Shown: positions 1 through 64,000 of the stretch, in pieces
How positions within the stretch are numbered: the stretch's first letter is position 1
How the letters are laid out: the number at the start of each line of letters is the position of its first letter
NCBI GenBank assembly: GCA_034522055.1
Contig: JAXHLS010000002.1
Location: forward strand, 1,054,001-1,118,000
Direction of reading: 5' to 3'
Length of the DNA: 64,000 nucleotides
DNA from: Gammaproteobacteria bacterium
GTDB lineage: Bacteria > Pseudomonadota > Gammaproteobacteria > JAABTG01
Position numbers and translations under genes: made by a program
The notes under the pieces: model-generated
What the model saw: the letters and a program-made list of their open reading frames with translations, nothing else
Databases searched by the model: none
What the model was told of the DNA's origin: nothing

Positions 1-1376
1 CGCTTGCCGGAACCCAGGAAGTTGTCCTGGGATATGCTGGTGCTGAAGATGATGCCCTGGGACTGGGAGAAGCCCGCGCCGGCGATGAGGTTGCCGGAGG
101 GGTTCTCCGCCACGGTGAAATCCACATCCACCTGGTCCGTGGTGCCGGGCACGGGCGGGGTTTCCACATTGACCTCCTGGAAATAACCCAGCCGGTCCAG
201 CCGCTGCTTGGAGAGGTCCACCTTGGAGGTGTCGATCCAGGCGCCCTCGAGCTGGCGCATCTCGCGGCGCAACACCTCGTCCCGCGTGCGGGTGTTGCCC
301 TTGACGTTGATGCGCCGGACATAGACCCGCTTGCCCGGGTCCATGAAAAAGGTCAGCTCGACGGTCTTGTCTTCGTCATCGATCTCCGGCACCGCGTTCA
401 CGTTGGCGAAGGCGTAGCCTTCTTCCCCGAGGCGGGTGGTGATGGCCTCGCTGGTGGCCGTGACCTTGCGGCGGGAGAACACGTCGCCGGAACCGATGGT
501 GAGGAGCTTGAAGAGTTCCTCCTCGGGCAGCACCAGATCACCCGCCAGCTTGACCCGGTCCACCACATGCCTGTCGCCTTCCGTGATGTTGATGGTGATA
601 TAGACCTGCTCGCGGTCCGGCGTCAGGGTGACCTGGGTGGACTCGACGTTGAAGTTGATGAAACCACTGTCCAGGTAATGGGAGCGCAGGGTCTCCAGAT
701 CGCCCGCCAGCTTCTGCTTGGAATACTGGTCGTCACCGTAGATGAAGGACAGCAGGCCACCGGTGGAGAGCTGGAACAGGTCCAGCAACTCGTCCTCGTC
801 GTAGGCCTTGTTGCCGACGATGTTGATCTGCTTGATGCGGGCGACATCACCTTCCTCGATGTCCAGGCTGACGCCCACCCGGTTGCGCTCCAGGGGAGTC
901 ACCGTGGGCTCTATGGTGGCGCTGTACTTGCCCAGGGAGAAATAGACGTTCTGCAACTCACGCTGCACGGATTCCAACTGCGCCTGCTCGAACACCCGGC
1001 CCTCGGCGAAACCGATGGACTTCAACTGCTCGAGGATCTGGTCGGTCTCGATGGCGGAGTTGCCGCTTATCTCGATGTTGGCGATGGACGGGCGTTCCCT
1101 GACGAACACCACCAGCACGTCGCCGTCCCGCTCGAGGCGCACGTCCTTGAAGAATCCCGTCTTGAACAACTCGCGGATGGCCTCGGTGGCACCCCGCTCG
1201 TCCAGCCGGCTGCCCATCTGCACCGGCAGGTAGTTGAACACCGTGCCCGCCGTGACCCGCTGCAGCCCCTCGATGCGGATGTCATCCACCATGAAAGGCT
1301 CGAACGCCTGAACGGGCGCCGCCACGGCGCAACAGGTGAAAACAACGGCGTAAAAGTAGCGTCGCAACTGATTCAT
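1..1376 (-). CDS. bamA: Outer membrane assembly factor BamA, C-terminus beyond window edge
   Basis: Essential outer-membrane protein that folds and inserts beta-barrel proteins. The minus-strand reading from ATG at 1376 gives a signal peptide (MNQLRRYFYAVV... ending near PVQA), then POTRA repeats: VDDIRIEGLQRVTAGTVF begins POTRA1, RPSIANIEISGN POTRA2, ARIKQINIVGN POTRA3, HVVDRVKLAGD POTRA4 and RVYVRRINVKGN POTRA5. The start of the barrel follows (NLIAGAGFSQSQGIIFS). About 458 codons are visible; the family is usually 750-800 residues, so the rest of the barrel lies left of the window. It is followed by rseP on the same strand in the usual gammaproteobacterial order, but here bamA is downstream of rseP in transcription, 45 bp away. 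Confidence 0.95.
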   Translation of the reverse strand, partial: MNQLRRYFYAVVFTCCAVAAPVQAFEPFMVDDIRIEGLQRVTAGTVFNYLPVQMGSRLDERGATEAIRELFKTGFFKDVRLERDGDVLVVFVRERPSIANIEISGNSAIETDQILEQLKSIGFAEGRVFEQAQLESVQRELQNVYFSLGKYSATIEPTVTPLERNRVGVSLDIEEGDVARIKQINIVGNKAYDEDELLDLFQLSTGGLLSFIYGDDQYSKQKLAGDLETLRSHYLDSGFINFNVESTQVTLTPDREQVYITINITEGDRHVVDRVKLAGDLVLPEEELFKLLTIGSGDVFSRRKVTATSEAITTRLGEEGYAFANVNAVPEIDDEDKTVELTFFMDPGKRVYVRRINVKGNTRTRDEVLRREMRQLEGAWIDTSKVDLSKQRLDRLGYFQEVNVETPPVPGTTDQVDVDFTVAENPSGNLIAGAGFSQSQGIIFSTSISQDNFLGSGK

Positions 1377-1421
1377 TATTATTCTCGGCACCCGCGTCGG
1401 TCGGTCACACCCATTCCTCGA

Positions 1422-2783
1422 TCAGCCCAACAGGCGCACGAAGTCGTTGAAGAAAGCCAGTCCCATGAGGCCCGCCAGCATGGCCAGGCCGAGGCGCTGC
1501 CCCGCCAGCTGCGCCTCCTCGGAAACGGGTTTTCCTTTAAAAAGCTCGATAAGGTAATACATCAGGTGACCACCATCCAGTAGCGGGATAGGCAACAGGT
1601 TGAGGATACCCAGGCTGACGCTCACCAGGGCCAGGAACTCCAGGTAGCGGGCCAACCCCACCTTGGCCGAATCCCCGGCATACTGGGCGATGCTGATGGG
1701 CCCGCTGAGGTTGTCCGCCGAGATCTGCAGGGTCAACATCTTCCAGATCATGGCCAGGGTCAGCCGCGTGACCTCCCAGGTCTTCGCCGCCGCGTTGCCC
1801 AGCGCCGCGACGGGGCCATAACGTTCCACCACATAGAGGGGGTGGGTCGCCAGATCGGGCGCCACCACCGCGGCCCCGATGCGGCCCACGGTGGCACCAT
1901 TGTCCCGGGTCGCCGCGGGCACCAGGTCGAGGATGTGCCGGCTTCCCCCCCGCTCCACCACCAGGCTGATGGCCTTGCCCGGCCGCGCCCGCACGTAGTC
2001 CACCCACGCGCGCCAGCCGCCGATGTCCTCGCCGTCGGCCGCCACCAGACGGTCACCCGCCTGCAGCCCCGCCGCCGCCGCCGGACTCCCCTTCTCGATG
2101 CGTCCCACCACGGGTTCGATGGCCGGACGCATGGGCTCCACCCCCAACTGGTCGAGGAACCCCCGGCGCGCCAGGGCATCCACGTCGATGGCCGAGGCGG
2201 CGATGGTCAGGGTGTGGTCGGCGCCGCCGGTATCCACCCGCACCAGGGCGTCATTGCCGTCCACGGCGGCGGTCGTCAGGGCCTGCATCACGCGATCCCA
2301 GCTGCGAGTGGCCGTGCCGTCCACGGCGATGATTTCGTCGCCGCCCCGCAGTCCCGCGCGGTCGGCCAAGCCCCCGGGCTCGACTTCCTCGACTACCGGA
2401 CGGAACCCGCCCACACCCACCATGAACATCAACCAGTAGGCCACCACCGCCAAGAGGAAATTGGCCAGGGGTCCCGCCGCCACCACCGCCGTGCGCACCC
2501 CCAGGGTCTGGTTGTTGAACGCCCGGTGTGCCTCCTCCGGGGGCACCTCGGCCTCACGCTCGTCCAGCATCTTGACGTAGCCGCCGAGGGGCAACATGGC
2601 CACTTGGTACTCGGTGCCATCGGCCCCCGCCCGGCGGCGCCACAGCGGCCGGCCGAAGCCCACGGAGAACCGCAACACCTTGACGCCGAGGCGCTTGGCC
2701 ACCAGGAAATGACCGGCTTCGTGGATGGTCACCAGCACGCCGATGGCGATGATGAAAAACACGATGGCGTTCAAGGTATCCAT
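1422..2783 (-). CDS. rseP: Site-2 intramembrane zinc protease RseP
   Basis: Inner-membrane protease that cleaves anti-sigma factors such as RseA and signal-peptide remnants. The zinc motif HEAGH is at residues 21-25 in the first membrane helix. Two PDZ domains fill the periplasmic loop (about 115-200 and 205-290), and the second metal motif, LLDGGH, lies near residue 400 in a late membrane helix. The 453-residue length matches the family. It sits 1 bp downstream of dxr, so translation is probably coupled, and bamA follows. Confidence 0.96.
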   Translation of the reverse strand: MDTLNAIVFFIIAIGVLVTIHEAGHFLVAKRLGVKVLRFSVGFGRPLWRRRAGADGTEYQVAMLPLGGYVKMLDEREAEVPPEEAHRAFNNQTLGVRTAVVAAGPLANFLLAVVAYWLMFMVGVGGFRPVVEEVEPGGLADRAGLRGGDEIIAVDGTATRSWDRVMQALTTAAVDGNDALVRVDTGGADHTLTIAASAIDVDALARRGFLDQLGVEPMRPAIEPVVGRIEKGSPAAAAGLQAGDRLVAADGEDIGGWRAWVDYVRARPGKAISLVVERGGSRHILDLVPAATRDNGATVGRIGAAVVAPDLATHPLYVVERYGPVAALGNAAAKTWEVTRLTLAMIWKMLTLQISADNLSGPISIAQYAGDSAKVGLARYLEFLALVSVSLGILNLLPIPLLDGGHLMYYLIELFKGKPVSEEAQLAGQRLGLAMLAGLMGLAFFNDFVRLLG

Positions 2784-2784
2784 G

Positions 2785-3969
2785 TCAGTTGCGTCTCCCC
2801 AGGTTCATCAGGTACTCGCCCGCCAACTGCCGGGCCTCGTCGTCGGCGGCCATGATGGTGGCGATATCCGTCGCCGGTACCGCCACGGCTCGACCGAGGA
2901 CGTGATCCACCACCCGCGCGATATCGGGAAATCTCAGGCGCCCGTCCAGGAACGCCGCGACCGCCGCCTCGTTGGCGGCATTGAGTATGGCCCCCGCGGT
3001 GCCGCCCGCGCGCGCCGCATCGAAGGCCAGCCCGAGACACGGGAAGCGCTCGGTGGAGGCCTCGCCGAAGGTCAGATTGACACCGGTCAGGGCCAAGGGT
3101 TCAACGCCCGAGTCCATGCGCTCCGGCCATGCCAGGCCGTAGGCGATGGGGGTGCGCATGTCGGGATTGCCCAGCTGGGCGAGCACGGAGCCGTCGCAAT
3201 AGCTCACCATGGAGTGGACGATGCTCTGGGGGTGCAGCACCACCCGGACATGGTCGGGGGTGGTATGGAACAGCCAGCAGGCCTCGATGACTTCGAGGCC
3301 CTTGTTCATCATGGTGGCGGAATCCACCGAGATCTTGCGACCCATGTCCCAGTTGGGATGATTGCAGGCCTCCTCCGGGGTCACCTCCGCCAGGGTGGCG
3401 GGGTCGCGGTCGCGGAACGGCCCGCCCGAGGCGGTGAGCAGGATCTGTCGCACGCCACGGCCGGCGAGGCCCTCGGCGAAGCGCGGGGGCATGCACTGAA
3501 AGACGGCGTTGTGCTCACTGTCGATGGGCAGGAGCTCGGCACCGTGGTCGCGAACCGCCCCCATGAAAAGGTCTCCCGACATCACCAGGGCCTCCTTGTT
3601 GGCCAGCAGCACCCGTTTACCGGCCTCGGCGGCGGCCAGGGTGGGCATGAGGCCGGCGGCGCCCACGATGGCCGCCATCACGTAGTCGGTCTCGGGCAGG
3701 GTGGCCACGGTAGCGAGGGCGTCGCGGCCGGCCAGCACCTCGGTGGCGCTCCCCTCCGCCCGCAACACCGCCGCCAGCCGCCCGGCGGCGTCCTCGTCGA
3801 CCATGACGGCCCAGGCCGGTTGCCAGCGCCGGCACTGCTCGGCCATGCGCTCCACGTGGCCGTTGGCCGTGAGGGCGACCACGTGGAAACGCCCGGGGTG
3901 GCGCGCCAGGACATCCAGGGTACTGACCCCGATGCTGCCCGTGGAACCGAGGATGGTCACGCCCTTCAC
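2785..3969 (-). CDS. dxr: 1-deoxy-D-xylulose 5-phosphate reductoisomerase
   Basis: Converts DXP to 2-C-methyl-D-erythritol 4-phosphate with NADPH, the first committed step of the MEP isoprenoid pathway. The NADPH loop GSTGSIG is at residues 8-14, LANKEALV at 122-129, and the metal ligands D150 and E152 lie in LPIDSEHN, at the same numbers as in E. coli. ASGGPFRD and NHPNWDMG follow. Length of 394 residues is typical. The start overlaps the end of cdsA by 4 bp (ATGA), and uppS upstream uses the same pathway's product. Confidence 0.97.
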
Positions 3970-4808
3970 GCCACACGCCCCATGCCGTAGAGGCCGAGCA
4001 CGAACAGGGGCGCTGCCGCGGTGAGACTGTCGATGCGATCCAGCACGCCACCATGGCCCGGCAGCAAGCTGCCGCTGTCCTTGAGGCCCGCCTCGCGCTT
4101 GTACAGGCTCTCGGTGAGGTCACCCAGTACCGAGGCCGCCACGGTCAGGGCCACCAGGGTGAGAAAGGGCACCAGTGACTCCCCGAAACCCAGGGGCTCG
4201 CCCACCGCCAGGGCCAGCACCAGCACGGCAACGACGGCGCCGGCCACCCCCTCCCAGCTCTTGCCCGGGCTGACCCGCGAGGCCAGCCGGCGGCTGCCCC
4301 AGCGCCGTCCCACGAAGAAGGCCGCCGTGTCGGCACCCCAGATGAGCACCAGCAGGAATAACACCAGCCACGGGCCGCCGGCCTCCTGGCGGTGCAGCAC
4401 CACCAGGGCGAACCAGGCCGGGACGAGGATCAGCAGGCCGCTCGCCCCACGGCTCCACGGGCCGCCGGTGGTGAAAACACCCTGGAGCTGAAATCGCACC
4501 ACCAGGGCGGCCGCCAGGGCCCACCACACCAGGGCCAGCAGGAGCAGCAGGGGGCCCGCGGCGGGGCGCGCCAGCAGCCCGTAGACCAGCCCCAGGACGG
4601 CCGCCGTCACCAGTACATAAGCCACCCGGCGGCGGGTATCCCCCAACCCCGCCATGGCCGACCATTCCCAGGCGCCACCGAGCACGAAGAGGCCCAGCAG
4701 GGCCGCGAACCCGGGCGGAGACAGCAGCAGGATGGCCGCCACCACCAGGGGAACCAACACCAGGGCCGTCAGCACCCGCTGGGTCAGCGAGGACAGGGGG
4801 CGGCTCAT
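3966..4808 (-). CDS. cdsA: Phosphatidate cytidylyltransferase CdsA
   Basis: Integral membrane enzyme making CDP-diacylglycerol from phosphatidate and CTP, the branch point of phospholipid synthesis. The 280-residue protein is almost entirely hydrophobic helices. The family signature is in the C-terminal part: [12 protein letters not shown], then [21 protein letters not shown] and [14 protein letters not shown], which carry the conserved acidic and lysine residues. It lies 3 bp downstream of uppS and overlaps dxr by 4 bp, a tightly coupled operon. Confidence 0.96.
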
Positions 4809-4811
4809 GGC

Positions 4812-5573
4812 CTACGCACCCTGCACCCGGGCCACCTGCTCCCCCGTCTTGCCGTAACGCCGCTGGCGCCGGGCGAAATCGGCGAAGGCCGCGAGCAGGT
4901 CGCCGCGACCGAAATCGGGCCACAGCACGTCGCTGAAGTAGAGTTCCGTGTAGGCCAGTTGCCACAGCAGGAAGTTGCTGATGCGCTGCTCGCCACCGGT
5001 ACGGATGAAGAGGTCCGGTTCCGGATGGCCGGCCAGCGACAGGGCGGCCGCGAAGTGTTCCAAGTCGATATCCGCCGCCGCCAGGGTGCCGGCCTGTACT
5101 TCGACGGCCAGCCGGCGGGCGGCCTCGACGATGTCCCAGCGGCCACCGTAATTAGCGGCGATGAAGAGGTGGAGGCCGGTATTGTCCCGGGTGAGTTCCT
5201 CGGCCTCGACGATGCGCTGTCTGAGGGTGCTGCTGAAGGGCCTGCGGTCACCGATGACCCGCAGCCGCACGTTGTTGCGATGCAGGCGGCGGGACTTCTG
5301 CTCCAGGGTGGACACGAAGAGCCCCATCAACATCCCCACCTCGTCCTCGGGACGCTGCCAGTTCTCGCTGCTGAAGGCGAACAGGGTGAGGACCTCTACG
5401 CCGAGCTGGCCGCAGGCCTCCACCACCATTTCCACGGTGTCCGCACCCGCTTTGTGGCCTGCGAAGCGCGGCAGATGGCGGCGCCGGGCCCAGCGACCGT
5501 TGCCGTCCATGATGACGGCCAGATGCCGGGGCCGCGAATCCTCGCGGAGCGTCGGAGGTTGCTCGGAACTCAT
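4812..5573 (-). CDS. uppS: Undecaprenyl diphosphate synthase (cis-prenyltransferase)
   Basis: Condenses isopentenyl diphosphate onto farnesyl diphosphate to make the C55 carrier for peptidoglycan and O-antigen. The start at 5573 (MSSEQPPTLRED) puts the catalytic aspartate at D23 in IMDGNGRWA, close to the usual family position; reading from further upstream would add an unconserved tail. Other signatures: HKAGADTV, TLFAFSSENW, and near the end DLFIRTGGEQRISNFL with the metal-binding Glu shortly after. 253 residues, typical. Upstream is frr, 52 bp away. Confidence 0.96.
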   Translation of the reverse strand: MSSEQPPTLREDSRPRHLAVIMDGNGRWARRRHLPRFAGHKAGADTVEMVVEACGQLGVEVLTLFAFSSENWQRPEDEVGMLMGLFVSTLEQKSRRLHRNNVRLRVIGDRRPFSSTLRQRIVEAEELTRDNTGLHLFIAANYGGRWDIVEAARRLAVEVQAGTLAAADIDLEHFAAALSLAGHPEPDLFIRTGGEQRISNFLLWQLAYTELYFSDVLWPDFGRGDLLAAFADFARRQRRYGKTGEQVARVQGA

Positions 5574-5625
5574 GAAACTGTGACACCCCTCCAGATGGTT
5601 TACGTCGCAACCCCGGACCGCGGAG

Positions 5626-6183
5626 TCACACCTCCATGAGATCGGCTTCCTTGGCCTCCAGTACCTTGTCCACCTCCGCCACCTTGGTATCGGTGAGCCT
5701 CTGGATCTCATCCTGGGCGCGGTGCTCGTCGTCCTCGGAGATCTCCTTTTCCTTCAACAACTCCTTGAGGGAATGGTTGGCATCGCGGCGGATATTGCGA
5801 ATGGCCACCCGCGCCTGCTCCGCCTCCTGGCGCACCACCCGGATCATGTCTTTGCGCCGTTCCTCCGTGAGGGGCGGCAGGGGCACCCGTATGATGGTGC
5901 CCGAGGTCACCGGGTTGAGACCGAGTCCCGAATTGAGTATGGCCTTTTCCACGTCCGGCACCATGGACTTCTCATAGGGCGCGACACCGAGGGTGCGGGG
6001 ATCGATGACGTTGACATTCGCCACCTGGTTGATGGGCACATCCGAACCATAGTAACTCACGTGGAGATGGTCCAGCAGGCTGGTGTGGGCCCTGCCGGTA
6101 CGCAGCTTCGTGAGCTCCTGGCGCAGGGCCTCGATGCTCTTGTCCATCCTCAAGCGGGCGTCTTTCTTAATGTCGTTTATCAT
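5626..6183 (-). CDS. frr: Ribosome recycling factor
   Basis: Splits post-termination ribosomes together with EF-G. The start at 6183 ([20 protein letters not shown]) gives 185 residues, the standard size. Conserved blocks are [31 protein letters not shown] and [17 protein letters not shown]. The charged long helices of domain I are evident at both ends ([22 protein letters not shown]). It follows pyrH by 74 bp in the universal rpsB-tsf-pyrH-frr order. Confidence 0.97.
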
Positions 6184-6257
6184 GGTATCAACCGTTCCAT
6201 CAATGAGAGAGCGTCTATTTTGAGTTCCGGCGAGCCGCCCGCCGGCCGCGAGGGACC

Positions 6258-6986
6258 TCAGTCGTCGCTGTAGACCAAAGTGCCCTCGTCCTCGCCCCGA
6301 ACCGCCCGCATCAGGGACCCCGGCCGCCCCATGTCCACCACCTTGAGGGGCATCCCGTGGTCCTGGCACAGCACGATGGCGGTGGTATCCATGACGGCGA
6401 GGCGGCGTCGAATCACCTCTCCGTAGCTGATCTTCACGAAGCGCTCGGCGTCCGGATGAGTCATCGGATCCGCAGCGTAGACGCCGTTCACCTTAGTGGC
6501 CTTGACCAGCAGATCGGCCGCCACCTCGATGGCCCGCAGGCTGGCCGCCGAATCCGTGGTGAAGAACGGGTTGCCCGTACCGGCGGTGAACAGCACCACA
6601 TGGCCGTCCTCGAGCAGGGTCACGGCGCGCCGGCGGTCGTAGGGCTCGCACACGCCACCCATGGGGATGGCCGACATGACCGTGGCCCGCTGACCCCGGC
6701 GCACCAGGAAATCGGACATGGCCAGGGCGTTCATCACCGTGGCGAGCATGCCCATGTGGTCGGCGGTCACCCGATCCAGGCCACCCCGGGCCAGAGCGGC
6801 GCCGCGGAAGATGTTACCGCCCCCCAGCACCAGCCCCAACTGCACGCCTGCGGCCACCAGTTCCAGGATACCGTCCACGGTGCGTTCCACCATGACCGGA
6901 TCGATACCGAACTCGCCATCCCCCATGAGCGCCTCGCCGCTCAGCTTGAGCAGCACCCGCGGATAGCGCAGCGCCGCGGACGTCAT
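6258..6986 (-). CDS. pyrH: UMP kinase
   Basis: Phosphorylates UMP to UDP; a hexameric amino-acid-kinase-fold enzyme, regulated by GTP and UTP in relatives. The start at 6986 ([20 protein letters not shown]) gives 242 residues. Motifs: [10 protein letters not shown] (phosphate binding), [25 protein letters not shown], and [16 protein letters not shown] for acceptor binding. The region before this ATG in the same frame is low-complexity Arg-rich and unlikely to be coding. Between tsf and frr. Confidence 0.97.
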
Positions 6987-7035
6987 GCCGGGGACCCGGG
7001 GCGGGGTGATGGGCGGCTGCACGTTCCCATGATGG

Positions 7036-7920
7036 TCAGACGCGGGCCTGTGCCGCCACCTCTTCCGCGAAGTTCTCCGTCTTCTTCTCGATGCCCTCGC
7101 CCACCTCCATGCGAACATAGGCGTTCACCCGGGCACCCTGGTCCGCCAGCAGCTTCTCGACGGTGGTATCGGGGTCCTTGATGAAGGGCTGGCCTAACAA
7201 GGTCACTTCTTTTACGAACTTCTTGATGCGGCCCGTCACCATCTTGTCGACGATTTCGGGTGGCTTGCCGCTCTCGGCGGCCTGGGCGGCGAAGATCTCC
7301 CGCTCCTTGTCCAGCATGCCTTCGGGGATACTGCCCTCGTCCAGGCACACGGGCCGACTGGCGGCCACATGCATGGCCACGTCACGGGCCAGCTCGTCGC
7401 TGCCGCCGCTCATGTCCACCAACACCGCGATGCGTGCGCCGTGCTGATACTGGCCGATACGGTCGCCGGCAGCCGCCATCACCTCGAGACGCCGGATGGC
7501 GATATTCTCACCCACCTTGGCCACCAGTTCGCGGCGGGCATCCTCCACCGAGGCCCCGCCGAACTCCTCGGGGCTCAGGGCCGACAGGGCCTCCACGTCC
7601 GCCGGCTGCTCCCGCAGCACCACATCGGCGAGGGCCTGGACGAAGCCCCGGAAGTTCTCCTCCTTGGCCACGAAGTCGGTCTCGCTGTTGACCTCCACCA
7701 TGGCGGCGCGCAGACCGTCGCCGGCCACGGCCATGCCGACCATACCGTCGGCAGCCACCCGCCCGGCCTTCTTGTCCGCCTTGGCGGCACCGGACTTGCG
7801 CATGACCTCCACGGCTGTTTCGATATCACCCCCGGCTTCCACCAGGGCCTTCTTGCATTCCATCATGCCTGCGCCGGTGCGTTCACGCAGCGTCTTTACC
7901 TGTGCAGCGCTGATCTGCAT
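7036..7920 (-). CDS. tsf: Elongation factor Ts
   Basis: Nucleotide-exchange factor for EF-Tu. The start at 7920 ([24 protein letters not shown]) is the canonical N-terminus; the UBA-like domain is followed by the EF-Tu contact motif [12 protein letters not shown] near residue 80, then two core subdomains. 294 residues, usual size. A GAGAGGA ribosome-binding site lies just upstream. It is separated from rpsB by 84 bp containing a perfect hairpin, described separately. Confidence 0.97.
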
Positions 7921-7967
7921 TGCCACTGTCCTCTCTGAAACCTTAAAAATGGGTTCGGGTGACACCA

Positions 7968-7997
7968 GTGGCCCGCCACATCACCGAGGCGGGCCAC
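7968..7997 (-). promoter_or_regulatory. Perfect hairpin between rpsB and tsf
   Basis: A 10-bp perfect stem (GTGGCCCGCC / GGCGGGCCAC) with a 10-nt loop lies in the 84-bp rpsB-tsf gap. On the transcribed strand the nearest T-run comes some 20 nt after the stem, so it is not a full intrinsic terminator. It could attenuate, or protect the rpsB mRNA end. Partial termination between these two genes is known in E. coli; its presence here is an inference. Confidence 0.5.
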
Positions 7998-8004
7998 CCG
8001 CCCC

Positions 8005-8853
8005 TCATGCCGAGGTATCGGCCGCCTTGGTCTCTGGAGCCTCCGCCTCGGCCGGGGCTTCGACGGGGGCTGGGGCCGCGGCCTCGGGGGAGGCCTCGGC
8101 GGGGGGCGGTGCCTGCTCCGCGACGGGCTGTCCACCCTCGTCCTGCTCGGTATTCACCAGCATGTTGCGGGCGGCCTCCCGGCCTTCCTTGATGGCATCG
8201 GCGGCACCACTCACGTAGAGATGAATGGCGCGGATGGCATCGTCATTGCCGGGAATGACGTAATCCACACCGTCCGGACTGTTATTGGTGTCCACCACGC
8301 CCACCACGGGGATGCCCAGCTTGGTGGCCTCGGCCACCGCGATCTTCTCGAAGCCCACGTCGATGATGAACATGGCATCCGGCAGGCCGTTCATGTTCTT
8401 GATACCGCCGAGGCTGCTCTCCAACTTATCCAGCTCGCGCTGGCGCATCAGGCCTTCGCGCTTGTTGATTCGGTTCATGGAACCGTCCTCCATCATGGCC
8501 TCCAACTCCTTGAGCCGGGCGATGGATTGCTTGACGGTCTTGAAATTCGTGAGCATGCCCCCCAGCCAGCGGCGATCCACATAGGGCATGCCGCAGCGCA
8601 GGGCCTCGGCGCGTACCGCCTCTTGGGCGGTGCGCTTGGTGCCCACGAACAGGATGGCGCCGCCGTTGGCCGCCATGCGGCCGAGGAAATTCATGGCTTC
8701 GCTATAGAGGGGGAGTGTCTGCTCCAGATTGACGATATGGATCTTGTTGCGCTGGCCGAAGATATAGGGGGCCATCTTCGGGTTCCAGAAACGGGTCTGG
8801 TGACCGAAATGCACGCCGGACTCCAGCATCTGGCGCATGGTTACGTTTGCCAT
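8005..8853 (-). CDS. rpsB: 30S ribosomal protein S2 with an acidic/proline C-terminal tail
   Basis: Small-subunit protein S2. The N-terminus [18 protein letters not shown] and the blocks [36 protein letters not shown] and [17 protein letters not shown] are diagnostic. The protein is 282 residues against about 241 in E. coli. The extra roughly 45 residues after NTEQDEGG are Ala/Pro/Glu-rich and probably disordered. First gene of the rpsB-tsf-pyrH-frr run; the promoter must lie in the 643-bp gap shared with map. Confidence 0.97.
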
Positions 8854-8999
8854 CTGTCATTTCTCCTGTGTGGGTTGGGCCTCCGCGTGCCCGTGCGCCG
8901 TAACCCGAATCTCCGGGCACCCGCGACGCACGTGGCTGGCACGCGTGTGGAATTTTTATGAGGAAATGCCGAATTGCGCGGCGTTTCCCGCTGACTCTC

Positions 9000-9049
9000 A
9001 TGGCGATACGCGCCGCCCAAGATGATGAAAGAGGAGCGCGTATCGCCAT
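9000..9049. repeat. 13-bp perfect inverted repeat upstream of rpsB
   Basis: ATGGCGATACGCG (9000-9012) is repeated exactly in inverted orientation at 9037-9049, separated by 24 bp. The arms are long for a chance palindrome. No T-tract follows on either strand, so it is not a simple terminator. It may be a regulatory site or the ends of a small repeat element. Confidence 0.6.
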
Positions 9050-9092
9050 GTTCGTTCCCTCACCCCATCCCTCTCCCAGAGGGCGACGGGGT

Positions 9093-9119
9093 GTTCGTGC
9101 TTCGCGACTTTCACGTTAA
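9093..9119 (-). repeat. 27-bp exact repeat, copy 1
   Basis: Identical over 27 bp to 18358-18384 (begins GTTCGTGCTTCGCG, ends CACGTTAA on the plus strand). Both copies are upstream of minus-strand genes: here 240 bp before rpsB, and in copy 2 about 16 bp before purU. Confidence 0.6.
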
Positions 9120-9496
9120 AACGGCCTGAACGCCCCCGGCGGGGACATATCAGGTCCAAAGAGACCCTGGTCCGACGGCATATCCGCCCGGACAGGGCTC
9201 GCCCGCGGCGGCGGCTATTTCCACAGGAAACGCGCCGTTGCCAAACGGGGGGCGGCTTTATACCATAGGTGCGTTTCCATCACAATCCACCGTGCGTCAT
9301 TCCCAGACCGATAACCTCCTGTAAACAGGAGCATTTCCGGGAAGCTTTGGCCAGGCGAGGGCCCTGGTCGCCGAGCTGTCGGGCAGGCACCGGCGGTGTA
9401 CGAGTCCCGGACGGACCGGAGGCCACGGGGCTGCGCCGGCCGTCCCCCAATCAGCGGAGCCCGATTCCCGTGCGCGAAGGCCCAGCCCAACGAAAC

Positions 9497-10264
9497 ATGG
9501 CGGTGACTATCAAGACTCCCGAAGAGATCGAGAAGATGCGTGTGGCCGGCCGCCTGGCCGCCGAGGTACTGGAGATGATCGGTCCCCACGTGGTGCCGGG
9601 TGTCACCACCGGCGAGCTGGACCGCCTGTGCCACGACTACATCGTCGACGAACAGCAGGCCATTCCCGCCCCCCTCAACTACCGGGGCTTTCCCAAATCC
9701 ATCTGTACCTCGGTGAATCACCAGGTCTGTCACGGCATCCCGGGGGACAAGCGGCTCAAGAACGGAGACGTGGTCAACATCGACGTCACCGTCATCAAGG
9801 ACGGCTTCCACGGCGACACCAGCAAGATGTTCTTCGTGGGCGAGCCCTCGGTGATGGCGCGGCGGCTCACCACCGTGTGCAAGGAATGCCTGGAGATGGG
9901 CATCGACCTGGTGCGCCCCGGTACCACCCTCGGCGATATCGGCCATGCCATCCAGAGCCATGCCGAACGACACAATTATTCGGTAGTGCGGGAATACTGT
10001 GGCCACGGCATCGGCCGCAAGTTCCATGAGGATCCCCAGGTGCTGCACTACGGCAATCCCGGGACCGGCATGGTGTTACAGGCCGGCATGACCTTCACTA
10101 TCGAGCCCATGATCAACGCCGGCAAGCGCCACGTGAAGCTCCTGAAGGACAACTGGACGGTGGTCACCAAGGACCATGGCCTGTCGGTCCAGTGGGAGCA
10201 CACCATCCTCGTCACCGGCGACGGCCATGAGGTCCTCACCCGCCGCAGCGACGAGGCGGTCTAG
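9497..10264 (+). CDS. map: Type I methionine aminopeptidase
   Basis: Removes the initiator methionine from nascent proteins using a dinuclear metal centre. The start at 9497 (MAVTIKTPEEIEKMRVAGRL) is the family N-terminus and gives 255 residues. Metal-ligand motifs are visible: NIDVTVIKDGFHGDTSKMF (two Asp), CGHGIGRKFHEDP (His), MTFTIEPMI (Glu) and QWEHTILVT (Glu). Followed 20 bp later by glnD, the conserved map-glnD pair. Confidence 0.97.
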   Translation: MAVTIKTPEEIEKMRVAGRLAAEVLEMIGPHVVPGVTTGELDRLCHDYIVDEQQAIPAPLNYRGFPKSICTSVNHQVCHGIPGDKRLKNGDVVNIDVTVIKDGFHGDTSKMFFVGEPSVMARRLTTVCKECLEMGIDLVRPGTTLGDIGHAIQSHAERHNYSVVREYCGHGIGRKFHEDPQVLHYGNPGTGMVLQAGMTFTIEPMINAGKRHVKLLKDNWTVVTKDHGLSVQWEHTILVTGDGHEVLTRRSDEAV

Positions 10265-10284
10265 TCCCGCGACGACCCCTTACC

Positions 10285-12951
10285 ATGGCCAACCCCGCGG
10301 CGACGCTCTCCCCTTCCCTGAACCTGCTCCCCGCTGACGAGACGGCGGCCCTCAACCGGGCAGGCGTGCCCATGGCAGTATTCAGCGATGCGGTGCGGCG
10401 GGTGGACCGGCGCCTCGCCGAGGCCTTCGACCACCAGCTCCCCGCCGACCAGTTGGTGACCGCCCGCGCCGCGGCCGTGGACCGTATCCTCACGGCCCTG
10501 TGGCGATCGCGGCTGGGCGACTTCGCCGAGCGCCCCGCCCTGGTGGCGGTGGGCGGCTACGGTCGCGGCGAACTCCATCCGGCCTCGGACATCGATATTC
10601 TCGTCCTGCTGCCCGAAGATATCGCCGCCGGCGACACCGACACCCTGGAGCGCTTCCTGGTGGAGCTGTGGGACATTGGCCTGGAGATCGGCCAGAGCGT
10701 GCGCACCGTCGAGGAATGCGTGAGCCAGGCCGCCGCCGATCTGTCGGTGGTCACCAACCTCACGGAATCCCGGCTGCTGGCGGGGGACGAGCGCCTGTTC
10801 AGCGCCATGCGCGCCGCCACCGATGGCCGATCCATGTGGCCGGCGCGGGAGTTCCTGGAGGCCAAGCGTGCCGAGCGGGCGGCCCGCCACCGCAAGTTCC
10901 ACGATTCCCTCTATAACCTGGAACCCAACATCAAGGAAGGCCCCGGCGGCCTGCGGGACCTGCAGATGGTGGGCTGGGTGCTGAAGCGGCACTTCGAGAC
11001 GGACGACCTCTACGAACTGGTCAGCGGCGGCTTCCTCACGGATGCGGAATACGTGGCCCTGATGAAAGGCCAGTCCTTACTGTGGAAGGTGCGCTGCGGC
11101 CTGCATCTGATGACAGGGCGCGCCGAGGAGCGATTGCTGTTCGACCACCAGCGGGCCCTGGCCGAGCGCTTCGGCTACCGGCCGGACGACCATCACTTGG
11201 CGGTGGAGCGCTTCATGAAGGCGTACTACTGCACGGTGGCCGAGCTGGCCTGCCTGAATGAGATGCTCATGTCCCTGTTCGACGAGGTCATCCTCGGCAA
11301 GGGCAGCGACACCCCGCCGGCGTCCATCAACGAGCGCTTCCGCAACCGCGGCGGCCAGTTGGAGACCACCCACGAACGGGTCTTCGCGGACCGGCCCTCG
11401 GCGCTGCTGGAACTCTTCCTGGTGATGCAGCAGCACCCGGAACTCACCGGCGTCAGCGCCCCCACCATTCGCCAGGTCCAGGCCCATCTCGACCTCATCG
11501 ACGAGGACTATCGCCACGACCCGGCCAACCTGCGGCTGTTCCTGGACATCCTGCGTCAACCCCGGGGTATCACCCATGCCCTGCGGCGCATGCACCGCTA
11601 CGGCGTGCTCGGCGCCTGGCTGCCGGCCTTCGGCGCCGTGGAGGGCCAGATGCAGCACGACCTGTTCCACGTTTACACCGTGGACGAGCACACCCTCATG
11701 GTGGTGCGTAACCTGCGCCGCCTCACGGTACCCGAGTTCCATCACGAGTTCCCCTACTGCTCCGACCTCATGGACACCCTGCCGAGCCCGGAGGTGCTCT
11801 ACCTGGCCGGCCTGTTCCACGACATCGGCAAGGGACGGGGCGGCGACCACTCGGAACTGGGGGCGCGGGATGCCTTCGACTTCTGCATCCGTCTCGGCCT
11901 CACGCGGCGCGAGGCGGATTTCGTCCAGTGGCTGGTGAAGAACCATCTCATCATGTCGGTGACGGCCCAGCGCGAGGACATCTCCGACCCCGAGGTGGTG
12001 GCCGCCTTCGCCGATAAGATGGGGGACCGCGGCCACCTGAACTATCTCTATCTGCTGACGGTGGCGGACATCCGCGGCACCAATCCCACCCTCTGGAACG
12101 ACTGGAAGAACGCCCTGTTATGGCAGCTCTATAACGCCACCCTGCGCATGCTGCGGCTGGGTCCGGAAAAGCCCACCGAGACGCCGGATCTGGTGAAGGA
12201 GACCCAGGAGGTGTCCTGGCTCAGGCTGTCCCAGGGCGCCTTCGGACGGGACGAGGTGGAGGCGCTGTGGGCGGAGCTGCCGGAGGAGTATTTCCTGCGC
12301 CATTCGCCCGACGAGATCCAGTGGCAGACTGCCGCCATCCTCGAGGCCCGCCGGGAGGGCGAGGACCGCTTGGTGCGGGTACGGTCCAAGACCCACCGGG
12401 GCGGTACCGAGGTATTCGTCTACGCGCGGGACCGCGCCTTCCTGTTTGCCACCGCCACCGCCACCCTGGACCGCCTCGGCCTGTCGGTGCTCGATGCCCG
12501 GGTCATCACCACGGCCTCCGGCAGCGCGCTGGACACCTTCATCCTGCTGGGCGAGGACGACCTGCGCCCGGTGGTGGAGCCGGCCCGCCAGCGCGAGATA
12601 GAAAGGGCCATGGGCACGGCCCTTGCCCAGTCCTCGGTGCCCCCCACGCCACCCCAGCGCCTGATGGAGCGGCGGCTGCGCCAATTCTACGTGCCCACGG
12701 AGATAAACTACTACACCGACACGGTGAATCACCGCAGCATCATGGAAGTAAGGACCGGGGACCGGCCCGGTCTGTTGGCCCATCTGGCCCTGGTCATCGC
12801 CCACTGCGGCACGCGCCTGCAGGCGGCCAAGGTGGCCACTCTAGGAGAACGGGTGGAGGACATTTTCTTCCTCACCGACATGGACGGAGAGCCCCTGGAC
12901 CATGCCATCGTGCAGTGTCTCGACAAGGCCATTCACAGCCAACTCGGATGA
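10285..12951 (+). CDS. glnD: PII uridylyltransferase/uridylyl-removing enzyme GlnD
   Basis: Senses glutamine and modifies PII proteins, so it sits at the top of nitrogen regulation. Domain order: nucleotidyltransferase with GGYGRGEL at about 90-97 and the catalytic SDIDILVL (D102, D104); the GlnD-specific helical region (NIKEGPGGLRDLQM); an HD hydrolase domain with LFHDIGKGRGGDHSELGA near residue 512; and two C-terminal ACT domains starting near residues 710 and 819. 888 residues, normal. The window also carries a sigma-54-type promoter before a glutamine synthetase and ptsP, two further nitrogen-control elements. Confidence 0.97.
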   Translation: MANPAATLSPSLNLLPADETAALNRAGVPMAVFSDAVRRVDRRLAEAFDHQLPADQLVTARAAAVDRILTALWRSRLGDFAERPALVAVGGYGRGELHPASDIDILVLLPEDIAAGDTDTLERFLVELWDIGLEIGQSVRTVEECVSQAAADLSVVTNLTESRLLAGDERLFSAMRAATDGRSMWPAREFLEAKRAERAARHRKFHDSLYNLEPNIKEGPGGLRDLQMVGWVLKRHFETDDLYELVSGGFLTDAEYVALMKGQSLLWKVRCGLHLMTGRAEERLLFDHQRALAERFGYRPDDHHLAVERFMKAYYCTVAELACLNEMLMSLFDEVILGKGSDTPPASINERFRNRGGQLETTHERVFADRPSALLELFLVMQQHPELTGVSAPTIRQVQAHLDLIDEDYRHDPANLRLFLDILRQPRGITHALRRMHRYGVLGAWLPAFGAVEGQMQHDLFHVYTVDEHTLMVVRNLRRLTVPEFHHEFPYCSDLMDTLPSPEVLYLAGLFHDIGKGRGGDHSELGARDAFDFCIRLGLTRREADFVQWLVKNHLIMSVTAQREDISDPEVVAAFADKMGDRGHLNYLYLLTVADIRGTNPTLWNDWKNALLWQLYNATLRMLRLGPEKPTETPDLVKETQEVSWLRLSQGAFGRDEVEALWAELPEEYFLRHSPDEIQWQTAAILEARREGEDRLVRVRSKTHRGGTEVFVYARDRAFLFATATATLDRLGLSVLDARVITTASGSALDTFILLGEDDLRPVVEPARQREIERAMGTALAQSSVPPTPPQRLMERRLRQFYVPTEINYYTDTVNHRSIMEVRTGDRPGLLAHLALVIAHCGTRLQAAKVATLGERVEDIFFLTDMDGEPLDHAIVQCLDKAIHSQLG

Positions 12952-13311
12952 CGGGGTGGCCTGATGTCCGGGGGTTGGATGTCGGGCTGTCGGACTGTAG
13001 GTCGGGCTTCAGCCCGACAGCCCGCCGGCGGAGATTCCGGCCCGGCCCCGAGCGCATGCGGCGGGATTGGATGTCGAGATGAATCCCGACCTACATCCGT
13101 GCCGTTGGAATGGACGGTGGGAGAGGTATTTGCAGGTCGGACTTCAGCCCGACAGCCCGCCGGCTTGTAGCGCGGCACCAGTCGGCCCCGTATCAGGGGC
13201 GGATCGAAACGCATGGCGTGAACTCCGGGACAACGGAACCATCGCAGCGGGCCCGCGTTATGGGTTAAAATTAAGTAATTGTGTCCCTTCGCCGGCAGAG
13301 GCCAATGTCCT
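12952..13311. repeat. Gap with composite palindromic repeats (family A)
   Basis: 360 bp between glnD and the dynamin-like gene. It holds a TGTAGGTCGGGCTTCAGCCC palindrome at about 12996-13019, an internal GC-rich segment, the inverted tail ATGTCGAGATGAATCCCGAC at about 13070-13097, and a further head copy at about 13131-13154. The head/spacer/tail order recurs at 21489-21809 and 48615-48892, so this is a REP/BIME-like mobile repeat. No gene is evident. Confidence 0.75.
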
Positions 13312-14847
13312 ATGGAAATTCGTAGCCATAAAGAGGAATCCCGTCAGGTCCAGCAGCGCCTCGAGCGCTTGGAGGAGCACCTCAAGGCGGAAAACCCCGT
13401 ACTCCTGCAGGTGGTCCACAGCTTTCGCCAAATGGACCAGGTGGCCTATGCTCTCGGTCTGCTGGACCATTCCGAATCCTTCGCCACCCGGGTCTCCTGG
13501 TGGCCCATGATCTCCATCCTCGGCACCTACTCGTCCGGCAAATCCACCTACATCAACTATTACCTGGGCATGGATCTGCAGAAGACCGGCACCCAGGCAG
13601 TGGACGACAAATTCACGGTGATCTGCTACGGCGTGGACGAGACGCCACGCACCCTGCCGGGGATCTCCCTGGACTCGGATCCCCGCTTCCCCTTCTACCG
13701 CATCAGCAAGGAGATCGAGAACGTCGACGCGGGCCAGGGCTACCGGGTGGACGCCTACCTGCAGCTCAAGACCTGCCCCAGCGAGAAGATGCGGGGCAAG
13801 ATCCTCATCGATTCCCCCGGCTTCGACGCCGACGCCCAGCGCACCTCCACCCTGCAGATCACGGACCGTATCATGGATCTGTCCGACCTGGTGCTGGTGC
13901 TGTTCGATGCCCGCCATCCCGAGGCCGGGGCCATGCACGACACCCTCCAGCATCTGGTGTCAGGCACCATCAAGCGCGCCGACTCCAACAAATTCCTCTA
14001 TATCCTCAACCAGGTGGACGTGACCGCCCGGGAGGACAACCCCGAGGAGGTGTTCGCGGCATGGCAGCGAGCCTTGTCCCAACACGGCCTCACCGCCGGA
14101 TACTTCTACCGCATCTACAACCCCAACGCCGCCACCCCCATCGAGGACGACGCCCGGCGCGCCCGCTTCGAGTCCAAGCGCGACACCGATCTCAACGAGA
14201 TCGAGACCCGCATCAAGCGCGTGGAGGTGGAGCGGTCCTATCGCATCATCGGCGTGTTGGAGCAGACCGCCAAATGCGTGGAAGAGGGCTTCGTGAACCG
14301 CATGATCGAGTTGCGCCGGCGCTGGCGCAAACGGGTACTCATCGCCGATGGAGCCATCTTCCTCACCATCCTGATACTGGCCGGCGTGCTCGGCACCTAC
14401 GTGCCCTGGTGGTCCATGCTGTTCCAGCATCCCGTCATCACCGTGCTGGGCGGCGTCATCATCCTGGGCGCTGCGCTGTACATACATTTCTCCGTGCGTG
14501 CCTTGGTGGCCCGCAGGATGGAGAAGCGCATCGACGCCAAGGGGATCCCCATGCTCACCACCGAGATGTTGCGCCGGGCCTTCCGCTTCAACACCAGCCC
14601 CTGGCGCCTGCTGTTCCGGGTGATGCCCGTGGGCTGGAACAAACGGGCCCAGCGACGCGTTTCCAGCGTGCTGGCGGATGCCGACCAGTACATCCAGTCC
14701 CTCAACGACCAGTTCACAAACCCCTCGGGCGAAGGACACCAACCCATGGGGAATATCGACGCCATCGTGGACATGTTGCCCGCGGATGAAGAGGACGCCG
14801 AACGCCGGGAGGACGACGACATCCCCCGGGAACGGGGCACGGTCTGA
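13312..14847 (+). CDS. Dynamin-family membrane GTPase
   Basis: Predicted large GTPase of the bacterial dynamin-like group. The start at 13312 (MEIRSHKEESRQVQQ) gives 511 residues. A coiled-coil N-terminus precedes the G domain: P-loop GTYSSGKST (71-79), G3 DSPGFD (167-172) and G4 NQVD (233-236). A helical region rich in Arg/Glu follows. Two transmembrane helices occur at about 342-364 and 372-392, then a basic/helical cytoplasmic segment and an acidic tail (PADEEDAERREDDD). The membrane pair suggests it acts at the inner membrane, in fusion, scission or stress protection as in other bacterial dynamins. Specific role unknown. Next gene begins 9 bp later. Confidence 0.8.
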   Translation: MEIRSHKEESRQVQQRLERLEEHLKAENPVLLQVVHSFRQMDQVAYALGLLDHSESFATRVSWWPMISILGTYSSGKSTYINYYLGMDLQKTGTQAVDDKFTVICYGVDETPRTLPGISLDSDPRFPFYRISKEIENVDAGQGYRVDAYLQLKTCPSEKMRGKILIDSPGFDADAQRTSTLQITDRIMDLSDLVLVLFDARHPEAGAMHDTLQHLVSGTIKRADSNKFLYILNQVDVTAREDNPEEVFAAWQRALSQHGLTAGYFYRIYNPNAATPIEDDARRARFESKRDTDLNEIETRIKRVEVERSYRIIGVLEQTAKCVEEGFVNRMIELRRRWRKRVLIADGAIFLTILILAGVLGTYVPWWSMLFQHPVITVLGGVIILGAALYIHFSVRALVARRMEKRIDAKGIPMLTTEMLRRAFRFNTSPWRLLFRVMPVGWNKRAQRRVSSVLADADQYIQSLNDQFTNPSGEGHQPMGNIDAIVDMLPADEEDAERREDDDIPRERGTV

Positions 14848-14856
14848 GCCGTCGCC

Positions 14857-15456
14857 ATGGTGGATCCCACCGGCGTCATGCGCTGTGCCGAGTTGCCCGC
14901 CGGCCATGCCCGGCGACTGCTGGCCCCCTTCGGCCTCGAGGCGGTGGAGGTGGCGAACCACCGCCCTATACCCGGAAGCTACTGGGGGGCGCCGGAAGCG
15001 GGCCTGGTGGGCCACCGGCTGCTGTTCCGCGTGGATACCCCCGTGCACTCGCTGCTGCATGAAGCCTGCCACTACATCTGCATGGACGACGGACGCCGGG
15101 CGCGGCTGCACACGGACGCCGCTGGCGACTTCATGGAAGAGAGCGCCGTGTGCTACCTGCAGGTGCTGCTGGCCGACGCCGTCCCCGGATTGGGACGCCG
15201 GCGGCTGCTGGCGGACATGGATCGCTGGGGTTACAGCTTCCGCTTGGGTTCCGCCCGGGCATGGTTCGAGAAAGACGCCGAGGATGCCCGCCACTGGCTG
15301 GTCACACATGGCATCATCGACACAGCCGATCGCCTCCTGGAACCCTCGCGCCACGACGGGCGCGGGTTCCCGATTTCAGAAATCTCTGATACGGGTATCG
15401 TTTTATCCTTTGAACATAAGCAACTCGAAATAGTCCAACGAGTGCCACAACAATAA
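14857..15456 (+). CDS. HExxH-containing conserved protein, possible metallopeptidase
   Basis: 199-residue protein without a signal peptide. It has VHSLLHEACHYIC with H68-E69 and H72, the classic zinc-protease pattern, followed by DFMEESAVCYLQ where E94 or E95 could be a third ligand as in gluzincins. I do not recognise a named family. It starts 9 bp after the dynamin-like gene, so probably co-transcribed. The last 25 residues (GFPISEISDTGIV...) differ in composition from the rest and may be a recent C-terminal extension. Function as a peptidase is inferred from the motif only. Confidence 0.65.
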   Translation: MVDPTGVMRCAELPAGHARRLLAPFGLEAVEVANHRPIPGSYWGAPEAGLVGHRLLFRVDTPVHSLLHEACHYICMDDGRRARLHTDAAGDFMEESAVCYLQVLLADAVPGLGRRRLLADMDRWGYSFRLGSARAWFEKDAEDARHWLVTHGIIDTADRLLEPSRHDGRGFPISEISDTGIVLSFEHKQLEIVQRVPQQ

Positions 15457-15497
15457 GCGGCGGCGATTCATCGTCTCCCCAACTGGTGCAAAGCGTT

Positions 15498-16091
15498 ATG
15501 GAAAGCAATCCCCCTTCGGCACAGGATCCCTCCCCTGCCGCCAGCACGAAAAACGGCGGCGACGTGTTCGTCGCCAACGAGGCCGCCCTGGAGCGATTCG
15601 CCCGTGCCTTCGAGACCAGCGCACGGCGCTGGGAACTGGTGGTCTACCCGGCGCTGTTTGCCTTCATCATCCTCGCCGGCTACGGTTTTTTCCTCATCTT
15701 CAGCCTTACCCAGGACATGCACGTGCTGGCCAAGAGCGTCGATCCCCGCATGTCGGTACATCTGGAGGGCATGCACCACAACATGGTGAAGCTGTCGGAG
15801 AACGTGGGTCACATGACGGAACGCATGAACGAGATGTCCCTGAACATGGAAACCATCGCCATGGACACCGAGGCCATGAACCTGAACCTCACCAACGTCC
15901 ATCGGGACATGGTGGACATCTCCCAGAAGATGAACGCCCTCGATCCCATGCTCACCAGCATCGCGGCCATGAGCCGCTCCGTCGACTCCATGACCGCCAA
16001 CACCGCTTACATGAGCCGGGACATGGGGGCGATGACGTCCAACGTGGTGAGGCCCATGTCCTTCATGAATTCCTTCTTCCCCATGTGGTAG
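15498..16091 (+). CDS. Single-pass membrane protein with a methionine-heptad coiled coil
   Basis: 197 residues from ATG 15498 (MESNPPSAQDPSPAAS). An N-terminal cytoplasmic part (VANEAALERFARAFETSARR) leads into one transmembrane helix at about 47-70. The remaining roughly 125 residues contain 21 methionines, largely spaced 3, 4 or 7 residues apart (GHMTERMNEMSLNMETIAM; AAMSRSVDSMTANTAYM), which reads as a Met-lined coiled coil. It follows the HExxH gene by 41 bp and precedes the MinD-like gene. No enzymatic motif. It may be an adaptor or scaffold for its neighbours; this is inference. Confidence 0.7.
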   Translation: MESNPPSAQDPSPAASTKNGGDVFVANEAALERFARAFETSARRWELVVYPALFAFIILAGYGFFLIFSLTQDMHVLAKSVDPRMSVHLEGMHHNMVKLSENVGHMTERMNEMSLNMETIAMDTEAMNLNLTNVHRDMVDISQKMNALDPMLTSIAAMSRSVDSMTANTAYMSRDMGAMTSNVVRPMSFMNSFFPMW

Positions 16092-16233
16092 CGGGTCCAT
16101 CCGCATGGCCCCGAGCCGGTCGCCCCCCGCCGGGCCCGCAAACGCGTTTCCAGCGCCCCTTGTAAGATAATAAAGTCCCAGTCACGGGCCGCTGCGGGCC
16201 CACGGCACGACGACATCGATCTCAAGGGGCTCC

Positions 16234-17421
16234 GTGGCCACAGTCATCGCCATCACCAGCGGCAAGGGTGGGGTCGGCAAGACCCATATCGCGGTCAATC
16301 TGGGCGTGGCCCTGGCCCGCCGTGGCTCCAGGGTATGCCTGTTCGATGCCGATACCGGACTCGCCAACGTCAATATCCTGCTGGGCATATCCCCCGCACG
16401 CACCATCGAACAGGTGGTGACAGGCGAGTACACCGTCGGCGAGGTGATGGCGACCACCCCCTGGGGCCTCCACATCCTGCCCGGGGCCTCGGGGGTGGAA
16501 CGTTGCGCCGAACTCGCCCCCGCCGCCCGCGGCCAGTTGGTGGACGCCCTCGGCACCCTGGAAAGGAACTACGACCACATCATCATCGACACTGCCGCGG
16601 GAGTCACCCGCAACGTCCTCGATTTCGTCGACGCCGCCGAATACAAGGTACTGGTGATCACGCCGGAACCCACTGCCCTCACCGATGCCTTCTCCCTCCT
16701 CAAGCTGGCCCTGTCCCGGGGCTCCCGGGCGCCCTTCTACGTGGTGGTCAACCGTGCCCCGGACTATCAGACCAGCCGGCGGGTCCACGGGCGCTTTCTC
16801 GGCGCCGTGAAGAAATATCTCAAGAGCAACGTCAACTACCTCGGCTTCGTGGCCGCGGACACCCGCGTGGAGCAGGCGGTGCGCAACCAGGTTCCGGTAG
16901 TGGTATGGGCGCCGGACAGCAGGGCCGCCGGCTGCCTGGATGCCCTGGCGGACATCGTCCATCGCCAGTTTCTCAACCATGCAGGCCCCGGCGGCTTCAG
17001 CACCTACTGGCGCGAGCGGGCCACGCGGGCCCCAAAGGAATCCCGATCCGGGTCCGCCGCCCCACAGCCGAGCCTGGAACAGGCGGTGGCGCGGCTCGTG
17101 GACTATCTCACCGCCGACCTCACCTCCCCGGCGGAGGCCGCACGGCTGCTCGCCCCCCTGCTGGAGGCCTACGAGCGCCGTTGTCCCAGCCGCAGCGGCT
17201 CGGTGACCGGGGACCTGTTCGGCCACCTGCACCGCAAGGGCTATCCCGAATCGGAGTTGAAGGAACTCATCTTCACCCTCGAGGGCATCTACGAGAAGAC
17301 CCAGGGCCGGCCGGTGCGCAACGCCGAGAGCATCGCCGCCCTGCTGCTGTCGGATCGCCGGCGCGCCGCTGAGGGCACACGCTGGCTGCGCCACGCCCTG
17401 GATGCCCTGGAGCGCAACTGA
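16234..17421 (+). CDS. MinD/FlhG-type ParA-family ATPase with C-terminal extension
   Basis: Starts with GTG at 16234, preceded by an AAGGGG ribosome-binding site. The deviant Walker A SGKGGVGKT is at residues 9-17 (signature K11, catalytic K16), switch I is DADTGLANVNILLG and Walker B YDHIIIDTAAG. The first about 260 residues match MinD/FlhG. The remaining about 130 form an extra helical domain (SLEQAVARLVDYLTADLTSP..., ELIFTLEGIYEKTQG). No flagellar or minC/minE genes lie nearby. The neighbours (dynamin-like GTPase, membrane coiled-coil protein) suggest a role in placing something at the membrane, but the target is unknown. Confidence 0.82.
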   Translation: MATVIAITSGKGGVGKTHIAVNLGVALARRGSRVCLFDADTGLANVNILLGISPARTIEQVVTGEYTVGEVMATTPWGLHILPGASGVERCAELAPAARGQLVDALGTLERNYDHIIIDTAAGVTRNVLDFVDAAEYKVLVITPEPTALTDAFSLLKLALSRGSRAPFYVVVNRAPDYQTSRRVHGRFLGAVKKYLKSNVNYLGFVAADTRVEQAVRNQVPVVVWAPDSRAAGCLDALADIVHRQFLNHAGPGGFSTYWRERATRAPKESRSGSAAPQPSLEQAVARLVDYLTADLTSPAEAARLLAPLLEAYERRCPSRSGSVTGDLFGHLHRKGYPESELKELIFTLEGIYEKTQGRPVRNAESIAALLLSDRRRAAEGTRWLRHALDALERN

Positions 17422-17478
17422 TGGACCCGCGGCAACCGCGGTAGCGATTTGCAGCGATTATCGGCCGCGGGGGCGTTA

Positions 17479-18342
17479 TCAGGCGAACACCACCGTCTTG
17501 TTGCCATCCACGATGATCCGGTTCTCCAGGTGCCAGCGCACGGCGCGGGCCAGCACGTTGCGTTCGATGTCCCGCCCCAGTTCACGCAACTCGTCGGCGT
17601 TGAAGCGATGGGACACGCGCTCCACGTCCTGCTCGATGATGGGTCCCTCGTCCAGTTCGCTGGTGACGTAATGGGCGGTGGCGCCGATGAGCTTCACCCC
17701 GCGCTCGCAGGCCCGCTTGTGGGGATCCGCGCCGGCGAAGGCCGGCAGGAAGGAGTGGTGGATGTTGATGATGCGGCTGGGATAGGCGGCCACGAAGTCG
17801 GGGCTGAGGATTTGCATGTAGCGCGCCAGCACCACGACATCGGCGGCACCATCCAGCAGCGCCAGGATTTCCGCCTCCGCCGTGGCTTTGGTATCCGGGG
17901 TCACCGGCACGTGATGAAAGGGGATGCCGAAGGACTCCACCCGCTCCCGCACATCGGGGTGATTGGAGATGACCATGGCGAACTCGGCCGGCAGCTTGCC
18001 CCGGCTCCAGCGCCACAGCAGCTCCAGCAGGGCGTGTTCGTGGCGCGATACCAGTACGGCCATGCGGGGCAACTCGGCGGCATAACTGATGTGCCACTCC
18101 ATGGCATAGCGCTCCGCCACCATGCCCTGGAAGGCGCGCTCCAGCACCGAGCGCGGCAGCTCGATATGGGGGGTCTGGAATTCCAGGCGCATGAAAAAGC
18201 GCCCCCCTTCCGGATCACTGGAATGCTGGTCCAGGGCGGTGATGTTGGCACCGTGGTTGTAGAAAAAGTTGGACACGGCGGCGACGATACCTGGCCTGTC
18301 GGCACAGGTGATGAGGAGGCGGGCAGTGGTGGCGGGATCCAT
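17479..18342 (-). CDS. purU: Formyltetrahydrofolate deformylase
   Basis: Hydrolyses 10-formyl-THF to formate and THF, balancing one-carbon pools and feeding formate to purine synthesis. 287 residues. An N-terminal ACT domain ([23 protein letters not shown]) is followed by the formyltransferase fold. The catalytic region is [19 protein letters not shown] with the Asn/His pair, plus [20 protein letters not shown]. Convergent with the MinD-like gene. A 27-bp repeat shared with the rpsB upstream region starts 16 bp before the ATG. Confidence 0.95.
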
Positions 18343-18357
18343 GGTTCGTCCGATGGA

Positions 18358-18384
18358 GTTCGTGCTTCGCGACTTTCACGTTAA
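18358..18384 (-). repeat. 27-bp exact repeat, copy 2
   Basis: Exact copy of 9093-9119, here placed just upstream of the purU start. The position close to the ATG means that, if transcribed, it would be in the leader. Confidence 0.6.
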
Positions 18385-18633
18385 GGCGCAGGATGGGCCG
18401 GCGACAAGGCAGGTACAGCCCGCCGGATCACGGTGGGAAGCACCGATTTCCCGTCTATTCCCGTGGCATTGGAAGGCTTCCCCACCCTACCGGCCGTAGG
18501 ATTATAACCGCTGCCGGCGCCTCCCGCCCCCCGATAAGCCCGCTGCTCTTGCCAATCAGCACCCGCAGTGGGAGAATTAATGGTTATATTAGATCTTCGT
18601 TCATTGTTGATATAGTCCGTTCAGGAGGCAAGC

Positions 18634-18831
18634 GTGGATAATTTTTACTATGAGGCCAGTGACAAAATGGAGAAACTGGGCGTGGAGCCCGAGTACATCA
18701 TCGGCTGGCAGTCGGGGTACATGCTGATGCCGGAGCGCGAGGAGCAGCGCGTGACAGAGGCCTACGAGGCCGGCTACGGCGATGGCAAAGAGAAGACCAC
18801 CGACAACTTCGACAAGTGGGTAAAAAAGTAA
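18634..18831 (+). CDS. Small acidic conserved hypothetical protein
   Basis: 65 residues beginning with GTG at 18634, supported by a strong AGGAGG ribosome-binding site 5 nt upstream. The sequence is charged and Tyr-rich (MEKLGVEPEYIIGWQSGYM, EAYEAGYGDGKEKTTDNF), with no signal peptide or membrane helix. A perfect intrinsic terminator follows 60 bp after the stop, so it is a monocistronic unit. The upstream 40 bp are AT-rich (TATAGT at 18611-18616 could be a -10). Function unknown. Confidence 0.75.
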   Translation: MDNFYYEASDKMEKLGVEPEYIIGWQSGYMLMPEREEQRVTEAYEAGYGDGKEKTTDNFDKWVKK

Positions 18832-18891
18832 CGACGGCTCCGCCAATCAGGGCGCCCCGCCACGGTGCGCCCGCCGTCATGCAGTATCGAT

Positions 18892-18917
18892 GCGGTCCCG
18901 CGGGACCGCTTTTTTTT
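18892..18917 (+). terminator. Intrinsic terminator after the 65-aa gene
   Basis: Perfect palindrome GCGGTCCCG/CGGGACCGC (18892-18909) followed directly by eight T residues (18910-18917). Ends the transcript of the small gene before the glutaredoxin start at 18976. Confidence 0.9.
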
Positions 18918-18975
18918 GTCCCGGCGCCGCCGCCGGGGCCGCCATACCATTCCCTCACACGAACGGCCTGGATTC

Positions 18976-19239
18976 ATGCCGATGGCTAACGTAGAAATAT
19001 ATCTCACGACCCATTGTCCTTACTGCATCAGGGCACGCCGGCTGCTGGATAACAAGGGCATCAGCTACGACGTCGTGGACGTGGGCGCGGACCGGGAGTT
19101 GTGGCGGCAGATGATGCAACGCAGCCAGCGCCGCACGGTGCCCCAGGTCTTCATCGACGAGGTGGCGGTGGGTGGCTTCGACGACTTGGTGCAACTGGAG
19201 CGCGAGGGGCGTCTCGATGCCCTGCTGGGACTGGAATAG
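18976..19239 (+). CDS. grxC: Glutaredoxin 3
   Basis: Small dithiol glutaredoxin reducing disulfides with glutathione. The start at 18976 (MPMANVEIYLTTHCPYC) puts the active site CPYC at residues 14-17; ATG 18982 is an equally plausible start. The cis-proline motif RRTVPQVFI and glutathione-contact GGFDDL follow. 87 residues, usual size. Its stop overlaps the GTG start of the Hsp15 gene. Confidence 0.93.
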   Translation: MPMANVEIYLTTHCPYCIRARRLLDNKGISYDVVDVGADRELWRQMMQRSQRRTVPQVFIDEVAVGGFDDLVQLEREGRLDALLGLE

Positions 19240-19640
19240 TGTCTGCTGAGGGTACGCAACGCCTCGACAAGTGGCTGTGGGTGGCGCGCTTCTTCAAGAC
19301 CCGTGGCCTCGCCGCCGAGGCGGTGAGCGGCGGCAAGGTCCATGTGGATGGCCAGCGGGCGAAAGCCGCCCGGCCGGTGCGACCGGATCAGGTGATACGG
19401 GTACGCAAGGGCGAGTGGGAGATCACGGTCGTGGTGCGGGGTCTCGCCACTACCCGCCGCCCCGCCCGCGAGGCCGAGGCCCTCTACGAGGAGACGGCCG
19501 AGAGCCTGCGCCAGCGCCAACAGTCCGCGGCGGCACAGCGCGCCACCGCCGGCCACCCCGGACAGGGGGCGGGGCGCCCCACCAAGCGGGATCGCCGCCA
19601 ACTGGCACGCCTGGGCCGCGACCAGGGTACCGGAAGCTGA
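19239..19640 (+). CDS. hslR: Hsp15-like S4-domain RNA-binding heat-shock protein
   Basis: Binds free 50S subunits carrying a stalled nascent chain, in E. coli. The start is GTG at 19239, sharing one base with the grxC stop (TAGTG), giving VSAEGTQRLDKWLWVARFFKTR. The S4 motif occupies the first about 60 residues (LAAEAVSGGKVHVDGQRAKAARPVRPDQVIRV, with conserved Gly and Lys/Arg). The C-terminus is basic and Arg-rich (RPTKRDRRQLARLGRD). 133 residues, as in E. coli. Confidence 0.9.
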   Translation: MSAEGTQRLDKWLWVARFFKTRGLAAEAVSGGKVHVDGQRAKAARPVRPDQVIRVRKGEWEITVVVRGLATTRRPAREAEALYEETAESLRQRQQSAAAQRATAGHPGQGAGRPTKRDRRQLARLGRDQGTGS

Positions 19641-19678
19641 GGCAGACGAGGCCTCTCGCTTTACACGCCGACCCCGCT

Positions 19679-19738
19679 GGGAAAAGGGTGTCAGGAACCG
19701 TTTCTAGCAGGAAAAGGCTCCTGACACCGTTTTCCCAA
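19679..19738. repeat. Imperfect inverted repeat remnant
   Basis: GGGAAAAGGGTGTCAGGAAC on the left pairs with GCTCCTGACACCGTTTTCCC on the right across about 60 bp. The inner GGAAAAGGCTCCTGACACC arrangement resembles recurrent scars linked to IS200-like/REP-associated transposases. No transposase is present. Confidence 0.5.
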
Positions 19739-19826
19739 ATGCGCCACGTGGCCGAAAATGAAGCTGGCGCGCAGCGAGAAGGCCAGGCTGGCTTGCCCTA
19801 CCCCCCCACCGATGGAGGAGCGAAGG

Positions 19827-20870
19827 ATGGAGTACCGTACTCTGGGCCGCACCGACCTCGAGGTCAGCGTCATCTGTCTCGGCACCATGACCTGGGGCGA
19901 GCAGAACAGCGAGGTCGAGGCCCATGCCCAGCTGGACTACGCCCTGGATCACGGGGTCAACTTCATCGACGCCGCCGAACTCTATCCCATCCCTCCACGC
20001 GCCGAGACCTACGGCCGCACCGAGACCTACATCGGTTCCTGGCTGGCCCGCCGGGGCAACCGTGACCGCGTGGTGCTGTCCACCAAGGCGGCCGGGCCCG
20101 GCGCGGACTGGATTCCCCATATCCGTGGCGGGCGCTCCCGCTACGACGCCGGCAACCTGCGCGAAGCCCTGGAGGCCAGCCTCCGGCGCCTGGGCACCGA
20201 CTACATTGACCTCTACCAATTACACTGGCCCGAGCGTAATACCAACTTCTTCGGCCGTCTCGGCTATGAGGTGCTGCCCGACGAGGCCTTCACCCCCTTC
20301 GCGGAGACCCTCGAGGCCCTGGACACCCTGGTGAAGGAGGGCAAGATCCGCCACTTCGGCCTGTCCAACGAATCGGCCTGGGGCGCCATGAGCTATATCC
20401 ACGCCGCCACTATCGGCGACCTGCCCCGACCGGCTTCCATCCAGAACCCCTACAGCCTGCTCAACCGCAGTTTCGAGGTGGGGCTGGCCGAGGTGGCCCA
20501 CCGCGAGGCCCTGGCCCTGCTGGCCTACTCGCCGCTGGGCTTCGGGGTGCTGACGGGCAAATATCTGGACGGCGCCCGCCCAGCCGGGGCACGCATCAGC
20601 CGCTGGCCCGCCTATGCCCGCTACCTGGGAGACGAGAGCGTGGCCGCCACCCGGGCCTACGTGGATCTGGCCCGCCACCATGGCCTCGATCCGGCCCAGC
20701 TGGCCCTGGCCTATGCAAACAGCCGCCCCTTCCTGGCTGCCACCATCATCGGGGCCACCGATCTGGACCAGCTGGCCACCAATATCGGCAGTGCCGGCGT
20801 GATCCTGTCCCCGCCGGTGCTGGAAGCCATCGAGGCCATCCACAAACGCCACCCCTACCCCGCGCCATGA
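19827..20870 (+). CDS. tas: Aldo/keto reductase of the Tas type
   Basis: NADPH-dependent reductase with a TIM-barrel fold. The start at 19827 (MEYRTLGRTDLEVSVICLGTM) follows a GGAG ribosome-binding site and gives 347 residues. The motif FIDAAELYPIPPRAETYGRTE is close to that of E. coli Tas and contains the catalytic Asp/Tyr. The Lys lies in LSTKAAG and the His in LYQLHWPER. The cofactor loop is near the C-terminus (ATIIGATDLDQLATNI). Physiological substrate unknown. Overlaps the next gene by 4 bp. Confidence 0.9.
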   Translation: MEYRTLGRTDLEVSVICLGTMTWGEQNSEVEAHAQLDYALDHGVNFIDAAELYPIPPRAETYGRTETYIGSWLARRGNRDRVVLSTKAAGPGADWIPHIRGGRSRYDAGNLREALEASLRRLGTDYIDLYQLHWPERNTNFFGRLGYEVLPDEAFTPFAETLEALDTLVKEGKIRHFGLSNESAWGAMSYIHAATIGDLPRPASIQNPYSLLNRSFEVGLAEVAHREALALLAYSPLGFGVLTGKYLDGARPAGARISRWPAYARYLGDESVAATRAYVDLARHHGLDPAQLALAYANSRPFLAATIIGATDLDQLATNIGSAGVILSPPVLEAIEAIHKRHPYPAP

Positions 20871-21322
20871 CCGACGAAGACGAATTCCGCCGCACCCTGG
20901 AGGATGTCCAGGAACTGCCCTGCGCCTTCCAGAAGGCAGTGCTCAACCGCCAGTGCGACTGCTCCCTGGTGGAGCGCTTCAACCTCGGAGAGCGGGAGTG
21001 CGTGCGCTGCACCGACTACAACGCCGCGCGCAACTGCTGGGCCCTGCTGCAGCTGTTCCGGGACAAGGGCCGTTTCGCCCTCGGGGAACGGCAGATCCCG
21101 GGTGCCCTGCCCCATGCCAAGGAGCTGCGTCTCCAGGCCGGCGGCCTCCAGGGCCTCCAGTCCGCGCTGGATCCGGACCACAGGCCGCGGGTCGCGGATA
21201 TCCACGGCCTCGCCGGGCGCGCCCAGTCCACCTATGGCAGCCTCCAGCGCCTGCCCTTCGAGGCGGTGGCCCAGGGCATCAGCCGCTTCTGCGGCCGGCG
21301 CCGCTCGCGGCGACGCCCCTGA
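20867..21322 (+). CDS. Cysteine-rich conserved hypothetical protein
   Basis: 151 residues, starting inside the ATGA overlap with the aldo/keto reductase gene, so translationally coupled. Six cysteines lie in the first 60 residues (C19, C30, C32, C45, C48, C57; patterns CDC and CVRC), suggesting a metal or Fe-S site. The C-terminal half is basic, ending CGRRRSRRRP. No signal peptide. I do not recognise the family. Coupling hints that it could serve as a partner or cofactor-binding companion of the reductase. Confidence 0.65.
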   Translation: MTDEDEFRRTLEDVQELPCAFQKAVLNRQCDCSLVERFNLGERECVRCTDYNAARNCWALLQLFRDKGRFALGERQIPGALPHAKELRLQAGGLQGLQSALDPDHRPRVADIHGLAGRAQSTYGSLQRLPFEAVAQGISRFCGRRRSRRRP

Positions 21323-21874
21323 CGGCGACGGATCCGGTCACCGGAACCCTTCGTAGTGGACATGACTGCGTAGCTGTCCCGTAATTTCGGACGCCGAGGA
21401 CCTCGCAGGTGATGCTAAACAAAATATTTCGGGTTCGTCAGCAGAATTCGTGGGTTTAGAAAGAAGAATATCCACTCGCTAAGACGGAGGTCGGGCTGTA
21501 GGTCGGGCTTCAGCCCGACACCCAACGCTGGCGGGTGGTTCCGGCCCGGCCTGTGGTATGCGCGGCGGGCTTTAATGTCGGGATGAATCCCGACCTACAT
21601 CCGTGCCCAGGGAATGGACAGGGGAGTGTCGTGCAAGTCGGGCTGTAGGTCGGGCTTCAGCCCGACAGCCTTCGCGTGGCACCGCCCCCGCGCGGGGTAT
21701 GCGCCGCGGGTTTGAATGTTGGGATGAATCCCTACCCACATCCGTGCCCAAGGAGTAGGGAGTGGGGGTATTGGATAGGTCGGGCCGTAGGTCGGGCTTC
21801 AGCCCGACAGGGGGGGGCCTATAGCTTCGAGGCGCGGAACGGCTACACCTCACCAGCGAACAGAGGCAGCGATA
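21323..21874. repeat. 552-bp gap filled with family A palindromic repeats
   Basis: Contains GTAGGTCGGGCTTCAGCCCG heads at about 21497-21520, 21644-21667 and 21786-21809. Alternating inverted tails of the ATGTCGGGATGAATCCCGAC type lie at about 21575-21600 and, diverged, at 21716-21742. The spacers between them are themselves conserved. It also holds GCAGAATTCGTGGGTTTAGAA at about 21440-21460, which recurs with small changes at 57338-57358. No gene is seen. The ubiG promoter presumably lies in the last 60 bp. Confidence 0.75.
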
Positions 21875-22627
21875 ATGAATCACCAGCCCCTGGCAGCCAG
21901 TGTCGACGAGAGCGAACTGCCCTACTACCAGCGCCTCGCCCACACCTGGTGGGACGACGGCGGTCCGTTCTGGCCCTTGCACCGCCTGAACCGCCTGCGC
22001 ACCGCCTTCATCCGCGAGCGCCTGTGCGCCGGCTTCGGGAGGGATCCCGACAAGCCGCGCCCCCTGGCGGGCCTCACCGCCCTGGACGTGGGCTGCGGCG
22101 GCGGCATTCTCAGCGAGTCCCTCCACGACATGGGCCTCTCGGTCCACGGCGTGGACGTGGTGGAGAAGAATATCCAGGTGGCACGGTTGCACGCCGCCGC
22201 AGGGGGGCGCGACATCGCTTATACCACCATCACCGCCGAGGATCTGGCGGCCCGCGGGGTGCCTTACGACGTGGTCCTGAACATGGAGGTGGTGGAGCAT
22301 GTCGCCGATCTGGAGAGCTTCATGATGGCCTGCAACGCCCTCGTGGCGCCCGGCGGCATGACCTTCGTGGCCACCATCAACCGTACCTGGGCGGCCTTCA
22401 CCAGCGCCATCGTCGGGGCGGAATACATCCTGGGCTGGCTGCCCCGGGGCACCCACCGCTACGCCAAGCTGCGCCGGCCGGCGGAGGTCATCCGTCTGCT
22501 GGAGGCGGGGGGCCTGGGGGTGGATGCCACCGTGGGCGTGCGGGTCAATCCCTTGACCCGCCACTTTGCGTTAAGCGACTACCTGGGCATCAACTACATG
22601 GTGGCCGCCTCCCGGCCCCGCCCCTGA
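21875..22627 (+). CDS. ubiG: Ubiquinone biosynthesis O-methyltransferase
   Basis: Catalyses both O-methylations of ubiquinone synthesis. 250 residues. The N-terminal segment with AHTWWDDGGPFWPLHRLNRLR is typical of UbiG. SAM motif I is LDVGCGGGILSE (70-81). VEHVADLESFM and GWLPRGTHRYAKLRRPAEV, the UbiG membrane-interacting segment, follow. The photolyase gene starts 16 bp after the stop, so the two may share a transcript. Confidence 0.95.
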   Translation: MNHQPLAASVDESELPYYQRLAHTWWDDGGPFWPLHRLNRLRTAFIRERLCAGFGRDPDKPRPLAGLTALDVGCGGGILSESLHDMGLSVHGVDVVEKNIQVARLHAAAGGRDIAYTTITAEDLAARGVPYDVVLNMEVVEHVADLESFMMACNALVAPGGMTFVATINRTWAAFTSAIVGAEYILGWLPRGTHRYAKLRRPAEVIRLLEAGGLGVDATVGVRVNPLTRHFALSDYLGINYMVAASRPRP

Positions 22628-22643
22628 ACCGCACCGCCTCACC

Positions 22644-24182
22644 GTGACCGCGGGCCACCGTCTGGGACTGATACTGGGGGACCAGCTCTCCCCCCAAAAC
22701 CCCCTGCTCACGTCCCTCACCCCGGGCACAGACCGCCTGCTGATGGTCGAGGCCCCGGGCGAGGCCACCCGGGTGTGGTCCGGCAAAGCCCGCATCGTCA
22801 TGTTCCTGGCCGCCATGCGTCACTACGCCGCCGGACTCGCCTCCAGCGGCTTCCACCTCAGCTATCTGGCCCTCGAAGACCACCGGCATCCCACCCTGGA
22901 GGCCGCCCTGGCGGAGACATTGGCCATCGCAGCCCCCCGCGAGCTGGTGGTGGTGCAGCCCGGAGAATACGGCGTCGCCACCGCCATCGCCGCCCAATGC
23001 CGAGCCTCCGGTGTGCCCCTGCGAGTACTGCCTGATCCCCACTTCATGGCCGACGACGACGATTTTGCCCGCTGGGCGGACGGCCGCAGCAACCTGGTGA
23101 TGGAGCACTTCTATCGCGCCATGCGCCGGCGCCACGGCATCCTCATGGACGACGACGGCAAGCCGGCGGGCGGGGCCTGGAACTTCGACCGCGCCAACCG
23201 CCAGCCCTTTCCCCGCCGGGGCCCGGGCCTCCTGCCACGCCCCCTGGGTTTCGCACCGGACGCCACCACCCGCGAGGTCATGGACATCGTCGAACGCCGT
23301 TTCGCCGCCCACCCCGGCCGCCTGGAGCACTTCAACTGGCCCGTCACCACCGCGGATGCGCGGCGCGCCCTGGCGGACTTCATCGCCCACCGCCTGGCCT
23401 CGTTCGGGCCCCACCAGGACGCCATGTGGACGGACGAAGCGTGGCTCTACCATGCCACCCTGTCCGCCGCCCTGAACCTCCACCTCCTGGACCCGCGGGA
23501 GGTCATGGACGCGGCCCTGGAGGCCTACCACCAAGGCCAGGCGCCCATTGCCTCGGTGGAGGGCTTCGTGCGCCAGATCCTGGGCTGGCGGGAATACGTG
23601 CGCGGTATCTATGGGCGCTTCATGCCCGACTACCTGGAGATGAACCATCTTGGGGCGCGGGCCGATCTGCCGGCCTTCTACTGGAACGCTGACACGCGGA
23701 TGCACTGCCTGGCCCAGGCTGTGGGCCAGACCCTGGACCACGGCTACGCCCACCACATCCAGAGGCTCATGGTCACAGGCCTGTTCGCCATGCTCTACGG
23801 AGTGCAACCGCGGCAGGTGCACGAATGGTATCTGGCGGTGTACGTGGATGCGGTGGAGTGGGTGGAACTCCCCAACACCCTGGGGATGTCCCAGCATGCC
23901 GATGGTGGCCTCATGGCCTCCAAGCCCTATGCCGCCTCGGGCAAATACATCCAACGCATGAGCAACTACTGCGCGGCCTGCCCCTTCGACTCCCGGGTCA
24001 CGTCAGGCGCCACCGCCTGCCCCTTCAATATTCTTTACTGGGATTTTCTGCTGACCCATCGCCGGCGCTTCGCCCACCACCCCCGCACGGCCCTGCAGTG
24101 GCGCGCCGTAGAGCGCCTGTCACCCCAGGACGTGGCGACCCTGCGGGCCGCCGCCACCGCCCTGCGAGAGCATCCACCCTGA
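22644..24182 (+). CDS. Iron-sulfur cryptochrome/photolyase (FeS-BCP, (6-4) type)
   Basis: Deoxyribodipyrimidine-photolyase-related protein, 512 residues from GTG 22644. The N-terminus LGLILGDQLSPQNPLL is characteristic of this branch. The C-terminal half has the FAD-binding region (GFVRQILGWREYVRGIYGR, HHIQRLMVTGLFAML, VYVDAVEWVELPNTLGMSQ). Four cysteines fit the 4Fe-4S set: MHCLAQ, YCAACPF and TACPFN. Relatives repair UV (6-4) photoproducts. In organisms with RpoE-ChrR a photolyase is often a regulon member, but no matching promoter is seen here. Confidence 0.9.
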   Translation: MTAGHRLGLILGDQLSPQNPLLTSLTPGTDRLLMVEAPGEATRVWSGKARIVMFLAAMRHYAAGLASSGFHLSYLALEDHRHPTLEAALAETLAIAAPRELVVVQPGEYGVATAIAAQCRASGVPLRVLPDPHFMADDDDFARWADGRSNLVMEHFYRAMRRRHGILMDDDGKPAGGAWNFDRANRQPFPRRGPGLLPRPLGFAPDATTREVMDIVERRFAAHPGRLEHFNWPVTTADARRALADFIAHRLASFGPHQDAMWTDEAWLYHATLSAALNLHLLDPREVMDAALEAYHQGQAPIASVEGFVRQILGWREYVRGIYGRFMPDYLEMNHLGARADLPAFYWNADTRMHCLAQAVGQTLDHGYAHHIQRLMVTGLFAMLYGVQPRQVHEWYLAVYVDAVEWVELPNTLGMSQHADGGLMASKPYAASGKYIQRMSNYCAACPFDSRVTSGATACPFNILYWDFLLTHRRRFAHHPRTALQWRAVERLSPQDVATLRAAATALREHPP

Positions 24183-24209
24183 GGTACCCCGCGGCCCGCC
24201 GGCCGGGGC

Positions 24210-25019
24210 TCACATGCGGGACACCCAGCGCACGTTCAGCAGTTCCATAGCCGCCCCCGCACTGGCCCCGCCCAGCACGCCCCCCAGAAGGGCGGCGGGA
24301 AACTCATCGAAGGCCGCTTCCAGGGCGGCCTTGGCAACGGGCTCGAGGTCGTAGGACAGAGACAGGGCCAGGAACCACATGCTGCTGCCCACGATGAGCG
24401 ACACCCAGGTGGCGGCGAGGGCCACACTCAGGGCATGGGGAAGAAAGTACACGCTGCGATTTTGTTCGGCCGAGAGGGCCGAGAGGTAGAACATGGAGCC
24501 GGTGACGGGCACCAGCAGGAAGGTCATCACCATGGTCCACGGCGGTTCCGGAAGGAACCATACCAACCCGCTCAAGGCGAGACCGGCGATAGCACCCGCC
24601 ACCCCTCCGACCACCACCACCGCGAGAGAACCGCGCCGCCGTTCATAAAAGAAGGCCGCGACAAACCCGAATACCAGGCCCGTCACCACCGTGGCCGTGA
24701 TGAGCTTGCCGGGGCCATCCTCGAAGGGGAAGTAGATGAGGGCGGCCTGACTGGATACCGTCCCTGCGACGGCGCCCACGATGGCCGCCCGTTTGGCGCT
24801 GTAGAAGGCGGCCACGAAGGCCCCCGCCGCGGCAGTGGCCACGGGCAGGTGCCACCAGGCCCCGCCCTCGAGACCGAGATAGCGCCACACCCCGAGGAAC
24901 ACGGCGCTGTACAACACCCCGGCGAAGCCCCACATGACCGCTCTCATGAAGGCCAGGCTCTGTCTGTCTGCGGAAATGGTCAAAGGTGTCGGGGCTGGTG
25001 AATGGGTGTCCGAGAGCAT
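24210..25019 (-). CDS. Polytopic membrane protein of unknown function
   Basis: 269 residues from ATG 25019 (MLSDTHSPAPTPLTISADR). About seven hydrophobic segments are visible, for example AVMWGFAGVLYSAVFLGVW, LITATVVTGLVFGFVAAFF, LAVVVVGGVAGAIAGLALSG and LLGGVLGGASAGAAMELL. Gly/Ala-rich packing motifs are frequent. No transporter or enzyme signature recognised. Its 5' end faces the DUF6134-SDR-NTF2 operon across 111 bp; the ECF-type promoter in that gap points away from it. An upstream in-frame start (25112) would overlap that promoter and is less likely. Confidence 0.7.
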   Translation of the reverse strand: MLSDTHSPAPTPLTISADRQSLAFMRAVMWGFAGVLYSAVFLGVWRYLGLEGGAWWHLPVATAAAGAFVAAFYSAKRAAIVGAVAGTVSSQAALIYFPFEDGPGKLITATVVTGLVFGFVAAFFYERRRGSLAVVVVGGVAGAIAGLALSGLVWFLPEPPWTMVMTFLLVPVTGSMFYLSALSAEQNRSVYFLPHALSVALAATWVSLIVGSSMWFLALSLSYDLEPVAKAALEAAFDEFPAALLGGVLGGASAGAAMELLNVRWVSRM

Positions 25020-25061
25020 AACAGAGTCAGGGCGCCGCCCCCAGAAGGCTTCGCGCCCCAG

Positions 25062-25087
25062 TGATCCACGGGCCGGAAGCCGCCGTA
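25062..25087 (+). promoter_or_regulatory. ECF11-type (RpoE-ChrR) promoter for DUF6134-SDR-NTF2
   Basis: TGATCC (25062-25067), 14 bp, then GCCGTA (25082-25087), 43 bp before the DUF6134 start. This matches the two divergent sites between the sigma gene and the FAD-oxidoreductase gene in both motifs and spacing. A TGATC -35 element is known for the RpoE of Rhodobacter-type RpoE-ChrR systems. The assignment to the local sigma factor is inference. Confidence 0.78.
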
Positions 25088-25130
25088 TCTTGAAGGCAAT
25101 ACCATCCTCCATCTCCGTGTTGCCATACTC

Positions 25131-25817
25131 ATGAAATCGGTCACCCTCGTCGCCCTGGTCCCCTCGGTCCTGCTCTGGTCATCCCTCGCGACAGGCGCCG
25201 CGAGTGCGTCCGCGACGGACCATCGCTATGTCTTCGACGTCTCGCGCGAGGGCCGTCCCATCGGCACCCATGAGGTGCGGATTCAGAAGGAGGGCGATAC
25301 CACCCGGGCCTCCATAGATACCCGCCTGCGGGTGAGCTTCCTCGGACTCACGGTCTACAGTCTGAATTACTCGGCCGAGGAGCTGTGGAGCCGCGACGAG
25401 CTGCAATCCCTGCGGTTGGAGGTGAATCACAACGGCGAGCGACTGTTCCTCACAGGCCAGCGCCGGGACGACGCCTTCCAAGTCACCGACGCCGACGGCG
25501 AGCGCCGGCTGCCCCTGCCCCTGGTGCCCACCAATCATTGGCATCCCATTATCCTGGAGCAGCAGCGGGTACTGAACACCCTCACCGGCAAGGTCAACGA
25601 CATTACCGTGCAGCGGGTGGGCGAAGACGCCCTGACTCTAGACTCGGCCACCGTGGCCGCCACCCGGTACCGCTTCGATGGCGAGCTGCGGCTCCACAGC
25701 TGGTACGACGACGACGGGCGCTGGCTGGCCATGGACTTCGAGGCCCGGGACGGCTCCATCATCGAATACCGTTGCCGCAACTGCACGGGCCACGATGGCT
25801 CCGGCCACGATGGCTGA
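25131..25817 (+). CDS. DUF6134-like secreted protein
   Basis: 228 residues with an N-terminal signal peptide (VTLVALVPSVLLWSSLATG, cleavage near ASASA). The mature part is beta-rich: YVFDVSREGRPIGTHEVRIQ, then RASIDTRLRVSFLGLTVYSLNY. The family has no established activity. The C-terminus has YRCRNCTG, a CxxC pair. First gene of a three-gene operon behind an ECF-type promoter; the SDR start overlaps its stop. Confidence 0.75.
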   Translation: MKSVTLVALVPSVLLWSSLATGAASASATDHRYVFDVSREGRPIGTHEVRIQKEGDTTRASIDTRLRVSFLGLTVYSLNYSAEELWSRDELQSLRLEVNHNGERLFLTGQRRDDAFQVTDADGERRLPLPLVPTNHWHPIILEQQRVLNTLTGKVNDITVQRVGEDALTLDSATVAATRYRFDGELRLHSWYDDDGRWLAMDFEARDGSIIEYRCRNCTGHDGSGHDG

Positions 25818-26568
25818 AGACCTGCCCTGGACCTCGGCGTGGGTGACGGGGGCGAGCGCCGGCATCGGGCGTGCCCTGGCGTTGCGGCTCGCTGCGGGGG
25901 GCTGCGCGGTCACCGCCTCGGCCCGCAGCGCCGGAGCCCTGGAGGAACTCCATGACGCACACTCCGCCATCACCCCCCGGCCCCTCGATGTCACGGATAC
26001 CGCGGCCATGGCCGCGGCGGTGGCCGATATGGAGGGCCGTCAGGGCCCCCTGGACCTGGCGCTCTTCAATGCCGGCACCTACGATCCCCTGCCCGGAGGG
26101 CTCGGTGACCCGGCGGTGTTCCGCCGCCATATGGAGGTCAACTACATGGGTGTGGTGAACGGCCTTCACGGTGTGCTGCCGGCCATGAAGGAACGGGGCC
26201 GCGGCCAAGTGGCCCTCATGGGATCCCTGTCGGGCTACCGTGGCCTGCCGCAAGCCGCCTACTACGGCCCCACCAAGGCCGCCCTCATCAACCTCGCCGA
26301 GACCCTGCGCACCGAACTGGGCGGCAGCGGCGTGGATCTGCGCATCGTCAACCCGGGCTTCGTGGCCACCCGCCTCACCGAGAAGAACGACTTCACCATG
26401 CCGGACCTCATGACAGCGGAAGACGCCGCAACCGCCATCATCACCGGCCTGCGGGGCACGGGCTTCGAGATCGCCTTCCCGCGACGCTTCGCCCTGGTCA
26501 TGAAGCTCGCCCGGTTGCTGCCCTACGGCCTGTTCTTTCCCCTGGCCGCACGGCTCGCCAAAGAATGA
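25810..26568 (+). CDS. Short-chain dehydrogenase/reductase
   Basis: NAD(P)-dependent oxidoreductase of 252 residues from ATG 25810; ATG 25795 is an alternative that adds five residues. Rossmann motif VTGASAGIGRALAL, then NAG in LALFNAGTYD, the catalytic Ser in MGSLSGYRG and the YxxxK-type motif YYGPTKAALINL. The C-terminus is hydrophobic (LVMKLARLLPYGLFFPL), suggesting membrane association. SDR genes of this kind accompany rpoE-chrR, cfa and DUF1365 genes in several gammaproteobacteria. Overlaps both neighbours. Confidence 0.88.
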   Translation: MAEDLPWTSAWVTGASAGIGRALALRLAAGGCAVTASARSAGALEELHDAHSAITPRPLDVTDTAAMAAAVADMEGRQGPLDLALFNAGTYDPLPGGLGDPAVFRRHMEVNYMGVVNGLHGVLPAMKERGRGQVALMGSLSGYRGLPQAAYYGPTKAALINLAETLRTELGGSGVDLRIVNPGFVATRLTEKNDFTMPDLMTAEDAATAIITGLRGTGFEIAFPRRFALVMKLARLLPYGLFFPLAARLAKE

Positions 26569-27017
26569 ACAATGGCGCGCCCGCCGCGCGTAAGGCCGCC
26601 CTGGCGGCCTGGATCGGGCTGTTCGACGTCCTGCGGGAAGGGCGGTTGCCGGCGCGTGAGGCCCTGGCGGCCTGCGCCACCGAGGATGTCCTGTTCAGAG
26701 ACCCCTTCAACGAGGTGCGAGGCCATGACGCCATGCTGCGGGTACTCGCACACACCCTCGGCAACATCCGGGACGTCCGCCTCACGGTGCTGGACACCGC
26801 CTGGTCCGGCGATGTGGCCTTCATCAAGTGGGAGCTGGGCGGTCGGGTGAAATACCTGGGCGACTGGCGGGTGACGGGCATGAGCGAGATCACCTTCGCC
26901 GCGGATGGCCGGGTATGCGCCCACGTGGACTACTGGGACGCCGCCGGCGGCCTCTACGCCCGCCTGCCCCTCATCGGCCCCCTCATGCGCGGCCTGCTGG
27001 CCCTGGGCCGCGCCTGA
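26565..27017 (+). CDS. NTF2/SnoaL-like protein
   Basis: 150 residues, start overlapping the SDR stop by 4 bp. The alpha+beta cone-fold pattern is visible: an N-terminal helix (WIGLFDVLREGRL), then FRDPFNEVRGHDAMLRVL, FIKWELGGRV and RVCAHVDYWDAAGGLY. The DPF...G motif and the HVDYWD strand recur in SnoaL-like proteins found next to rpoE-chrR. Specific ligand unknown; it may bind a lipid-derived or oxidised small molecule. Convergent with the glutamine synthetase gene. Confidence 0.82.
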   Translation: MNNGAPAARKAALAAWIGLFDVLREGRLPAREALAACATEDVLFRDPFNEVRGHDAMLRVLAHTLGNIRDVRLTVLDTAWSGDVAFIKWELGGRVKYLGDWRVTGMSEITFAADGRVCAHVDYWDAAGGLYARLPLIGPLMRGLLALGRA

Positions 27018-27051
27018 TCCGTAATGAGAGGCCATCATCGGGGCGCCCGCA

Positions 27052-29226
27052 TTACTTGATGAACAGCATCTCCTGGTAGGTGGGCAGGGGCCACATGTCG
27101 TCGGCCACCTCCCCCTCCAGGACATCCCCATGCACCCGGACCTGATCCATGAGCCTGCGGATGGTGCCGGCGCAGTGCTGCAGATGCTCCTCATCGGTCG
27201 CGAAATCTGCCATTTCCACCGCCTCCCCCAACTCGTCCACACGAGCCATCATGGCGGCGATCTCCGCGGCGATGCGGGTGGCGCTCTCCTTGCCGAGTTC
27301 CAGCCCCATGGCGGCCACCTCTGCGGTGCTTGCCGCCAATTCCCTGAGATAGCGAGTGGCGGCCGGCAGGATGAGGGTCTTGGCCATGCTGATCACCAGC
27401 TTCGCCTCCACCGAGATGGCCATGATGTACTGCTCGGCATAGACCTCGAAGCGGCTGTGCAACTCCACGGGGGTGAGCACCCCGGTGGACTCGAACAGGC
27501 GGACGATGTCGCGGTCCTTGAAGGCCGGCAGGGCATCGGCGGTGGTGGGGATGTTCATGAGCCCACGCTCCTCCACCGCCGCCCGGTGCCATTCGGCAGA
27601 ATAACCGTCACCCCCGAACACCACGTTGCCGTGTTCCTCCATGACGACCTTGAGCACTTTAAGGATGGCCTCGTTGAGGGTGGCACCGGCGGCCATCTCC
27701 GCCTCCATGCCGTCGGCCAGCCAGTTCAGGGAATCCGCCAGCATGGTATTCATGGCGATCAGCGGGCCCGCCACCGACTGGTTGGAACCCACGGCGCGGA
27801 ACTCGAAGCGGTTGCCGGTGAAGGCGAAGGGCGAGGTCCTGTTGCGATCGCCGGCATCCTTATTGAAGGTGGGGATGGTGGGCAGGCCGATATCCATGAT
27901 GCCGCCCGCCCGCGAACCCGTCAGCTCACCCCGGCGGATCTGCTCGTAGACATCCTCCAGCTGACTACCCAGATAGACCGACAGGATGGCCGGGGGCGCC
28001 TCGTTGGCACCCAGCCGGTGGTCGTTGCCCGCCGACGCGATGACCGCCCGCAGCAGGGGGCCGTACTTGTGGGCACCCCGGATCACGGCGCCGCAGAAGA
28101 GCAGGAACTGGGCGTTGTCATGGGGCGTCTTACCGGGGTCCAGCAGGTTGCCCTGGGTCTTGTTGCCGATGGACCAGTTGACGTGCTTGCCGGAGCCGTT
28201 GATGCCCGCGAAGGGCTTCTCGTGGAGCAGGCAAGTGAAGCCATGGCGCTTCGCCGTGCTCTTCAATAGGGTCATCAACAGTTGCTGGTGGTCGGCGGCC
28301 ACATTCGCGACTTCGAAGTAGGGCGCGATCTCGAACTGCCCCGGTGCCACCTCGTTGTGGCGGGTCTTGGCCGGGATGCTGAGGCGGTAGAGCTGCTCCT
28401 CCACGTCCTGCATGAACACCTGGACGCGTTCGGGGATGGCGCCGAAATAATGGTCGTCGAACTCCTGCCCCTTGGCCGGCGGTCGGCCGAACAGGGTACG
28501 CCCGGCCAGCAGCAGGTCGGGGCGACCGATAGCGAAATTGGTATCCACCAGGAAGTACTCCTGCTCCGCACCGCAACTGGAGTTGACCGGGGCGATGTCC
28601 GTCTCACCCAACAGCCCGAGCACCCGCCGGGCCGCCCGGTCCATGGCCGCGTTGGAACGCAACAGGGGGGTCTTCTTGTCCAGGGCCTCCCCCGTCCAGG
28701 AGATGAAGACCGTAGGCAGACACAGGGTCTTGCCGTTGTCGGTGTTCATGATGTAGGCGGGGCTGGTGACGTCCCAGGCGGTGTAGCCCCGGGCCTCGAA
28801 GGTTCCCCGGATACCGCCATTGGGGAAAGAGGAGCCATCGGGCTCGCCCTTCACCAGCAGGCTGCCGGTGAACTCGGTGATGGCGGAACCGTCGCTGTCG
28901 GGCATGATGAAGCCGTCGTGTTTCTCCGCCGACAGGCCCGTGAGGGGATAGAACACGTGGGAGAAGTACAAAGCCCCCTTCTTGAGGGCCCAGTCCTTCA
29001 TGGCCGCGGCTACCACATCGGCCACCGTGGGGTCGAGTTCGGCGCCGGTCTGGATGGTGTTCTTGAGGGACTTGAAGACCGCCTTCGGCAGGCTGGCCTG
29101 CATCTTGGCGAGATTGAACACGTCGACGGCCCACAGGTTCTCCAGGGGCTCCGGGGTCTTCGGCGGCATGGCCGCCCGGTTGGCGATATGGTCGATCGCC
29201 TGCAGGCGGGATTCGTTTCCGGGCAT
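27052..29226 (-). CDS. glnN: Glutamine synthetase type III
   Basis: ATP-dependent ammonia assimilation by the large, dodecameric GSIII class. 724 residues, the expected length, quite unlike the roughly 470 of GlnA. GSIII-specific blocks: GTFEARGYTAWDVTSPAYIM, NSSCGAEQEYFLVD (metal-binding Glu), PAKTRHNEVAPGQFEIAP, GINGSGKHVNWSIGN and NRTSPFAFTGNRFEFRAVGS. A TGGCAC-N5-TTGC sigma-54 promoter lies about 70 bp upstream, so nitrogen-limitation control is likely. It interrupts two parts of what looks like one RpoE-ChrR regulon. Confidence 0.97.
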   Translation of the reverse strand: MPGNESRLQAIDHIANRAAMPPKTPEPLENLWAVDVFNLAKMQASLPKAVFKSLKNTIQTGAELDPTVADVVAAAMKDWALKKGALYFSHVFYPLTGLSAEKHDGFIMPDSDGSAITEFTGSLLVKGEPDGSSFPNGGIRGTFEARGYTAWDVTSPAYIMNTDNGKTLCLPTVFISWTGEALDKKTPLLRSNAAMDRAARRVLGLLGETDIAPVNSSCGAEQEYFLVDTNFAIGRPDLLLAGRTLFGRPPAKGQEFDDHYFGAIPERVQVFMQDVEEQLYRLSIPAKTRHNEVAPGQFEIAPYFEVANVAADHQQLLMTLLKSTAKRHGFTCLLHEKPFAGINGSGKHVNWSIGNKTQGNLLDPGKTPHDNAQFLLFCGAVIRGAHKYGPLLRAVIASAGNDHRLGANEAPPAILSVYLGSQLEDVYEQIRRGELTGSRAGGIMDIGLPTIPTFNKDAGDRNRTSPFAFTGNRFEFRAVGSNQSVAGPLIAMNTMLADSLNWLADGMEAEMAAGATLNEAILKVLKVVMEEHGNVVFGGDGYSAEWHRAAVEERGLMNIPTTADALPAFKDRDIVRLFESTGVLTPVELHSRFEVYAEQYIMAISVEAKLVISMAKTLILPAATRYLRELAASTAEVAAMGLELGKESATRIAAEIAAMMARVDELGEAVEMADFATDEEHLQHCAGTIRRLMDQVRVHGDVLEGEVADDMWPLPTYQEMLFIK

Positions 29227-29295
29227 GGGATGGGTCCTCGGGTAGGAGAGAGGGCTCGCGGCGCCACGCCGCGGGGAAGGTGCGGAATATGCTAA

Positions 29296-29310
29296 GCAAG
29301 GCGCGTGCCA
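29296..29310 (-). promoter_or_regulatory. Sigma-54 promoter of the GSIII gene
   Basis: Read on the minus strand the sequence is TGGCAC-GCGCC-TTGC, a perfect -24/-12 element with the correct 5-bp spacing. It lies 70 bp upstream of the glnN ATG, implying a leader of roughly 55-60 nt. No clear NtrC-binding palindrome is seen in the next 100 bp upstream. Confidence 0.85.
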
Positions 29311-29837
29311 TAAAGGCCAACCGGCGCACTGCCCCGGGCGTTTCCACCAGCAGCGCCCCCCGGCCCCAACAAAATGCTATGTTTTCATGCCATTAGAGTG
29401 AAGTGGCCGAAAGACGTCCGGCGGCGGCTCCGGCGGGCCGCCGCCGGCGATCATGGCCGTGCTCCCGGCGCACGCACCACTGCGGAGCACCCCGCGCCAT
29501 CTTGGCCCCGAAGCCGGGAGCACGGGACCGCAATTTGGGGTCAGGGTAAAAACTAGCGCAAGTTGGGGTCAGTAAAAACCAGGAAGAGCAGACCGTTGAG
29601 TTCGTAATGCAGCTACGTCATGTTGGCGGGAGAGTTTTTACTCTGACCCCCCAATAGCCCCCCCAATATGTACACAGGTCCGATCCTTCGGGATCCAGCT
29701 GGAATGACCCCCAACGGGGGGCTGAGCGGTCACCCGCAACGGGCGCATGCGAAAAAACGGAAGGCCACAGGCGGAAAGGCGCCGAGGGCCCGCCACCCAC
29801 CTGAGCCCAGCGAATACCTCGAACGCGTCGTCGGCCT
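29311..29837. other. Gap upstream of glnN with repeat remnants
   Basis: No gene recognised. The region carries GGGGTCAGGGTAAAAACT (29537-29554), GGGGTCAGTAAAAACC (29565-29580) and, inverted, GTTTTTACTCTGACCCCC (29634-29651). This scar type recurs in proteobacterial genomes near REP-associated/IS200-like transposases. Coding-like open frames here lack plausible starts and motifs. Confidence 0.6.
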
Positions 29838-30455
29838 TCACGCCACCGCAGCCGCAACCGAGCGCCATGCTTCAGTACCCTCCGAAGTCAGCGACCAGCC
29901 AAAGGCACCACAGTTCATGACCACCGTCACCCAGAAAACCGCTCGGAATGGTTGCTTTCTCGTTTTGTGCCGTAACCGACTCTGCGCCACCACCGCGCCA
30001 GGCCACCCCCCAACGAGGGCCAAAAGGTGCAACGTACCCTCGCTGGTACGCCAGGACCCTTCTGCAGCCGCCCTTTTATCGAGGGCATAAGCAGCAAACG
30101 TAATGGCACTGACACCCAGGTAAATCAGCAGCAGGGGCGCGGGAACTGCCGATACAAGAACCCCGACACCGACCACCAACAAAAACCCTGCGGCCATAAA
30201 AACCGGCAGCGCGCCGGACGACCATTTGGGCCTTACCGCTTTCCGCACACCCGCGATGGTGGCCCCTTCCGCGCACGGTCTGCCCCGCCTATCCGTGGCC
30301 ACCCCATAGGTCACGATATCCCCGACCACCGGGCGGCGGGTGCGATTTGCGAAGGCCTTGATGTGTACGAATACACGTTCACCTCCTGCCAGCGGCGAGA
30401 TGAAGCCATACGCCTTGTCATCGTTCCACGATGCAATTTTCCCCTTCGTTCTCAC
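29838..30455 (-). CDS. Cold-shock domain-DUF1294 fusion protein
   Basis: Two-domain protein, about 205 residues from GTG 30455 (VRTKGKIASWNDDKAYGF). A GGAGG ribosome-binding site is just upstream; GTG 30461 is an alternative. The N-terminal cold-shock domain has GKIASWNDDKAYGFISP and VFVHIKAF, the RNP-like nucleic-acid motifs. After a linker come hydrophobic helices (FMAAGFLLVVGVGVLVSAV, LLIYLGVSAITFAAYALDKRAA) and the DUF1294 signature GGWPGAVVAQSRLRHKTRKQPFR. The fusion is widespread in proteobacteria; the role of DUF1294 is unknown. Confidence 0.88.
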   Translation of the reverse strand: MRTKGKIASWNDDKAYGFISPLAGGERVFVHIKAFANRTRRPVVGDIVTYGVATDRRGRPCAEGATIAGVRKAVRPKWSSGALPVFMAAGFLLVVGVGVLVSAVPAPLLLIYLGVSAITFAAYALDKRAAAEGSWRTSEGTLHLLALVGGWPGAVVAQSRLRHKTRKQPFRAVFWVTVVMNCGAFGWSLTSEGTEAWRSVAAAVA

Positions 30456-30614
30456 GGGCACTTTTCCTCCACCCCAGTTCAAGCCGCCGGCTTCGCAGCG
30501 CCACGCGAGACGTCTGTCGAGTTCGAGCCGTTCTTAAATGCTTCGGGTGCAGATCTTATAGAACTAGTTGATCGGCCAATAGAAACAAGCAGTTTCATAT
30601 TTTGCGGAGAGAAT

Positions 30615-30681
30615 ACAGGGTGTAACCAACGGGGAGACAAGCAGTTTGAGGCCAACTCCCCCCCCATTGGAGACACCCTGT
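30615..30681. repeat. 20-bp inverted repeat before the transposase remnant
   Basis: ACAGGGTGTAACCAACGGGG (30615-30634) pairs with CCCCATTGGAGACACCCTGT (30662-30681), with 4 mismatches over 20 bp. It sits immediately upstream of, and touches, the ISKra4-like reading frame, so it may be part of that element's left end. Confidence 0.5.
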
Positions 30682-31243
30682 GCAAAAAGCATATACGAAA
30701 GTCGAGCCGACCACATTCGATGAATTCACCGCAACGAGGGATCGGCTAGAGCGAGTGATCGGCCGTTTGCGGTCACCTGAAGTGTCCAATCAACTCCATG
30801 ACGAACTGGAAAGCATGATCCACCAGGAAGGGCAGGAGCTGTGCCGGCTGCTGTATCAGGCGAGGCTTGATGTGCGCTCGAATGAAGAGGTGAAGCGGGA
30901 AGCGGTGACGGGTCATGACAACGTCGGGCGCACCTATTACCGGGAAGGCTGCGAGCGTCAGATAGAGAGTATGTTTGGCGAAGTCATCTACCGCAGAAAG
31001 GGTTACAGCCACCCCCAGCAAGAGGTCATCGCGACAGTGGCGAATTACTTGACCAACCATACTGCGATGTTGCGTTACGACCAGTTCATGCAACAGGGTT
31101 ACCCGATAGCAACCGGCGTGATCGAAGGCGCGTGCCGCCATCTGATTGCTGATCGGTTCGAAATAACGGGGGCGCGTTGGTCGCTAAAAACCGATGTTGG
31201 GGTTCGTTCCTCATCCCAACCTACGCATTACACACTCAATTAA
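30680..31243 (+). pseudogene. ISKra4-like transposase with a large internal deletion
   Basis: The 187-codon frame joins the N-terminal part of an ISKra4-family transposase (RVIGRLRSPEVSNQLHDELE, GQELCRLLYQARLDVRSNEE, CERQIESMFGEVIYRRKGYS) to its extreme C-terminal part (MQQGYPIATGVIEGACRHLI, RFEITGARWSLK). Intact members are roughly 450 residues, so the central catalytic portion is missing. The last about 17 codons after ARWSLK look like read-through of flanking DNA. Base composition is noticeably less GC-rich than the neighbours. Non-functional as a transposase; the in-frame junction is odd. Confidence 0.8.
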
Positions 31244-31412
31244 GGAAGAAAACGGGAGCTACGGCAGACGCGGAAAGTACAAGTTAAGGGAAGGCAAGCT
31301 GGGCGAGGGGCCGGTGGGCTCGGGGTGTCGGGCCAGACGCGCCCGCCATCATCTCTTGTTCTTTCGCGTCTTTCGTAGTTGAGTGAAATCATCGATAGCC
31401 GGGGTCAGCCGC

Positions 31413-31955
31413 TCAGGCCTCCGGCCCGGTGTCCTGCTGCTTGAAGAATATGGACACGGAACCTATCTCGATGCCGAATTTCTTCACCCAGGCGCGATTG
31501 ATGAGCACGCCGTCGGCTTGCAGCAGCATCCAGTCGTCGAAGGTCACCCGCAGAGTGTTGTCGCCCATCTCGAGGTCCATGTCGTAGCGCCAGTTGAGGG
31601 CGTTGCCGGCGGCGCGGCCCACGGCCTCGCCGATGATGTCGCCGGCGGTTCCCCGGTAGCCGCCTTCGCCGTCGCGACGGATGGTCCAGGTGCGATGGTC
31701 GGTCTCGCCGTCGGCGAACTGGAAGCTCTCCTCCAGCACCAGTTCACCGTCCCTTACCTCGCCGTGGATGTCCACGGTGAACTGGCGGCGGATGGTGCCG
31801 AAGCGGTCCTCGAAGACACCCCAGGCGCGGGTGGTGCCGATAAAGTACTCGAATACATCGAAGGCGGGGGTGCCCTGGGCGAAGGTCTCGGGCTTCATGG
31901 TGGTGCATCCCGTGGTGGCGGCGACCAACAGGGCCGCGATGAACAGGCGTTTCAT
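31413..31955 (-). CDS. DUF3833 lipoprotein
   Basis: 180 residues from ATG 31955, with a lipoprotein signal peptide (RLFIAALLVAATTGC; the Cys is the lipidation site). The mature protein is a lipocalin-like beta-rich domain: WGVFEDRFGTIRRQFTVDIH, ELVLEESFQFADGETDHRTW, LRVTFDDWMLLQADGVLINR. DUF3833 genes accompany cfa and DUF1365 in rpoE-chrR clusters. Last gene of the five-gene operon; overlaps the MFS gene by 4 bp. Confidence 0.85.
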   Translation of the reverse strand: MKRLFIAALLVAATTGCTTMKPETFAQGTPAFDVFEYFIGTTRAWGVFEDRFGTIRRQFTVDIHGEVRDGELVLEESFQFADGETDHRTWTIRRDGEGGYRGTAGDIIGEAVGRAAGNALNWRYDMDLEMGDNTLRVTFDDWMLLQADGVLINRAWVKKFGIEIGSVSIFFKQQDTGPEA

Positions 31956-33280
31956 GAGGGTGTCTCCTGGAGGTGGTGGCGCGGCCCCGGGGACCCGACA
32001 GGGTCTGCCCCGGCCGCGTGCCCCTCGGCCCGCCGCCCGTCCCGGCGTTCGAGGCCGCGGGTGACGGCCCGCTGGGCCCGGGGGGTGAGGGGCAGGTGGA
32101 GCATCATCACCACCGCCGTCAGTTTCAGTACGCAGGGCACGAGAGCGTAGATCAGCGTCAGGCCGAAGAGGGAAGCGGGGGTGGGCGGCGCCGCCTCCAG
32201 GCCCAGGGCCCCCAGTGCCGGCAGGGCGACCCCGGCGGCCAGGGCCAGGGACAGCTTGGTGGACATGTTCCACAGGGAGAACAGACCGGCGGTGCGGTTG
32301 CGCTCGAAGCGCAGGCGGTCCCAGTCCGCCACGTCCGCCTGGATGGCCGGGGGCAGCACCATGTCCGCCCCCAGGCACAGGCCCGTGACCACGCATATGG
32401 CCATGAACAGGTATATGTCGCCGGACCCCAGGGTGGCGGCCACGGCGAAGGCCGGGCAGGCCACCAGCATGGCGCTGGCCCAGGCCCGGTGCTTGGACAG
32501 GCGCCGGCTCAAGATCAGCCACAGGGGCACGCCGGCCACGCCGCACACCAGGTACACCGCCAGCAGCAGGTTGCGGGTGGCGTCGTCCACGGCCAGGACG
32601 TGGGCGCAGTAGAGGGGGAACAGCACCGCCGGGAAGCCGTTGGCCAGGCCGTTGATAAACCAGGCGCTGAGAAGGCGCAAGAACAACCCGTTGCGCTGCA
32701 GACCCCGCCAGCCCCCCGGGGCGGGGGTATGGGGCCGGGGGCGGGGCACCCGGGTGAGGAGCAACCAGAATACCGGGATACCCACCGCCACGGCCACCCA
32801 GCCCATGGCCGCCAGGCTCGCGGCGGTGGAGTAGCCCAGCAGCCCGAAGGCGGCAGGCAGCCCGCCCGACAGCAATATGCCCACCAGCACCGCCCCCTCG
32901 CGGCTGGCGGTGAGGCGGGTGCGGGTGTGGTAGTCGGGCGACAGGGTGGCCCCCCAGGTGAGGTAGGGGATCTGCACCAGGGTCCAGCCCAGGTAGAGCA
33001 GTACGCTCCACGCCAGCAACCACAACCAGCCCACCCCGGCCGGGGGCGCCAGCAGCAGGACCAGGGCGGGGGCGGCGAGCAGGGCCCCGCCGCCCACCAG
33101 GCGCCCCACCGAGGCGCCGCCGGCATGGTCGGCCCAGCGTCCCACCAGGGGGTCCGTGACCACGTCCACCAGCCGGCTGAGAAAGATCACCGCGCCGGTG
33201 ACCGCGAGCCCGAGGCCCACCTCCTCGGCATAGAAGGCCGGCAGCAGGGTGAACACCGGGATCATGGGGATGGCGGTCAC
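31952..33280 (-). CDS. MFS/GPH-type membrane transporter, start uncertain
   Basis: Polytopic transporter of the sugar-cation-symporter-like MFS group, about 12 helices. The motif SRLVDVVTDPLVGRWADHAG is the family signature after helix 2. The first usual start codon is GTG 33280, but the frame stays open upstream and encodes ALYGLPGL, which looks like the genuine first helix. No ATG, GTG or TTG is available there, so either a CTG start or a sequencing or evolutionary defect is possible. The C-terminus is a hydrophilic tail. Within the FAD-oxidoreductase operon; substrate unknown. Confidence 0.82.
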   Translation of the reverse strand: MTAIPMIPVFTLLPAFYAEEVGLGLAVTGAVIFLSRLVDVVTDPLVGRWADHAGGASVGRLVGGGALLAAPALVLLLAPPAGVGWLWLLAWSVLLYLGWTLVQIPYLTWGATLSPDYHTRTRLTASREGAVLVGILLSGGLPAAFGLLGYSTAASLAAMGWVAVAVGIPVFWLLLTRVPRPRPHTPAPGGWRGLQRNGLFLRLLSAWFINGLANGFPAVLFPLYCAHVLAVDDATRNLLLAVYLVCGVAGVPLWLILSRRLSKHRAWASAMLVACPAFAVAATLGSGDIYLFMAICVVTGLCLGADMVLPPAIQADVADWDRLRFERNRTAGLFSLWNMSTKLSLALAAGVALPALGALGLEAAPPTPASLFGLTLIYALVPCVLKLTAVVMMLHLPLTPRAQRAVTRGLERRDGRRAEGHAAGADPVGSPGPRHHLQETPS

Positions 33281-33326
33281 CAGCCCCGGCAGGCCGTAGA
33301 GGGCTACGGTGCCCGTGCCGAGGGTG

Positions 33327-34607
33327 TTACCCCTGGAGCGGGCGGCGGAAACGGTAGATCCCCACGTCTATGACGCCATCGCGAAAGCCCGTCTCACAAT
33401 AGCAGAGGTAGTACTCCCACAAGCGCCGGAAGCGCTCGCCGTAGCCGAGTTCCCGCAGCCGCGGCCAGGCGGCGTGGAAGCGTTCGCGCCATAAGCGCAG
33501 GGTGGTGGCGTAGTCCGCGCCGAAGGTCTCCACATGGTCCAGCACCAGGCCGGCGCGGCGGGCCTCCCGGCGCAGGCGGCCCGGGGAGGGCAGCATGCCG
33601 CCGGGGAAGATATAACGCTGGATGAAATCCGGGCGCCGGCGGTAGCTCTCGAACACCTTGTCGTCGATTGTGATCACCTGCACCACCGCCGGCGCCCCGG
33701 GCTTGAGGCGCCCGTGGAGGGTACGGAAGTAGTCGGGCCAGTGGGCCTCCCCCACCGCCTCCAGCATCTCGATGGACACCACCGCGTCGTAGCTGCCGGC
33801 CACGTCGCGATAGTCCTCCAGGCGCACCCGGCCCCGCTCCGCCAGACCGCCGCGGGCGAGGCGTTCCCCGGCGTAGGCCAGCTGCTCACGACTGAGGGTG
33901 ATGCCCGTGGCCCGGCAGCCGGTGGTGGCCACGGCATGCTCCAGGAAGCCGCCCCAGCCGCAGCCCACTTCCAGCACGTCGGCGGCGCCGTGGATCCCCG
34001 CGAGTTCCCCGATGCGCCGGTACTTGCGTCGCTGGGCGGTCTCCAGATCCCCCTGGCCGGGCTCGCCGCTGCCCGCTCCGAAGAGGGCGGCGGAATAGGT
34101 CATGGTGGGGTCCAGCCAGGCGGCATAGAAGGCATTGCCGAGGTCGTAGTGGTATTCGATGTTGCGGCGACTGCCGCGGCGATGGTTATCCCGCCGGCGA
34201 TGAAACATGCGGTTGACGGCGCGGCTCAGGACACTGCCCTCCAGCTGGCGGCTCCAATGGTCCTCGTTGTGCTTCACCAGGGTCATGAAGCCCACGAGAT
34301 CGGGGGTATCCCAGTGGCCGTCCATGTAGGACTCGGCGAAGCCCGTGTCCCCCTTCAGGAACAGCCGGGTGAGGGCCGCGTAGTCGTTGATGCGAAGGCT
34401 GGCCTCGGGGCCGGCCGCGAGGTCGCCGCGGAAGGTCTGGCGACTGCCGTCGGGAAACTCCACCGTCAGGGTCCCCATGCGGATACGCTGCAGCAGGCGC
34501 CTCAGGGACAGGCCGACGATGCGCCCCCCCAGGCGCAGGCCGGCATCCACGAGGGGCACGTTCCAGCGCAGGCCGAAGCCGGTGGCGGCGATCTCTTTGG
34601 TACTCAT
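33327..34607 (-). CDS. cfa: Cyclopropane-fatty-acid synthase-family methyltransferase
   Basis: SAM-dependent enzyme modifying unsaturated phospholipid acyl chains. 426 residues. SAM motif I is VLEVGCGWGGFLEHAV. The Cfa signature blocks are EYHYDLGNAFYAAWLDPTMTYS, GITLSREQLAYAGERL and FIQRYIFPGGMLPSPG. An N-terminal domain includes LTRLFLKGDTGFAESYMDG. In Rhodobacter, cfa-type genes belong to the RpoE-ChrR regulon and alter lipids during singlet-oxygen stress; a similar role is inferred. Lies 31 bp after DUF1365 and about 46 bp before the MFS gene. Confidence 0.93.
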   Translation of the reverse strand: MSTKEIAATGFGLRWNVPLVDAGLRLGGRIVGLSLRRLLQRIRMGTLTVEFPDGSRQTFRGDLAAGPEASLRINDYAALTRLFLKGDTGFAESYMDGHWDTPDLVGFMTLVKHNEDHWSRQLEGSVLSRAVNRMFHRRRDNHRRGSRRNIEYHYDLGNAFYAAWLDPTMTYSAALFGAGSGEPGQGDLETAQRRKYRRIGELAGIHGAADVLEVGCGWGGFLEHAVATTGCRATGITLSREQLAYAGERLARGGLAERGRVRLEDYRDVAGSYDAVVSIEMLEAVGEAHWPDYFRTLHGRLKPGAPAVVQVITIDDKVFESYRRRPDFIQRYIFPGGMLPSPGRLRREARRAGLVLDHVETFGADYATTLRLWRERFHAAWPRLRELGYGERFRRLWEYYLCYCETGFRDGVIDVGIYRFRRPLQG

Positions 34608-34638
34608 AGGTAAGGTGGCTCCCTGTTAGCGGGGTGGG

Positions 34639-35412
34639 TTAGCGAGGTCGGTCTTGGTCGATCAAACTCACGGCCTCCCGCGGCGCGGCGGGCCGTTGGT
34701 GGAAGGGCACGCCCTTGGCCCACAGGCGCAGGGCCTCCCAGTGGATGCCGCCCATGACCTTGAGGGTCATGAGGGGCATGCGCCAGGCCATGGACCACAG
34801 GTTGCGGTCGTTGAGGGCCAGCCGCCGGCCACCGAACCAGGCGTCCAACACCCGCTTCCCGCCACAGCGCTCGCGAATTGCGATGGCCAGGCGCTCCCCG
34901 GGGCGCTGCACCTCGAAGTCGTAGTGACAGTCCATGGGCAGGAAGGGGGAGACGTGAAATTCCTTGTCACAACCGTGGCGCACCACCGCTTCGTCCGCCG
35001 TGGCGGGAATGAGGTAGCTGTGGCGTTCGCCGAACGTGTTGCTCACCTCATATATAAGGGCCCGCAGAATGCCGGCGCGGTCGTGGCAGTAGTAGACGGA
35101 CAGGGGGTTGAAGACGTACCCGAGAATCCGCGGGTAGCACAGCAGGCGGACGGGGCCGTCCACATCCGCCAGCCCGGCCCGCGCCAGCTGGCCCCGCACG
35201 TAGTCCCGCAGCGGGCTGCCGTCGCCGTGGTCGCGATCATGGACGGAGTAGAAGGCCCGCCGGTTGTAGCCGAACAGCCGCAGCCCGGCGTCCAGCAGGG
35301 GCAGCTCGTCGAGGTCGAGATACAGCGAGAACACGCGGTAGTCGAGGCGGTGGTGGCGGGGGGTGAAACGCTCATGGCCCACGCGCCCCCGGTAGATGGC
35401 GGATGCCCTCAT
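34639..35412 (-). CDS. DUF1365 protein
   Basis: 257 residues from ATG 35412, which overlaps the FAD-oxidoreductase stop by 4 bp; the in-frame extension far upstream is not real. Signature blocks: YRGRVGHERFTPRHHRLDYRVFS, LLCYPRILGYVFNPLSVYYC, YEVSNTFGERHSYLIP, VSPFLPMDCHYDF. DUF1365 genes almost always accompany an FAD oxidoreductase and a Cfa-type methyltransferase, suggesting that the three act together on membrane fatty acids, possibly furan-fatty-acid-type chemistry. That is inference. Confidence 0.92.
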   Translation of the reverse strand: MRASAIYRGRVGHERFTPRHHRLDYRVFSLYLDLDELPLLDAGLRLFGYNRRAFYSVHDRDHGDGSPLRDYVRGQLARAGLADVDGPVRLLCYPRILGYVFNPLSVYYCHDRAGILRALIYEVSNTFGERHSYLIPATADEAVVRHGCDKEFHVSPFLPMDCHYDFEVQRPGERLAIAIRERCGGKRVLDAWFGGRRLALNDRNLWSMAWRMPLMTLKVMGGIHWEALRLWAKGVPFHQRPAAPREAVSLIDQDRPR

Positions 35413-36770
35413 GCCGCGACGGCCCTCCCGGCGGGCCCAGCCACCGGATAGACATGGATGCGGCCGTTGGGCTCGTCCACCTGCCAGGGCCGGGCCACGC
35501 CCCCCAGCTGTTCCGCCACCGCCAACCCGGCCTGGAGGCCATCCTCGTGGAAGCCGTGACCGAAATGGGCCCCGCAATACCAGGTACGGCGGGTGCCCTG
35601 GAGGTTCCACAGCAGTTGCTGGGCGCGCATGGCGGCCACGTCGAACACGGGGTGCTCGTAGAGGAAGCTGCGGTGGATGGTGTCCTCGCGGGGCATCTCC
35701 TGGGGATTCAGGGTGACGAACAGGGGCAGCGCCGTCGGCAGCCCCTGGAGCCGGTTCATCCAGTAGGTCACGGTCACCTTGCGCTCGGAGATGCCCCCCT
35801 GGTCCATGCCCTGCTGTTCCATAAAGTTCCAACTCGCCCACGCCCGGCGGGACCGAGGCATGAGGCTCGGGTCCGAATGGAGAATGGCGAGATTGCGCTC
35901 GTAGCGGAAGGCCCCCAGCAGGCGGCGCTCGGCGCCGTCGGCATCCCCCAGCATGGCCAGCGCCTGATCGCCGTGGGTGGCGATGACCACGTGGTCGAAA
36001 CGCCGCACCTCGTGCTGGCGGTCCTCCACCCACACGCCGTCCGGCGCCCGCCTCACCTGGGTAACGGCGGCATTGGTGCGGATGCGGCCGGCATAGTCTG
36101 CCGTGAGGCACTCCACGTATACCCGGCTGCCACCACTGACGGTGCGCCACTGGGGCCGATCGCGGGTCTGCAGCAGGCCGTGGTTGGCGGCGAAGCGGGT
36201 GAAGGCGAGGAAGGGATAATCCAGCATGCGGTTCACGGGGGTGGACCAGATGGCCGCCCCCATGGGCAGCAGGTGGTCGTGGATGAAGGCCTTGCCGTAG
36301 CCCTTGAGATGCAGGTACTCCCCCAGGGTGAGGCCCTCGATGGCCGGCTTGGCGGCATCGACCGGGGCCTCCCGGTAGAAACGCAGGAGGTCCCTGATCA
36401 TGCGCCACAGGCGCGGTCGCGCGATGTTTCGCGCCTGCGCCAGCAGGCCCCAGAAATTCGATCCCGAGTACTCGAAACGCCCGCCATCCAGGGATGCGGC
36501 GAAGGACATGTCACTGGGATGGCTGGCCACGCCCAGGTGGTCGAACAGAGCCACCAGATTCGGGTAGTTGCGGTCGTTGAAGACGATGAAACCCGTATCC
36601 ACGGCCACCGGGCCGACGGAGGTGTCCAGGGTCACGGTGTTGGAGTGGCCGCCCACGCGGTCGTCCTTCTCGAAGACCGTCACGTTATGTCGCTGCGCCA
36701 GCAGCCAGGCCGCCGCCATGCCGGAGATCCCGGTGCCGATGACGGCGATGTCGAGGGGGGTATGTGCCAT
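35409..36770 (-). CDS. FAD-dependent oxidoreductase (amine-oxidase/desaturase-like)
   Basis: 453 residues. The N-terminal dinucleotide-binding motif IAVIGTGISGMAAAWLLA is followed by VFEKDDRVGGHSNTVT. Then VDTGFIVFNDRNYPNLVALF, typical of the group paired with DUF1365. The C-terminal FAD segment is WYCGAHFGHGFHEDGLQAGLAVAE. First gene of the operon running to the DUF3833 gene. Its promoter region has a TGATCC-N14-GCCGTA site on the minus strand. Probably oxidises or desaturates acyl chains before or after Cfa methylation; substrate not proven. Confidence 0.9.
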   Translation of the reverse strand: MAHTPLDIAVIGTGISGMAAAWLLAQRHNVTVFEKDDRVGGHSNTVTLDTSVGPVAVDTGFIVFNDRNYPNLVALFDHLGVASHPSDMSFAASLDGGRFEYSGSNFWGLLAQARNIARPRLWRMIRDLLRFYREAPVDAAKPAIEGLTLGEYLHLKGYGKAFIHDHLLPMGAAIWSTPVNRMLDYPFLAFTRFAANHGLLQTRDRPQWRTVSGGSRVYVECLTADYAGRIRTNAAVTQVRRAPDGVWVEDRQHEVRRFDHVVIATHGDQALAMLGDADGAERRLLGAFRYERNLAILHSDPSLMPRSRRAWASWNFMEQQGMDQGGISERKVTVTYWMNRLQGLPTALPLFVTLNPQEMPREDTIHRSFLYEHPVFDVAAMRAQQLLWNLQGTRRTWYCGAHFGHGFHEDGLQAGLAVAEQLGGVARPWQVDEPNGRIHVYPVAGPAGRAVAA

Positions 36771-36820
36771 GCCTGATTCGTCCTGTAGGGCCCCGAGGGG
36801 TCAATGAAGTCAGGACTTGA

Positions 36821-36846
36821 TACGGCACCCCGGGACAGGCGGATCA
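36821..36846 (-). promoter_or_regulatory. ECF11-type promoter of the FAD-oxidoreductase operon
   Basis: On the minus strand TGATCC occupies 36846-36841 and GCCGTA 36826-36821, with 14 bp between. Start codon of the first gene is about 50 bp downstream. Motifs and spacing are identical to the two other sites. Confidence 0.82.
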
Positions 36847-36885
36847 GCCGATGCGTGCCCCTCACACCGCGTCCCGTCCAGGGCA

Positions 36886-36911
36886 TGATCCAGATCCCGC
36901 GGGGCGCCGTA
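36886..36911 (+). promoter_or_regulatory. ECF11-type promoter of rpoE-chrR (autoregulation)
   Basis: TGATCC at 36886-36891, 14 bp, GCCGTA at 36906-36911. Expected transcription start near 36918, giving a leader of about 25 nt to ATG 36943 or about 58 nt to ATG 36976. It lies back to back with the operon promoter, 39 bp apart, implying coordinated divergent control by the encoded sigma factor. Confidence 0.82.
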
Positions 36912-36942
36912 GCTGTGTATAGTTCACCCTGGACCCACGACA

Positions 36943-37533
36943 ATGCAGGCAGCGCTCATTATTAACCAAAGTCGCATGGACGATTCACCCTCCCAGGATG
37001 AACTCATCGCATGGTTCACGGCGGTGGGCATACGCCGGGACCGCCAGGCCTTCGAGGCCCTGTTCCACCACTTCGCCCCCAAGATAAAGCGCTACCTGCT
37101 GCGCCAGGGCGCGCCGGAGCACCACGCCGAGGAACTGGCCCAAGAGACCATGGTGCAGATCTGGCGCAAGGCCCATCAGTACGATCCCGCCAAGGCGGTG
37201 CCCGGCGCCTGGGTCTACCGGGTGGCCCGCAACCTGCGCATCGACCGGCTGCGGCGCCAGCGTTTCTATGAGGTGGACCTGGACCAAGTGGCGGAACAGG
37301 CGGACGAGGCCCAGGACCATGATCGCGCCACCGACCGCATCGATGGCGAACAGATTCGCGCCCGGGTTGCGGCGCTACCCTCCGAGCAACGGGAGATCGT
37401 GAATCTCGCCTATTTCGAGGGCCTGAGTCAGTCTGAAATCGCGGCCCGACTCGACCTGCCCCTGGGCACCGTCAAGTCCCGCTTGCGGCTCGCCTTCGGC
37501 AAGCTGAGGAAGGCTCTGGGAGAAGAGTTATGA
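36943..37533 (+). CDS. rpoE: ECF sigma factor of the RpoE-ChrR (ECF11) group
   Basis: 196 residues from ATG 36943; ATG 36976 (MDDSPSQDELIAWF) is an alternative start. Region 2 is evident (FEALFHHFAPKIKRYLLRQG, EELAQETMVQIWRKAHQYDP, WVYRVARNLRIDRLRRQ), then a short acidic linker and region 4 with its helix-turn-helix (LSQSEIAARLDLPLGTVKSR). The stop overlaps chrR by 4 bp, the hallmark of sigma/anti-sigma coupling. In Rhodobacter the orthologous pair responds to singlet oxygen; the same stimulus is inferred. Confidence 0.93.
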   Translation: MQAALIINQSRMDDSPSQDELIAWFTAVGIRRDRQAFEALFHHFAPKIKRYLLRQGAPEHHAEELAQETMVQIWRKAHQYDPAKAVPGAWVYRVARNLRIDRLRRQRFYEVDLDQVAEQADEAQDHDRATDRIDGEQIRARVAALPSEQREIVNLAYFEGLSQSEIAARLDLPLGTVKSRLRLAFGKLRKALGEEL

Positions 37534-38186
37534 ACATTCGACACCATCCCGATGACGCCACCCTGGTGGCCTACGGCGCCGGCAGTGTAAGCGAAGGGTT
37601 TTCCCTGCTGCTGGCCGCCCATCTGGAACATTGCCCGCGCTGCCGCCGGCGGGTCATGGAGACCGAGGTCTTGGGCGGAGGCCTGATGGAGACCCTGGAG
37701 GACGCCCCCCTGTCCGGCGCCAGCTTCGACGCCGTGTGGACCCGGGTATGCGCGGATGAGGAGTCCGCCGCCCCGTCCTCCCCGCCGCCGCCCCGGTTGG
37801 ACGGGCTGCCGGCGGTGCTGGCCGCCCATCTGCCCGGGGGCCTGGAAGGCATACGTTGGCGCACCCTGGCCCCCGGCATCAAGCAGCACGTGTTGCGGGA
37901 CGTGGACTGCGGCAACGGCACCATCCGGCTGCTCTCCATCGCCCCGGGCACCACCATTCCCCAGCACGGCCACGGCGGCTCGGAACTCACCCTGGTGCTC
38001 AAAGGTTCCTTCATGGACCAGATAGGCCGCTTCCAGGCCGGGGATGTGGCGGACGTGGACGTCGCCATCCACCACCAGCCGGTGGCGGACACCAGCGAAC
38101 CCTGCATCTGTCTCATCGCCACCGACGAGCGGCTGCGCTTCTCGGACCCCGTGAGCCGCATGCTCCAGCCCTTCTTCGGCATCTGA
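37530..38186 (+). CDS. chrR: Zinc anti-sigma factor ChrR with cupin domain
   Basis: 218 residues. The N-terminal anti-sigma domain keeps the zinc ligands at the same numbers as Rhodobacter ChrR: H6, H31, C35 and C38 (HLEHCPRC). The C-terminal cupin-like domain has H146, H148, E152 (PQHGHGGSELTLVLKG) and H182, matching the second metal site needed for release of the sigma factor by singlet oxygen. So both the sequestering and the signal-responsive halves look intact. Glutathione peroxidase follows 89 bp later. Confidence 0.93.
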   Translation: MNIRHHPDDATLVAYGAGSVSEGFSLLLAAHLEHCPRCRRRVMETEVLGGGLMETLEDAPLSGASFDAVWTRVCADEESAAPSSPPPPRLDGLPAVLAAHLPGGLEGIRWRTLAPGIKQHVLRDVDCGNGTIRLLSIAPGTTIPQHGHGGSELTLVLKGSFMDQIGRFQAGDVADVDVAIHHQPVADTSEPCICLIATDERLRFSDPVSRMLQPFFGI

Positions 38187-38275
38187 GAACGCCGCAACCC
38201 GCCCTGCTGCATGGCAGTGGGGCGAGGGCTTCCGAGGACATTCAAATCCGACCATCCTGATGTGGAGATCCGACC

Positions 38276-38812
38276 ATGATGCGAGTTCTCGTCATCGCCG
38301 CCGCCCTGCTGGGAGCCCCCCAGCTCGCCCTGGCCTGCGCCGAGACCCTCGACCACCGCTTCAAACGCCTCGCGGGCGACGAGACCGTGCACCTGTGCGA
38401 GGCCTTCCGGGACAAGGTGGTGCTGGTAGTGAACACCGCCAGCAAGTGCGCCTATACCCCCCAGTACGAAGGGCTGGAGGACCTCTACCGCCAGTACCGG
38501 GAACGCGGACTGGTGGTGGCCGGCTTTCCCAGCAACGACTTCGGCGGCCAGGAGCCGGGCACGGAGGCGCAGATCCAGGAGTTCTGCCGCCTGACCTACA
38601 GCGTGGAGTTTCCCATGTTCGAGAAGACCCGGGCCGCCAAGGGTAACGCGGACCCCTTCTACCGCCGCCTCGGGGAGCTGGCGGGTGAATACCCGCGCTG
38701 GAACTTCCACAAGTACCTGCTGGACCGCGACGGCAACCTCGTGGCCAGCTTCCCGAGCCAGGTGTCACCCGACGCCCGGGAGCTGGTGAAGGCCATCGAG
38801 TCCCTGCTCTGA
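38276..38812 (+). CDS. Exported glutathione-peroxidase-family protein
   Basis: 178 residues with a signal peptide (VLVIAAALLGAPQLALA), so probably periplasmic, unusual since many bacterial members are cytoplasmic. The peroxidatic Cys lies in VNTASKCAYTPQYEGL. The Gln of the triad is in FPSNDFGGQEPG and the Trp in WNFHKYLLDRDG. It likely reduces lipid or organic hydroperoxides with thioredoxin-like or other thiol donors. Placed downstream of rpoE-chrR and probably co-transcribed, fitting a photo-oxidative stress role. Confidence 0.9.
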   Translation: MMRVLVIAAALLGAPQLALACAETLDHRFKRLAGDETVHLCEAFRDKVVLVVNTASKCAYTPQYEGLEDLYRQYRERGLVVAGFPSNDFGGQEPGTEAQIQEFCRLTYSVEFPMFEKTRAAKGNADPFYRRLGELAGEYPRWNFHKYLLDRDGNLVASFPSQVSPDARELVKAIESLL

Positions 38813-38817
38813 ACCCC

Positions 38818-39345
38818 ATGCCAGCCCCAACCAGCACCCCACCCATCGCCACCCGCGACTTGTGGCGGGCCGCGCCACCGGCCCCCAGCGCCGGCTGGCG
38901 GCTGGTCGAGGACGGCGTCATGGGCGGCCTGTCCCGCGGCACCATGGTGACCGCCGAGCGGGATGGCGCCACCTGCGTGTGTATGTCCGGGGAGGTGCGG
39001 CTGGAGAACGACGGCGGGTTCCTGCAGATCAACCGGGACCTTCCGCCCGCCCAGCGAGACGCCTCCGCCCATCACGGCGTGCTGCTGGAGGTGGCGGGCA
39101 ACGGCGACGCCTACGGCCTGCACCTGAAGACGGGCGATGTCCACCGGCCCTGGCAATCCTATCGCGCCACCTTCGTCGCCCGGCCGGCGTGGTCCACCGT
39201 GCTCCTGCCCTTCCCCCTGTTCCGCGCCCACCGCCTCACCGCACCCTTCGACCTCAGGGATCTGCGCCGCCTCGCCGTGGTGGCCATCGGCCGGGCCTTC
39301 CACGCCGAGGTATGCATTCGTCGTATCGCCTTCTATCGCGCCTGA
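38818..39345 (+). CDS. CIA30-family protein
   Basis: 175 residues with a beta-jelly-roll domain like complex I intermediate-associated protein 30. Signature blocks: WRLVEDGVMGGLSRGTM, ENDGGFLQINRDL, GLHLKTGDVHRPWQSYRATF, FPLFRAHRL. No signal peptide. Starts 5 bp after the glutathione-peroxidase stop, so in the same operon. Bacterial members are not known complex I factors; they are probably carbohydrate- or ligand-binding-like modules. Role here unknown, possibly stress-related. Confidence 0.82.
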   Translation: MPAPTSTPPIATRDLWRAAPPAPSAGWRLVEDGVMGGLSRGTMVTAERDGATCVCMSGEVRLENDGGFLQINRDLPPAQRDASAHHGVLLEVAGNGDAYGLHLKTGDVHRPWQSYRATFVARPAWSTVLLPFPLFRAHRLTAPFDLRDLRRLAVVAIGRAFHAEVCIRRIAFYRA

Positions 39346-39722
39346 CGGGCGCCGCGGCGGCTGCGAGCCGCGCCCCTGATCGCCGCCACGAGGCCATGCC
39401 CGCCTTGACCGCCACCCATGCCCCGGAGGGCCCGCCGCCTCCGGTATCCGTTGGGCAGGCCCTTCGCTACGAGACCAATCTGAGTTCCATCAGCTGCCGC
39501 GGACCGGACGGCCGGATCGCCATGATGCATGCCGAACGGGCCGAACGAGTGAAACGCCGGCGCTGGATCAGCAAGCAGTTTTTCTAAACTTTCATGCCCT
39601 AAAGCCGCTGTGATCGGAAATGAAAGCCACGCATACGCTCACGGGGCCGGACCGGGGGCATATCCACCCAGGGCTGGTGGACTTCCATTATCGCTAACGA
39701 CACCATCACCGAGTCCCTGGAG
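39346..39722. other. Gap before the GGDEF-EAL gene, with a doubtful 63-codon frame
   Basis: Contains an open frame at 39396-39587 (MPALTATHAPEGPPPPVSVG..., basic C-terminus RVKRRRWISKQFF) preceded by a weak GAGG. It has no recognisable domain and I do not count it as a firm gene. The GGDEF-EAL frame is open back to 39624 without a start codon, so part of an N-terminal domain may have been lost. Confidence 0.4.
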
Positions 39723-41105
39723 ATGCGCCACGCCAACGAGCTGGCGGAACGGCATACCCGGCGCCAGGCCTATTACGACGAACTCACACACCTGCCGAAC
39801 CGGCGCCTGCTGGCGGAACGCATCGGCCAGGAGCTGGCCCGCTCGCGGCGCCACGGCGACATGGGGGCGCTGCTGTTCCTGGACCTCGACCATTTCAAGA
39901 ACATCAACGACTCCCTCGGCCATCCGGCCGGCGACCAGGTCCTGAAGCAGGTGGCGGAGCGCCTGCGCCACCGCGTGCGGAGAGAGGACACCGCCGCCCG
40001 GCTGGGGGGTGACGAGTTCGTGGTGCTGCTGTCAGACCTGGGGAATTCCGAGGCCCAGGCGGGCACCGAGGCCGGTGCCTTCGCCGCCGAACTCCAGCGC
40101 ATCCTGAGCCACACCCCCTATCATGCCCATGGCCACGAGCTGCACATGTCCACCAGCATCGGCATCACCCTGTTCCCGGTGGGCGACGAGGACGGCGACG
40201 ACCTGCTGCGCCAAGCGGACACCGCCATGTACAGCGCCAAGTCGGGAGGCCGCGACACGGTCTGTTTTTATCGCACCGACATGCAGCAGGCCGTCAACCA
40301 ACGCCTGCAGGCGGAAAAGGAGCTGCGCACGGCCATCGCCAACCATCAGCTCATGGTGTTCTACCAACCCATGGTGGATCACCATGGACATCCCTTCGGC
40401 GTCGAGGCCCTGGTGCGCTGGCACCACCCCGAGCGGGGGCTCATCACCCCCGATTACTTCATTCCGGTGGCGGAGGAGAGCGGCATCATCTTCGAGCTCG
40501 GCAACTGGGTGTTACGCACCGCCTGCCAGGACCTGGCGCGGCTGCGCCGGCGCTACGGGGCGGCGGCACCCACCGTCTCCATCAACCTGAGTCCGCGCCA
40601 GTTCCTGCTGCCGGGGCTCGCCGACACCATCATCGCCATCGCCGCCGACACCGCCGCGGATCTGAATTACATCCGCCTCGAGGTCACGGAGAGCGGCCTC
40701 TTGGACAACGTCGAGCGGGCGGTGGAGAAGATGGAAAGGCTGCGGGAGTACGGCGTGCGGTTCTCCATCGACGACTTCGGCACCGGCTATTCCTCCCTGG
40801 CCTATCTCAAACAATTGCCGGTGGACACCCTGAAGGTGGACCGCTCCTTCATCCGCGACGTGCTGGTGGACAAAGACGACGCCGTCATCGTGGAGACCAT
40901 CCTGGCCATGGCCAACCATCTGCGCCTCCACAGTGTGGCGGAGGGCGTGGAGACCCCGGAGGTGGTGGAGTTCCTGGCCGCCCGCGGCTGCGAGCGCTTT
41001 CAGGGCTACCTGTTCGCCCGCCCCATCCCCTTCGAGGAACTGCTGGGATTCATCGACGAGCGCGTCCCGCTAGACCTTCAGGCCGGCACCGCCCTGCCCA
41101 ATTAG
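39723..41105 (+). CDS. GGDEF-EAL cyclic-di-GMP protein lacking a sensor domain
   Basis: 460 residues. GGDEF domain: YYDELTHLPNRRLL, LFLDLDHFKNINDSLGH and an intact active site RLGGDEFVVL. EAL domain: intact GVEALVRWHHPERG, INLSPRQF, LEVTESGLLDN, DDFGTGYSSLAYLKQL and KVDRSFI. So both diguanylate cyclase and phosphodiesterase residues are present; which dominates cannot be told. The usual N-terminal PAS or membrane sensor is missing; only a short helix (ANELAERHTRRQA) precedes GGDEF. Stand-alone gene. Confidence 0.92.
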   Translation: MRHANELAERHTRRQAYYDELTHLPNRRLLAERIGQELARSRRHGDMGALLFLDLDHFKNINDSLGHPAGDQVLKQVAERLRHRVRREDTAARLGGDEFVVLLSDLGNSEAQAGTEAGAFAAELQRILSHTPYHAHGHELHMSTSIGITLFPVGDEDGDDLLRQADTAMYSAKSGGRDTVCFYRTDMQQAVNQRLQAEKELRTAIANHQLMVFYQPMVDHHGHPFGVEALVRWHHPERGLITPDYFIPVAEESGIIFELGNWVLRTACQDLARLRRRYGAAAPTVSINLSPRQFLLPGLADTIIAIAADTAADLNYIRLEVTESGLLDNVERAVEKMERLREYGVRFSIDDFGTGYSSLAYLKQLPVDTLKVDRSFIRDVLVDKDDAVIVETILAMANHLRLHSVAEGVETPEVVEFLAARGCERFQGYLFARPIPFEELLGFIDERVPLDLQAGTALPN

Positions 41106-41125
41106 CCCCCCGGGGCGGGCGTGGA

Positions 41126-41449
41126 TCAATCGTAGATCTTCTTCCAGCGCCGGCGCCGGGTCTGGCGGATGATCACCCCCTTCACGTCCGCCAAGCCCCC
41201 AGGCAGGGGCAGGTCGGGATAGGCATCGTTCAGGGCGCTGAGGTAGGGTGGGCCGTCCGCCGGGATGCGCAGCTGACGGAAGATGTACTCCTCCCCCTGG
41301 GTGGCGAACACGAAGGCGCCGTCCACCCGTGGCGCCGAGGGATCGATGATGATCACCGCGCCGTCGATGAACTCCGGTTCCATGCTGTCTCCCAGTACCT
41401 GGAGGGCGAAGGGCTCGGCCTCGGCGCAGCTACTGTAAAACTCGTCCAT
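41126..41449 (-). CDS. S24/LexA-like domain protein lacking the catalytic lysine
   Basis: 107 residues. It matches the C-terminal half of LexA/UmuD-type proteins: the nucleophile loop LGDSMEPEFIDGAVIII has Ser22, but where the general-base Lys should be (family pattern VKR) it reads YIFRQL, with Arg58. There is no helix-turn-helix domain. Autoproteolysis is therefore unlikely; it may be a structural or dimerising remnant. Ends basic (QTRRRRWKKIYD). It follows the ABC exporter by 19 bp on the same strand. Confidence 0.75.
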   Translation of the reverse strand: MDEFYSSCAEAEPFALQVLGDSMEPEFIDGAVIIIDPSAPRVDGAFVFATQGEEYIFRQLRIPADGPPYLSALNDAYPDLPLPGGLADVKGVIIRQTRRRRWKKIYD

Positions 41450-41468
41450 CGGGCAGACCTCCCCGGCT

Positions 41469-43310
41469 TCACGCCGTCTTCAGGTTGATATCCGCAGGCC
41501 CACCGGGCGGCGCCACGGCCACGCCCTCCTCCGCCTGGGCCTGCTGCAACTCCCACATGCGGGCGTAGGTGCCGTCCATGGCCAGCAGTTCGCGGTGGGT
41601 GCCGCGTTCGATGATACGCCCGGCGGCCATCACCAGGATGGTATCGGCATCCACCACCGTGGACAGCCGGTGGGCGATGACGAGGGTGGTGTGGTGAGCG
41701 GCCACCTCGTCGAGGGCCTTCTGGATGGCCTTCTCGGCATGGCTGTCGAGGGCCGACGTAGCCTCATCGAACACCAGGATCCGCGAGGCCTTGAGGATCA
41801 CCCGCGCGATGGCCACCCGCTGCTTCTCGCCCCCGGACAGCTTGAGGCCCCGCTCCCCCACCCGGGTATCGTAACCATCCGGCAGAGAGGCGATGAAGTC
41901 GTGGATGTGGGCCAGCCGCGCCGCCTGCTCCACCTCCTCGCGGCGCGCTGCCGTGCGGCCGTAGGCGATGTTGTAGTACACGGTGTCGTTGAACAGCACC
42001 GTGTCCTGGGGAACGATGCCGATGGCCCGGCGCAGGCTGTCCTGGGTCACGTCGCGGATGTCCTGGCCGTCGATGGTGATGGCGCCGCCGGTGACGTCGT
42101 AGAAGCGGAACAGCAGCCGCGCCAGGGTGGACTTGCCGGCGCCGCTATGGCCCACCACCGCTACCTTGTGGCCGGGCGGGATGACGAAATCCACGTCCTC
42201 GAGGATGGCGCGCTCGGGCTGATAGGCGAAATCCACGTGGCGAAAGGCCACCTCGCCGTCCGTCACCCGCAGTTCCGCGGCATCGGGCCTGTCGGCGATC
42301 TCCGCGGGCGTCTCCAGCAGCCGGAATACCCGGTCCATGTCCGCCAGAGCATAGCGGATCTGGCGATAGACGATGCCAAGGAAATTGAGCGGGATGAAGA
42401 GCTGCAGCAGGAAGGCATTCACCAGCACCAGGTCGCCGATGGACAGCTCGCCGGACACCACCCCGGCGGCGGCATAAAACATGATAACGGTGACGCCCAT
42501 GGCGATGATGGCGCCCTGACCGAAGTTCAAGGCGGACATGGAAGTCTGGCTGTTCACCGCCGAGTATTCCCAGTCGGCCAGGGTGCGGTCGTAACGCGCC
42601 ACCTCGTGGGCCTCGTTGGTGAAGTACTTAACCGTCTCGTAATTCACGAGGCTGTCCATGGCCTGGTTGTTGGCCTCCGACTCCTGGCGGTTCATGGCAT
42701 GGCGGAAGTGCATGCGCCAGTTGGTGACCTTGAGGGTGAACACCACGTAGACCACCACCGTGCCCAGGCACACCAGGGCGAAGGTGGGGTCGTAGTTCAC
42801 CAGCAGGATGCCGATGATGAGCCCGAACTCCACCACCGTGGGCAGGATGCTGAAGGTGAGATAGTTGAGGATGGAGCTGACACTGCGCGAGCCCCGCTCC
42901 AGGTCGCTGGACACCGCGCCCGTCCGGCGCTCCAGGTGATAGCGCAACGCCAGCTCGTGAAGGTGGCCGAGCACGCGGTTGGAAAGGTTGCGCATGGCAT
43001 GGTAACGCACCCGCGCGAACACCGCGTCCCGTAACTCGTTGAACAAGGTGGCGGCCAGCTTCAACGCGCCATAGGCCGCGAGCAGAAACACCGGCAGGGC
43101 GAGCAGGGTCTCGGGGCTCTGCTCCAGGGCGTCCACGATGCCCTTCAGCACCAGCGGGATCCCCACGTTCGCCACCTTGGCCAACAGCAGCGCCGCCAGG
43201 GCGAACAGCACCCGCCCCCTATAGTCCCAGATGAAGGGCAGCATCAGGCGCAGGTTGCGCAGGTCGCTGCGGTTGCGGTGAGGATCTTCGGTGTATCCCT
43301 GGGTGTACAT
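41469..43310 (-). CDS. Atm1-type ABC exporter (permease-ATPase half-transporter)
   Basis: 613 residues. N-terminal membrane domain of six helices starting RNLRLMLPFIWDYRGRVLFA and LAKVANVGIPLVLKGIVDAL, which resembles Atm1/ABCB7-like exporters of glutathione-linked metal or sulfur species. The nucleotide-binding domain has Walker A GHSGAGKST, signature LSGGEKQRVAIARVIL and Walker B ILVFDEATSALD. The family functions as a homodimer in the inner membrane. Substrate is inferred, not shown. Possibly co-transcribed with the S24-like gene downstream. Confidence 0.9.
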   Translation of the reverse strand: MYTQGYTEDPHRNRSDLRNLRLMLPFIWDYRGRVLFALAALLLAKVANVGIPLVLKGIVDALEQSPETLLALPVFLLAAYGALKLAATLFNELRDAVFARVRYHAMRNLSNRVLGHLHELALRYHLERRTGAVSSDLERGSRSVSSILNYLTFSILPTVVEFGLIIGILLVNYDPTFALVCLGTVVVYVVFTLKVTNWRMHFRHAMNRQESEANNQAMDSLVNYETVKYFTNEAHEVARYDRTLADWEYSAVNSQTSMSALNFGQGAIIAMGVTVIMFYAAAGVVSGELSIGDLVLVNAFLLQLFIPLNFLGIVYRQIRYALADMDRVFRLLETPAEIADRPDAAELRVTDGEVAFRHVDFAYQPERAILEDVDFVIPPGHKVAVVGHSGAGKSTLARLLFRFYDVTGGAITIDGQDIRDVTQDSLRRAIGIVPQDTVLFNDTVYYNIAYGRTAARREEVEQAARLAHIHDFIASLPDGYDTRVGERGLKLSGGEKQRVAIARVILKASRILVFDEATSALDSHAEKAIQKALDEVAAHHTTLVIAHRLSTVVDADTILVMAAGRIIERGTHRELLAMDGTYARMWELQQAQAEEGVAVAPPGGPADINLKTA

Positions 43311-43705
43311 TGGGCGCCTAAAATATCATCGGGCGGGGAGGTTTACAGCCAGGCGCTTTGGGGAATAGAGGGGGGGATACACCAATTTTGAATTCTTAAT
43401 TTTGAATTGGAAAAGCGGGGGTAACTGCCGGGGCGGGGAAGGGCGGGCCGTTAATTCAAAATTCGAAATTCCCTTTTCGCCGTTCAGCTTGCCGCAGGCC
43501 GGGGGCAATGTGCTGATAATGGTGGCCGAAGGGAATAGGGAAATGGGAAAAGGGAAAGAGTTAGCTTCGGGGCGGAGCGGCGGAACCGCTGCGCTTGGTT
43601 TAACCTCCACATCTCCCTGATCTCCTCCCTTTTCGCGTAACTTCGCGTTTTTCGTGGTTACATTCATTATTCAAAATTGAGCGCGTCGGCGGTTGGCAGG
43701 TAACG
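43311..43705. repeat. Gap with a diverged copy of repeat family C
   Basis: Between the ABC exporter promoter side and the adk terminator. About 43500-43665 is a degraded relative of the elements at 48410-48615 and 57425-57605. It shares the GGGAATAGGGAA stretch, the CCGCTGCGC core, and CTCCCTTTTCGCG followed by a TTCGTGGTTAC tail. Flanking AT-rich AATTTTGAATT motifs (43385-43410, 43450-43470, 43670-43680) are repeated. No gene is evident. Confidence 0.6.
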
Positions 43706-43730
43706 AAAAAGGGGTGCCATTAGCACCCCC
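43706..43730 (-). terminator. Intrinsic terminator of adk
   Basis: On the minus strand: GGGGTGC, loop TAAT, GGCACCCC, then TTTTT (43710-43706). It lies about 30 bp after the adk stop. Confidence 0.88.
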
Positions 43731-43760
43731 TTCCCGTAAACCGCTGCGACGCCTGCGGTG

Positions 43761-44402
43761 TTACGCGCCTACGTGCTCTCTGATTGTCTTGACGACCACA
43801 TCGCTGGAAGTGGCCGGGATATCCAGCAACTGACCCTCTTTGCGGTAGAAGTCCACCAGGGGGGCCGTTTTCTCGTTGTAGACGTCCAGGCGGTTGGAGA
43901 TGGCCTCCTCGGTCTCGTCGTCCCGCTGCACCACCTGGCCGCCGCACTTGTCGCATACGCCTTCCACCTTGGGGGGCATGCTCTTGACGTTATAGATGGC
44001 GCCGCAGTCCACGCAGGTACGGCGGGTGGTGAGGCGATCCAGCAGGACGTCGCGGGGCACTTCGAGATTGACCACCGCGTCCAGCTCCACCCCGATGTCC
44101 TTGAGCAGGTCGCGCAACTGCTCGGCCTGGGGAATGGTGCGCGGGAAGCCATCCAGCAGGAAGCCGGCCTGGCAATCATCGTCCTTGAGCCGCTCCTTCA
44201 TGATGTCCATGATGAGCTCATCGGGCACCAGATCGCCGGCGTCCATGTAAGCCTTGGCCTGCCTGCCCAGTTCCGTGCCTTCCTTGACGGCCGCCCGCAG
44301 GATGTCGCCGGTGGAGATCTGCACGGAGCCGTCGACGTCGCTCAGCAGCTTGGCCACCGTACCCTTGCCCGCGCCCGGGGCCCCCAGAAGAATCAGTCGC
44401 AT
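43761..44402 (-). CDS. adk: Adenylate kinase, zinc-binding long form
   Basis: Interconverts ATP, ADP and AMP. 213 residues. P-loop GAPGAGKGT (8-16), AMP site STGDILRAA, the LLDGFPRTIPQAEQL motif, and a LID with two Cys pairs (TCVDCG and VCDKCGG), so probably a structural zinc site, absent from E. coli Adk. A good terminator follows and the upstream 332-bp gap presumably has the promoter. Monocistronic. Confidence 0.97.
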   Translation of the reverse strand: MRLILLGAPGAGKGTVAKLLSDVDGSVQISTGDILRAAVKEGTELGRQAKAYMDAGDLVPDELIMDIMKERLKDDDCQAGFLLDGFPRTIPQAEQLRDLLKDIGVELDAVVNLEVPRDVLLDRLTTRRTCVDCGAIYNVKSMPPKVEGVCDKCGGQVVQRDDETEEAISNRLDVYNEKTAPLVDFYRKEGQLLDIPATSSDVVVKTIREHVGA

Positions 44403-44734
44403 AGTGCACTCCTATTGTTTTCAGTGAGTTACGCAATCCCGCCCTCCAACTCTCGGACGGCAATGGTTGAGTATGACCGGTCATTTTCCCCCATTTCCGC
44501 CCGGGAATCGAAGAAAATGTACTACTGAGGGCAGAAATGGTTCTTGGGTGCCCCCGCATCGGGTCCCCGTGGCTCAGAGGGATTACTACTCATCCCCAGC
44601 GTAGATTCGCGTATCTGAGTGGTCCCGGGGGAGACGTCGTGACTGTATGAATGGTCAAGAGTGTCGTAGTATTTGGCTAATTTGCTTCACAAGCATCCTC
44701 TCAGGACCGCCCGCAAACACCAAGGAATCGAGCC
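44403..44734. other. Gap between adk and the Rad50-like operon
   Basis: 332 bp that should contain two divergent promoters. I see no perfect -35/-10 pair, no strong hairpin and no gene. The sequence before the next gene has AAGGAATC, a reasonable ribosome-binding site for ATG 44735. Confidence 0.5.
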
Positions 44735-44932
44735 ATGTCCAATGCAGAAGCGTCCCGCCCCGCCGGTATGCACCGGCCCCAACGCGCCGCCGAGTGCTTC
44801 GCCGAACACTCCGCCGCGGAGAAGCACCGCCTGAAGAGTTTCGGCGATGTCTTCGACGAAGCCCTGTTCGATGAGGCCGTGGACTTGGTACTCCGTAAAC
44901 TCAAGCGACTGGAAGACGAGGGCCGGGCATGA
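44735..44932 (+). CDS. Small helical protein coupled to the Rad50-like ATPase
   Basis: 65 residues (MSNAEASRPAGMHRPQRAAE...). The C-terminal half is a likely amphipathic helix (LFDEAVDLVLRKLKRLEDEG). An AAGGA ribosome-binding site precedes the ATG. The stop overlaps the ATPase start by 4 bp, so translation is coupled. No recognised domain; it may be an accessory subunit of the ATPase. Confidence 0.7.
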   Translation: MSNAEASRPAGMHRPQRAAECFAEHSAAEKHRLKSFGDVFDEALFDEAVDLVLRKLKRLEDEGRA

Positions 44933-46800
44933 TCATTCATCGCATCAAAGCCGAGAATTTTCTCAAATACCATCATCTGGAACTCGCGGACCTGCCCACG
45001 GAAGGGCTCATCGCCATCAGTGGCGACAACGAGTCGGGCAAGAGCGCGATCGGCGAGACCATCTGTTTCGCCCTCTTCGGCCGCACCTTCGCGGTGGCCC
45101 CGGACAACCTGGATAAATTCATCCGCTGGGGCGAGATGCGGGCCTCGGTGGAACTCGAGTTCTCCGCCCGGGATAACCGGCGGTTCGTCCTCACCCGACT
45201 CGTCGACCGCGACCATAACCATTCGGTGCGCCTGGCCGCCGCAGACGACCCCGATCAGTTCATCGCCCGGGGACTGGAATCCGTCGCCGCAGCCTTGCGG
45301 GAATCCATAGGCTTCGACTACGAGGAATATGTGGAGGCCTTCTATCTGGCTCAGCGGGAGATCACCACCGCCCACTCCCACAGCGAGGCGGTGCGGGTGA
45401 TGGCAGGCATGGCCCCCATGGAGACCTGCCAGCGCGAGATGAAGGACGAAATCACCCTGGAGTCCGAAGCCATCGCGGGCCTGGAGGCCGAGGTCAAGGA
45501 GGTGGACCAGGCCATCGAAGAGCTGGGCTATGACGAGGATCGACTGCCACAGCTGACGCACATGGATCAGGTGCTGAAGACCCAGGCCGCTCTGGTGGAG
45601 GAACGCCTCGGGGCCCTGGATGCCACCACCGTCACCTACCAGAAGCAGGAACCCACCCTGCGGGCCACCGAGCACTCCAAGCGCGTGGCCTCCAGGTTCG
45701 CCCTGCTGTTCCTCCTGATCGCCCTCGCCGCCCTCGTCCCCTGGGGGCTCATCACCTATCTGCCCGACTCCGACATCACGGCCCAGGTGGCCCCCCTGGT
45801 GGAGGGCCGGGTACAGTTGCCGTGGCTGCTCTATGGCGGCGGTGCCAGTGCGGTGCTGTTCCTGCTGTTGTGGATCCGTTCCGGGGTGATGGGCGGCAGG
45901 ATACGGGGCCTGCGTCAGGCCGGCCGCGATCTCAAGGCCGCCTGGGAGGCCCTCGATGGTCTGGACGAAGGGCTGCGCGCCCACCAGGAGGCCCTGGCCG
46001 ATGTGGTGCCGGAGCGGCCCACGCCCGAAGCGGGGCAGCGCGAACGCGACATGGAACTCATCGCCAGCGCCCGCGCCTCCGGTGACGATGTGCGGCATGC
46101 CTTGGGGAGCGACGAGGCCTGGCTGACCCGTACCGCGGGACGCATCGCCCAGCGCTTGGAGGACGTGACCACCGAGCTAGAAGACGCCCGCGGTGTGGAG
46201 GCGGAGTACAACCGCATGCAGGAGATCAAGCAGGATCTGGAGGACCGGATCGCGGGCCACCACCATCGCATCCGCCTGCGGGAAATGGCCGATAACCTGG
46301 TGGAAGGCGCACTGCGCCAGTTATCCCACACCTTCACCGGCAACCTGCGGGGCCTGTCCGGAGTCACCCTGCCCCTGTTCACCGAGGAGCGCTACCAGCA
46401 CGTCATGATCGATGAAGACCTCACGGTACGACTGTTCTCCAACGAGAAGCGCGACTATATGGACATGGACGAGGTCTCCACCGGCACCCAGCGCCAGGTA
46501 TTGCTGGCCCTGCGCCTGGCGCTGGCCCAGGAACTCATCAACCGCGTGGTGGAAGGCAAGCAGTTCGTGTTCCTCGACGAGCCCTTCGCCTTCTTCGACG
46601 AGACCCGCATGCGCAGCGCCCTCAACGTGCTGCCGCGACTCAGCCAGGACATTCCCCAGGTATGGGTCACCAGCCAGGACTTCCCGGCGGAGGTGACTTT
46701 CGACCGTCACGTCCATCTGGCGCACAACGCCGATAGCTATCCGGATGAGCCGCCGCGGGAGACCCATCCGGCGCTGCCCCCCCAGGAAGAAAACCCATGA
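44929..46800 (+). CDS. Rad50/SMC-like ATPase with two transmembrane helices at the apex
   Basis: 623 residues. N-terminal half of the ABC head: ENFLKYHHLELAD, Walker A GDNESGKS (32-39), Q-loop EAFYLAQREI. A coiled coil follows, then two transmembrane helices at about 255-280 and 298-322 (FALLFLLIALAALVPWGLI; LLYGGGASAVLFLLLWI), then a second coiled coil. The C-terminal head has signature VSTGTQRQVLLALRLALAQE and Walker B QFVFLDEPFAFFD. There is no CxxC zinc hook or hinge; the membrane pair takes that place. No Mre11/SbcD partner lies adjacent. Function unknown. Confidence 0.8.
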   Translation: MIIHRIKAENFLKYHHLELADLPTEGLIAISGDNESGKSAIGETICFALFGRTFAVAPDNLDKFIRWGEMRASVELEFSARDNRRFVLTRLVDRDHNHSVRLAAADDPDQFIARGLESVAAALRESIGFDYEEYVEAFYLAQREITTAHSHSEAVRVMAGMAPMETCQREMKDEITLESEAIAGLEAEVKEVDQAIEELGYDEDRLPQLTHMDQVLKTQAALVEERLGALDATTVTYQKQEPTLRATEHSKRVASRFALLFLLIALAALVPWGLITYLPDSDITAQVAPLVEGRVQLPWLLYGGGASAVLFLLLWIRSGVMGGRIRGLRQAGRDLKAAWEALDGLDEGLRAHQEALADVVPERPTPEAGQRERDMELIASARASGDDVRHALGSDEAWLTRTAGRIAQRLEDVTTELEDARGVEAEYNRMQEIKQDLEDRIAGHHHRIRLREMADNLVEGALRQLSHTFTGNLRGLSGVTLPLFTEERYQHVMIDEDLTVRLFSNEKRDYMDMDEVSTGTQRQVLLALRLALAQELINRVVEGKQFVFLDEPFAFFDETRMRSALNVLPRLSQDIPQVWVTSQDFPAEVTFDRHVHLAHNADSYPDEPPRETHPALPPQEENP

Positions 46801-47564
46801 AGCTCCCTGCAATTGCCGCAACCGCTGCGCTCATGGTGGGCGTGGTGGCGGCCCTGCCCGCCGCCCACGCCGACTGGCGGGATCTCCTCAAGAAGGCCGA
46901 GGACACCGTCAAGGGTGCCACCGGGGATTCCGGGGGCTCGGCGGCCACCGCGCTGTCAAGCACGGAGGTGGCCAAAGGCCTCAAGCAGGCCCTGGACGTG
47001 GGCATTCAGCGCGCCATCGAGTACCTGGGCCGGGAGGGTGGCTTTCTCGACGACGCCGCGGTGAGGATCCCCATGCCGAAACCGCTCCAGCCGGTGGAGT
47101 CCACCCTGCGGCGCTTCGGCCAGGACGAGCTCGCGGATGACTTCGTGGAGACCATGAACCGGGCCGCCGAGCGGGCCGTGCCCGAGACCCTCGACATCTT
47201 CCGCGACAGCGTCCAGGCCATGACCCTGGACGATGCCAGGGAGATCCTCAACGGCCCCGACGACGCCGCCACCCAGTACCTGCGCCGCAGCTCCGGGGAA
47301 CGTATCCAGCAGGCCATCCGCCCCCTCGTCGAAGAAGCCACGGACAAGGCCGGCGTCACCTCGGCCTACAAACGCATGGCAGGCCAGGCCGGCTCCATGC
47401 TGTCGGGCTACATGGACACCGGCAGCCTCGATCTCGACCAGCATGTCACCGCCAAGGCGGTGGACGGCCTGTTCCTCAAGCTGGCGGAGGAAGAGCAACG
47501 GATCCGCGAGAACCCCGCGGCCCGCTCCACCGAGCTGTTGAAGAAGGTGTTCGGCGGCGGTTGA
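46797..47564 (+). CDS. DUF4197 exported protein
   Basis: 255 residues with a signal peptide (AATAALMVGVVAALPAAHA). The mature part starts DWRDLLKKAEDTVKG and contains the DUF4197 pattern: LSSTEVAKGLKQALDVGI, FLDDAAVRIPMPKPL, FVETMNRAAERAVPE, DAATQYLRRSSGERI. All-helical. Its start overlaps the ATPase stop by 4 bp. Function of the family unknown; presence in this operon suggests an envelope role. Confidence 0.88.
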   Translation: MKLPAIAATAALMVGVVAALPAAHADWRDLLKKAEDTVKGATGDSGGSAATALSSTEVAKGLKQALDVGIQRAIEYLGREGGFLDDAAVRIPMPKPLQPVESTLRRFGQDELADDFVETMNRAAERAVPETLDIFRDSVQAMTLDDAREILNGPDDAATQYLRRSSGERIQQAIRPLVEEATDKAGVTSAYKRMAGQAGSMLSGYMDTGSLDLDQHVTAKAVDGLFLKLAEEEQRIRENPAARSTELLKKVFGGG

Positions 47565-47665
47565 CCTCCCGCCCCTGGCTGCGGCCGTGGCCCGGGGCAG
47601 GATACCGTGGCAGACATTGCAGCCACCCGGCCGAGGCCCTAGTATTGCCGGCTCACTGCAACCTG

Positions 47666-48307
47666 GTGCCCCCCGTGCTCCGTCTAATCGTCCTGTCCGC
47701 CCTGCTCGTGCTCTCCCTGTCCGCTACCGCCCAGACGGTACGCTATGCCACGGACCAACTGAGCATTCCACTGCGCTCCGGCACCAGCACCGGCCACAAG
47801 ATCCTGCGCATGATCAAGAGCGGCACCCCTCTCACCGTGCTGGAGACCTCCGATGCCGGCTACACTCGGGTGCGCACCGGCGACGGCGCCGAGGGCTGGG
47901 TCCTGACCCGTTATCTCATGTCCAGCCCCGCCGCCCGAGAGCAGTTGTCCACCCTCTCGGAGCGGGTGGCCGAACTCAGCGCCGAAAACGCCCGGCTGCG
48001 GGATAGCGCCGGCGAGTTGGAGTCCACCCGGGAGGCCCTGCAGGAGACCCGCGCCGAACTGGAGGCCATCCGCCAGACCGCCGGGCGCACCCTGGCCATC
48101 GAGGAAGAGAACAAGCGTTACCAGCAGGAGGTGCTGGAGGCCCGGGAACGCCTGCGGGGGCTGGAACTGGAGAACGCCGCCCTGAAAGACGAATCCGGTC
48201 GCGACTGGTTCCTCATGGGCGCGGCGGTGGCCCTGGGCAGCCTGCTCTTCGGCCTCATCATCCCGCGCATCCCGTGGCGCCAGCAACGCCGCTGGGACCA
48301 GTTTTAG
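47666..48307 (+). CDS. SH3-domain membrane protein (YgiM-like, TIGR04211 type)
   Basis: About 213 residues from GTG 47666 (GTG 47675 also possible). Signal peptide LRLIVLSALLVLSLSATAQ, then a bacterial SH3 domain (YATDQLSIPLRSGTSTGHKI, GWVLTRYL). A long coiled coil follows (LSERVAELSAENARLRDSAG...), then a C-terminal membrane helix (FLMGAAVALGSLLFGLIIP) and a basic tail (WRQQRRWDQF), the layout of E. coli YgiM. 110 bp after the DUF4197 stop, same strand. Confidence 0.88.
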   Translation: MPPVLRLIVLSALLVLSLSATAQTVRYATDQLSIPLRSGTSTGHKILRMIKSGTPLTVLETSDAGYTRVRTGDGAEGWVLTRYLMSSPAAREQLSTLSERVAELSAENARLRDSAGELESTREALQETRAELEAIRQTAGRTLAIEEENKRYQQEVLEARERLRGLELENAALKDESGRDWFLMGAAVALGSLLFGLIIPRIPWRQQRRWDQF

Positions 48308-48957
48308 CGGCGTTGTCGGTTGCCAGGAGCAACCGATATCCGCGCCCGCAAAACGCCGAGTTTCCGTCGGCTGCCAAGAGCAGTCGACCTACGCCTCTGT
48401 CCTTCTCCCCAGGGGAAAGGGGAAATGGGAAAGGGAATAGTGAATAGGGAATAGGGAATAGGGAATAGGGAATAGTGAATAGTGAAAAGATTAACATCGG
48501 TGTGCCGGGGCTGCTGAAGCCGAAACGGTGGATCCGCTGCGCCTTTTCCAACTGCCAATCCTCCCTGACCTTCTCCCTTTTCGCGTCACTCGCGTCTTTC
48601 GCGGTTACGCTTTTTTGTAGGTCGGGATTCATCCCGACATCCGGCCCCGCCGTATGCGCCCCGCGCCAGGTGGAATCCCCGCCGGCGCGGCTGTCGGGCT
48701 AAAGCCCGACCTACAGCCCGACCTACAACCCGACGCACAGGTACACCGCCATCGCCAGTTCCCGGCGCACGAATGTAGGTCGGGATTCATCCCGACATCC
48801 GGCCCCGCCGTATGCGCCCCGCGCCGGGTGGAATCCCCGCCGGCGGGCTGTCGCTGTCGGGCTGAAGCCCGACCTACAGCCCGACCTACAGGCTGACCCC
48901 TGGCGCCAGAAAGAGGCGTAGGTCGGCTGCTCCTGGCAGCCGACGGGGGTAATCGAC
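48308..48957. repeat. 650-bp repeat cluster (families A, B and C)
   Basis: No gene. In order: family B palindromes of the GTCGGCTGCCAGGAGCAG type (about 48310-48340 and 48366-48396); family C element with a 7-bp tandem array (48410-48615); family A head/tail elements at about 48616-48640, 48690-48734, 48774-48800 and 48850-48892; and a final family B copy at about 48914-48945. Families A and B share the outer GTAGGTCGG. This is the densest repeat cluster in the window and lies between convergent genes. Confidence 0.8.
48433..48481 (+). repeat. 7-bp tandem repeat (GGGAATA/GTGAATA)x7
   Basis: Seven consecutive 7-bp units: GGGAATA, GTGAATA, four GGGAATA, GTGAATA, then a degenerate eighth unit GTGAAAA. 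The related element at 57425-57605 has about three units, so copy number varies. Confidence 0.85.
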
Positions 48958-50406
48958 CTACGAGCTTCCGAGCCCCGCCCGCATGGCCTCCCCATACTCC
49001 TTCAGGGCCGCCAGCACCTGCCGCGATGCGGCGTCCGTGCGTTCGCTCTCCAGGCGTTCGATGGTGGCGAAGTAGTCTTCGAGGCCGAGTCCGGTGCCCG
49101 CCTCGGGCGACAGCAGTCGCCGGCGCCGGTATTGCTCCCAACACCGGCGCTCGTCGGCATCCAGGGTCTCGGGGTGATTGCGGGCACGAAAGCGGAATAC
49201 CAACTCCTCCAGGCGCTCGTCGGCGAAGGTGGGGATATCCGCCAGGGCCTCCGGCGGCCCCGCCAGCAGGACATCGAGGGCCCGCCGATCCCCATCACCG
49301 ATAAACCCGCCGCTATAGAGGGCCACCTCCGGGTCCTGGGGTGAAGGGGGCTCGATGCGCTGGAACACCCGATGCATGCGGGCCGTGAGGTCCCCGGCCT
49401 CCCCGAGGGCGGCGGCATGGCGGGCGATGGTGGCGTGGTCCAGGCCGATGCGCTCCGCCGCCACACCGTCCAGGGTGTTGAGGGGTACCACCACCGGGGC
49501 GTGATTGATAAGGACCACCTTGAGGGGCGGCCGCGCCACCCCTGCAGGCAGGTGATCCGCGGTACTGAACAGCCATTCCCGCAATGCCGTCTCGTCGGCG
49601 GTGATCACCTGTTGAGGGTCGTGGCGCAGATCGCACACCACCACGCCATTGCGGTTGGTGGGGTGCCAGGCCAGGGGCAGCACCGCTGTGGTGCAACCGG
49701 TGGCGGCGGGATAGCGGGCCGAGGTGTGGAGCACCGGCTCGCCGCTGCCCGGCACCAGCAACCGCGCCACCGCCTGTTTGCTGCGGTGGCCATAGACATA
49801 GTCGTAGAGCCGGGGCTGCCGGGCCTTCACCAGCCGTGCCAGGGCGACGGTGGCGCGGACATCGGCGAGGGCGTCGTGAGCAGCGCCGTGGGGAATGTCA
49901 TTGGCCGCCGTGAGTCCCTCCAGGCGGAAGCTGGGGTGGCCGTCCTCCCGCCGCGGCCACTGGATCCCCGCCGGTCGCAGGGCGTAGGTGAGGCGCACCA
50001 TGTCGATGATGTCCCAGCGGGAATTGCCGTTCTTCCATTCCCGGCCATAAGGGTCCATGAGATTGCGATAAAGGGTATGGCGGGTCACCTCGTCGTCGAA
50101 ACGCATGGAGTTGTAGCCCACGCCACAGGTGCCCGGACGGGCCAGTTCATGGTGGATGCGGGTGATGAACTCCCGTTCGGAGACCCCCTGTTCCAGGGCC
50201 CGTTGCGGCGTGATACCGGTGATGAGGCAGGCCTCGGGATGGGGCACGTAGTCATCCGTGGGACGACAATAGAGTTCCAGGGGGTCGCCCACCACCTCGA
50301 GGTCCTCGCCGGTGCGCAGGCCGGCGAACTGCACCGGCCGGTCCCGCCGCGGGTCCACGCCGAAGGTCTCGTAGTCGTGCCAGTAAAGGGTGGTCCCGGT
50401 GGCCAT
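48958..50406 (-). CDS. sbcB: Exodeoxyribonuclease I
   Basis: 3'-5' single-strand DNA exonuclease in recombination and mismatch repair. The start at 50406 (MATGTTLYWHDYETFGVDPR) brings the DEDD motif I (D, E in HDYETFG) to its normal place. Motif II region GVGYNSMRFDDEVTRHTLYRN and motif III HDALADVRATVALARLV follow. The SH3-like and helical C-terminal domains complete 482 residues, about the E. coli size. Strongly antiparallel to the repeat cluster downstream. Confidence 0.95.
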   Translation of the reverse strand: MATGTTLYWHDYETFGVDPRRDRPVQFAGLRTGEDLEVVGDPLELYCRPTDDYVPHPEACLITGITPQRALEQGVSEREFITRIHHELARPGTCGVGYNSMRFDDEVTRHTLYRNLMDPYGREWKNGNSRWDIIDMVRLTYALRPAGIQWPRREDGHPSFRLEGLTAANDIPHGAAHDALADVRATVALARLVKARQPRLYDYVYGHRSKQAVARLLVPGSGEPVLHTSARYPAATGCTTAVLPLAWHPTNRNGVVVCDLRHDPQQVITADETALREWLFSTADHLPAGVARPPLKVVLINHAPVVVPLNTLDGVAAERIGLDHATIARHAAALGEAGDLTARMHRVFQRIEPPSPQDPEVALYSGGFIGDGDRRALDVLLAGPPEALADIPTFADERLEELVFRFRARNHPETLDADERRCWEQYRRRRLLSPEAGTGLGLEDYFATIERLESERTDAASRQVLAALKEYGEAMRAGLGSS

Positions 50407-50697
50407 GGCGCTCCTTTGTCGGCAATAATCAGCGTGTACCGTGCTGCTGGCACGCCATGGTACGTGAGTTACCATGGTGCTGGCACCCTGCCCCCATGAT
50501 CCCGACGACGGCCGTCACGCCCATGAACCCGACGCCATCCCTGCCATGACCAGCCCGCCGGAGCAGCCCGCTCCCCACACCAGCATCTCGCCCTGGGACG
50601 CGCCCCCGCCCACCTGCGGCATGGAAAAAAAGAACCGGCGCATCGCCCGCTGGCCGTCCGACCGCGACGTGGCCCTCGATTGAGGCGCGACCAGGCC
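50407..50697. other. Gap between sbcB and the NahK-like gene, with a doubtful small frame
   Basis: An open frame at 50546-50683 (45 codons, MTSPPEQPAPHTSISPWDAP..., ending RIARWPSDRDVALD) precedes the kinase gene on the same strand. It is Pro-rich and without a recognised domain, so I list it as possible only. No other structure noticed. Confidence 0.35.
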
Positions 50698-51813
50698 ATG
50701 CCTCCTCCCGCCATCCCCATCACCGAGATCGCCGCCGGCTTCGGCTTGCCGGCGGCGGGCGCCCATTGGGAACCCCTCGGCAACGGCCGCATCCATCACA
50801 CCTTCCTGGCCCATTATCCCGGGCTCGGGTCCTCCGCGCGGCGGGTCCACCAGCGTCTCAACCTGACGGTATTCCGCTACCCCGAGGAGGTGATGGAGAA
50901 CCTGGGGCGGGTATCCAGACACCTGGAGGCGGCCCTGCCGGAGATGCCACCCGAGGAGCGGCGGCGGCGGGTCCTGACCTTGGTGGTGGCCGCGGATGGC
51001 CGGCCCTGGTTCGTGGATTCCCGGGGCGAGTGGTGGCGCACCTTCCACTACGTGGAGGACGGCGTGGCCCACGAACGCCCGCCGGGACCGGCGTGGGTGG
51101 AAGCCGCCGCGCGGGCCTTCGCACGTTTCAGTCTGGCCCTGGATGACCTGCCGCCACCGCCCCTGAAAACCACCCTGCCCGGTTTTCACGATACCCCACG
51201 GCGCCTGGTGGCCCTGGAGCAGGCCCTCCTGCGGGATCCCATGGGGCGGGCCGGCGATGCCGCCGAACTGGCCGCGGTCCTGCTGGCGCGGCGCGAGCTT
51301 GCCGCCCTCATTCCCCGCGCCCTGGCCGCGGGCAGACTGCCCCTGCGCACCTGCCATAACGACACCAAGCTGAACAATGTGCTGTTCCACGGCCCCCACC
51401 CCGAGGTGCTGTGTGTGGTGGACCTGGATACCGTCATGCCCGGCACCGTGCTCCACGACTTCGGCGATCTGGTGCGTTCCACCATCGCCGGCGCGGACGA
51501 GGACGACACCGCCACGGCACCCCTGGCGCTTCAGATGGAGCATTTCGCCGCCGCCGTGGCGGGCTATATGGACGCCCGTCGCGGCTGGCTCGACGCCACC
51601 GAACTCGCCCTCATGGCCCATGGCCCGGCGGCCATCACCCTGGAACTGGCGGCCCGCTTCCTCACCGACCATGTCACGGGAGACGGCTATTTCCCGGCAC
51701 CACAAGCCGGCGACAACCTGCGCCGTGCCCGCCGCCAGTATCGGCTCCTCCAGGCCCTGGAGACCCACCACCGTGATCTCGTGGCGGTGGTGGAGCGCGA
51801 GGCCCGATCATGA
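50698..51813 (+). CDS. NahK-like sugar/aminoglycoside-type phosphotransferase
   Basis: 371 residues from ATG 50698. Kinase-like fold of the APH family: the catalytic loop LRTCHNDTKLNNVLFHGPH and metal-binding DLDTVMPGTVLHDFGDLVRS closely resemble N-acetylhexosamine 1-kinases. The N-terminal lobe has LGNGRIHHTFLAHYPG. A sugar 1-kinase role in amino-sugar salvage is likely but not proven. It precedes an inositol-phosphatase-family gene by 148 bp. Confidence 0.82.
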   Translation: MPPPAIPITEIAAGFGLPAAGAHWEPLGNGRIHHTFLAHYPGLGSSARRVHQRLNLTVFRYPEEVMENLGRVSRHLEAALPEMPPEERRRRVLTLVVAADGRPWFVDSRGEWWRTFHYVEDGVAHERPPGPAWVEAAARAFARFSLALDDLPPPPLKTTLPGFHDTPRRLVALEQALLRDPMGRAGDAAELAAVLLARRELAALIPRALAAGRLPLRTCHNDTKLNNVLFHGPHPEVLCVVDLDTVMPGTVLHDFGDLVRSTIAGADEDDTATAPLALQMEHFAAAVAGYMDARRGWLDATELALMAHGPAAITLELAARFLTDHVTGDGYFPAPQAGDNLRRARRQYRLLQALETHHRDLVAVVEREARS

Positions 51814-51874
51814 GAGACTTCGGTTCCCTTGGAGAAACGCCAAGGGATTTTGTGATTTTTCCATGGCTCCATTG

Positions 51875-51918
51875 TCGAACACCGGGGTGTTCGAAGATGG
51901 CGGCACGTCCTGGTGCCG
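51875..51918 (+). promoter_or_regulatory. Two hairpins upstream of the inositol-phosphatase-family gene
   Basis: TCGAACACC-GG-GGTGTTCGA (51875-51894) is a 9-bp perfect stem; CGGCAC-gtcctg-GTGCCG (51901-51918) follows. TTTTT occurs 14 nt later (51932-51936), so termination or attenuation before ATG 51962 is possible but weakly supported. Confidence 0.35.
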
Positions 51919-51961
51919 CAGGGGAGCCGCATTTTTCATGCTTTAGCGGAACGACCGCACC

Positions 51962-52756
51962 ATGATCCTGCCCGACATCGACGTTCTTACCCATCTGGTA
52001 CGCACCGCGGCCCGCGAAGAACTCCTGCCCTCGTTCAATCAAGTGAAGCGCGAGTTCAAGGGGAACGGCAGCGTCGTGACCCGGGTGGACCATGCCATGC
52101 AGGCGCGCCTCGCGGCCACGCTCGCCGAACACTGGCCGACCATCGGCTTCCTGGGCGAGGAGATGACCAAGGCGGAACAGATCAACCGGCAGGCCGCCGC
52201 CACCGAAGGCCTGTGGGTGCTGGACCCCCTGGATGGCACCACCAACTTCGCCGCCGGAATCCCGTTCTACTCGGTGTCCCTGGCCCTCCTGGCCCACGGC
52301 CGGGTGGTCATGGGGGTGGTCTACGACCCGGAGCGGGACGAGATGTTCCACGCCGTGGCCGGCGGCGGTGCGTGGCTGAACGGCGAACGCCTCGAGCCCG
52401 TAAGCATCGCCATGCCCCTCGAAAATTGCGTGGGGGCGGTGGACTTCAAGCGCCTGCCCCGCGACCTCGCCCTACGCCTGGCGAAGGGACCACCATACTC
52501 CTCCCAGCGCAGCTTCGGCTCGGTGGCCCTGGACTGGTGTTGGGTGGCCGCCGATCGCTTCCACGTCTACGTCCACGGTCGCCAGAAGCTGTGGGACTAC
52601 GCCGCCGGCCTGCTCATCCTCGAGGAGGCCGGCGGTCACGCCGCCACCCTGGATGGCGAAGCGGTATTCGAGGACTCCATCGCGTCACGTTCCGCCATCG
52701 CGGCCATGAACGGGCCCCTGTTCGAGGCCTGGCGCGCCTGGATCCTGGAAGGATGA
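51962..52756 (+). CDS. Inositol monophosphatase-family phosphatase
   Basis: 264 residues. Mg-dependent phosphatase signatures: GFLGEEM, then WVLDPLDGTTNFAAGIPF (87-104) and the C-terminal LWDYAAGLLILEEAGG. SuhB, CysQ and HisN-type enzymes share these motifs. The absence of CysQ-specific residues and the neighbour kinase leave sugar-phosphate or inositol-phosphate substrates as options. The BLUF gene starts 1 bp after its stop. Confidence 0.9.
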   Translation: MILPDIDVLTHLVRTAAREELLPSFNQVKREFKGNGSVVTRVDHAMQARLAATLAEHWPTIGFLGEEMTKAEQINRQAAATEGLWVLDPLDGTTNFAAGIPFYSVSLALLAHGRVVMGVVYDPERDEMFHAVAGGGAWLNGERLEPVSIAMPLENCVGAVDFKRLPRDLALRLAKGPPYSSQRSFGSVALDWCWVAADRFHVYVHGRQKLWDYAAGLLILEEAGGHAATLDGEAVFEDSIASRSAIAAMNGPLFEAWRAWILEG

Positions 52757-52757
52757 C

Positions 52758-53174
52758 ATGTACGCTCTGGTGTATGTAAGCTCCGCCACCACCCTGTTCA
52801 GCGAAGCGGACCTCGTGGCACTGCTGGCCCAGTCCCGCGAGAAAAACGCGGGTCTCGGGATCAGCGGCATGCTGCTCTACAAGGAAGGGAACTTCATGCA
52901 GGTCCTGGAAGGGGAGAAGAGCGCGGTGCTGGGGCTCATGGACGCCATCCAGGATGACCCCCGGCACCACGGAGTCATCATCATCAATCAAGGCGACGCT
53001 CCGCGGCGCCAGTTCGGCGACTGGTCCATGGGTTTTCGCAACCTGGACGATCCGGCCCTCCGCGCCACCCCCGGTTACAGTCCGTTCCTGAACACCCCCA
53101 TCACCGGCGATGTCTTCACAGGGGATGAGGGCCGCTGCTGGGAACTGCTCCATCTCTTCAGGGCCACCATGTAG
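52758..53174 (+). CDS. Stand-alone BLUF blue-light photoreceptor
   Basis: 138 residues. The flavin-binding BLUF fold is complete: Y6 (VYVSSA), N30 (SREKNAGLGISG), Q48 (GNFMQVLEG), W89 and M91 (DWSMGF). These match AppA Y21, N45, Q63, W104 and M106 by a constant offset of 15. The last 45 residues are a short cap, with no effector domain. It must act by binding another protein. The window also encodes a photolyase and an RpoE-ChrR system, all light-related, though not adjacent. Confidence 0.93.
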   Translation: MYALVYVSSATTLFSEADLVALLAQSREKNAGLGISGMLLYKEGNFMQVLEGEKSAVLGLMDAIQDDPRHHGVIIINQGDAPRRQFGDWSMGFRNLDDPALRATPGYSPFLNTPITGDVFTGDEGRCWELLHLFRATM

Positions 53175-53285
53175 CGCTGCCGCGGGGCTGCCCGGCCAGA
53201 CGAACCCTGCCAGCTCATGCCGGCCGCGATGCTGGTAAACTCCGGCCGGGAGATACTCCACTCAAACACCAAGGAACCGAAATAA

Positions 53286-53486
53286 ATGATGGGTTTGGAA
53301 ATCGGCGGCCTGTTCGGCCTCATACTCCTCGTCCTCGACATCTACGCCATCGTCAAGACGGTGCAGAGCGGCGCCTCCACGGGTGCCAAGGTGTTGTGGA
53401 TAGTCATCATCATCCTGTTGCCGTTGCTCGGACTCATCCTGTGGTTCCTCTTCGGCCCCAGCGGCAACGGCAGGTCGCTGAGGTAA
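53286..53486 (+). CDS. PLDc_N-type small membrane protein
   Basis: 66 residues, two transmembrane helices (LEIGGLFGLILLVLDIYAIV and VLWIVIIILLPLLGLILWF) around a GASTGAK loop. This matches the phospholipase-D N-terminal membrane domain (PF13396-like), found alone in many bacteria. Role unknown; possibly an envelope-stress small protein. ATG 53289 is an alternative start. Confidence 0.85.
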   Translation: MMGLEIGGLFGLILLVLDIYAIVKTVQSGASTGAKVLWIVIIILLPLLGLILWFLFGPSGNGRSLR

Positions 53487-53493
53487 CCCGGCC

Positions 53494-54342
53494 TCAACCG
53501 CTTTCGTACAGGGCCTGCTGAAACAGGGCCAGGCGGCGGGGCAATCGTGGCAGTTCCTGACCGTGACGCCAGCGGCTGGCGTGGTGGACATCCAGGGCCT
53601 CCAGACGGTCCGCGGGCGCCGGATGGGTCTTGAACAGCAACGCCAGGGCGTCGCTCGCGCCGCCCATGGCGTCCAGGGTCACCAGTACACCCCGCAGGCC
53701 ATCGGGGGCATAGCCCGCCCGTTGCGCCAGTACCACGCCGTCCCGATCGGCCTCGAACTCGTCCTCCCGATCGAGGCCCTTGGTATAGAGTTCCATGCCG
53801 GCATTCACCAGGGCATCGATATTGCGGCCGTCCTGCCGGGCCATGATACTGGCCACATCGGCGGCCAGGCCCATGCGGGCCTGCTCCTGGATGGCATTCA
53901 GATGATGGCGGCGCAGCACGTGGACGATCTCGTGGCCCAGCACCCCCGCCAGCTCCGCCTCGTCCCGCAGGGCCATGAACAGGCCGCGGGTGATGAACAC
54001 ATAGCCTCCGGGGGCCGCGAAGGCGTTGATGGAATCCGTATCGATGACGCCGAAACGCCAGGGCAGGGACGGCCGTTCGCTGTGGCGGGCCACCCACAGG
54101 CCAACCTGATTCACGTAACGCTGGACCGAGACATTCTCCACCAGGGGCGCGGCCCCCAGGAGGCGGGCCGAGACCGCCGTGCCCAGTTCTATCTCCCGGG
54201 GCTCGTCCACTTCGGTGACCGCCTCCTGGGCCTTGCCGATCATCTCGCCCACCTTGCCGAGATCGATGCTGCCGAAGTCGAAGCCGCCCGCGGTACCCGC
54301 GAACAGCACCGTAACGCCGAAAACCACTGTCTTGAAATGCAT
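53494..54342 (-). CDS. M48-family exported metalloprotease
   Basis: 282 residues from ATG 54342 (MHFKTVVFGVTVLFAGTAGG, signal peptide). Zinc motif VLGHEIVHVLRRHH, then the third-ligand Glu in REDEFEADRDGVVLAQRAGY, as in BepA/LoiP/YcaL-type enzymes that handle outer-membrane proteins. NAFAAPGGYVFITRGLF is the family substrate-channel block. It is co-transcribed with the SH3 protein gene upstream, 13 bp apart. Confidence 0.92.
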   Translation of the reverse strand: MHFKTVVFGVTVLFAGTAGGFDFGSIDLGKVGEMIGKAQEAVTEVDEPREIELGTAVSARLLGAAPLVENVSVQRYVNQVGLWVARHSERPSLPWRFGVIDTDSINAFAAPGGYVFITRGLFMALRDEAELAGVLGHEIVHVLRRHHLNAIQEQARMGLAADVASIMARQDGRNIDALVNAGMELYTKGLDREDEFEADRDGVVLAQRAGYAPDGLRGVLVTLDAMGGASDALALLFKTHPAPADRLEALDVHHASRWRHGQELPRLPRRLALFQQALYESG

Positions 54343-54355
54343 CCTGTCGCCCCGT

Positions 54356-54919
54356 CTAAAAGCCAAAGTTCAGACCACCGCCCCCGTCAGAATCCCGCTC
54401 GTCGGCGGCCACCTCCACGTAGCCCACGTCCCGCGATGACAATCCACCATCGCTGGCCAGGCTCGCCGCCTCCACCCTATCGGCGCGAAAACCGTCGAGA
54501 CGCCGTATCTGGGCCATGTCCGAGCGGGCATTGTTGATGTCCACGGCGTCGAGGCCGCGGATACCGATGGTGTTGGTCACCCGTCCCCCCTGGTTGCCGC
54601 CGCGGGAGAACAACCCCAGCAACCCGCCGATGCCGGATTCCTTTTTCGCCGCCTTTTCCCCTTCCCCCGCACGAACGTCGAAGCGCCGGATCCAACCCTC
54701 CTGACCGCTATCCTCGACCCTCACCCGCAACCACAGGCCCTGGCCCTCGCCGATGGCCACGCGCGTATCCGCCGGCACCCGGGCCACCACCTCGGCATTG
54801 AAGGCCGGGCCCGCCAGCAACCGGCTGTCGATGAAGACGGTGCCCACGCCGGACTGGGCGAGGGCCTCCAGGCACCACCCGAAGGCAGCCAAAAGCATCC
54901 ATGTATTCCGTGTTTTCAA
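54356..54919 (-). CDS. Exported SH3-domain protein paired with the M48 protease
   Basis: 187 residues if translation starts at TTG 54919, which has an AAGGGG ribosome-binding site 6 nt upstream and gives a proper signal peptide (KTRNTWMLLAAFGWCLEALAQ). ATG 54898 is an alternative but has a shorter signal. The SH3 domain follows (VFIDSRLLAGPAFNAEVVAR, LWLRVRVEDSGQEGWIRRFD), then a Gly-rich stretch (GIGGLLGLFSRGGNQGG) and a variable C-terminus ending LNFGF. SH3 proteins next to M48 proteases probably bind peptidoglycan or the protease. Confidence 0.82.
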   Translation of the reverse strand: MKTRNTWMLLAAFGWCLEALAQSGVGTVFIDSRLLAGPAFNAEVVARVPADTRVAIGEGQGLWLRVRVEDSGQEGWIRRFDVRAGEGEKAAKKESGIGGLLGLFSRGGNQGGRVTNTIGIRGLDAVDINNARSDMAQIRRLDGFRADRVEAASLASDGGLSSRDVGYVEVAADERDSDGGGGLNFGF

Positions 54920-55065
54920 TTCACACCCCTTACCGCACAATGATCCGATTCCGACAGATTATAGCCCCCACCGCGGTCGGGTTGGCGAGGCGCCGGCCAT
55001 GAGGCGTCCGCCCACGCGCGGCGCGACCACACGGGCCGAACGACCAACCACAGAGGGCATCCGCC

Positions 55066-56115
55066 ATGAATCCAGAAACCCACGTCCGTGAACGCTACAC
55101 CGCCGGGGCCGCCAGCCGCCAGGAGGAACTCTGTTGTCCGGTGGATTACGACCCCGCCCTGCTGGCGGCCCTGCCGGCCGAGATCATCGACAAGGACTAC
55201 GGCTGCGGGGACCCCAGCCGTTACGTGCGGCCGGGGGACCGGGTGCTAGATCTGGGCTCCGGCGGCGGCAAGCTGTGCTACATGGCCGCCCAACTGGTGG
55301 GGCCGGCGGGTTTCGTCACGGGCGTGGACAGCAACGATGACATGCTGGCCCTGGCACGCCGCTACCAGCCGGAGATGGCGGCCCGCCTCGGCGGCGAGCG
55401 CACCCGCTTCCTCAAGGGACGCATCCAGGACCTGGCCCTGGATCTGGAGCGCCTGGAGGCCTGGCTCGCCCACAACACCATCCGCACCAGCGCCGATCTG
55501 AACCGCCTGAAGGCCCGGGAGGACGAACTGCGCGCCGACCACCCCCTCATCGCGGACGCCTCCGTGGACCTCGTGATATCCAATTGCGTCCTCAACCTGG
55601 TGGACGACCGGGACAAGGGTCGCCTCATCCGCGAGATCCGCCGCGTGCTGCGGCCCGGCGGGCGCATCGCCATCTCCGACATCGTCAGCGACCGGGAGGT
55701 CCCCAAACACCTGCGCCGGGATCCCGAACTATGGTCCGGCTGCATCTCCGGCGCCTTCGAGGAACGGGCCTTCCTGGAGGCCTTCGTCGACGCCGGATTC
55801 CATGCCGTGCGCTACGACAAGTGGGACCCGGCGCCGTGGCGGGAGGTGGAGGGGATCCGCTTTCGCGCCGTCACGGTGACGGCCGTCAATCCCCCTGCTG
55901 CCGATGATGCCATCGGCGCCGGCAGCGTGTTCTATCGCGGTCCCTACGCCCAGGTGGCCCTGGAGAACGGGCGGGTATTCCAGCGTGGCCGGCGCACCGA
56001 GGTGGATGCCGGCCTGCACGCCCTGCTCACCGGCGGCGTCTACGGCGAGGATTTCGTGGCGCCCGACGGCGTCCCCGCCTCCTCGGGTGGTGGCTGTGGA
56101 CCGCGATGTTGCTGA
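55066..56115 (+). CDS. arsM: ArsM-type arsenite methyltransferase (arsenosugar-type)
   Basis: 349 residues. SAM motif VLDLGSGGGKLCYMAA. Cysteines C47 (DYGCGDPS), C174 (ISNCVLN) and C226 (WSGCISGAF) match the three ArsM cysteines that bind As(III). The N-terminal LCCPVDYDP and DYGCGDPS blocks are those of arsenosugar-pathway ArsM. The C-terminus ends SGGGCGPRCC, a further thiol cluster possibly delivering metalloid. The usual radical-SAM partner ArsS is not visible nearby. A VOC gene overlaps its end by 10 bp. Confidence 0.85.
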   Translation: MNPETHVRERYTAGAASRQEELCCPVDYDPALLAALPAEIIDKDYGCGDPSRYVRPGDRVLDLGSGGGKLCYMAAQLVGPAGFVTGVDSNDDMLALARRYQPEMAARLGGERTRFLKGRIQDLALDLERLEAWLAHNTIRTSADLNRLKAREDELRADHPLIADASVDLVISNCVLNLVDDRDKGRLIREIRRVLRPGGRIAISDIVSDREVPKHLRRDPELWSGCISGAFEERAFLEAFVDAGFHAVRYDKWDPAPWREVEGIRFRAVTVTAVNPPAADDAIGAGSVFYRGPYAQVALENGRVFQRGRRTEVDAGLHALLTGGVYGEDFVAPDGVPASSGGGCGPRCC

Positions 56116-56861
56116 CGCCGGGCCACTTCTGCTGGTGCGAGACCGTAACCCGGGACCCGGCGGGCAGTGCGCGCTTCTATGGTGAATTGCTCGGCTGGCA
56201 GCCCCGGGAGGAGAGCATGGGCCCCGCCGGGGCCTCCACCCTGTTCAGCCTCGACGGCCGGGACGTGGCCGGCGCCGCGGCCATGAGTGCCCGCCCGCGC
56301 CACCCGACGGCCGGCGGCTACTGGCTGAGTCATATCCTGTGCGAGGACGCGGAACAGCTGAGCGAGTCAGCGGCAGGCCTCGGCGGCGGGGTGACGATGC
56401 CTCCCACCACCATCCCGGGGGTGGGACGACTGGCCATCCTGACCGATCCCCGGAGTGCCTCGTTCGCCTTGTGGCAGGGGGCCGGCGACGTCGAACCCTG
56501 GCCCCGCCTGCCGGGTTATCCCTGCTGGTTCGAACTCAACACCGGGGCCCCGGAGGTAGCGGAATACTATTGCGCCCTGCTGGGCTGGCGGACAGAGACC
56601 CGGCGCTACGACCGGGACTACACCGTATTCTTTAAGGACGACACGGCGGTGGCCAGCGTGGCCGTGCTGCCCCCCGGTTCGGCGGTGGCGGACCACTGGC
56701 TGCCTTTTTTTGCCATAACAGGCTGCGGCACCATCGTGAGCCGCGCCACCGACCTGGGGGCCAGCATCAGGCTCCCGGGCACCCTGGTACCCGGCCTCGG
56801 CCGCTACGCCGTGATCGTGGACCCCTTCGAGGCCGCCTTCGCCGTCAAGCAGAACCTCTGA
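56106..56861 (+). CDS. VOC-family protein (two glyoxalase-like domains)
   Basis: 251 residues with two tandem VOC modules: HFCWCETVTRDPAGSARFYG ... RLAILTDPRSASFALWQ, and PCWFELNTGAPEVAEYYCAL ... RYAVIVDPFEAAFAVKQ. Such proteins resemble two-domain glyoxalase/bleomycin-resistance-type enzymes. Translation is coupled to arsM by a 10-bp overlap. It may handle a methylated-arsenic or thiol conjugate, or act as a binding protein; not proven. Confidence 0.85.
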   Translation: MLLTPGHFCWCETVTRDPAGSARFYGELLGWQPREESMGPAGASTLFSLDGRDVAGAAAMSARPRHPTAGGYWLSHILCEDAEQLSESAAGLGGGVTMPPTTIPGVGRLAILTDPRSASFALWQGAGDVEPWPRLPGYPCWFELNTGAPEVAEYYCALLGWRTETRRYDRDYTVFFKDDTAVASVAVLPPGSAVADHWLPFFAITGCGTIVSRATDLGASIRLPGTLVPGLGRYAVIVDPFEAAFAVKQNL

Positions 56862-56865
56862 GGCC

Positions 56866-57306
56866 GTGGCCACCCCGCTGCCAGGGCTGCTGGGCGCCAT
56901 CCTGCTGCTTAACGGGGTCGCCGTCCATGGCGCCCCCGACAACGGCCACCGCCTGCTGGCCGAGTGCCGGGCCGCCCAGGCCCTGCTGGCGGACGCCCCC
57001 CTGGACGCCACTACCCGGGAGGGGGCCATGTACTGCCTGGGTTACCTGCGGGGGGTCACCCGCATCGTCACCATCGGCCATCATCTGAAGCCCCAGGGAC
57101 AACTGTTCTGTCCGCCCCGGGAAGGCATCCGCAGCCGGGATGCGGTGGAGGTACTGGTACGCTATCTGGAAGCCTTTCCGGAACGCCTGCCGGCCCCGCG
57201 CGTGACCCTGGTGGCGGCCGCCTTCATGCGAGCCTGGCCCTGTACCCCGCCGGCATGGCCCGACGGCCCGCCACCGGTGGGCCTCGAGGACCGCTGGCAA
57301 CCGTAA
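56866..57306 (+). CDS. Rap1a/Tai-like exported protein
   Basis: 146 residues from GTG 56866, 4 bp after the VOC stop, with a signal peptide (PGLLGAILLLNGVAVHG). The mature part has the Rap1a/Tai pattern: CRAAQALLADAPL, AMYCLGYLRGVTRIV, LFCPPREGIRSRDAVEVLVR, YLEAFPERLP and FMRAWPC, including conserved disulfide cysteines. Some relatives are immunity proteins against type VI amidase effectors, but most housekeeping homologues have no known effector; none is seen here. Confidence 0.8.
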   Translation: MATPLPGLLGAILLLNGVAVHGAPDNGHRLLAECRAAQALLADAPLDATTREGAMYCLGYLRGVTRIVTIGHHLKPQGQLFCPPREGIRSRDAVEVLVRYLEAFPERLPAPRVTLVAAAFMRAWPCTPPAWPDGPPPVGLEDRWQP

Positions 57307-57593
57307 TTCGGGGACAGTTTACTAATTAGGCTCGTGAGCAGAATTCGTGGGTGTAGAAGGGGAGCATTTTCTCTCGCCAAGAACGCCAAGGAACCTGTTT
57401 GATTGTCGGGATAAATCCCGACCTACAAAAAGCGTAACCGCGAAAGACGCGAAAGGACGCGAAAAGGGGGAAGGTCAGGGAGGAGTGGCAGTTTGAAAAG
57501 GCGCAGCGGATCCACCGTTTCGGCGTCAGCAGCCCCGGCACACCGATGTTAATCTTTTCACTATTCACTATTCACTATTCCCTTTCCCCTTTC
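57307..57593. repeat. Intergenic repeat cluster (family C copy 2 and a direct repeat)
   Basis: No gene. A 26-bp sequence starting TAATTCGGGGACAG (57304-57329) recurs with one mismatch at 59433-59458, beyond the ABC transporter. GAGCAGAATTCGTGGGTGTAGAA follows, related to 21438-21460. A family A palindrome lies at about 57397-57427, and an inverted copy of family C at 57425-57605. The latter is nearly identical to 48430-48615 over about 130 bp. Confidence 0.75.
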
Positions 57594-59426
<1,833 letters not shown>

Positions 59427-59432
59427 GATGGG

Positions 59433-59458
59433 TAATTCGGTGACAGTTTACTAATTAG
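59433..59458 (+). repeat. 26-bp direct repeat, second copy
   Basis: TAATTCGGTGACAGTTTACT..., identical to 57304-57329 except one base. Lies just upstream of the ABC exporter start on its 5' side, the partner lying beyond its 3' end. Confidence 0.75.
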
Positions 59459-59490
59459 AGGCATCCGCCGCGCGCCACTGGGGGGACGGC

Positions 59491-61761
59491 CTACTCTTTG
59501 CCGGCCCGTACCAGGCCGCCGAGGCCGAGGCCCACCAATTCCTCGTTGAGCAAAATGCGAATGGCTTCAGGGGATTCCATGGCCAGGGAACGGATGAGCA
59601 GTTCCCGCGCACGCTCGAGGCTGATGGAGCGGATCACCCACTTGATACGCGGCAGCGCCGAGGCGCTCATGCTCAGGGCGTCGATGCCCAGCGCGGTGAG
59701 CAGGATGGCGGCAGCAGGGTCGCCGGCCATCTCGCCACACACGCTCACCGGGCGCCCGTGGTGGCGGGCCCCCTGGACGATCTCCCGCAGGGCCCTCAGC
59801 ACGGCCGGATGGAGATTGTCGTAGAGCCCTGCCACCCGGGCGTTGTTGCGGTCCACCGCCAGCAGGTACTGGGTGAGATCATTGGTGCCGACCGACAGGA
59901 AGTCCACCCGCCTTGCCAGGGCCTCGGCCTGATATACCAGGGCCGGCACCTCTACCATCACCCCCAGGGGCGGCCGCGTGCAATCCAGGCCCTCCTCTGC
60001 CAACTCGCGGCAGGCCTGGTCGATGAGGGCGCTGGCCTCGTCCACCTCCTCCACCCGGCTCACCATGGGCAGCAGGATGCGCAGGTTGTCGAGCCCCGCA
60101 TTGGCCCGCAGCATGGAACGGATCTGGCCGAGGAACACCTCCGGGTGGTCCAGGGTGATACGGATGCCGCGCCAGCCCAGGAAGGGGTTCTCCTCGCGGA
60201 TGGGGAAATAGGGCAGGGTCTTGTCGCCCCCCACATCCAGGGTGCGCATGGTGACCGGCATGGGGGCGAAGCTGGCCAGCACGTCCAGGTAGATGCGGTA
60301 CTGTTCGTCCTCGCCGGGAAACTGCTGGCGCACCATGAAGGGAAACTCGGTGCGGTACAGACCCACCCCCTCGCCGCCGCTGTCCCGGGCCGGGGTGATA
60401 TCCGCCAGCAGGCCGGTGTTCACCTGCAAGGTCACACGATGGCCGTCGGTGGTCTCGGCCGGCAGGTCGCGGAGTTCCCTGAGGTCGCTGGCGAGTTCCT
60501 GGTCTTCCCGCTGCAGGCGCAGGTACTCGTCGCGCACGGCGTCCACCGGGTCGATGCACACCCGGCCGCGGTAACCGTCCACCACGATGGCCCGCCCCGC
60601 CAGCCGGGCCAGGGGCAGGTCGCCCAGCCCCATGACGGCGGGGATCCCCAGGGAGGTGGCCAGCACCGCCACGTGGGACATGGCGGAACCGGTGGTACAG
60701 GCCACCCCGGCGATGCGGTCCAGGGGGGCCTCCGCCAGATCGGCCACGGTGATGCTCGCCCCCACCAGCACCGCGTCCTCGGGGTATTCCACCGCATCAC
60801 GGCCCTCCTGGCGCAGCAGGTGACGCAGGATCAGGCGTCCCACGTCCCTCAGGTCCTCGCCCCTGGCCCGCAGATACTCGTCCTCCATGTCGTCGAACAC
60901 CCGGGCGTGGACGGCGATGGTGTGACGCAAGGCCGCCGGGGCCCACAACCCGCCGTCGATGCGCTGCTCCGTCTCCCGCACCAGACTGGCGCTGTCCAGC
61001 ATCATGCGGTAGGCGTCGAACAGCACCTCGGCGTCGTCGAACAGGACACCCCTGAGGCGCTCGCGGCCGGCGCGCAGCTCCTCCCGCACCTCCTGGATGG
61101 CCAGGTGCAGGGCCGCCTTCTCGCCCTCGGGATCGGCGGTGGGACGGTCCTGCACCGAGGCCAGATCCGCACTCGGCACCATCGGCACGATGGTGCCCAC
61201 GGCCACCCCCGTGGCACCCCGGGTACCGGTGAGGAAACCCATGCCCTGGCCGCGGGGCTCCGCCAGGGTGTCCACCTCGCCCGAGTGGGCCGCATGGATG
61301 ATGGCGCCGGCGAGCTGGGCGGCGGCGGTGAACAGGAAGGCGACCTCGTCCTCGCTGAAGCGGCGGTGGGCGCTCTGCTGCACCACCAGCACCCCCAACA
61401 GGCGCCGGTAATGGATGATGGGCACGCCCAGGAAGGCGTTGTAGTGCTCCTCGCCGGTCTCCGGGAAGTAGCGATAGCTGGGGTGAGCCGAGGCCTCCTC
61501 CAGGTTCACCGGCTCCTGGCGGGTACCCACCAGGCCCACCAGGCCCTCGTCCTGCCCCAGTCGCACCACCCCCACGGACTCGGGCTCGAGGCCCTCGGTG
61601 GCCATCAGTACGTAGTCGCTGCGGGTCCCGGCCCGCAGGTACACGGAGCACACGTCCACGGCCATGGCCTCGCGGACACGACTGACGATGATGCCGAGGG
61701 CCTCATCGAGGTCGTCGGCATTGTCCACCGCCTGGATGATGCGCCTCAGGACATCGAGCAT
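59491..61761 (-). CDS. ptsP: Nitrogen-PTS enzyme I PtsP
   Basis: Phosphotransfer from PEP to NPr in the nitrogen-related PTS. 756 residues: an N-terminal GAF domain (to about 165), the EI N-domain, the phospho-His in ACTTGSAMSHVAVLATSLG near residue 358, then the PEP-binding TIM barrel (GVGLYRTEFPFM, RTLDVGGDKTLPYFPIREEN, VSVCGEMAGDPAAAILL). GAF regulation by glutamine and 2-oxoglutarate is known in relatives. npr and ptsN are not in this window. Confidence 0.95.
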   Translation of the reverse strand: MLDVLRRIIQAVDNADDLDEALGIIVSRVREAMAVDVCSVYLRAGTRSDYVLMATEGLEPESVGVVRLGQDEGLVGLVGTRQEPVNLEEASAHPSYRYFPETGEEHYNAFLGVPIIHYRRLLGVLVVQQSAHRRFSEDEVAFLFTAAAQLAGAIIHAAHSGEVDTLAEPRGQGMGFLTGTRGATGVAVGTIVPMVPSADLASVQDRPTADPEGEKAALHLAIQEVREELRAGRERLRGVLFDDAEVLFDAYRMMLDSASLVRETEQRIDGGLWAPAALRHTIAVHARVFDDMEDEYLRARGEDLRDVGRLILRHLLRQEGRDAVEYPEDAVLVGASITVADLAEAPLDRIAGVACTTGSAMSHVAVLATSLGIPAVMGLGDLPLARLAGRAIVVDGYRGRVCIDPVDAVRDEYLRLQREDQELASDLRELRDLPAETTDGHRVTLQVNTGLLADITPARDSGGEGVGLYRTEFPFMVRQQFPGEDEQYRIYLDVLASFAPMPVTMRTLDVGGDKTLPYFPIREENPFLGWRGIRITLDHPEVFLGQIRSMLRANAGLDNLRILLPMVSRVEEVDEASALIDQACRELAEEGLDCTRPPLGVMVEVPALVYQAEALARRVDFLSVGTNDLTQYLLAVDRNNARVAGLYDNLHPAVLRALREIVQGARHHGRPVSVCGEMAGDPAAAILLTALGIDALSMSASALPRIKWVIRSISLERARELLIRSLAMESPEAIRILLNEELVGLGLGGLVRAGKE

Positions 61762-61778
61762 GGCTGCGCCTCCCGGAT

Positions 61779-62450
61779 TCAGTGGACCTCGATGAGTTCC
61801 ACTTCGAACAGCAGGGGCTCACCGGGGCCGATGACACCGGCCGCGCCCTGCTTGCCGTAGCCCTGGGCCGCGGGTATGGCGATCTCCCAGCGCGCACCCT
61901 CGCGCATCATGGGCAGGGCGGCCCGCCAACCCGGGATGACCCGGGTGAGATCGATACGAGTGGGCTCACCCCGGGCATGGGAACTGTCGAACTCGGTGCC
62001 GTCGGCCAGGGTCCCGCGGTAGTGCACCGTGACCTCGGAATCGGTATCGGGCGACGCGCCGGTACCGGCCTCGAGCGTCCGGTAGAGCACCCCATCCGCC
62101 AATTGTTTCACCCCCTCCCGCTGGCGGAATGCCGTCAGAAACGCCTCCTCATCCGCCGCCTTCTGGGCCAGCAGGGCGGCCTGCTCGCGGCGCACGGCCT
62201 CGCGGCGCTCAACCGCAGCCTCATCCATCTCCTGCTGCGTCAGGCGGGGCTCCCGTCCGGCCACCGCGTCCGCGAGACCGAGGGCGAAGGCCTCGGGGTC
62301 GATGGCCACGCCGTCACGCTTGAAACTGCGGCCGACCTCGGTACCCACCAGATAGCTGTAGCGCTCCAGCACGGTTTCCGGCTTGCCATCCGCGGCGTCG
62401 GTGGCCGGCGCCAGGAACAGGGCCATGGCCACGGCGGGAATCAGTCTCAT
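61779..62450 (-). CDS. Exported FKBP-type peptidyl-prolyl isomerase
   Basis: 223 residues from ATG 62450 (signal MRLIPAVAMALFLAPATDA). An N-terminal dimerisation domain (LERYSYLVGTEVGRSFKRDG) and a long helix (QEMDEAAVERREAVRREQAAL) lead to the FKBP domain (SEVTVHYRGTLADGTEFDSS, VIPGWRAALPMMREGARWEI, PGEPLLFEVELIEVH), as in FkpA/Mip. A periplasmic folding helper. It lies 17 bp upstream of ptsP on the same strand. Confidence 0.94.
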   Translation of the reverse strand: MRLIPAVAMALFLAPATDAADGKPETVLERYSYLVGTEVGRSFKRDGVAIDPEAFALGLADAVAGREPRLTQQEMDEAAVERREAVRREQAALLAQKAADEEAFLTAFRQREGVKQLADGVLYRTLEAGTGASPDTDSEVTVHYRGTLADGTEFDSSHARGEPTRIDLTRVIPGWRAALPMMREGARWEIAIPAAQGYGKQGAAGVIGPGEPLLFEVELIEVH

Positions 62451-62546
62451 GGTGCGGTCTCTCCTCGTGATTGCGGACCCGTGCCATGATGCCACATACG
62501 GCGTGACCGTTATCAACCGGAGGCGCCGGGGACTCTTTGCGCGCCC

Positions 62547-63407
62547 TCAAATGCTCAACATCACTACGCCCGCCAGCATCACGGCGCCGGCCGCCAGGTG
62601 CTGGGCCAGCCGCTCCTCGTGGAACCACAAGGCGCCGTAGACGATACCGAACAGCAGGCTCGTGCGTTTGACCGCGATCATGTAGGCCGCCTCCACCAGG
62701 TCGAGGGCCAGGAAATGGGTGACGGCCATGACACCCATGGCCAGTCCCACGGCGCCGCCGGCCCACGGCCGGCGCCACAGCACCGCCAGGCCCGCGCGCC
62801 GCCGGCCGCCGAACAACACCAGGGTGGCGACGCCGAGCAGGGCAAAATAGAAGGGCCCGAAGCTGGCCGGTGTGGCATGGGCCATGGCCGCCTTGCCGAA
62901 CACCGCGGTGAGACTGTAGAGGGCCGCGGTGGCGAGCATGAAGCGGGCACCGGGCTCATGGCTGATGGCCGCGAAGGGCGCGAGGACGCCCTCGTGGAGG
63001 CGCTCCACGTTCAGCAACCATGCCCCCGCCACCACCAGCAGCACCCCCACCAGCCCCACCAGGGGCACCGTCTCTCCCAGCACCACGTAGCCGGTGACCG
63101 TCACCAGCACCGGCGTGAACGCCAGGTAGGGAAGGGTGAGGGCCAGGGGGCTGGTCTGGATGGCCCTGACGTAGAACCACATGGCCAGCAGTTCCAGGGG
63201 TACCAGCAGGGCCAGCAATCCCCAGAAGGCCGGAGGCACGGGCGGCAGCGGATTCACCAACACCAGGGGCACCATCATCATGCCGGCATAGCCGAAGCGC
63301 ACCAGCACCGCCTCCAGCGGACTGTATGCCGCGAGGTAGCGCTTGGTGAGGGCGTCCGCCGTGGCGAGACTGAAGGCGCACACCAGGGACAACACGAGCC
63401 AACTCAT
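62547..63407 (-). CDS. DMT-family (EamA) membrane transporter
   Basis: 286 residues, ten predicted helices in two EamA-type repeats. First repeat starts VLSLVCAFSLATADALTKRY; a conserved joint AIQTSPLALTLPYLAFTPVLV ends the first half; the second repeat starts around ARFMLATAALYSLTAVFGKA and has DLVEAAYMIAVKRTSLLFGI. Substrate unknown. Divergent from the final gene. Confidence 0.9.
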   Translation of the reverse strand: MSWLVLSLVCAFSLATADALTKRYLAAYSPLEAVLVRFGYAGMMMVPLVLVNPLPPVPPAFWGLLALLVPLELLAMWFYVRAIQTSPLALTLPYLAFTPVLVTVTGYVVLGETVPLVGLVGVLLVVAGAWLLNVERLHEGVLAPFAAISHEPGARFMLATAALYSLTAVFGKAAMAHATPASFGPFYFALLGVATLVLFGGRRRAGLAVLWRRPWAGGAVGLAMGVMAVTHFLALDLVEAAYMIAVKRTSLLFGIVYGALWFHEERLAQHLAAGAVMLAGVVMLSI

Positions 63408-63524
63408 GGCTGGATGGTAACCCGCACCCCTCTTCGCGACGATGAATGCCGAAAGAACGCGCCGAATTCGTTATGATTGGGACGTGTCTTCCATCCGTCC
63501 CATATCGGCATCAGGCCCCCCGTC

Positions 63525-64000
63525 ATGCTAACCCTCATCCACACCTTCTGGGCCCTGTGTCTGTTGCGCCTGGGTCCGGAGGACCTGCCCGCATCGGATT
63601 TCCTGCTCTATCTGATGCTGGGCCTCCATGCCGTCGCCGTGGTGCTGATCTCGCTCGCCGTCTATCCCCTCGGTACGGCGTTGCTGGCGGGGATCACGGG
63701 CACCCTGGTGTTGGCCGGCCTCACCCTGGCCGTGCTGCAGATCCATAAGCTGGCGGGGCGTTTCCATCAGACCCTGACGGCCCTGGCCGGCAGCGGCGCC
63801 CTGCTGACCTTTATCGCCCTGGTGCCCAACTGGTGGTTCTACGCCGCCCGTGAGTCCGGTGCGGGCTGGGGTACGCCCACCCTGCTGCTGTTTCTCATCC
63901 TCATCTGGAGCGTGGTGGTCACCGCTCACATCCTGCGCCGCGCCCTGTCCACCCACTTCTTTCTCGGCCTAGTCATCGCCGTGGTGTTCTATTGGGTGTC
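63525..64000 (+). CDS. Polytopic membrane protein, truncated by window edge
   Basis: 158 codons visible from ATG 63525 (MLTLIHTFWALCLLRLGPED). About five hydrophobic helices so far (FLLYLMLGLHAVAVVLISLA, LLAGITGTLVLAGLTLAVLQ, LLLFLILIWSVVVTAHIL). No family recognised; it resembles small uncharacterised inner-membrane proteins. The sequence runs off the window. Confidence 0.7.
   Translation, partial: MLTLIHTFWALCLLRLGPEDLPASDFLLYLMLGLHAVAVVLISLAVYPLGTALLAGITGTLVLAGLTLAVLQIHKLAGRFHQTLTALAGSGALLTFIALVPNWWFYAARESGAGWGTPTLLLFLILIWSVVVTAHILRRALSTHFFLGLVIAVVFYWV

Follow-up and report, generated by a model that had tools for sequence, protein, structure and literature searches.

Results

A Rad50-like ATPase with a predicted membrane anchor and a small partner protein

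We found that a 623-aa ATPase encoded in the window, the 64,000-nucleotide stretch of gammaproteobacterial DNA that was analysed as a whole, combines Rad50-type heads with two predicted transmembrane helices at the apex of its coiled coil, and that a 65-aa helical protein appears from gene order to be its sole constant, co-translated neighbour. Guardedly, we propose that the two form an undescribed machine, in which a membrane-rooted Rad50/SMC-type ATPase under the control of the 65-aa subunit may tie an ATP-gated clamp, on DNA or another cargo, to a process at the membrane that is peculiar to sulfur-oxidising Gammaproteobacteria and Magnetococcia. To our knowledge, the known Rad50 and SMC complexes are soluble and end in a hook or hinge; a family that ends in the membrane and has its own conserved small subunit would, if true, mean that the Rad50/SMC motor fold has been rebuilt as an envelope machine. 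The 65-aa, 623-aa and 255-aa open reading frames were confirmed in the window, both junctions between them being ATGA overlaps (Table 1).

Table 1. Features of the locus in window coordinates; helices, loop and start sites are predicted.
Feature	Position	Strand	Remarks
65-aa small partner protein	44735..44932	+	N-terminus disordered, followed by a helical hairpin (H18-36, H42-61); conserved FxxYCxAExERRxNSGExFDExxYxxAMELVLxKLRxLEEEG; searches of Pfam, NCBIfam, PADLOC and PDB gave no match at a usable E-value
623-aa Rad50-like ATPase with apical transmembrane hairpin	44929..46800	+	
ATPase N-terminal head lobe	44929..45408	+	Walker A GDNESGKS (aa 32-39), Q-loop FYLAQREI (Q142); invariant or nearly so in 60 homologues; aligned with Rad50
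ATPase TM1 (aa 255-277)	45691..45759	+	Continuous with N-terminal coiled coil
ATPase short periplasmic loop (aa 278-296)	45760..45816	+	Sequence poorly conserved
ATPase TM2 (aa 297-319)	45817..45885	+	Runs into C-terminal coiled coil
ATPase C-terminal head lobe (aa 456-600)	46294..46728	+	Signature STGTQRQ (aa 517-523), Walker B FLDEP (E551), D-loop FFDE, switch His replaced by Gln583
Exported DUF4197 protein, 255 aa	46797..47564	+	ATGA-coupled to ATPase in this genus only; outside conserved module
TIGR04211 SH3-and-anchor (YgiM-like) protein	47675..48307	+	Likely start GTG 47675; ATPase neighbour in this genus only

The ATPase heads are of Rad50 type

The 623-aa protein matched AAA_23 (4e-12) and has the bipartite ABC head of Rad50, as the initial annotation had proposed. 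Its best relatives were Rad50 models and Rad50 structures in sequence searches of Pfam, NCBIfam and the PDB, and Rad50 also provided the top Foldseek matches. An SMC_N head signal was detected (43.5 bits, cut-off 40 bits), and AAA_27 (PF13514) gave 12.4 bits for the window protein against a cut-off of 22 bits and 23.1 and 22.0 bits for the homologues L011 and L159. Since Walker A, Gln142 of the Rad50-like Q-loop, the signature SxGTQRQ, Walker B with Glu551 and the D-loop were invariant or nearly so in 60 homologues, the ATPase looks active. In place of the H-loop switch histidine these homologues have an invariant glutamine (Gln583), and glutamine is likewise found in a second clade of carriers (described below) where the motif is readable, so ATP hydrolysis may be altered. 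Mean column identity in the 60 aligned homologues was 0.69-0.73 for the heads, 0.51 for the transmembrane segments, 0.38 for the loop and 0.35-0.39 for the coils, and the high conservation of the heads fits a specific task for them.

The coiled-coil apex is predicted to be a transmembrane hairpin

Two mid-protein hydrophobic segments were present in all of the ~96 homologues measured; in L105 the second of them ranked just under a head segment in a simple scan. In an alignment of 60 homologues, Hessa energies summed across 19 residues came to ~0 for both segments compared to about +7.8 for the best segment elsewhere, and the K+R content fell from 29% before TM1 to 5% in the loop and rose again to 24% behind TM2. 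In the AlphaFold2 single-chain model (mean pLDDT 88.6), one helix (205-277) passes from the coil into TM1 and another (297-351) from TM2 into the coil. Insertion energies, charge bias and model together indicate that both segments are real transmembrane helices, and the possibility that they are soluble helices, which the initial annotation had named as one that would refute its claim, is disfavoured. The positive-inside statistics predict an N-in/C-in topology with cytoplasmic heads and a periplasmic loop of ~28 aa; this loop, conserved no better than the coils, may serve as mere anchorage. The 623-aa sequence has no CxxC zinc hook, its apex being the transmembrane hairpin; no hinge dimerisation domain was found in the ATPase by the AlphaFold2 model or Pfam, and no FtsX/MacB-type membrane domain by Pfam. 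The statement that two transmembrane helices replace the hook or hinge therefore stands.

An ordinary SbcC/Rad50 repair protein with soluble hydrophobic helices would account for the Rad50-like heads, but this explanation, already disfavoured, is very improbable in view of the transmembrane energies and the charge bias that all homologues show, the lack of a zinc hook and of a nuclease partner, and the presence of a separate Rad50-like/Mre11-like pair in the genome of the window. No Mre11/SbcD or YhaO-type metallophosphatase partner was seen among the recurrent neighbours of 115 loci, and the remark that none lies near the window ATPase proved correct: the Mre11-like gene lies elsewhere in the genome (L113 in G000:C6), where a gene for an 877-aa Rad50-like ATPase (1616-4249) adjoins that for a 381-aa Mre11-like metallophosphatase (4252-5397). 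This pair resembles YhaN/YhaO by inspection, and with it in the genome the 623-aa protein is not required for such repair.

The 65-aa protein accompanies the ATPase throughout

By profile recognition, the 65-aa gene was directly upstream of the ATPase gene in 110 of the 115 loci (79/80 gammaproteobacterial contig loci, 17/20 second-clade loci and 14/15 further gammaproteobacterial loci), which are not all independent because the first two locus sets share some lineages with the third. The five exceptions comprised four loci with an unrecognisable open reading frame in the same coupled position and one truncated contig. The stop-start geometry was most often a 4-nt overlap, and the translational coupling of the two genes that the initial annotation had described for the window is thus found at loci well beyond it. 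When 38 genomes were checked, the 65-aa gene was present in 17 of 17 ATPase-positive genomes, always adjoining the ATPase gene, and in none of the 21 that were ATPase-negative. A fold search with the 65-aa protein gave no match below E 8. Cullin-3, which showed marginal matches over 28 residues when the sequence profile was compared with the PDB (E 0.017), was rejected as a relative and the matches taken as chance; no profile match backed a kleisin identity. As no family in the libraries searched matched the 65-aa protein, routine annotation probably misses the pair.

Downstream neighbours differ between lineages

At the window locus the gene after the ATPase encodes a DUF4197 protein (PF13852, 243 bits against a cut-off of 24.9, 2.7e-72) with a signal-peptide-like start, in agreement with the proposal of a coupled, exported product. 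The SH3 gene (TIGR04211, 188 bits against a cut-off of 65, 1.3e-55) comes directly after it, as had been noted. Its GTG start is considered likely because the part of the reading frame upstream of this codon is outside the TIGR04211 match and a signal-peptide-like stretch starts there; as this start is ~110 bp past the DUF4197 stop, the SH3 gene is not part of the translational coupling. Only loci of the same genus (L003/L032/L179) had these two genes 3' of the ATPase. Neither occurred in this position at any other gammaproteobacterial locus, where the module was located next to RNase II-like, HrpB, hslUV, TetR/RND or other genes. The two are probably accidental or genus-specific riders, and the four-gene operon was rejected as a unit. 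The initial annotation had conceded that it would fail if homologues without the neighbours were the rule; that is the case for DUF4197 and SH3, whose adjacency is limited to one genus, but not for the 65-aa partner.

Other features of the region were recorded as well. Palindrome-rich, REP-like repeated elements (gtaggtcgggattcatcccgac ... gtcgggctaaagcccgacctac) occupy 48615-48890, beside short GAATAGG tandem repeats at ~48440-48490, and an exonuclease I (SbcB-like) gene at 48958-50475 on the minus strand, which matched the RTasSbcB profile at 6.7e-53, is convergent with the SH3 gene and is not a recurrent neighbour of the module. On the other side, an ordinary ABC transporter gene (41469-43310, minus strand) matched PADLOC mad3 at 2.7e-29.

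The second clade belongs to another class, very probably Magnetococcia, and was monophyletic in the tree (support 100/99). Its ATPase is ~130 aa longer, mostly before TM1, and has an SxGVRxQ-like signature as opposed to SxGTQRQ in the gammaproteobacterial proteins. In L174-L177 and L145-L164, a long form of the ATPase showed ~100 extra residues before TM1 and almost none after TM2, which suggests an added domain or hairpin rather than a symmetric extension of the coil. A gene for an exported PBP_like_2 protein was next 3' of the ATPase in at least 13 of the 20 second-clade loci, most of these overlapping it or starting within 15 nt. In L145-L164 a conserved ATP-grasp gene upstream of the 65-aa gene and the PBP_like_2 gene downstream make up a four-gene arrangement. 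Among module carriers the ATP-grasp gene (glutathione-synthase-like) was confined to this clade; it was absent from 16/16 module-positive gammaproteobacterial genomes and was rejected as a general partner.

An exported protein encoded 3' of the module in two lineages, usually coupled to it, is what would be expected of the main rival explanation, mechanotransmission resembling FtsEX or MacB in principle, whereby ATP-driven engagement of the cytoplasmic heads would shift the transmembrane hairpins and so send a signal to a periplasmic partner or act on it (DUF4197 at the window locus, the PBP-like protein in the second clade). The model, in which transmembrane helices and coiled coils are continuous as single helices, is also consistent with such coupling. 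However, the periplasmic loop is very short and variable, an exported gene is lacking downstream at most gammaproteobacterial loci and the Pfam search gave no FtsX/MacB-type domain, and we consider this explanation unlikely.

The module is found mainly in sulfur oxidisers

The ATPase was present in 16 of 185 sampled gammaproteobacterial relatives, where any match weaker than E 1e-20 was to another ATPase, and in 34 of 398 genomes across the phylum; Sedimenticola selenatireducens is among the carriers of the module. With kinship ignored, dsrA was found in 14/16 module-positive compared to 46/169 module-negative gammaproteobacterial genomes (Fisher p 3e-6), and, likewise with kinship ignored, in 31/34 compared to 22/364 genomes across the phylum. 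The soxB and RuBisCO controls gave the same 14/16 in positives with a weaker contrast than dsrA, and since they trend the same way, the association is with the sulfur-oxidising autotroph lifestyle in general. Shared ancestry may explain part of the dsrA association. Several second-clade genomes have two dsrA copies, as reported for Magnetococcales (PMC6783814).

The enrichment of dsrA in carriers raises the question of an accessory role in sulfur oxidation or sulfur storage, with the module serving a membrane process special to reverse-Dsr organisms, and the Magnetococcales, to which the second clade probably belongs, do use reverse DsrAB (PMC6783814). We regard this role as rather improbable: the signal is a general one of sulfur autotrophs, ancestry confounds it, the module is missing from many dsrA-positive genomes, two gammaproteobacterial positives (G089 and G108) are without dsrA, and no sulfur gene was identified among the annotated recurrent neighbours.

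The ATPase was not found in any record of the plasmid or phage collections searched, and viral contigs gave distant N-terminal matches to it and nothing more. The module thus appears to consist of stable chromosomal genes in housekeeping surroundings, and the monophyly of the second clade agrees with this. An anti-phage system, in which Rad50 heads would detect the ends of invading DNA and the transmembrane hairpins would depolarise the membrane, gains some plausibility from the several defence ATPases with Rad50/SMC-like heads and from Lamassu LmuB, which was among the search matches of the ATPase; with no defence-island neighbours, no plasmid or phage carriage and a single copy, it is nevertheless improbable. 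The match of the ATPase to the PADLOC mad3 profile is non-specific, as the adjoining ABC transporter scores higher, and because an ordinary transporter next door scores this well, the mad3 profile alone is a poor marker of MADS. Classification as MADS or another defence system was rejected, there being neither a specific mad3 match nor MADS neighbours, and the surrounding genes being housekeeping ones.

Discussion

The best reading of these data, which we hold tentatively and somewhat short of an even chance, is an inner-membrane-tethered, ATP-gated clamp of the Rad50/SMC type with a dedicated, obligate small helical-hairpin subunit, its cargo being DNA if the family is a guide. By analogy with that family, two ATPase copies would dimerise via their ATP-bound heads, giving four transmembrane helices per complex; the 65-aa protein would attach to the heads or to the lower part of the coil and act there as a regulatory subunit, kleisin- or latch-like; and ATP binding and hydrolysis would open and close the cytoplasmic clamp on DNA held at the inner membrane. 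Several observations count against such a clamp: the glutamine in place of the switch histidine may alter hydrolysis, a lineage role specific to sulfur oxidisers is odd for a general chromosome tether, and the exported proteins coupled to the module in two lineages hint at a task in the periplasm. The initial annotation had read the locus as an envelope-linked SMC machine; the predicted anatomy agrees with this, and the overall interpretation is partly supported. The literature collection searched contained nothing relevant on DUF4197 or membrane-anchored SMC/Rad50.

Among known systems, Rad50/SbcC (SbcCD, Mre11-Rad50) shares with the 623-aa ATPase the ABC-type heads split by an antiparallel coiled coil and the Rad50-type Q-loop and Walker motifs. 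In contrast, the 623-aa protein has neither the zinc hook nor the Mre11 partner, and differs in its apical transmembrane hairpin, short coils, glutamine in place of the switch histidine, obligate 65-aa partner and signature, which is SxGTQRQ in the gammaproteobacterial and SxGVRxQ-like in the second-clade ATPases of the module. The general head layout is common to YhaN (SbcE)/YhaO, although the metallophosphatase partner gene is absent here; the YhaN-like L113 protein matched the profile of the module ATPase family over aa 1-132 only. Hydrophobic segments may likewise be present in the central part of Bacillus YhaN. With the SMC/MukB-type condensins the module has in common the SMC_N head signal, a coiled coil and possibly a small non-SMC subunit, but its ATPase lacks a hinge, is predicted to be membrane-anchored and has much shorter coils, and its partner is no kleisin by any profile. 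The type VII ABC systems (FtsEX, MacB, LolCDE) likewise couple ATPase heads to transmembrane helices; whereas these have FtsX/MacB folds and sizeable periplasmic domains, the helices of the module ATPase would be the apex of its own coiled coil, joined by a tiny loop.
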